Part shown: in pieces, positions 1 through 21,613 of the stretch
How positions within the stretch are numbered: position 1 is the first letter of the stretch
How the letters are laid out: each line of letters opens with the position of its first letter
Source: a virus
Strand: one strand, 5' to 3'
IMG/VR virus record: IMGVR_UViG_3300009159_000376
Location: 1-21,613 of that record
DNA: 21,613 nt
Notes under the pieces: generated by a model
Database searches by the model: none
Told to the model about the DNA's origin: nothing
The model's input: only the letters and a program-made list of their open reading frames with translations
Position numbers and translations under genes: made by a program

Positions 1-300
1 AATTCTGGGCTTGCCGGCATATTTCCGCAGGTTATTGGCAACGGTTCAGCAAGGAATCTTGCCTGGACAGTGGTGGCTGCAAGATCAGGCAGTGCAGTAA
101 ACCAAGCAGGCAGCACTGGAACAATCGTAGCGGATGATGCCTGGACTACTTTATACAGTCTTGGCGGTATGGATGCCAGCGGCGACACTTTTACAGCTAC
201 CCTACAGGATAAAGGAGCAGGTAGAATCTATCGTGTTACCTTTATGCGTAGTGATTCTGGCGGAGATGGCTTCAATATCATAGCAGAGAGATTACTATAA
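1..300 (+). CDS. C-terminal part of a virion-like protein (partial)
   Basis: The frame is open from the first base of the window to the TAA at 298-300, so this is the last 99 codons of a gene that begins outside. The visible part is rich in Gly, Ala, Ser and Thr, with alternating hydrophobic residues and a closing stretch that includes RIYRVTFMRSD and FNIIAERLL. This composition is typical of beta-rich phage fibre or other structural proteins, but no family is recognised. The next gene follows after 10 bases, with an AAGGA ribosome-binding site overlapping the stop codon, so the two are probably co-transcribed. The virion role is inferred from composition only. Confidence 0.5.
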   Translation, partial: NSGLAGIFPQVIGNGSARNLAWTVVAARSGSAVNQAGSTGTIVADDAWTTLYSLGGMDASGDTFTATLQDKGAGRIYRVTFMRSDSGGDGFNIIAERLL

Positions 301-310
301 GGAAACAACA

Positions 311-469
311 ATGGACAACAATGACACCTCATATCAAAGATTAAAACCCAAATGTTTGTGCTGGTGTACTGGACACTGCGGATCAAGCTGCATGACTGAC
401 GGCTGTGATTGCAACGAGTGTTCGTGTTTAGATTGTGTAGATAGAAATGTCAACCGCGGTTATAACTGA
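311..469 (+). CDS. Cysteine-rich 52-residue protein, metallothionein-like
   Basis: This short gene starts at the ATG 7 bases after an AAGGA ribosome-binding site and ends at TGA 467-469. Ten of its 52 residues are Cys, all within residues 15-42. The pattern is C-x-C-x-C-x3-C-x3-C-x4-C-x-C-x2-C-x-C-x2-C, with one His (H22) in the cluster. Paired C-x-C and C-x2-C motifs in a protein of this size are the hallmark of metal-thiolate proteins such as bacterial metallothioneins, which bind zinc, cadmium or copper. No metallothionein subfamily is recognised by sequence, so metal binding is inferred. An alternative is a small treble-clef or zinc-ribbon protein. The protein has no signal peptide or membrane segment. 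Confidence 0.7.
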   Translation: MDNNDTSYQRLKPKCLCWCTGHCGSSCMTDGCDCNECSCLDCVDRNVNRGYN

Positions 470-475
470 TAAGTA
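470..475 (+). promoter_or_regulatory. Possible variant late promoter (TAAGTA)
   Basis: GATAAGTAAGATT lies directly before the ATG at 481. It differs from the TAAATA element seen before many genes here by one base and has the same placement (5 bases between element and ATG). The same variant occurs before the desaturase at 9071. No ribosome-binding site is present. Weak evidence. Confidence 0.3.
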
Positions 476-480
476 AGATT

Positions 481-882
481 ATGTATAGAAAATATATTAA
501 CATAGTAGAAGCAGCTAACAAAGGCTGTCCCATTGCCACGCACGATCTAGAAGTGAATGTCAAGAACAGACAAACAGCTATTGACAACCATCATTACGGT
601 CCTGCTAATCCCGACGAGCCAGACTCATATTGGAAAGACAGTGCCAAGCAATGGAACATCACAGAAAAGACTGCTAAAACTATGACCTGCGGCAATTGTG
701 CAGCCTTCAACATCACAGATGCTATGTATGACTGTATTCACGATGGCATGGGCAAAGAAGCCTACGAAGCTGAAAAGACTCGTGAAGCTGCTGACCTAGG
801 CTACTGCAATCTATTGCATTTCAAATGTGCAGGAACTCGTAGCTGTGAACTATGGGTAACTGGCGGACCTATCGTAAAATAA
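481..882 (+). CDS. Conserved small Cys-containing phage protein, function unknown
   Basis: A 133-residue protein with seven Cys. Six of them fall in the C-terminal half in the order C70-x2-C73, C85, C109, C116, C122, within the conserved-looking blocks TCGNCAAFN, GYC, FKCAGTRSC and ELWVTGGPI. From memory, proteins with this CGNCAAFN...GYC...C...W-GGPI layout recur in marine T4-like phages; the spacing suggests an iron-sulfur or zinc site, but this has not been shown here. No signal peptide or membrane segment is visible. It lies 11 bases after the Cys-rich miniprotein and 6 bases before the next gene, so these small genes probably form one transcript. Confidence 0.7.
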   Translation: MYRKYINIVEAANKGCPIATHDLEVNVKNRQTAIDNHHYGPANPDEPDSYWKDSAKQWNITEKTAKTMTCGNCAAFNITDAMYDCIHDGMGKEAYEAEKTREAADLGYCNLLHFKCAGTRSCELWVTGGPIVK

Positions 883-888
883 AATATT

Positions 889-1515
889 ATGTTAAAAATT
901 CAAAATTCCTTACTAGAGCCATTAGGCTATTATAATAAACCCTGCGATGAATCTAAACTTGGTGACGATCCTACACATCTTATGGCGCCAAACGGATTTA
1001 GTCTCACTGACTTAGAAGTTGAGTTAATTCGTGCTGCTGGCGGCAGTTTTTACAGCGAAGATGATCTAGCACAAAAAACTGACTGGTTTATACAAACACC
1101 CGATGCCAAACAAGGTATAGTTATGAATCATAGTTTTATGCTCTATCGCAGAGCCTATGAAGGTGAAGCCAGCGAGCAACTGTGGCGTCTATCTGCTGCT
1201 GATCCTAGAATCCATAGAGTATTGCAACAACGACCACGTTGGGGCTTAGATATTAGTCTAGAATACATACTAGCAGATGGTACTATGTTTGAAATACTAC
1301 ATTGGGAATATGACAGTGATCAATGGGAACCTATAGAAGAACTTAGACAATTATACGAACCGAAAATACTATCCATTGACTGGGAAGATGGTGCTCAGCA
1401 AATACTAAAACGCAAGTCTGAATGGCATCATTTGTCATGGTTTCCGCAGAGCAAATACAAGTGTGAATACTTTGGATTCGTACCTGAAAACTTCGGCCAA
1501 GTGCTTTGGAAATAA
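889..1515 (+). CDS. Uncharacterised 208-residue phage protein
   Basis: The gene begins 6 bases after the preceding stop and ends with TAA at 1513-1515. I do not recognise the family. The protein is soluble in appearance and rich in aromatic residues, with Trp concentrated in the C-terminal half (EILHWEYDSDQWEP, IDWEDG, EWHHLSWFPQSKYKCEYFG). There is no transmembrane segment and no catalytic signature. Its position between a Cys-rich protein and a radical SAM enzyme might suggest a substrate or partner role for one of them, but nothing in the sequence supports this beyond adjacency. Confidence 0.65.
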   Translation: MLKIQNSLLEPLGYYNKPCDESKLGDDPTHLMAPNGFSLTDLEVELIRAAGGSFYSEDDLAQKTDWFIQTPDAKQGIVMNHSFMLYRRAYEGEASEQLWRLSAADPRIHRVLQQRPRWGLDISLEYILADGTMFEILHWEYDSDQWEPIEELRQLYEPKILSIDWEDGAQQILKRKSEWHHLSWFPQSKYKCEYFGFVPENFGQVLWK

Positions 1516-1532
1516 TTACCTATGATTGATTT

Positions 1533-2645
1533 ATGCATTGTCCAAGACTAGACCACTTTGCAAAAATTTTACCGCACGATCAAAAAGAAAATCAAACTGT
1601 GGTAATGAATTGTTGTGTTATGACTAATGCACCTCGGTTCAACAGCTATGACGAAATGATGAGCAGTCGATGGTTATCGACTACTAAAAAATTGTTTTCA
1701 AATGATCAATGGCCTACTGAATGTGTTAGATGTAAGGACCAGGAAGAAATAGGCTTAAAAAGCGATAGGTTAGAATGGATTGATTTTCATAAAGATTTGC
1801 TCATAGACAATGGTTCTGATTATCTAACGGTATCTATGATGTTAGACAATATTTGTAACACAGCCTGTCAATTCTGTTCTCCTTATGTTAGCTCAAAACT
1901 TGCATCACTACAGCCAGTTCCTTTAACAATTCGACAAGGTGTCTTTTCTCCTTATGTCGGCTCAAAACTTGCATCACTACAGCCAGTTCCTTTAAAAATT
2001 CGACAGGTTGGTTCTTACGAAGAAAAACTACCTGTCCACAGAATTACTCAAATAGACCTAGAAGGAGGAGAACCTTCTAACAGTAAAAATGTTAAACAAC
2101 TGTTAACCAATTTACCGCAACGAGTAAACACTATAAAAATGTACACAAATGCAAGATCTTTTTTAGACGAACTTGTACCTGTTGCAGAAAGAGGTATTAA
2201 CATTCAAATCAGCATATCGTTAGACGGAGTAGGTGCAGTACAGGAGTACATAAGATGGCCCACACAGTGGAGTGAATTTTGTCAAACTATAGAACAATAC
2301 AAAGAACTACAGATTAGATTTCCAGAAACAGTTAATTTAAGTTTTAAAACCACAACTTGTGCCTTAAATCTTGCCGATATTCCAAATATTATCAATTTTG
2401 CCGAAAAACAAAATATTGTTCACTCTATGTCTCAACTGGCACATCCCCAGGTATTACATATTTCTTCAGCAAATAGTTACACGATATCTGCTCGTAAACA
2501 GCTGGAAAAAAGCTCAAATGGATTATGCCAGAAATTAGCCCATGGGGTAGCTACTCAAAAAGAAAATCAGCAAGAAATTGACAAATTCATCGATCAACAA
2601 GATACGCTAAGGAAAATTTCAATCAAAGATTACATCGTTAACTGA
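1533..2645 (+). CDS. Radical SAM protein with Cys-rich N-terminus and internal duplication
   Basis: The protein has the iron-sulfur and S-adenosylmethionine signature C108-NTA-C112-QF-C115 (CxxxCxxC), followed by an EGGEP motif at 177-181 and a strand/helix pattern (ISISLDG near 230) expected of a partial TIM barrel. The N-terminus carries further Cys (C3, C27-C28, C64 and C67), resembling the auxiliary-cluster region of twitch or SPASM-like radical SAM proteins found in T4-like marine phages. The substrate is unknown. A 69-base in-frame tandem duplication directly follows the cluster motif: residues 116-138 and 139-161 share SPYV-SKLASLQPVPL-IRQ. The start at 1533 gives the usual N-terminus of this group; an ATG at 1522 leads to an early stop. 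Codons are AT-rich compared with later genes. Confidence 0.85.
   Translation: MHCPRLDHFAKILPHDQKENQTVVMNCCVMTNAPRFNSYDEMMSSRWLSTTKKLFSNDQWPTECVRCKDQEEIGLKSDRLEWIDFHKDLLIDNGSDYLTVSMMLDNICNTACQFCSPYVSSKLASLQPVPLTIRQGVFSPYVGSKLASLQPVPLKIRQVGSYEEKLPVHRITQIDLEGGEPSNSKNVKQLLTNLPQRVNTIKMYTNARSFLDELVPVAERGINIQISISLDGVGAVQEYIRWPTQWSEFCQTIEQYKELQIRFPETVNLSFKTTTCALNLADIPNIINFAEKQNIVHSMSQLAHPQVLHISSANSYTISARKQLEKSSNGLCQKLAHGVATQKENQQEIDKFIDQQDTLRKISIKDYIVN
1877..2014 (+). repeat. 69-bp in-frame tandem duplication
   Basis: Two copies, 1877-1945 and 1946-2014, begin TTCTCCTTATGT and are nearly identical for about 57 bases, differing at about three positions there before diverging towards their ends. The unit is 23 codons, so the reading frame of the radical SAM gene is kept. 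The high identity points to a recent event. Confidence 0.9.
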
Positions 2646-2655
2646 TGTTTTGATC

Positions 2656-2663
2656 AATAAATA
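2656..2663 (+). promoter_or_regulatory. T4-type late promoter (AATAAATA)
   Basis: AATAAATAC, 18 bases upstream of the thermonuclease ATG at 2682. It matches the T4 late -10 element TATAAATA at 7 of 8 bases. An AGGAA ribosome-binding site follows at 2672-2676, so this gene has a conventional short leader. Confidence 0.7.
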
Positions 2664-2681
2664 CAATCACTAGGAACCAAC

Positions 2682-3128
2682 ATGAAAAAACTACTACTAT
2701 TATTATTGGTGCTGCCGCTGGTAGCATTTGCACAAAAAACACCCAAAGGCGTTACTTATGATGCCCAGATACTCAGAGTAACGGATGGCGATACCGTTGT
2801 TATCGCTGCACCCTTTCTACCTGCACCCCTCAAACCAGAACTTGCTGTTAGAGTCTACGGTGTTGACACGCCAGAAAAAGGACACAGAGCACAGTGTCCT
2901 AGTGAAGCACAGAGAGGCGAAGCTGCTTCCGCATTCACTAAAAATGCCATCGCTACAGCAGCATCTACAGGCGGCAAGTTTCAAGCTACTCTTTATGGAT
3001 GGGACAAGTTTGGCGGTCGAGTATTAGGCGATATATTAGTCAACGGACAGAGTCTTAGAGCTGCTCTGATTGCCAACGGATTTGCTCGAGAGTATTACGG
3101 AGAAGCCAAACAGAGTTGGTGCCAGTAA
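2682..3128 (+). CDS. Secreted thermonuclease (staphylococcal nuclease family)
   Basis: A 148-residue protein with a clear Sec signal peptide: MKK, a Leu-rich core and VAFAQ at residues 14-18, with likely cleavage after AFA. The mature part carries the nuclease family motifs: TDGDT (D35, D37), VRVYGVDTPE (R57, D62, E65) and GGR (R113), matching the calcium-binding aspartates and the two catalytic arginines of the family. The enzyme would cut DNA or RNA non-specifically in the periplasm or outside the cell. Phage SNase proteins are known, but a secreted form suggests recovery of nucleotides, removal of competing DNA, or a role after lysis. It is read from its own late promoter and ends 10 bases before the next ATG. 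Confidence 0.88.
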   Translation: MKKLLLLLLVLPLVAFAQKTPKGVTYDAQILRVTDGDTVVIAAPFLPAPLKPELAVRVYGVDTPEKGHRAQCPSEAQRGEAASAFTKNAIATAASTGGKFQATLYGWDKFGGRVLGDILVNGQSLRAALIANGFAREYYGEAKQSWCQ

Positions 3129-3134
3129 TAAATA
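3127..3134 (+). promoter_or_regulatory. T4-type late promoter abutting an ATG
   Basis: AATAAATACAAG precedes the ATG at 3139; the element overlaps the TAA stop of the nuclease gene (3126-3128). With the usual distance from -10 element to transcription start, the mRNA would begin at or next to the ATG. Confidence 0.65.
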
Positions 3135-3138
3135 CAAG

Positions 3139-4011
3139 ATGCGAATAGAATCTTACCAATTATTTTCACAGTTGCTTGAAGGCTATCTCAACGAGGCCAG
3201 CACCAGTCTCAATTTGATCCTAGACAATCCCGGCGGCAAGCAGGTGGTCACACATCTTCACACAGACATGGGCCTTGCACATGATCAGGATTATCGACAA
3301 GTAGAAAAGATATCATGGAGTGAACTCAAAGACGCCAGAAGAGGTGCCTGGGTTATAATCAAAGGTACCACGGGCACAGGAGCTATCCGTGCTACAGCCA
3401 GCGGCACGTATGAAGCCACTGCCAGCACAGGCGGCGACGTTGACACTGTCGCAGACAGTCGCGGTGGCAACATCATAGACTTCCTAAAATCTAAAATAGG
3501 AAAACTACAGAAATTCTACGTAGGAAACAACACTTCAACCGTGCGTGACAAACAAAAGAAACGTGCAGATCAACAAGCAGGTACAGGTGGTTCAGATGTC
3601 ACAGTTGATACACTAACAAAGAAGTTTAAACCGTTATGGGTCAAAGCCATTACTGCTGCTATCGCAGATGTCAAAGGACATATCGCTAATCAGATCAAGA
3701 ACGATGCCTTTGACAAAGCTGCCAAGAAACTAGAACATGTGAAAAAACTGCAATCTGCCATTGAATCGTTGGAAGCAGATTCTGATGCACCCAACTCAGT
3801 TAAATCTGCAATCAATGTTGCCGTATTAATGGCAGCTAGTCATCATTATCCAGAACAGACTGGCGCTATTCAACGCGGCGGATATAGTGGTGGGTATAAT
3901 GCACAGCGTTCAGAAGGTGGTAGTCAACTACTGAAAGATATCGCAGGCGGCGATCAGAAAAAACTCAGCACAGTGCTGACATTCTTTAAAAGGAGTTTGA
4001 TCTCAGGATGA
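3139..4011 (+). CDS. Probable internal head protein, function unknown
   Basis: A 290-residue protein. I chose the ATG at 3139 rather than the in-frame ATG at 3070, which lies inside the nuclease gene, because a late promoter ends just before 3139 and no ribosome-binding site serves 3070. The N-terminus, MRIESYQLFSQLLEGYLNEA, contains two L-x-E sites followed by G or A, resembling the T4 capsid-targeting peptide and prohead protease sites. The middle is rich in Gly, Thr and Ala (GTTGTGAIRATASGTYEA), followed by a Lys-rich helical segment and a Gly/Tyr-rich stretch (RGGYSGGYNAQRS). No enzyme family is recognised. The stop overlaps the next start (ATGA), indicating translational coupling with the following gene. 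Confidence 0.7.
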   Translation: MRIESYQLFSQLLEGYLNEASTSLNLILDNPGGKQVVTHLHTDMGLAHDQDYRQVEKISWSELKDARRGAWVIIKGTTGTGAIRATASGTYEATASTGGDVDTVADSRGGNIIDFLKSKIGKLQKFYVGNNTSTVRDKQKKRADQQAGTGGSDVTVDTLTKKFKPLWVKAITAAIADVKGHIANQIKNDAFDKAAKKLEHVKKLQSAIESLEADSDAPNSVKSAINVAVLMAASHHYPEQTGAIQRGGYSGGYNAQRSEGGSQLLKDIAGGDQKKLSTVLTFFKRSLISG

Positions 4012-5135
4012 AACTCAATCAAATAGTTCTCGAAGCCAACGTCGCGGCCAAACTCAAAGATCCCAAGATGGTCAAGATGTTGAGCATAGCCATGCGCCAT
4101 GACAGCAGCTTGCCCAAAGATCGTGTGGCTAAACTAGGACCAAAACCTTCAGATGAAGAAGTAGTTCAACTATGGAGCGATCTCTTAGACAGCAGTCTCA
4201 GCAGCACAGACTATGGCGACCTTTCCACTGACGGCAAGTTTGATGAATGGTTGACTCGCATGTACATCAACGGCGTGGCTGACTACGAAGACATCAACGG
4301 TGAAGGCGGGGATGCGCTGGGCGCCTGGAAAGCATTGAGCATACGCGGCAAACTAGCCGAACCACATCAAGACTTCAACAAGTTTAAAAATCTGCGTCAG
4401 ATTCAACAGATTGTTCAGAGCCGTGATTATCGTGATGAGCTGAGAAGAATCAAAGACGCAGAAGTTGTTGAAAAACACAAACGTGAAAAGAAAGAAACCA
4501 CACTCATAGACAATGAACGTTTCTTGATCACTCTACCCTATAACTATGGCGCCTGTTATAACTTCAACAATGCTCACGGTTATAATGCAAGTTTCTGCAC
4601 AGGATCAAGTTCAGGACAGCGTTGGTTTGAAAGATATGCTCCAGAAGGTCCAATCATTTCTATCTTCGATAAACAAAATCAAGAAGATGAAAACGGCAAA
4701 TGGCAGATGCATGCTCCAACAGGACAAATGAACAACGGTAATCAAAGTCTAAGCTATGCCCGAGGCGATCAAAAGTTTGCCGAATTGTTTCCTGGGCTAA
4801 TGAAAGAGATCATTGATGCTGTAAAATCCAATGCCGAAGAAATCAAAACCAATTCCGTGGACATTGTTCGTGGGGGATATGATGTTAATGCAGTTGTCGC
4901 TGAAATTAAATCTAAATTGCCTGCTTCATATGCTTCAGAAAAAGAAAAGCCAGAAGAACCAGAAGCAGAAGATGATGCCAATGACGGTCCTGGGACCTAT
5001 GTTGTTACACAAACCGCATCAGGCAAAACTGCTCGTATCCAAGGCGAAAACCGTCAAGACATTGTTGCCAAGTTAATAGCTAGATATCCAGATAGTACAG
5101 AAGCAGATTATACCATCGAGAAAGCACAGGAATAA
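4008..5135 (+). CDS. Uncharacterised 375-residue phage protein, capsid-targeting-like N-terminus
   Basis: It starts in an ATGA overlap with the preceding gene. The N-terminus MKLNQIVLEA resembles the T4 internal-protein leader (MKTYQEFIAEA), with a potential prohead-protease site after E9. Residues about 170-250 form the most conserved-looking block, with a Cys, Trp and Gly pattern (YNYGACYNFNN, FCTGSSSGQRWFERY, GPIISIFDK). This recalls a block common in marine phage proteins of the type W/FCT...YF-Y...GPLYxIxDK, whose role is unknown to me. An acidic linker (EKPEEPEAEDDANDG) leads to a small C-terminal domain. It probably works with its coupled partner, possibly as a packaged internal protein. 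Confidence 0.7.
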   Translation: MKLNQIVLEANVAAKLKDPKMVKMLSIAMRHDSSLPKDRVAKLGPKPSDEEVVQLWSDLLDSSLSSTDYGDLSTDGKFDEWLTRMYINGVADYEDINGEGGDALGAWKALSIRGKLAEPHQDFNKFKNLRQIQQIVQSRDYRDELRRIKDAEVVEKHKREKKETTLIDNERFLITLPYNYGACYNFNNAHGYNASFCTGSSSGQRWFERYAPEGPIISIFDKQNQEDENGKWQMHAPTGQMNNGNQSLSYARGDQKFAELFPGLMKEIIDAVKSNAEEIKTNSVDIVRGGYDVNAVVAEIKSKLPASYASEKEKPEEPEAEDDANDGPGTYVVTQTASGKTARIQGENRQDIVAKLIARYPDSTEADYTIEKAQE

Positions 5136-5136
5136 A

Positions 5137-5227
5137 ACACCTACCTTAGGACGTTTGCGTTACTTAGGTGTGCCCGGCTGCTGGGCAGAGCGTTATGGGA
5201 GTCGTGCCCCGGAATGGCGTTCTAAGT
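5137..5227 (+). other. GC-rich intergenic segment with hairpins, possible structured RNA
   Basis: The gap between two genes (5136-5247) is more GC-rich than its surroundings. It contains ACACCTA (5137-5143) pairing with TAGGTGT (5165-5171), with a small ACG/CGT hairpin inside, then a tight hairpin GCCCGG/CTGGGC with a CTG loop (5172-5186). ACTTAG (5162-5167) can alternatively pair with CTAAGT (5222-5227). GCGTT occurs three times. No late promoter or ribosome-binding site is seen. It might be a 3' end structure of the upstream mRNA, a leader element for the next gene or a small RNA. The 24-codon frame across it has no credible start. Confidence 0.45.
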
Positions 5228-5247
5228 GAGCATTAACATAATCCACA

Positions 5248-5895
5248 ATGAAAACTATAGCCCTATTTCAAGATGATCGAAACAAAGCAGCAATAGCAAT
5301 GAGTGACGGGTTCCTTCATATACTATCTCCGCATTATAATATTAAAATCTTTAGAAAAGAACAGTGTGAAGCAGAAACATTTTCTGGTGTAGATATGTTG
5401 ATATTCCCTGGTGGCGCCCTCGGTGGAGCAGATGATTACTTTCATATGTTTCCAAGAAGAAGAGCAAACGCAGTAGCAGAGTTTGTTGCAAATGGTGGCG
5501 CATATCTTGGTGTATGTGTTGGTGCGTATTGGGCAGGACCAAATTACTTTGATATATTAAAGGGTGCTGAGCCAGTTCAATACATAAAAAGACCCACTGC
5601 TGATATTATGAGAAGTTGTAACATTGCGGCTCATTGTGTATGGCGAGGTGAAGAAGAACAAATATTCTTCCGTGATGGTTGTACCTTTGTTGGTGACCTC
5701 AGTCATTCAGAGATAGTGAGTACCTATTTCAATAAAGAACCAATGTGTATTAGACAAGATAAAATTGGTGTGATGGGTGCTTGCTTAGATTCGTTAGAGT
5801 GGTGGTATGATAACAAAACTCTAAAACAATATTGGCATCAAGGCCGGCACCACAAATTATTACTTGACTTTGTTAACGAATTAATGAATAAATAA
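5248..5895 (+). CDS. Class I glutamine-amidotransferase-like protein (BPL_N type)
   Basis: A 215-residue protein with the flavodoxin-like fold signature of class I amidotransferase-like proteins. [15 protein letters not shown] (51-65) is the oxyanion-strand region, and [15 protein letters not shown] (83-97) is the nucleophile elbow with C90. The PGG-GG-x-DDY and GVC-GAYW patterns are closest to the N-terminal domain of eukaryotic biotin-protein ligase (BPL_N) and its stand-alone bacterial relatives, whose activity is poorly known. A His suitable for the triad may be H178 or H180, but this is not certain. There is no synthase partner nearby. CATAAT ends 5 bases before the ATG, and no ribosome-binding site is visible. 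Confidence 0.75.
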
Positions 5896-5900
5896 TTATC

Positions 5901-5906
5901 AGGAGG
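5901..5906 (+). promoter_or_regulatory. Strong ribosome-binding site (AGGAGG)
   Basis: A full AGGAGG lies 8 bases before the ATG at 5915 and fixes the start of the small basic protein. It is one of the few perfect Shine-Dalgarno sites in the window. Confidence 0.8.
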
Positions 5907-5914
5907 ACACCACC

Positions 5915-6073
5915 ATGAAACAGAAAAAGCTTCTAGCTAAACTGTACAAGGCTTGCTTCCGACACGATGAAGATGCAATTGCGAAACTTCGTAAAGAAGA
6001 ATATCGCAAGATACTAAAGCACCGCGCCGAAGGTAAGTCATTTGATACAAAATGGACTTTGGTAAGGATTTAA
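5915..6073 (+). CDS. Small basic 52-residue protein, unknown
   Basis: A short gene with an excellent ribosome-binding site, 19 bases after the amidotransferase-like gene. The product is strongly basic (Lys and Arg throughout), helical in appearance and ends KWTLVRI. It has no membrane segment, no Cys pair and no known motif. A nucleic-acid-binding or host-takeover role would fit its charge, but this is only inference. It is followed by a 52-base gap with direct repeats and the promoter of the phospholipase gene. Confidence 0.7.
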
Positions 6074-6076
6074 GTT

Positions 6077-6106
6077 TGTAACACAACTGCAATCTCTGTA
6101 ACACAA
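6077..6106 (+). repeat. Two TGTAACACAA direct repeats upstream of plcP
   Basis: TGTAACACAA occurs at 6077-6086 and again at 6097-6106, exactly 20 bases apart (about two helical turns), with a related TGCAATC at 6088 between them. They end 8 bases before the late promoter of the PlcP gene. The arrangement is that of an operator for a dimeric regulator. It is not a good match to the known Pho box. Confidence 0.5.
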
Positions 6107-6112
6107 TACTAC

Positions 6113-6120
6113 GATAAATA
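6113..6120 (+). promoter_or_regulatory. T4-type late promoter abutting the plcP ATG
   Basis: GATAAATACTGCT is followed directly by the ATG at 6126. The expected transcription start falls on the A of ATG, which implies a leaderless mRNA; no ribosome-binding site is present. Confidence 0.65.
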
Positions 6121-6125
6121 CTGCT

Positions 6126-7010
6126 ATGCAGAAAACTTATCGTAGTATTTTTGTGAGTGATGTCCACTTAGGTACCAAAGACTGCAAAGCGGAACAGCTC
6201 AACAACTTTCTCAAGCATAACTCATGCGATACTCTTTACCTCGTCGGCGATATCATCGATGCGTGGAAGATACAACAAAACAAATGGCGTTGGAAGCAGA
6301 GCCACACAAACGTTGTAAGACGCATACTCGGACATGCTAAACGTGGTACACGAGTAATATTCATAGCAGGCAATCACGATGAATTCCTAAGACCAATGAT
6401 ACCATATGGTTTCTCATTTGGTCTAATAGAAATACACAATCAAATAGAACACATAGGCGCTGACGGCAAGCATTATTTGGTTACCCATGGGGACTTGTTT
6501 GACGGTATCACCCGGCTTGCCCCCTGGATAGCGTTCTTAGGAGATAAAGCATATGACTTTGTTCTTGCACTCAACAATAAATTTAATTGGATTCGTCGCC
6601 GTATGGGTTTTGGGTACTTTAGCCTTAGCAAGTATCTTAAGTACAAGGTTAAAAAAGCCGTAGACTTTGTGTTCAAGTTTGAAGAGAACTTGGCCAACTA
6701 CTGTAAGAAGCGTGGCTTTGATGGTGTGATCTGTGGACACATACATCACGCAGAGATCAAAGAGATCAACGGTGTCACGTATATGAATGACGGTGACTGG
6801 GTTGAATCATGTACTGCCTTAGTAGAACACTGGGACGGTAAGTGGGAAATAATTACTTGGACCAAGGAGAGAGACGATGTGGATACTGATAATACTAGCA
6901 GTTCACGTAAACAATCCAAAAGACATTCCGGGTCGGGTGACACTGGAGTTTCCCACCCAGACAGCCTGCGAGGAAGCAAGAACAACAATGACCAGCTGGT
7001 TGAAGTTTGA
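6126..7010 (+). CDS. plcP: PlcP-type phospholipase C (calcineurin-like metallophosphoesterase)
   Basis: A 294-residue metallophosphoesterase with the full metal-binding set: FVSDVHLG (D12, H14), LVGDIID (D42), AGNHDEF (N83, H84), VTHGD (H121) and CGHIHHA (H205, H207), plus YMNDGDWVESCTALVEH near 219-235. These features, including FNWIRRRMG-GY-SLS-YLK, are those of the PlcP branch of the LpxH-like family. PlcP cleaves phosphatidylethanolamine and phosphatidylcholine to diacylglycerol and a phosphorylated head group during phosphate starvation. LpxH itself is the alternative, but the immediate glycosyltransferase neighbour favours PlcP. Residues from about 246 form a polar tail (rich in Ser, Asp, Lys and Gly) beyond the usual family end. 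It is transcribed with the glycosyltransferase 21 bases downstream. Confidence 0.87.
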   Translation: MQKTYRSIFVSDVHLGTKDCKAEQLNNFLKHNSCDTLYLVGDIIDAWKIQQNKWRWKQSHTNVVRRILGHAKRGTRVIFIAGNHDEFLRPMIPYGFSFGLIEIHNQIEHIGADGKHYLVTHGDLFDGITRLAPWIAFLGDKAYDFVLALNNKFNWIRRRMGFGYFSLSKYLKYKVKKAVDFVFKFEENLANYCKKRGFDGVICGHIHHAEIKEINGVTYMNDGDWVESCTALVEHWDGKWEIITWTKERDDVDTDNTSSSRKQSKRHSGSGDTGVSHPDSLRGSKNNNDQLVEV

Positions 7011-7031
7011 TTCATTTAAAGTAATAGCACA

Positions 7032-8042
7032 ATGCAAAAAACAATCTTAATAGTCACAGACAACTTACCGGAGCAGATCAATGGTGTGGTTACGACCTAC
7101 AAAAATATTGAGGCGTGTGCGATTCGGGACAACTATCGTGTTGTATATCTTGATCCCGGGAGGTTCCGCCATGTTGATTGCCCTGGCTACAACGAAGTCA
7201 AGATTACCCTTACCAGGAAACGCACCGTGGGCAAGATACTTGAGGAGATCAATCCGGATCATATCCATATCGCCACCGAAGGTCCTTTGGGTCTGTGTGC
7301 TAGACAATATCTTGACCAACACGGTTATCGCTACAACACTGCTTATCATACTAAGTTTCCAGAAGGAATTAGAAAGCTGTTTGGTGTACCTGAGGCTATT
7401 ACTTGGCCTCTAGTACGTTGGTTCCACAAACACTCAGGCAAGGTGCTGACCACCACTGACACAATGGTCAAGGAGTTGCAGGATCACGGATTTGATGGAG
7501 ATGTCATCCCCTGGACTCGCGGTGTTGATCGTGAGGTATTTTATCCTGCACACAGAGTAGAGACTGTGAGTAGATATCTGTTGTGTGTGAGTCGAGTCAG
7601 CAAGGAAAAGAATCTAGAAGCGTTCTTTGAAATGGATTACCCTGGATATTTGAAAGTAATGGTAGGCGATGGTCCGATGTTGGAGACCTACAAGAAGCAA
7701 TATCCCGATGTACATTTTACCGGATACAAAACAGGCGTAGATCTAGCCAGATATTATGCTAACGCTGAAGCGTTTGTGTTCCCTAGCCAATGGGAAACGT
7801 TTGGACTTGTGATGATTGAATCTATGGCCTGCGGTACTCCTGTGGCTGCTTTTCCTGTACAAGGACCTCTAGATGTTGTTGACGAAGGCATTACAGGCTG
7901 TATGAATGAAGACTTGGCTCAAGCAGTGACAGATGCTTTACTATTAGATAGAGATCGAGTCTTAGATGGCAGTCAACGCTGGACTTGGGAAAGAGCCTGG
8001 GCTATCTTTAGAGATAACCTTATACCTGTAAAGTCTTTGTAA
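7032..8042 (+). CDS. agt: GT4 family glycosyltransferase, Agt-like diacylglycerol glycosyltransferase
   Basis: A 336-residue GT-B glycosyltransferase of family 4. The N-terminal domain has the glycine loop LPEQINGVVTTY (12-23) and HIATEGPLGL (79-88). The C-terminal domain has the sugar-nucleotide signature VSRVSKEKN (R188, K193) and the E-x7-E motif from E255 to E263 within WETFGLVMIESMACGTP. It lacks membrane helices, as is usual for peripheral lipid glycosyltransferases. In marine Alphaproteobacteria the gene next to plcP encodes Agt, which adds glucose or glucuronate to the diacylglycerol made by PlcP. The same adjacency here is the main reason for the call; sequence alone would also allow an alpha-mannosyltransferase. 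No ribosome-binding site is evident before the start. Confidence 0.78.
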   Translation: MQKTILIVTDNLPEQINGVVTTYKNIEACAIRDNYRVVYLDPGRFRHVDCPGYNEVKITLTRKRTVGKILEEINPDHIHIATEGPLGLCARQYLDQHGYRYNTAYHTKFPEGIRKLFGVPEAITWPLVRWFHKHSGKVLTTTDTMVKELQDHGFDGDVIPWTRGVDREVFYPAHRVETVSRYLLCVSRVSKEKNLEAFFEMDYPGYLKVMVGDGPMLETYKKQYPDVHFTGYKTGVDLARYYANAEAFVFPSQWETFGLVMIESMACGTPVAAFPVQGPLDVVDEGITGCMNEDLAQAVTDALLLDRDRVLDGSQRWTWERAWAIFRDNLIPVKSL

Positions 8043-8052
8043 TCGAACATCA

Positions 8053-8060
8053 CTTAAATA
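8053..8060 (+). promoter_or_regulatory. T4-type late promoter (CTTAAATA)
   Basis: CTTAAATAATC lies 39 bases upstream of the ATG at 8100 and just after the glycosyltransferase stop. The expected leader of about 34 bases contains AAGGAG, so this gene appears to be separately transcribed late. Confidence 0.55.
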
Positions 8061-8099
8061 ATCATGTGCCACAAGCACACTACCCACAAGGAGCTCAAA

Positions 8100-8387
8100 A
8101 TGAAACTTGAAATGGCAGTACACGGGTTAAATGTTAATTTAGAATTAGATGATAGTGCATACAACGGCTTAGAGATTTTACAACACGTGAAAGATCTAGT
8201 TGACGAACTATCAGCATACGATAAAGTCATGTTGTCGGTAGTATCGATACCAGATGAAGAAAATTACGAAGAAATGTCGGAAGAAGAACATGTCGCTCAA
8301 GCAGCATGGCCTTTTCCAGAAGGTGGATTAGATGATCAAGGCACAGAGATAATTGCTTTTGTTGAACCAGAACACCCAACAGCTTAA
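8100..8387 (+). CDS. Small acidic protein, unknown
   Basis: A 95-residue, strongly acidic protein. The ATG at 8100 is preferred over the in-frame ATG at 8064 because AAGGAG sits at 8088-8093, 6 bases upstream, and the earlier start has no such site and would add a His/Lys-rich stretch of poor coding character. Residues 1-60 look alpha/beta (MAVHGLNVNLELDD, VKDLVDELSAYDKVMLSVVSI), followed by a Glu-rich segment (EENYEEMSEEEHV). No domain is recognised. Acidic small phage proteins are often DNA mimics or inhibitors of host proteins, but nothing specific supports that here. It is convergent with the HAD gene, 55 bases apart. Confidence 0.75.
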   Translation: MKLEMAVHGLNVNLELDDSAYNGLEILQHVKDLVDELSAYDKVMLSVVSIPDEENYEEMSEEEHVAQAAWPFPEGGLDDQGTEIIAFVEPEHPTA

Positions 8388-8442
8388 TTATCAGTCAAAA
8401 TCGGATACAAGATAAGGTATCACTGGAATCCGTAACCAGTAA

Positions 8443-9021
8443 CTATTTTACAATATCGTAGATTTCTTTCCAGTTCTTAACTACAGGATAGTCGCATTCG
8501 TGATGCATATTGTGTCCGTGTTCGACAAGAATACTCCGCAATCCTAGACGTTGCCCAACATCTGCATTTGCAGGCTTGTCTTCAATCCACCACATACCAC
8601 TATCTTTATACGGAGCCAATGCATCGTCTTTGTCTGCTCCTGTATCCAGACAGATAACCGTTTCAATGGCATTGCCAAAGATCTTGCGTAGATTCATTTC
8701 ACGCAGTTTCTGTGCGTTTTTGTCTAGACTTAGGCTTGTGATAACACGGAATTCGTATCCGTGTTCTTCGTGCAGGCGTTTAACATAGTAAGCGGCATCA
8801 CGAAGCGCAGGAAGAAAACCAATAGCTGCGGATTCATTGAATGCCTTGACAACCTTCTTGGCATCCTTTTCTTCTAGCTCATTATAGTGGTGATGTAGAT
8901 AATAGCTGTTCTTATGGTTTACGGTAAGTGTGTATCCACGCTCTTGCATCCAGACTGAAAATGCCCATTCCCAATCTAATAATACGCCGTCTGCGTCTGT
9001 GAGTATAAGTTTGTTTTTCAT
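8443..9021 (-). CDS. HAD-superfamily phosphatase
   Basis: A 192-residue hydrolase with all four HAD motifs: LTDADGV (nucleophile D9, acid D11), VITSLS (T95 or S96), K131 in GADKDD, and WWIEDKPANADVG (E147, D148) for magnesium. The size and short cap resemble the 5'(3')-deoxyribonucleotidase-like and phage HAD proteins, so a nucleotide or small phosphate ester is a likely substrate, though the cap sequence (HKNSYYLHHHYNE) gives no clear assignment. It is on the opposite strand to its neighbours and has its own consensus sigma-70-type promoter, which suggests early expression by host RNA polymerase, unlike the late genes around it. Confidence 0.82.
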   Translation of the reverse strand: MKNKLILTDADGVLLDWEWAFSVWMQERGYTLTVNHKNSYYLHHHYNELEEKDAKKVVKAFNESAAIGFLPALRDAAYYVKRLHEEHGYEFRVITSLSLDKNAQKLREMNLRKIFGNAIETVICLDTGADKDDALAPYKDSGMWWIEDKPANADVGQRLGLRSILVEHGHNMHHECDYPVVKNWKEIYDIVK

Positions 9022-9026
9022 ACCAT

Positions 9027-9055
9027 ATTATAGCATTATTTTGAACAGTTGTCAA
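9027..9055 (-). promoter_or_regulatory. Consensus sigma-70 promoter for the HAD gene
   Basis: On the minus strand TTGACA (plus 9050-9055) and TATAAT (plus 9027-9032) are both perfect and separated by exactly 17 bases. Only 5 bases (ATGGT) separate TATAAT from the ATG at 9021, so the expected transcription start coincides with the start codon and the mRNA would be leaderless. Confidence 0.88.
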
Positions 9056-9060
9056 CCGGA

Positions 9061-9066
9061 TAAGTA
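9061..9066 (+). promoter_or_regulatory. Possible variant late promoter (TAAGTA) for the desaturase
   Basis: GATAAGTAAACA is followed by the ATG at 9071, the same variant and near-identical spacing as at 470-475. It lies back to back with the sigma-70 promoter of the HAD gene. No ribosome-binding site is visible. Confidence 0.3.
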
Positions 9067-9070
9067 AACA

Positions 9071-9772
9071 ATGAACATAATAATCTATACCCTAGTGATG
9101 GTTCAAATCACTATCGCCTGTGTAACGCTGTATTTGCACAGAAGTCAAACACACCGAGCTGTACAATTTCATCCAGTGGTCAATCATATTATGCGAGCCT
9201 GGCTTTGGCTGACCACGGGCATGGTTACTCGTCAATGGGTGGCCATACATCGTAAACATCATCAACGTTCGGATCAAGAGGGCGATCCGCATAGTCCACA
9301 GATCTATGGCATTTGGCGTGTGCTGTTCGGCGGAGCATTCCTATATCATTCAGCCAGCAAAGACACAGCCATGGTCGATTCACTGAGCAAGGACTGTCCT
9401 AATGATTGGATCGAACGCAACCTTTACTCCGCCCACAGTCGCTCAGGGATTCTGTTGATGTTGGTCATAGACCTTGTTCTCTTTGGCCCGTGGGGACTAG
9501 TGGTGTGGGGTATTCAAATGATCTGGGTACCGTTTTTTGCTGCAGGAGTTATTAACGGATTATCACATTACACTGGATATAGAAACTATGATGTAAAAGA
9601 TACATCGAGAAATCTATATCCAATAGCTTTCTGGATCGGTGGAGAAGAGTTGCACAACAACCACCATGCCGATGGTGCAAGTGCAAAGTTCAGCAAGAAA
9701 TGGTATGAGTTTGATATCGGCTGGATGTACATCTGCATACTAAGATTTTTTAAATTAGCAACAGTTAGATAA
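9071..9772 (+). CDS. Membrane fatty-acid desaturase (delta-9 acyl desaturase type)
   Basis: A 233-residue membrane protein with the three His boxes of the stearoyl/acyl desaturase family: HRSQTH (H23-H28), HRKHH (H60-H64) and ELHNNHH (H195-H199), plus SHYTGYRNYD around 165-174. These His bind the di-iron centre that introduces a double bond into a fatty acyl chain in the membrane. Hydrophobic segments lie at about 2-22, 42-52, 127-147 and 148-163. Sequence features such as LTTGMVTRQWVAIHRKHH and AGVINGLSHY resemble proteobacterial rather than cyanobacterial enzymes. It is shorter than typical members (about 300 residues or more) but has the complete catalytic set. It would change membrane fluidity alongside the PlcP/Agt pair. 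Confidence 0.9.
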   Translation: MNIIIYTLVMVQITIACVTLYLHRSQTHRAVQFHPVVNHIMRAWLWLTTGMVTRQWVAIHRKHHQRSDQEGDPHSPQIYGIWRVLFGGAFLYHSASKDTAMVDSLSKDCPNDWIERNLYSAHSRSGILLMLVIDLVLFGPWGLVVWGIQMIWVPFFAAGVINGLSHYTGYRNYDVKDTSRNLYPIAFWIGGEELHNNHHADGASAKFSKKWYEFDIGWMYICILRFFKLATVR

Positions 9773-9775
9773 AGA

Positions 9776-9804
9776 AAAAGCAGCCCGGAGGCTGCTTTTC
9801 TTTT
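9776..9804. terminator. Strong bidirectional rho-independent terminator
   Basis: AAAAGCAGCC (9776-9785), loop CGGA and GGCTGCTTTT (9790-9799) form a perfect 10-bp stem with T-rich runs on both sides. It lies between the converging desaturase (+) and the 90-residue gene (-) and can serve both. Confidence 0.9.
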
Positions 9805-9833
9805 ACCACTATATATTGCTCTATGAGCCAATA

Positions 9834-10106
9834 TTATTTCTTCACGCCGGCGTTGACAAATGCGTACATTTTTTCGGCGGTTTCTAGTACTTTATCAAGG
9901 CCTGGAAACTCAGGCATACCTACTTTAGTAACAATCTGACCAGTCTTCTCATCACGCATGGCTGTCATTTCCCAACCTTGAAATTTAGAGTGGAAGTCTT
10001 CTGTTACCATGCTCTTGGCCATGCCAAGGATGTCTGTGCGGATTTCGTATCCGTTCTTATTGAATTTAACTTCTGGTAGTTTTGGTGCTGTGAAAATTTC
10101 TGACAT
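9834..10106 (-). CDS. Conserved small phage protein, unknown
   Basis: A 90-residue soluble protein. AGGAGA lies about 6 bases before its ATG on the minus strand. The sequence (KLPEVKFNKNGYEIRTDILG, KFQGWEM, GMPEFPGLDKVLETAEKMYAFV) resembles short proteins I have seen in marine T4-like phage genomes, but no function is known to me. It has no membrane segment or Cys. It is 89 bases downstream of the hydrolase gene on the same strand and probably has its own transcript, ending at the shared terminator. Confidence 0.75.
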   Translation of the reverse strand: MSEIFTAPKLPEVKFNKNGYEIRTDILGMAKSMVTEDFHSKFQGWEMTAMRDEKTGQIVTKVGMPEFPGLDKVLETAEKMYAFVNAGVKK

Positions 10107-10195
10107 TGTAATTCTCCTGTGTGTAATGTCTGTGTCTAGCAGCTACTTCTGTTTCGCTGTTAGTTTATTATATAGCCTTAATTTAAAAAAACAAG

Positions 10196-10771
10196 CTATT
10201 TCTTGAACTGTTTTACTCGTTCTTTGATTACGTCAATCACTGGGTCTGCTAACACAACTTCGTAGTGATTGTAGTCCATAGGTACCAATTCCATATCCTC
10301 GTGATGTTTCTGGCTGGCAATGGTCACCACACCATCGTTAGCAGCAAGGATAAATGGACTCTGTCCTTTCACAGTGACTATGTTGGTCCATGGGTGTTGT
10401 ATCTTGATCCTTTTGGCCTGCTTCATTGCCCAACTGCTAGGGCCTATATCACGCATCAAGCGACTAAATGGTAAAAAATACTGTGCATAATCTGCAACCT
10501 CAGCACCGCCATAGGGTGTGCTCAGAGTAACCGCACCTTTTACAGCATGTGGGATAGCAGCAGCAATGTGCAGAGCATAGATGCCACCTAGACTGTGTGC
10601 TATGAATGCTAGGTCTTTGGCATCGGCCAATTGATTCAACATGTCTTCGAGATTGTTTTGAAATCCGTTGCGACTGTCATAGTTGAGATCAAGTCCAGAT
10701 CCTAACTTGCTTCTAATATAATTGAAGCTTTCGCCGGTGGCATTGGCACCGTGTATGTAAACTAGATTCAT
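10196..10771 (-). CDS. Alpha/beta hydrolase, lipase/esterase-like
   Basis: A 191-residue alpha/beta hydrolase. Visible features are the oxyanion-hole strand LVYIHGANATGESF (3-16), the nucleophile elbow IAHSLGG with S60, the acid D146 in AANDGVV and H169 in YNHYEV, which completes the triad. LSTPYGG (83-89) after the elbow is typical of the lipase/PGAP1-like group. The likely substrate is an ester, possibly a lipid, though the sequence does not fix it. The ATG overlaps the stop of the upstream 57-residue gene (ATGA), so the two are translated together from a late promoter. No signal peptide is present, so the enzyme would act in the cytosol unless released by lysis. Confidence 0.82.
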   Translation of the reverse strand: MNLVYIHGANATGESFNYIRSKLGSGLDLNYDSRNGFQNNLEDMLNQLADAKDLAFIAHSLGGIYALHIAAAIPHAVKGAVTLSTPYGGAEVADYAQYFLPFSRLMRDIGPSSWAMKQAKRIKIQHPWTNIVTVKGQSPFILAANDGVVTIASQKHHEDMELVPMDYNHYEVVLADPVIDVIKERVKQFKK

Positions 10772-10941
10772 AGATGTCTGTGATTCTGATCAAACTGTCT
10801 TTGTAATTGTTCTAGTTGAGATATGTTATCGATGCTGTGATTTGACAGATATACTTTGAATCGACTTTCATAAGTATCGCTTTGAAACATAGTTCGCAGC
10901 GTTTTGACCATAGAGGAGATTGAAGTTAATAATGATTTCAT
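10768..10941 (-). CDS. 57-residue protein coupled to the hydrolase
   Basis: A short minus-strand gene from the ATG at 10941 to the TGA at 10768-10770, overlapping the hydrolase start by four bases. The product has a mildly amphipathic N-terminal helix (MKSLLTSISSMVKTLRTMF) and a C-terminal segment YESRFKVYLSNHSIDNIS then QLEQLQRQFDQN. The ending resembles small bacterial proteins of the DUF3563/DUF1127 kind (YL...DL..LE+), but this is a loose likeness. Support for a real gene comes from the canonical late promoter TATAAATA 18 bases upstream and the coupling. It may target the hydrolase to a membrane or regulate it; this is inference. Confidence 0.72.
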   Translation of the reverse strand: MKSLLTSISSMVKTLRTMFQSDTYESRFKVYLSNHSIDNISQLEQLQRQFDQNHRHL

Positions 10942-10959
10942 AGGTGTAAGTGTATGATG

Positions 10960-10967
10960 TATTTATA
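10960..10967 (-). promoter_or_regulatory. Canonical T4 late promoter (TATAAATA)
   Basis: CTGTATAAATACATC on the minus strand carries a perfect TATAAATA, 18 bases before the ATG at 10941. It drives the 57-residue gene and the alpha/beta hydrolase. Confidence 0.8.
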
Positions 10968-10974
10968 CAGTTTG

Positions 10975-10987
10975 TGTGCGGTGCACA
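10975..10987. repeat. Inverted repeat between divergent late promoters
   Basis: TGTGC GGT GCACA is a perfect 5-bp palindrome with a 3-base centre. It lies in the 110-base gap between the minus-strand promoter at 10960 and the plus-strand promoter at 11040. It could be an operator; the rest of the gap shows nothing else. Confidence 0.4.
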
Positions 10988-11039
10988 ATAATTGCGGATG
11001 ACAACAGTGAGAAAATCCTGTAAAATAGATTATATTTGA

Positions 11040-11047
11040 AGTAAATA
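11040..11047 (+). promoter_or_regulatory. T4-type late promoter abutting an ATG
   Basis: AGTAAATACACA is followed by the ATG at 11052, leaving 4 bases. The expected mRNA start falls on the start codon. It drives the three-gene operon 11052-13277. Confidence 0.6.
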
Positions 11048-11051
11048 CACA

Positions 11052-11330
11052 ATGAAACTGAAAACCAGATCGATACTACAGGAACTCAACGAAGTAGCTG
11101 AAATCCGCAACAAGGATGAGCTGTTTGAAAGCCGTGCCACTAATATCATCAATTCAGCTATTAATCTGCTGGAAACGCTGAAAAAACACTATACAGCGGA
11201 ACAAGCAGATGAGCTAGAACGCAGACTGCTGAATGCTATCCGTGGGCAAGATCCTGCCAAATTCACACGGGGCATACGCAAGATCGCAGAATCAAAAAGA
11301 ACCAAGAGACCGTTAGATGAATCACAGTAA
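11052..11330 (+). CDS. Small phage protein, capsid-targeting-like N-terminus
   Basis: A 92-residue, charged, mostly helical protein. The N-terminus MKLKTRSILQELNEVAE has L-x-E sites like those cut by T4 prohead protease. The remainder (TNIINSAINLLETLKKHY, ADELERRLLNAIRGQDPAKF, RGIRKIAESKR) is typical of short proteins seen before nucleotidyltransferase-like genes in marine T4-like phages; its role is unknown. It is the first gene of a tight operon: its end overlaps the next start by 14 bases. A structural or adaptor role for the two downstream enzymes is possible. Confidence 0.7.
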   Translation: MKLKTRSILQELNEVAEIRNKDELFESRATNIINSAINLLETLKKHYTAEQADELERRLLNAIRGQDPAKFTRGIRKIAESKRTKRPLDESQ

Positions 11331-12183
11331 ACTACTAGAAGGCGGCAATGTATTCAAAACTGCTGACAAGCAGAGTTTGACTCAGCGCATTGCTACCAAA
11401 GATGTGCCAGCCACTGTTGACTTTCTTGAAAAGATTACTGGCTTAGACTTTACCCAAGAACTAGATCCAGATGATAAAAAACCTGTGAAATGGTTAGGCA
11501 CCACAGGACGTAAGGAAGATCCTGACGGTACATTTGATCTCAACAGTTCCGGTGATCTAGACCTCAGTGTTGATGCTAGAGAGATTACCAAAGAAGAACT
11601 AATTGCAAAACTGGTAGATTGGTGCAGAACAAACGGTGTTGAAGAAGAGGATATCTTCAACAAAGGCATGAAAAAAACCGACGGTTGGATCAAAGACGCA
11701 GGTGATAATGTTCATTTTAGAACTCCTATACTAGGAGATCAAACCAACGGCTTTGGACAAACTGATTTTATGCTGACAGTCAATCCCAAATTTCAACAAG
11801 GATCTATGATTGGCGGCAAAGGGCAATATCGTGGAGAGCATAGACACATAGTTCTCAGCAGCATTGCTCGTGGGCGAGGAATGAAATATTCACCTAAGTT
11901 TGGACTGCTTCACGGGGACACCAACGAACCTGTAGAAAATGGCGATGACTGGAATGTCATTGCAAAACAACTGTTAGGTCAAACAGCAACAGTCAGAGAC
12001 GTTAAGAGTGTAGATGCTATCATTGCCTACATTATGAAACTGCCTAACTATGACGAACTGGTTGCAGGTGCCAGAGAAACACTGGGCAAGATGGGCATCG
12101 AACTGCCTGTTAAAGAAGCATTTGAAAGCTACGTACCCGGAAGTAATGCGTGGATGCGTAAAATGATTAATATTGTAAAATGA
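11317..12183 (+). CDS. Nucleotidyltransferase-like protein
   Basis: A 288-residue protein with a pattern like the Pol-beta-type nucleotidyltransferase core: WLGTTGRK at 59-66 (the glycine loop), SGDLDLSVD at 78-86 (D80, D82 as metal ligands) and QTDFML with D150 as a possible third carboxylate. The family is known to me from marine T4-like phages, always with an N-terminal LEGGNVF motif, here at residues 7-13. Whether it adds nucleotides to tRNA, protein or antibiotics cannot be told. The distance between the glycine loop and D-x-D is longer than in minimal nucleotidyltransferases, so the assignment is moderate. It is coupled on both sides: 14-base overlap with the upstream gene and ATGA with the downstream one. 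Confidence 0.65.
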   Translation: MNHSKLLEGGNVFKTADKQSLTQRIATKDVPATVDFLEKITGLDFTQELDPDDKKPVKWLGTTGRKEDPDGTFDLNSSGDLDLSVDAREITKEELIAKLVDWCRTNGVEEEDIFNKGMKKTDGWIKDAGDNVHFRTPILGDQTNGFGQTDFMLTVNPKFQQGSMIGGKGQYRGEHRHIVLSSIARGRGMKYSPKFGLLHGDTNEPVENGDDWNVIAKQLLGQTATVRDVKSVDAIIAYIMKLPNYDELVAGARETLGKMGIELPVKEAFESYVPGSNAWMRKMINIVK

Positions 12184-13277
12184 GATACTGGGAACTGCTA
12201 TTAGAAGATGAAGCTCCTCCTGCTAAGAAAGTAGGCAGAGAATTCAACCACCTTGAAGACAAGGTGTTTGTAGAAACTAATGGTGCACTTAAAGTTATAC
12301 AAGCCCTAAAAGCTATAGCCAAACCCGAAACCAGCATCACAATCAAATGGGATGGCAATCCCACGGTGTATTGGGGACGTGATGACGACGGCACATTCCG
12401 CATGGTGGGCAAGAACAACTGGGGACGTGAAGAAGGCAAGAGTTCTAGTCCAGATGAATTGAAATCATTTATTATGAGTCGTGGCAAGGGCGAAGACTGG
12501 CGACCCAAGTTTGCCAGCGATATGGCAGCACTGTGGCCTGTGTTCGAAGCAGCCACTCCCAAAGACTTCCGTGGCTATGTCTATGGCGATATCTTATTCC
12601 ATCCAGGCAAGCCCTACGAAGGCGCAGATGGTAAAATTAATTTTACCCCAAATCAAACCACTTACAGTGTTAGTGTTAAAAGTCCCTACTATCAGAAATT
12701 AATCAAGGCAGAAGTAGCAGTGGCCGCTCATAAACAGTTCGAATACTTTGGTGATACCTCTGGCGAAGACTTTGCCAATCCAGAAAAGTTTTCAACAACT
12801 CCGGAACTGGCAGTATTTGGCTTGACCGCAGTTAGTTATAGACCAGCAGTTGGCGCAGAGAATCTTGCAAAAATCGAAGCATTGGCTAAAAATCAACAGG
12901 CAATCGATAATTTATTAGCACCTGTTACAGGCATGGGCTACTTACGCGATGAGATTTACAAATTTGTTAATACCCAGTCAAAAGCCAAACAATTAGACAA
13001 CATCAACACCGATGCTTTCCTAGCCTTTGAACAAAAGACCCCTGTAAAAGCAGCTAAGATAAAAGCTCACAGTGAACGTCATCCCAAAGTGATGGACACG
13101 ATGTTTGAGCTAGTTCGTGAGATTATGGCAGCTAAAGACGAAGTCATTCGTGAACTTGACGCATCAGGCGGTGATATAGAGCAAAACACCAAAGGCAAAC
13201 CCGGTGGCGAGGGCTATATCATAGGCGGCGACAAATATGTGCCACGTGATCGTTGGACTCCATTTAGAGCTGATTAA
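12180..13277 (+). CDS. Ligase-like (KxDG) protein, DUF6267-type
   Basis: A 365-residue protein that I recognise as similar to the DUF6267 group of T4-like phages. ITIKWDGNP (53-61) contains K-W-D-G like motif I of ATP-dependent DNA/RNA ligases, where Lys (K56) is adenylated. YVYGDILF (133-140) and INFTPNQTTYSV (153-164) fit later nucleotide-binding motifs. The C-terminal half is helical and ends KYVPRDRWTPFRAD. Ligase activity is inferred from motifs only. The N-terminus MRYWELLLEDE resembles a capsid-targeting peptide, so the enzyme may be packaged. It is translated from an ATGA overlap with the nucleotidyltransferase-like gene, implying that the two work together, perhaps in nucleic-acid repair or end modification. 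Confidence 0.72.
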   Translation: MRYWELLLEDEAPPAKKVGREFNHLEDKVFVETNGALKVIQALKAIAKPETSITIKWDGNPTVYWGRDDDGTFRMVGKNNWGREEGKSSSPDELKSFIMSRGKGEDWRPKFASDMAALWPVFEAATPKDFRGYVYGDILFHPGKPYEGADGKINFTPNQTTYSVSVKSPYYQKLIKAEVAVAAHKQFEYFGDTSGEDFANPEKFSTTPELAVFGLTAVSYRPAVGAENLAKIEALAKNQQAIDNLLAPVTGMGYLRDEIYKFVNTQSKAKQLDNINTDAFLAFEQKTPVKAAKIKAHSERHPKVMDTMFELVREIMAAKDEVIRELDASGGDIEQNTKGKPGGEGYIIGGDKYVPRDRWTPFRAD

Positions 13278-13308
13278 CAGTTCAAAACCCCTGATTTTCT
13301 CAATCCAA

Positions 13309-13316
13309 TATAAATA
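13309..13316 (+). promoter_or_regulatory. Canonical T4 late promoter (TATAAATA)
   Basis: AATATAAATACTTG carries the full TATAAATA. The leader to the ATG at 13390 is about 68 bases and folds into two hairpins. This promoter, a good ribosome-binding site and a strong terminator enclose a single gene. Confidence 0.82.
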
Positions 13317-13322
13317 CTTGCA

Positions 13323-13368
13323 TAGGAATCAAGGTGGTTCCTAATATTGCCGATCCCGGAGCGGGATC
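13323..13368 (+). promoter_or_regulatory. Two leader hairpins and upstream region of a late mRNA
   Basis: TAGGAATC (13323-13330) pairs with GGTTCCTA (13336-13343) around a 5-base loop, and GATCCCG (13352-13358) pairs perfectly with CGGGATC (13362-13368) around GAG. The first stem begins at about the expected 5' end. Such 5' stem-loops protect T4 late mRNAs from decay. AAGGAGA at 13377-13383 follows. Confidence 0.65.
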
Positions 13369-13389
13369 AATGATCAAGGAGAACATATC

Positions 13390-13836
13390 ATGGCAGACAT
13401 TACAAACGTATTACAAACCAGCGACAACAGCGGTAACCCAATCACAGCAGCATATGTAAATGCAAACGCATTTAAGAACGAAAATCCATTCACACGTTTT
13501 GGTACACGTTCGATCCGGTTTGTTACAGTAGTAACATCAGGCGGAGCGGGACTTAACATTTCAACTACTCCAACTATCAGTAACAGCAACTTGTCTAAGT
13601 TGGTTCGTTCAGCACAAAACTACGGTGAACTATGTGTAGTTGGCACACCATCAGCAACTGGCGTTATCCTTGGTTTCTACGATGACACACTTAACGACGG
13701 TTCAGCAGCAAGCCCATCACTAAGTGATGCATCTTATGCTAAGATGGAAGCTGAAATCTACGCAGCTTTAGGTTCATGGGCTTCTGGTGTAGTTACTGTA
13801 ACTACAGTAGTTCCAACAGGTGTCACATTCGCTTAA
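13390..13836 (+). CDS. Probable abundant virion protein (148 residues)
   Basis: A Thr, Ser, Val and Ala-rich protein without Lys-rich or membrane segments. The first 60 residues include DITNVLQTSDNSGNPITAAY and a beta-rich middle (SIRFVTVVTSGGAGLNIST), and the end is Val/Thr-rich (VVTVTTVVPTGVTFA). I do not recognise a family. The expression signals are exceptional: canonical late promoter, hairpin leader, AAGGAGA 6 bases before ATG, and a terminator with GCAA tetraloop just downstream. Codons look optimised. This monocistronic arrangement suits a protein made in many copies, such as a capsid decoration or tail-tube-like protein; the role is inferred. Confidence 0.7.
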   Translation: MADITNVLQTSDNSGNPITAAYVNANAFKNENPFTRFGTRSIRFVTVVTSGGAGLNISTTPTISNSNLSKLVRSAQNYGELCVVGTPSATGVILGFYDDTLNDGSAASPSLSDASYAKMEAEIYAALGSWASGVVTVTTVVPTGVTFA

Positions 13837-13872
13837 TTCGAATTAAGTTTATTCTCAGGGATGGGAAGCACT

Positions 13873-13895
13873 AAAGCGCCGCAAGGCGCTTTTTT
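13873..13895 (+). terminator. Strong rho-independent terminator
   Basis: AAAGCGCC (13873-13880), GCAA tetraloop (13881-13884) and GGCGCTTT (13885-13892), followed by further T residues to 13895. It ends the 148-residue gene's transcript. Confidence 0.92.
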
Positions 13896-13914
13896 GTTGG
13901 CTATATAATCTATG

Positions 13915-13922
13915 CTTAAATA
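13915..13922 (+). promoter_or_regulatory. T4-type late promoter (CTTAAATA)
   Basis: CTTAAATAACAG lies just after the terminator, with 10 bases between TAAATA and the ATG at 13933. The leader would be about five bases long, and no ribosome-binding site is present. Confidence 0.55.
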
Positions 13923-13932
13923 ACAGCATATT

Positions 13933-14325
13933 ATGCCAAGATATCAAATCATCACCTTAGTTGACATCACCAGAACCAATCCTTCAAGATCCGAAACTGA
14001 TCATGTCAAGCTGTCACAGCAGGCCAATTTCAACTCTCTGATACAGGCCATAGGCATGCGATCAAACGTCACCTGGGATCGTGATCCCGTAGCAAAGATG
14101 GGCAGAGTTTCTGATCAGGATTTCAAGGCCATGCACTGGCACTGGGAATTTTTTGTAGAACGAGAACAGGTGTTTCTCAAAGACAATGATCCAGTGGCCT
14201 TATTGAAAACTGATCTAGACGGCGTGCCGATAGTAGCAGGGCTAGGTGATTCTATAGAGTTGGCTCCTGCTTGTTTTTTCTCACAGGGCGACAGGATCAA
14301 TACCTGGATACGTGAAATCAGCTAA
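13933..14325 (+). CDS. Conserved phage protein, unknown (130 residues)
   Basis: A soluble 130-residue protein beginning MPRYQIITLVDITRTNPSRS, a start I associate with conserved marine phage proteins without known function. The middle is rich in Trp and His (VTWDRDP, FKAMHWHWEFFVERE) and the end includes IELAPACFFSQGDRINTWI. There is no signal peptide, no membrane segment and no catalytic signature. It stands alone between a terminator with its own late promoter and another late promoter, which points to separate late expression and perhaps a virion or assembly role. Confidence 0.7.
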   Translation: MPRYQIITLVDITRTNPSRSETDHVKLSQQANFNSLIQAIGMRSNVTWDRDPVAKMGRVSDQDFKAMHWHWEFFVEREQVFLKDNDPVALLKTDLDGVPIVAGLGDSIELAPACFFSQGDRINTWIREIS

Positions 14326-14329
14326 CCGT

Positions 14330-14337
14330 GATAAATA
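14330..14337 (+). promoter_or_regulatory. T4-type late promoter (GATAAATA)
   Basis: GATAAATACTTC lies 85 bases upstream of the ATG at 14423. The leader contains CCC-GAAA-GGG (14384-14393), a stable GNRA hairpin, and AAGGAG at 14410-14415, which sets the start at 14423. Confidence 0.65.
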
Positions 14338-14422
14338 CTTCACAAAGGCATTTTACACCAGGCATTGATTTTTTAGGCACATACCCGAAAGGGGCTTGAC
14401 TTATATACCAAGGAGATGGGTA

Positions 14423-14740
14423 ATGCCTACTGTTGCAGAGCGTGTGAGTGTTGTTGAAGTACAGGTCACTAATCTAGATGAAAAAATAGATGACATTAAG
14501 GTCAATGTCAACAGCCTTGGTGAAGGTATAAATCATAGGCTTGATACCATGTACGATGCTTCTTGTGCTCAACATGCTGAATTAGCCAAATCAATAAAAA
14601 TCAGTCATCAAGAACTCGATACTAAAATCTCTGAACTACAGCAGTTTAAACAGAAATGGATGTATATGATACTAGGTGGTATCGCTGTTTTAGGTTTTGT
14701 TTCCGGGCATTTTGATACCATCGTGAAAATATTCCATTGA
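14423..14740 (+). CDS. Coiled-coil protein with C-terminal membrane anchor, XhlA-like
   Basis: A 105-residue protein. The start at 14423 is chosen for the AAGGAG 7 bases upstream; a possible TTG start at 14396 lacks one. Residues 3-75 form a heptad-rich coiled coil (VSVVEVQVTNLDEKIDDIKV, LDTKISELQQF), followed by one membrane helix, WMYMILGGIAVLGFVSGHF (about 78-96), and a short tail. This layout matches XhlA-type proteins that work with holins at the membrane during lysis. It could instead be a superinfection or membrane-organising protein. No endolysin or holin is seen next to it in this window. Confidence 0.65.
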   Translation: MPTVAERVSVVEVQVTNLDEKIDDIKVNVNSLGEGINHRLDTMYDASCAQHAELAKSIKISHQELDTKISELQQFKQKWMYMILGGIAVLGFVSGHFDTIVKIFH

Positions 14741-14750
14741 AATATGCGCA

Positions 14751-14758
14751 GTTAAATA
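14751..14758 (+). promoter_or_regulatory. Late promoter overlapping a terminator
   Basis: GTTAAATAAGG; the last A of TAAATA is the first base of the terminator stem. Transcription from it would begin in the right part of the left arm (about 14764), so new transcripts cannot form the hairpin. Confidence 0.5.
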
Positions 14759-14779
14759 AGGACCATAGGTCCTTTTTTT
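14758..14779 (+). terminator. Rho-independent terminator ending at an ATG
   Basis: AAGGACC (14758-14764), loop ATA, GGTCCTT (14768-14774) and a run of seven T (14773-14779). The next start codon begins at 14780, directly after the T-run. Confidence 0.85.
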
Positions 14780-15202
14780 ATGACTAATTTATCTCGAAAA
14801 TTCGAACAGATCGTCAATCGCACATTGACCAATGTCATACTGCCTGTGAAAACTGCTGAAGGTATCTTGGTAGGTGATGTGTTGATAACCAGCCAGGGCT
14901 CAGCAAAAAACATCGTGAAATCTGGAGAGATCAAATATCAAGAGGTCTATCTAAATTCTGTGGCTATCAAAATAGCTGAACTGTTGATAGGCAAAAATCA
15001 CAGCCAACAAGCGGATACACTGTATAGATTGGATCAGGAATACGGCAAATGGCTCAACGAAAGTCAACTGCTGCGATCTCAATACGAAAAAGCCACAGCT
15101 AATACACAGCATGATCGAGCAGATGTGCTGTGGGCAAAGTATCAACAGAGCAGAGATCGCACCGTGTCAGCTAAATCTCAGCTGGATGCTTTGGCGCACT
15201 AA
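14780..15202 (+). CDS. Uncharacterised helical phage protein (140 residues)
   Basis: The ATG follows directly after the terminator T-run; AGGT at 14767-14770 may act as a weak ribosome-binding site. The first half looks alpha/beta (NRTLTNVILPVKTAEGILVG, GDVLITSQGSAKNIV), the second is a charged helical region rich in Gln (NESQLLRSQYEKATANTQ, AKYQQSRDRTVSAKSQLDAL). No family is recognised, and there is no membrane segment. It has its own late promoter and ends just before the promoter of the large 679-residue protein. Confidence 0.68.
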   Translation: MTNLSRKFEQIVNRTLTNVILPVKTAEGILVGDVLITSQGSAKNIVKSGEIKYQEVYLNSVAIKIAELLIGKNHSQQADTLYRLDQEYGKWLNESQLLRSQYEKATANTQHDRADVLWAKYQQSRDRTVSAKSQLDALAH

Positions 15203-15204
15203 GT

Positions 15205-15212
15205 AATAAATA
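15205..15212 (+). promoter_or_regulatory. T4-type late promoter (AATAAATA)
   Basis: AGTAATAAATATAAT lies 24 bases before the ATG at 15237. TAAATA overlaps a perfect TATAAT (15211-15216), so the site may serve both late and sigma-70-type polymerase, although no good -35 box is seen. Confidence 0.6.
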
Positions 15213-15236
15213 TAATATCTATTTGGATCATACAAT

Positions 15237-17276
15237 ATGAAAACCACCGACCTTTTTAAATCTAATCGATCACCCAAAAGACTCAACGAATCTTTAGAAA
15301 AAACCTTTGGCACTAAGATTAATTTTGAAGATTTTGACACAACAAAGCTAGAAGACGCCCGCAACAAACTGCGCACACAAATTCACGATGCACGTAGCCA
15401 GAGCGGATTCAATGAAACCATCGAAAACGAAACCCTAACCAAAGCCCAATGGATGCACGATGCTATTGTTGCAGAACTAATGGATAGAGAAGAACACATT
15501 GTTGATACCAGTGTTCAAGAAGGTGGGACTTTTGACAACCAAGAGGTAATAGATGTTCTTAAGGCATTTGATGAGAACATGAACGAACGTGGCGGCTACG
15601 GTGATCCTGACTATGAAAAAATTCTAGATGCTCTACACAACTATGATGTGGAATCTGCCATTGACGAAGTGTGGAATGCCTACAGTGATCAAGACGGTGG
15701 CGAAATTGACATGGATGACGCCATTGAAGATCTCGAAGCCGAGTTTAAACATCTTGTACACAGTAATCCTGCAGGACGAGTTAGATCTACCCAACAGTCC
15801 AGCAGCTTTGGTAATAAGGAAGGCGGAGACGACTTTGATGATCCAGATAATCCAAAGAATTGGGGCGGTGATCACAATGACCAAGCAGCATACGATGACA
15901 GACGTAAGAAAGAAGAAGTAGAGATGGAAGGCGGTCGAGAAATGACCGGAACAGCACGAGACCGATTCATATCAACAATGACACCACGTATGGATAACGA
16001 TGCCTTGATGCAGAAAGTTGCCAAGGTAGTAAACAGTCCAGAATTCACTGAAGATACAATATTAAAAATAGTAGATGCAGGCAATACAGTGACGCATCCT
16101 GTTGCTCGTTATATTCAAAAGGAATTTGAAGAATTGCAATATGATCTGGGCAGAGAATATGAAGATTATCCAGAGAGAGTAGCTGAAAAACTGCTATCAA
16201 TGTTGATAGACAGAACAAAACAAGGTGTGGCGGAAGGTGATCAGGATTGGATGAAAGACATAAGAGCAATGGCTCACAAAATGGCTCCACAAGATAAAAT
16301 GAGACAGAGACAAGCAGAACGTGATGCACAAGCAAAAGCTGAACGTCAACAAAAAATACAAAAAGATATTGACAATCTTCCAGATTTAATTGCACAATAC
16401 AATGACATGAAATCTGAGTATGAATCGATGGGCGGAAGCAATTGGCAGTACGCCGACAATGAACAAAACCTAAGTGACGAAGAACGCCGAGCACGTAACA
16501 TGGAGGGGTCAATGCGCCAATTAGCCGATAGAATTCACACAGCTAAAAAAGCAAGTGAAGGAAAAAAAGAAAATATGAATACCAACGAAGCATATATCAA
16601 CAACGCCAAAGACGCTATCAATATTCTAGCCGATATCAGAAAACAATCTAAACTGGCTGAACTTGGTCAAGGCGACCCAGTTAGACCAAATCAATTAGTC
16701 AACGATCTATATGACGTTATGCAATGGATTGAGGCTAACATGGAAGAATCATTTGAAAATGAAAGCATTGAAACAACAGGAGAATATATGAGAAGATTAC
16801 AAGAAGGTGAGATCCAACAAGCAAGTGCGATCGTCACAGCAAAAACAATGGTTGACAGAGTTGGCCGTTGGATTGAAGAACTCAGCGGCATGGAAAATGA
16901 CACACTACTACAACTAGGTGACAGTATCCGTGACGAAATGGGACAAGAACAAAGCAAGGCATTCATCCAAGCAGTGGCACCTGCAATTCAACAGGCTCTA
17001 GAAACACTCAAAGGCACACGCGATACACTGTCTACTGGTGTACGCAGTTTGGCCAGTGGTGAACAGCCTGCAGATATGCTAGGTTCTGATCCTACAGGCA
17101 TGGGTGGTGACGAGATGGCTGCTGAACCAGATGCTATGAACATGGGTGACGAGATGGGTGGCGAAGATGAATTTGCTGCTGCCGAACCCGCAGCGGGTGG
17201 AATAGGCGATGCAGGCCGTGAACAACGTGAAAGCATCAATCGCAGCAACAGTCTACTGAAAGCATTGGCGGGATAA
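15237..17276 (+). CDS. Large acidic prohead-core or internal-head-like protein
   Basis: A 679-residue acidic, helical protein. The N-terminus MKTTDLFKSNRSPKRLNESL, then FGTKINFEDFDTTKLEDARN, is shared, as I recall, by large proteins of marine T4-like phages. RLNE at 15-18 resembles a prohead-protease site. Residues about 185-230 are disordered and Asp-rich (GGDDFDDPDNPKNWGG). A Lys/Gln-rich coiled coil lies at about 335-400. The segment from about 535 (ASAIVTAKTMVDRVGRW to LSTGVRSLASGE) is compact and conserved-looking. The C-terminus is Met/Gly/Glu-rich. This make-up fits a scaffold or packaged head protein but does not prove it. Its stop overlaps the next start (TAATG). Confidence 0.7.
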   Translation: MKTTDLFKSNRSPKRLNESLEKTFGTKINFEDFDTTKLEDARNKLRTQIHDARSQSGFNETIENETLTKAQWMHDAIVAELMDREEHIVDTSVQEGGTFDNQEVIDVLKAFDENMNERGGYGDPDYEKILDALHNYDVESAIDEVWNAYSDQDGGEIDMDDAIEDLEAEFKHLVHSNPAGRVRSTQQSSSFGNKEGGDDFDDPDNPKNWGGDHNDQAAYDDRRKKEEVEMEGGREMTGTARDRFISTMTPRMDNDALMQKVAKVVNSPEFTEDTILKIVDAGNTVTHPVARYIQKEFEELQYDLGREYEDYPERVAEKLLSMLIDRTKQGVAEGDQDWMKDIRAMAHKMAPQDKMRQRQAERDAQAKAERQQKIQKDIDNLPDLIAQYNDMKSEYESMGGSNWQYADNEQNLSDEERRARNMEGSMRQLADRIHTAKKASEGKKENMNTNEAYINNAKDAINILADIRKQSKLAELGQGDPVRPNQLVNDLYDVMQWIEANMEESFENESIETTGEYMRRLQEGEIQQASAIVTAKTMVDRVGRWIEELSGMENDTLLQLGDSIRDEMGQEQSKAFIQAVAPAIQQALETLKGTRDTLSTGVRSLASGEQPADMLGSDPTGMGGDEMAAEPDAMNMGDEMGGEDEFAAAEPAAGGIGDAGREQRESINRSNSLLKALAG

Positions 17277-17665
17277 TGCGACTCCAAGACCTTAGAGAGC
17301 ACGACCAACAGTTGGATGAAATTCTGCCAGCTATAGGTGCAGCTGTGGGCGGCGCTGCTGCTGGTGCTGTTCGAGGTGCTGGTACATTGGCCAAGGGTGT
17401 TGGCAGTGCAGTGTCCAAGGGAGTTAGTGCCATAGGACAAGGTGCAAAGGCTGTGGGCAACTTAGCATCACAGGGAGCTAAGGCAGTTGGACAAGGAGCT
17501 AAGGCAGTTGGACAAGTAGCACAGGCCGGCGGCATGGGCGGTGAAGTAGATCCAGCCGCACAAGCTCAACAAGTAGCTGCTGCTAAAAAAGAAATGCAGG
17601 ATCAAATCAAAGCCAAGCAACAAGAACTGCAACAACTACAACAACAACTGGCGCAGATAAAATGA
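17276..17665 (+). CDS. Glycine-zipper, Ala/Gly-rich protein with Gln-rich coiled coil
   Basis: A 129-residue protein coupled to the previous gene by a one-base overlap. After an N-terminal MRLQDLREHDQQLDE, which ends in an L-D-E site, residues about 17-85 are Ala/Gly-rich with glycine spacing typical of glycine-zipper membrane segments (AIGAAVGGAAAGAVRGAG). Three QGAKAVG repeats follow. The C-terminal part (96-129) is a Lys/Gln-rich coiled coil (QQELQQLQQQLAQIK). Glycine zippers line pores or pack membrane helices; such a segment in a packaged protein could help DNA entry. This is inference; no homologue is recognised. Confidence 0.68.
   Translation: MRLQDLREHDQQLDEILPAIGAAVGGAAAGAVRGAGTLAKGVGSAVSKGVSAIGQGAKAVGNLASQGAKAVGQGAKAVGQVAQAGGMGGEVDPAAQAQQVAAAKKEMQDQIKAKQQELQQLQQQLAQIK
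17474..17515 (+). repeat. 21-bp perfect tandem repeat inside a coding region
   Basis: GGAGCTAAGGCAGTTGGACA plus one A is repeated exactly at 17474-17494 and 17495-17515, encoding QGAKAVG-type units. A diverged third unit (GGTGCAAAGGCTGTGGGC) lies near 17440. Confidence 0.9.
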
Positions 17666-18027
17666 GATTTTTTGAATTCGAAGGTGACGATCTTCTCGAC
17701 CGATTTGTTCTAGCTCTTAGAAATTATATTGGTCGTGCAGAAAGTAAAAAAGCTCGTGCAAAATTAAATTGGGCAGGATTAAATCAAGTTTTGAAGGCAA
17801 GTAAAGTTGAGCTAGCCACAGACTACACAGTTTTTAAAATGATGTACGATTCGAGTCCAACCTTACAGGGAATGATTTCAGATTTTAATAGCGATGGCAT
17901 AGAACTAAACGTACCAGGCACTGACAAAGATACCGAAACCCCTGTGAAACAAGGCGAAACCAGCCAAGACGCAGTTGACAAAGCAGCAGCATCGGCTGCT
18001 CCCCAACAACTAGCAGCCCAGGCTTGA
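17662..18027 (+). CDS. Uncharacterised phage protein, capsid-targeting-like N-terminus
   Basis: A 121-residue protein starting in an ATGA overlap with the previous gene. MRFFEFEGDDLLDRFVLALR opens it, with F-E sites near the start, similar in outline to the leaders of the other probable head proteins. Residues 1-75 are folded and helical (NYIGRAESKKARAKLNWAGL, TVFKMMYDSSPTLQG); the C-terminal third is Asp/Thr/Gln/Ala-rich and probably disordered. The stop TGA (18025-18027) is embedded in the TTGACA -35 box of the next gene. It is the last gene of the three-gene coupled set. Confidence 0.68.
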   Translation: MRFFEFEGDDLLDRFVLALRNYIGRAESKKARAKLNWAGLNQVLKASKVELATDYTVFKMMYDSSPTLQGMISDFNSDGIELNVPGTDKDTETPVKQGETSQDAVDKAAASAAPQQLAAQA

Positions 18028-18052
18028 CAAACTGATATCATTCCTGTAATAT
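18024..18052 (+). promoter_or_regulatory. Sigma-70-type promoter for the nuclease gene
   Basis: TTGACA (18024-18029), 17-base spacer and TAATAT (18047-18052; 4 of 6 consensus). The expected start is at about 18059, one base before the ATG at 18060, giving a leaderless mRNA. No ribosome-binding site is seen, and the -35 box contains the stop of the previous gene. Confidence 0.7.
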
Positions 18053-18059
18053 ATACAGA

Positions 18060-18761
18060 ATGACAACAACTTTTAATCCCCCACCGTTCATTGAACGTAT
18101 CCAATACAAAAATTGCAAGCAGATCAACGATCCTGTTACACGTAAACGGGTGTATCTAACACCCGACGGTGAAAGCCTTCCAAGTGTGACAACCATTCTG
18201 TCAGCCACCAAGGATATGACACACCTAAACGAATGGCGAGATAGGATTGGGCATGCCAAAGCACAACAGATCACCACAGAAGCTGCTGGAGTAGGCACAG
18301 CCATGCATGCTAACCTAGAACGATTTGTGGTCGGTGAACAACGACAGCCCGGAAACGCACCTGTGCATGTTCAGGCCAATAAAATGGCTGACGTCATCAT
18401 TGAGAATGGCCTTAGCAAAGTCAGCGAAGTATGGGCCATGGAGCAGAGCCTATACTTCCCGGGTCTGTTCTCAGGTACCACTGACCTAGTAGGTGTGCAT
18501 GATGGTGAACCCGCGGTAATGGATCACAAGCAGACCAATAAGCCAAAGAAAGCAGAGTGGGTGGAAGATTACTATCTACAGCTGATGGCCTATATATTAG
18601 CACATAATGAAGTCTATGATACAGATATTCGTAAAGGTGTTATCTTTATGTGCAGCCGTGCTTTTGAATATCAACAGTTTACACTAGAACCCAAAGACTT
18701 CAACAAGTGGCAAGATGCCTGGCTTACAAAGGTAGAGGAGTACTATAGCCTAGGCAGATAA
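18060..18761 (+). CDS. PD-(D/E)XK exonuclease, MGME1/Cas4-like
   Basis: A 233-residue nuclease of the RecB/Cas4-like PD-(D/E)XK group. LPSVTTILS (40-48) and GTAMHANLE (79-87, H83) are typical of the MGME1-like branch. The catalytic core is FSGTTDLVG (D142) followed by VMDHKQTNK (D155-x-K157), and then YYLQLMAYIL (Q174, Y178) forms the downstream motif. MGME1-like enzymes digest single-stranded DNA ends, and phage versions probably act in recombination or DNA processing. Its sigma-70-type promoter separates it from the late genes on either side and suggests earlier expression. The ATG follows the promoter directly, so no alternative start is likely. Confidence 0.85.
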   Translation: MTTTFNPPPFIERIQYKNCKQINDPVTRKRVYLTPDGESLPSVTTILSATKDMTHLNEWRDRIGHAKAQQITTEAAGVGTAMHANLERFVVGEQRQPGNAPVHVQANKMADVIIENGLSKVSEVWAMEQSLYFPGLFSGTTDLVGVHDGEPAVMDHKQTNKPKKAEWVEDYYLQLMAYILAHNEVYDTDIRKGVIFMCSRAFEYQQFTLEPKDFNKWQDAWLTKVEEYYSLGR

Positions 18762-18764
18762 ATA
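18757..18764 (+). promoter_or_regulatory. T4-type late promoter (GATAAATA)
   Basis: GATAAATACTCT overlaps the nuclease stop, 26 bases before the GTG start of the tailspike gene. AGAGGA at 18777-18782 is the ribosome-binding site. Confidence 0.65.
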
Positions 18765-18790
18765 CTCTATAACGCATAGAGGATACTAAA

Positions 18791-20389
18791 GTGGCCGTCG
18801 TTCAAATCTCGAAAATACAGGTCCGCAGAGGACAAAAGAATTCAAATAGTGGCGTTCCACAGTTAAGTTCAGCTGAATTTGCATGGGCCGTTGATTCACA
18901 AGAACTATTCATCGGCAACGGCAGTGTGTTAGAAGGTGCTCCCTATGTAGGCAACACCAAGATTCTCACTGAACATGATAATATTCTAGATCTTGCTGGC
19001 AGCTATCAGTTCGCCAGCAATGACACAGCGATCAGTCTCAGCATTCCACGCAGTCTGCAGAGTAAATCGGATGAAACAGTCAGCGTTGCAGATTACGGCG
19101 CGGTAGGAGATGGCAGCACAGACTGTGTAGCTGCATTTGAAACGGCATGCACAGAACTGTTCAGGAACGCCAACAACAATTATAAAAAGACATTGTTGAT
19201 TCCCAACGGTGAATATCTTTTTACCAGCGATTTAAAAATACCCAGTGGAGTGATTCTCAAAGGAGAAACACAGCTTGGGGCGGTACTGAATATAGGTGTT
19301 AATAATATCGTGTTTGTGACCAGTACTGGTCTACAACTACTAGATTTTAACAGCACTAATCGTCCACGCAATGCAAACATATCTACATTGACTATATCAA
19401 GATCCACAGGCCAGGTTACTATCAGTGGACTTGCTGACAGCAAATTTCACGAAGTGAGATTCGTTGGGGGATATACACTAGGAGATACTGTAACATTGTC
19501 TGCTGCACCTGCTGCGGTGTTTTGGAGCAACGATCTTATAGGCACTAGAGTAGATAATATAGTCTTTGATGAATGTGTGTTTCAAGAAAATGCAGTGTCT
19601 GTGAAATGTCTACAAAGTGATAATTTTGATACCATAGTAAAATTTCAAAACTGTGAATTTTTTGTCAACGATACAGCAATTTTCATTGACGGTGTAAGCA
19701 CACAAGGTAATCGTTGGCAGGTCAACGATTGTGTGTTTGAAGAAATAGCCAATCAAGCATTCCGTTCCACACAAGGCCAAGGTACATTAATACAGCGATC
19801 GAAGTTTAAGAATGTAGGCAACGGTACTAACAACAGTGCAAATCCCAACGATGTCATGGTCTACTTCGGAGACAAGATAGGAAACGTTGTTGTGGCCTGT
19901 ACCAGTGATAGACAACAAGATGCAGCCGTGACATCATTGTCTGCCACAGCGTCCTTCACTGAAGTATACAACAGTGCTGGTGTGAGTTTTGTAGACAAAA
20001 ATTATTCACTGATTTATCTATCAGATAGTTTTGCTCCGCTGGCAGCATTCTCTGCACAAAATAAATTTACTGTAATAAATTACTGTCTTAAACTAGGTGA
20101 GCACACCAGATACGGCACAGCGACTATAGTTATCGGCGACGATCTCAGTCCTGATAGTCACGGCAGTGACGTTTCAATCACAGATAATTTTGTATATTCA
20201 CCTAATACACTTACATCACCAGGAGGAAACACAATGAGTAATTTTGAATTTTCCGTTACTAAATCCAGTAACACAATACTCGACGATTCTACAGCATCGG
20301 TCGTAGACACTGTGATGTTGACTTATAAAAATCCTCTCGCCACTGGTATCACTGGTTCAATATCATTCGATGTTGCCTACGGTGTTTGA
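18791..20389 (+). CDS. Tail fibre/tailspike with pectate-lyase-like beta helix
   Basis: A 532-residue protein with a GTG start supported by AGAGGA 8 bases upstream. Residues 1-65 (ISKIQVRRGQ, LSSAEFAWAVDSQELFIGNG, KILTEHDNI) form the attachment module common in marine T4-like fibre proteins. VSVADYGAVGDGSTDCVAAF (97-116) is the signature of the pectate-lyase-3 superfamily and opens a right-handed beta helix running to about 350, with Asn- and Cys-containing coils. The C-terminal 150 residues are Ser/Thr-rich beta structure. The protein probably binds, and may cut, a host surface polysaccharide. Its end overlaps the next gene. Confidence 0.8.
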   Translation: MAVVQISKIQVRRGQKNSNSGVPQLSSAEFAWAVDSQELFIGNGSVLEGAPYVGNTKILTEHDNILDLAGSYQFASNDTAISLSIPRSLQSKSDETVSVADYGAVGDGSTDCVAAFETACTELFRNANNNYKKTLLIPNGEYLFTSDLKIPSGVILKGETQLGAVLNIGVNNIVFVTSTGLQLLDFNSTNRPRNANISTLTISRSTGQVTISGLADSKFHEVRFVGGYTLGDTVTLSAAPAAVFWSNDLIGTRVDNIVFDECVFQENAVSVKCLQSDNFDTIVKFQNCEFFVNDTAIFIDGVSTQGNRWQVNDCVFEEIANQAFRSTQGQGTLIQRSKFKNVGNGTNNSANPNDVMVYFGDKIGNVVVACTSDRQQDAAVTSLSATASFTEVYNSAGVSFVDKNYSLIYLSDSFAPLAAFSAQNKFTVINYCLKLGEHTRYGTATIVIGDDLSPDSHGSDVSITDNFVYSPNTLTSPGGNTMSNFEFSVTKSSNTILDDSTASVVDTVMLTYKNPLATGITGSISFDVAYGV

Positions 20390-20804
20390 TGAGCACGGGA
20401 CTCAAAGATTAGCAGCTTGGCGACAGTTTAGACAGAGTTTAGAAACCAGCGAAACTGCATTGCAAGATGTAGCCAAATTATGGACACGTGCTCCATTTGT
20501 CAACAGCTATCTTGATCCCCAACTCCCCACAGAATGGCCCGATCCTTGGCATTTGATGCTGGATCTGCGGCTGGATGATCTTGCTCTTGTGTTGGGTATG
20601 CTGTATACTATCAAGTTAACACAGCGGTTTTCTCACACCGTTTGCGAGATACATATGTCTATGAGCCCAGAAAAAAATTCCACACAATATCTACTGTTAG
20701 TAGACAATGCTCATGTACTCAATCTAGATCACGGCGCAGTAGTAGAAAAACAAAGAATGGATTCATGGAATACCAAGACAATTTATTCTGTGTCCAACCT
20801 GTAA
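20370..20804 (+). CDS. Conserved tail-region protein, unknown (144 residues)
   Basis: The gene overlaps the tailspike by 20 bases if the ATG at 20370 is used; a GTG at 20382 is an alternative start inside the same frame. The sequence FDEHGTQRLAAWRQFRQSLE, the Trp/Pro-rich middle (LPTEWPDPWHLMLDLR) and LGMLYTIKLTQRF resemble a protein that usually follows the fibre gene in marine T4-like phages. Its function is unknown to me; a chaperone or adaptor for the fibre is plausible given the overlap. There are no membrane segments or catalytic motifs. Confidence 0.75.
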   Translation: MLPTVFDEHGTQRLAAWRQFRQSLETSETALQDVAKLWTRAPFVNSYLDPQLPTEWPDPWHLMLDLRLDDLALVLGMLYTIKLTQRFSHTVCEIHMSMSPEKNSTQYLLLVDNAHVLNLDHGAVVEKQRMDSWNTKTIYSVSNL

Positions 20805-20810
20805 TAAATA
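20803..20810 (+). promoter_or_regulatory. T4-type late-like promoter before nrdA
   Basis: AATAAATACCCC overlaps the stop of the preceding gene, 30 bases before the nrdA ATG at 20841. A nucleotide-synthesis gene would normally be early, so either a second promoter exists upstream or this motif also works earlier. No strong ribosome-binding site is present. Confidence 0.5.
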
Positions 20811-20840
20811 CCCCACTACAATAAAAATAGAGAAAAATAA

Positions 20841-21613
20841 ATGAGCATCACAGTAATTAAAAGAAACGGCAGCAGAGAATCTCTTGCTGTAGAAAAATGG
20901 CAGGCACAGGTAGCAAAAGTCTGCAAAGGCATAGCAGATGTTAGCCAAAGCATGATAGAAATTAAAGCACAACCACATTTCTATGATGGCATTACCACTG
21001 AAGAGATCGACGGTATTACTCTTAGAGCTATTGTTGATCTTATAGATGTAGAAAGCAATCCAGATGTTGGCAACACCAATTATCAATATGTAGCAGGTAA
21101 ACAGCGATTAAGTATGCTACGTAAAGATGTATACGGCAGTTATGAACCACCGCATCTATATGAGATTGTCAAAACAAATGTAGCAACTGGTCTATATACC
21201 AACGAATTGCTAGAATGGTACAGTGAAGATGACTGGAACCGTATGCATGAAATGCTCGATCACGCTAAGGATGAAGAATATTCGTATGCGGCCATCGAGC
21301 AGTTGATTGAAAAATATCTTGTAAAGAATCGTGCAACAAAAGAAATCTACGAAACACCTCAGGTTCGATACATGATAGCAGCCGCTACTGTGTTTCACAA
21401 AGAAGAACCTAACTCGGCTCGAATGAAATACATTAAGGAATATTACAATGCAGCTTCTGATGGTTTATTTACTCTCGCTACTCCTGTTCTTGCTGGGCTT
21501 GGCACTCCCACTAAGCAGTTCAGTAGTTGTGTGCTCATTCGCAGTGATGATGATCTTGACTCCATTTTTGCTAGTGGCGAAATGATGGCCAAGTATGCCA
21601 GCAAACGTGCTGG
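20841..21613 (+). CDS. nrdA: Ribonucleotide reductase class I large subunit (partial)
   Basis: The first 257 residues are visible and the frame is open at the window end. Residues 1-95 are the ATP-cone regulatory domain (VIKRNGSRESLAVEKW, TTEEIDGITLRAIVD). LFTLATPVLAGLGTPTKQFS then SC (209-230) is the start of the catalytic barrel, with C230 as the active-site Cys that pairs with a second one further on. The enzyme reduces ribonucleoside diphosphates to deoxy forms and supplies phage DNA synthesis. T4 and marine T4-like phages commonly carry nrdA with nrdB, which would be expected downstream. Start: ATG at 20841, weak ribosome-binding site. Confidence 0.95.
   Translation, partial: MSITVIKRNGSRESLAVEKWQAQVAKVCKGIADVSQSMIEIKAQPHFYDGITTEEIDGITLRAIVDLIDVESNPDVGNTNYQYVAGKQRLSMLRKDVYGSYEPPHLYEIVKTNVATGLYTNELLEWYSEDDWNRMHEMLDHAKDEEYSYAAIEQLIEKYLVKNRATKEIYETPQVRYMIAAATVFHKEEPNSARMKYIKEYYNAASDGLFTLATPVLAGLGTPTKQFSSCVLIRSDDDLDSIFASGEMMAKYASKRA

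Follow-up and report, generated by a model that had tools for sequence, protein, structure and literature searches.

A polymerase with a Polβ-type core partnered with a ligase is known from large DNA viruses, the giant-virus precedent being the PgV PolX fusion (PMC5537341). Jumbo phages show another described pattern, in which RlaP (PF10127), a nucleotidyltransferase of the Polβ superfamily, co-occurs with the RNA ligases Rnl1/Rnl2 (PMC7824862); for that system, no head leaders have been described. Bacteriophage T4 loads foreign proteins into its heads by means of an N-terminal capsid-targeting sequence (CTS) of about 10 residues, and gp21 cuts after [LI]xE (PMC9026906). IPI-IPIII and Alt of T4 carry such a short leader ending in [LI]xE (in the IPII record, the 10 residues MKTYQEFIAE|A) and are ejected with the DNA (PMC9026906); this cargo comprises a nuclease inhibitor and an ADP-ribosyltransferase, and none of it is a polymerase or ligase. 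In the open-access library searched, no description was found of a polymerase-ligase pair, a PolX, or a ligase packaged in a phage head. Finally, DUF6267 (PF19782, phrog_455) is a family of marine cyanomyoviruses, and of the large-phage relatives discussed here, to which no function has been assigned.

The locus considered here lies in a 21,613-nt stretch of DNA, positions 1 to 21,613 of IMG/VR record IMGVR_UViG_3300009159_000376. This stretch, referred to below as the window, is a ~21.6-kb fragment of a phage genome. Gene A (11052..11330, + strand) encodes a small helical protein of 92 residues that belongs to phrog_11854, virion structural protein (E 1.9e-17); gene B (11317..12183, +) encodes a 288-residue minimal family X-like polymerase with palm and thumb; and gene C (12180..13277, +) encodes a 365-residue, ligase-like covalent nucleotidyltransferase of the DUF6267 family. 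We propose, with a probability of about 0.5, that A-B-C specifies a capsid-loaded polymerase and ligase cargo for repairing the nucleic acid that enters the cell, probably the DNA of the phage. Unlike the cargo of T4, B and C would thus be a polymerase and a ligase. The giant-virus pair, of which AsfvPolX and AsfvLIG recur among the structural matches of B and C, respectively, differs in that B and C are encoded by two separate phage genes, coupled in translation and provided with leaders of capsid-targeting type, and in that C is a DUF6267 protein with no OB fold; the likeness is known from structures rather than from sequence.

The three open reading frames overlap by 14 bases (A/B) and by 4 bases (B/C, a shared ATGA), just as the first-pass annotation of this DNA had described them. 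Homologues of all three, in the order A-B-C, occur together in 200 of 216 related viral loci. These loci were gathered with B and C, and the other 16 are mostly short or end-of-contig pieces. Because the three are kept together in this way, A, B and C are taken to be real genes. The B/C overlap is again 4 bases in 74 non-redundant loci, and the A/B overlap is 8, 11, 14, 17, or 20 bases in 103 non-redundant loci, a variation that follows the length of the B start. Apparent B/C gaps of 89-104 bases mostly arise where C has a longer leader and scripted gene calling misses its true start, and all six of the inspected loci of this kind overlap by 4 bases. A-B-C is a translationally coupled gene set, probably of a large T4-like phage.

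The same annotation had placed the set behind one late promoter. A single TATAAATA promoter ahead of A is rejected: on the + strand between 10900 and 11052 there is no copy of TATAAATA with 0 or 1 mismatch. Exact copies in the window, at 13309 (+) and 10960 (-), each lie before other genes, and their number is not above chance. What precedes A instead is a σ70-like promoter (10998..11026, +; ATGACA, 17 nt, TAAAAT), together with a GTAAATAC box (11041..11048, +), the T4-late-like TAAATA element of this phage, 11 nt before the ATG of A. Regions 5' of 67 non-redundant homologues have on average 2.8 mismatches to the σ70 consensus, compared with 3.7 in shuffled sequence and 3.5 in the lowest of 50 shuffles. 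A.TAAATA. box is present no more than 45 nt upstream of about 10 of the 26 window genes, where 0.7 would be expected; such boxes precede the genes at 2682, 3139, 5915, 6126, 11052, 13933, 14780, 15237, and 18791. Judged by this placement, the box is probably the late promoter element of the phage. Since A also has a σ70-like promoter, expression of the set may not be late only.

Protein B is best read as a predicted minimal family X-type polymerase that has neither a lyase nor a fingers domain. Its AlphaFold2 model, built with 59 homologues, has a pLDDT of 90.7, and the best PDB matches of the model are the PolX enzymes Polβ, λ, and μ, with AsfvPolX lower in the list. The superposition (VIA-align Z 9.9, 162 aligned residues, 3.3 Å) covers residues 141-335 of Polβ, that is, palm and thumb. 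A profile of B and its distant homologues, when compared with 12 bacterial PolX sequences, reaches a score of 39.6, where 40 column shuffles give at most 20.5; the alignment superposes the G-[ST] turn, the GDLD, the third of the aspartates, and the signature of the thumb. The active-site region G61-T-T-G ... S78-G-D80-L-D82 (11497..11565, +) contains the GTTG...DLDL remarked on in the first-pass annotation, here as GTTG...SGDLDL, and it is invariant or nearly so. The third catalytic Asp is predicted, by the PolX profile alignment and by conservation, to be D150 (GQTDFM; 11764..11766, +). D80, D82, and D150 are invariant in 63/63 sequences, and the D-x-D residues stay constant in homologues down to ~22% identity. 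Together, model and alignments leave the fold class and catalytic residues of B well supported, and they sharpen the original guess of a nucleotidyltransferase to a PolX-like one.

No Pfam or PHROG family matched B, and among its 59 homologues there was no Pfam match either to the DNA_pol_B palm/thumb or to RlaP (PF10127). Searching the PDB by sequence, with profiles of B and of C, returned nothing relevant, and no cellular relative of B was found in the genome contigs searched. PolX sequences taken one at a time give no match to B, and the ranking of PolX over RlaP rests mainly on the fold, the thumb, and the PolX profile. Against phage RlaP, the B profile scores at background (hhalign 0.4%), but the method is weak here, as PolX against RlaP is equally at background. 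Profile searches lend no support to B as a member of RlaP.

Protein C matches DUF6267 with 62.6 bits (E 5.6e-17; the curated cut-off is 27 bits), as do 59/59 of its homologues. The residues K56-W-D-G, P61, G66, D137, E344, G345, K352, and R356 are invariant in 61/61 sequences, two cyanophages included, and R67 has two exceptions among the 61. These invariant residues succeed one another as motifs I, III, IV, and V do in ligases. Motif I is K56-W-D-G (12345..12356, +), the KWDG singled out by the first reading of this DNA; a motif III-like D137 (GDILF; 12588..12590, +), picked out by conservation, has D in place of the usual E; and motifs IV (G343-E344-G345-Y) and V (K352...R356) lie at 13206..13247 (+). 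K56, like the D-x-D of B, is constant down to ~22% identity. Among the PDB matches listed for the model of C (pLDDT 87.4), nearly all are ligases, namely LigIV, Naegleria RNA ligase, T4 Rnl2, REL1, tRNA ligases, and AsfvLIG, with each match weak (best Z 5.8, Foldseek E 0.025). The ligase fold that had been guessed for C is suggested at the level of superfamily by these weak matches; the low scores may be due to a large helical insert that the model places between motifs III and IV. Neither C nor its homologues match PF01068 (ATP-dependent DNA ligase) or PF09414 (RNA_ligase) in Pfam. The hhalign comparison of C with phage DNA and RNA ligases is uninformative, known ligase families failing the same test with one another. 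Taken from motif order and model, C is predicted to be a covalent ligase of the DNA/RNA ligase superfamily, which would be the function of DUF6267; support for this is less than for B. The unit of two nucleotidyl-transfer folds for end repair or modification that was suggested at the outset is supported in this form, PolX-like for B and DUF6267 for C. Both large relatives with the cassette, of 353 kb and 280 kb, carry a separate gp30-type DNA ligase (PF01068). Consequently, C appears to be an extra ligase, and a role as the replicative one is unlikely.

Homologues of A adjoin the gp41-type helicase in PA5oct, RaK2, CBB, Atu_ph07, Phosso, and Vibrio phage 2.275.O. Outside the closer relatives, PA5oct, Atu_ph07, and Phosso encode an A homologue and, no more than a few genes later, a KxDG protein and a B homologue. 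For B this homology is firm (hhalign probability 97-99%), the distant versions carrying GSxGK...[ST]GDIDx, and the KxDG proteins resemble C at the level of motifs only (hhalign probability 23%). Just downstream of the B homologue of Atu_ph07 are three paralogues, gp061-063 (L155:9603-12219), which have the leader-like starts MRLFQLLE, MRWHQLIE, and MKWHQLTE; by eye they look like ADP-ribosyltransferases, and no Pfam family matched them. Among contigs of cellular genomes, relatives of C were found on three, all from metagenome-assembled genomes (MAGs), and these contigs are probably phage. One of them, a 335-kb contig (L249) in a Neomarinimicrobiota MAG, has A-B-C with leaders LNE|GG and LTE|A and probably represents a jumbo phage that was binned along with the bacterium.

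C ends 13 residues past the motif V lysine and lacks the OB-fold domain (motif VI) that a DNA ligase should have. Therefore, its anatomy does not decide between DNA and RNA as the substrate, and the leading alternative takes the substrate to be RNA. In such a system, B would restore nucleotides of a cleaved tRNA or other RNA and C would reseal it, countering host anticodon nucleases in the manner of RlaP and Rnl1/Rnl2; on this reading, too, injection of the proteins is possible. Polβ-type nucleotidyltransferase and RNA ligase pairs are, as noted above, a described jumbo-phage pattern, and the missing OB fold and the best VIA matches of C, which are RNA ligases (the Naegleria enzyme, Rnl2, and REL1), point the same way. 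In addition, the KLDG neighbour in Atu_ph07 matches Pfam RNA_ligase below threshold (E 0.002 and 9.8e-4), and neither RlaP nor Pfam RNA_ligase is present in the large relatives, leaving a role that B and C could fill. Against this stand the palm and thumb of B, which match PolX, and its background score with RlaP; the separate RlaP and RNA ligases that Atu_ph07 and similar relatives carry besides; and the 21.6-kb window, in which no tRNA gene was found. RNA repair is thus a possible but unlikely account of the pair. Compared with RlaP plus Rnl1/Rnl2, B is closer to PolX and C falls outside the Pfam family of RNA ligases.

Head-leader-like N-termini, the other feature stressed in the first-pass annotation, are indeed present on all three proteins. 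A starts with MKLKTRSILQE|LNE (from 11052, +), and LQE, ILE, or LDE stands at positions 10-11 in 71/76 of its homologues. The B leader, MNHSKLLE|GG (11317..11340, +), places [LI]xE before GG; 103 of 107 distinct homologues have [LI]xE at positions 5-10, typically directly before GG, and the leaderless homologues of Atu_ph07 and Phosso start with MGG, at the predicted cut point. The capsid-targeting-like C leader, MRYWELLLE|D (12180..12206, +), contains L7-x-E9. E9 of [LI]xE is kept in 83/108 homologues, and relatives show leaders such as MRAFEFLTE|A and MRFWEILTE|A. The versions on A and B are shorter or less typical than that of C; where a B leader has only 5-8 residues, it is short for a CTS, which counts against the head-cargo reading. 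Across the window, [LI]xE is found at 21% of N-termini and 7% internally, a modest excess overall, and it arises by chance in ~4-14% of internal segments. Because the window-wide excess is only modest, the case for leaders rests on their conservation in A, B, and C.

The leader also behaves as a portable cassette. About 18 C homologues (L002, L009, L108, L173, and others) have a Cys module of ~35 residues (KWSxKYKSSINCSNPKGFSQKAHCAGRKKNES) directly behind an LTE leader, and the leader plus Cys module is reused on one unrelated 136-residue protein (L180:2466-2876). Cyanophages S-SM2, Bellamy, and P-TIM68 carry the Cys module as well.

Virion proteomics and protease genes bear on whether such leaders serve head loading. 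A gp21-type prohead protease (PF03420) is encoded by both large relatives with the cassette, a further likeness to the T4 type of cargo. The mass spectrometry records come from distant homologues, of A in CBB and of B in PA5oct. CBB_292, an A homologue, was detected in purified CBB virions by 1 unique peptide only (PMC5259590). The PA5oct B homologue, EST35_0231, is entered as a virion protein on ESI-MS/MS evidence; it has no [LI]xE leader, which again counts against the head-cargo reading, and its KIDG neighbour is not reported as detected in the virion. The head packaging first proposed for this DNA is backed by the leaders, the proteases in relatives, and the virion records of A and B homologues, and from these we infer packaging in the present phage. 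Packaging in the head is thus supported indirectly.

The next alternative is that B and C are ordinary intracellular enzymes, acting on DNA under replication or packaging in the cell that makes them, with N-termini that resemble leaders but are translation-start or regulatory features rather than CTSs. The chance frequency of [LI]xE, the shortness of the B leader, and the σ70-like promoter ahead of A would all fit. So would the cyanophages S-CAM3 and P-TIM40, in which DUF6267, with the same KWDG ... EG ... K motifs as C, lies near the replication gene gp41, has no leader, and adjoins a gene for a HIGH-type cytidylyltransferase rather than a PolX. It is harder to explain in this way why three adjacent genes should all carry the motif, with E9 of C so often retained, why A and B homologues are recorded in virions, and why the leader cassette recurs on another protein. 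We regard a purely intracellular role as rather improbable. A third alternative, that B and C are catalytically altered or structural virion proteins that keep old enzyme folds for scaffolding, DNA condensation, or end protection, might accommodate the PA5oct virion record and the weak fold scores of C, but is highly improbable given that the catalytic residues of both enzymes are invariant to ~22% identity, which is unexpected for dead folds.

In the preferred reading, that of a head-loaded cargo for gap filling and sealing, A would be a small virion protein made along with B and C. The N-terminal leaders would steer all three into the prohead core, where a gp21-type protease would cut after [LI]xE to leave free enzymes inside the capsid. 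B and C could then enter the next cell with the phage genome. There, before phage gene expression, B would fill gaps by adding nucleotides to 3' ends and C would seal nicks, the most likely target being the phage DNA that has just arrived; the damage might stem from packaging or ejection or from cuts by host nucleases, or the task might be end joining. An extra ligase with a head tag, in phages whose relatives own a gp30-type enzyme, suggests a job that is done before the phage makes its own enzymes. Leader cleavage, catalysis, and the DNA substrate are, like packaging, what we infer for this phage. The wider proposal, of a packaged PolX-like branch and a DUF6267 ligase family that repair or end-join the arriving genome and are addressed by swappable leader cassettes, is put forward tentatively, as somewhat short of an even chance.

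This analysis gives DUF6267 a function that can be tested, and B defines a Polβ-type family that as yet has no Pfam or PHROG model. If B and C are packaged, repair of the phage genome would start at injection, which would be relevant to the survival of large phage genomes in the face of ejection damage and of early attack by nucleases, and the pair, if the reading is true, would be a bacteriophage counterpart of PolX and ligase repair in giant viruses. A short, portable leader for head loading would also aid the prediction of ejected effectors in metagenomic phages.

Several further observations concern genes around these families. No DNA ligase of PF01068 or PF01653 was found in the S-CAM3 (L223) and P-TIM40 (L224) genomes, and the DUF6267 protein near gp41 could, from its motifs, be the ligase that they are missing. 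phrog_455 spans both DUF6267 and the HIGH-type cytidylyltransferase, implying that the two are fused in some phages, and the cytidylyltransferase that follows DUF6267 in P-TIM40 (L224:6168-7241) has a leader-like start of its own, MRFLDFIKE|A. Two genes adjoining KxDG genes (L151:9460-10479 and L224:4148-4927) matched no family and resemble PD-(D/E)XK nucleases by eye. Within the window, a 375-residue open reading frame at 4008-5135, likewise outside the families searched, begins with the leader-like MKLNQIVLE|A and may, judging by that start, be further head cargo.
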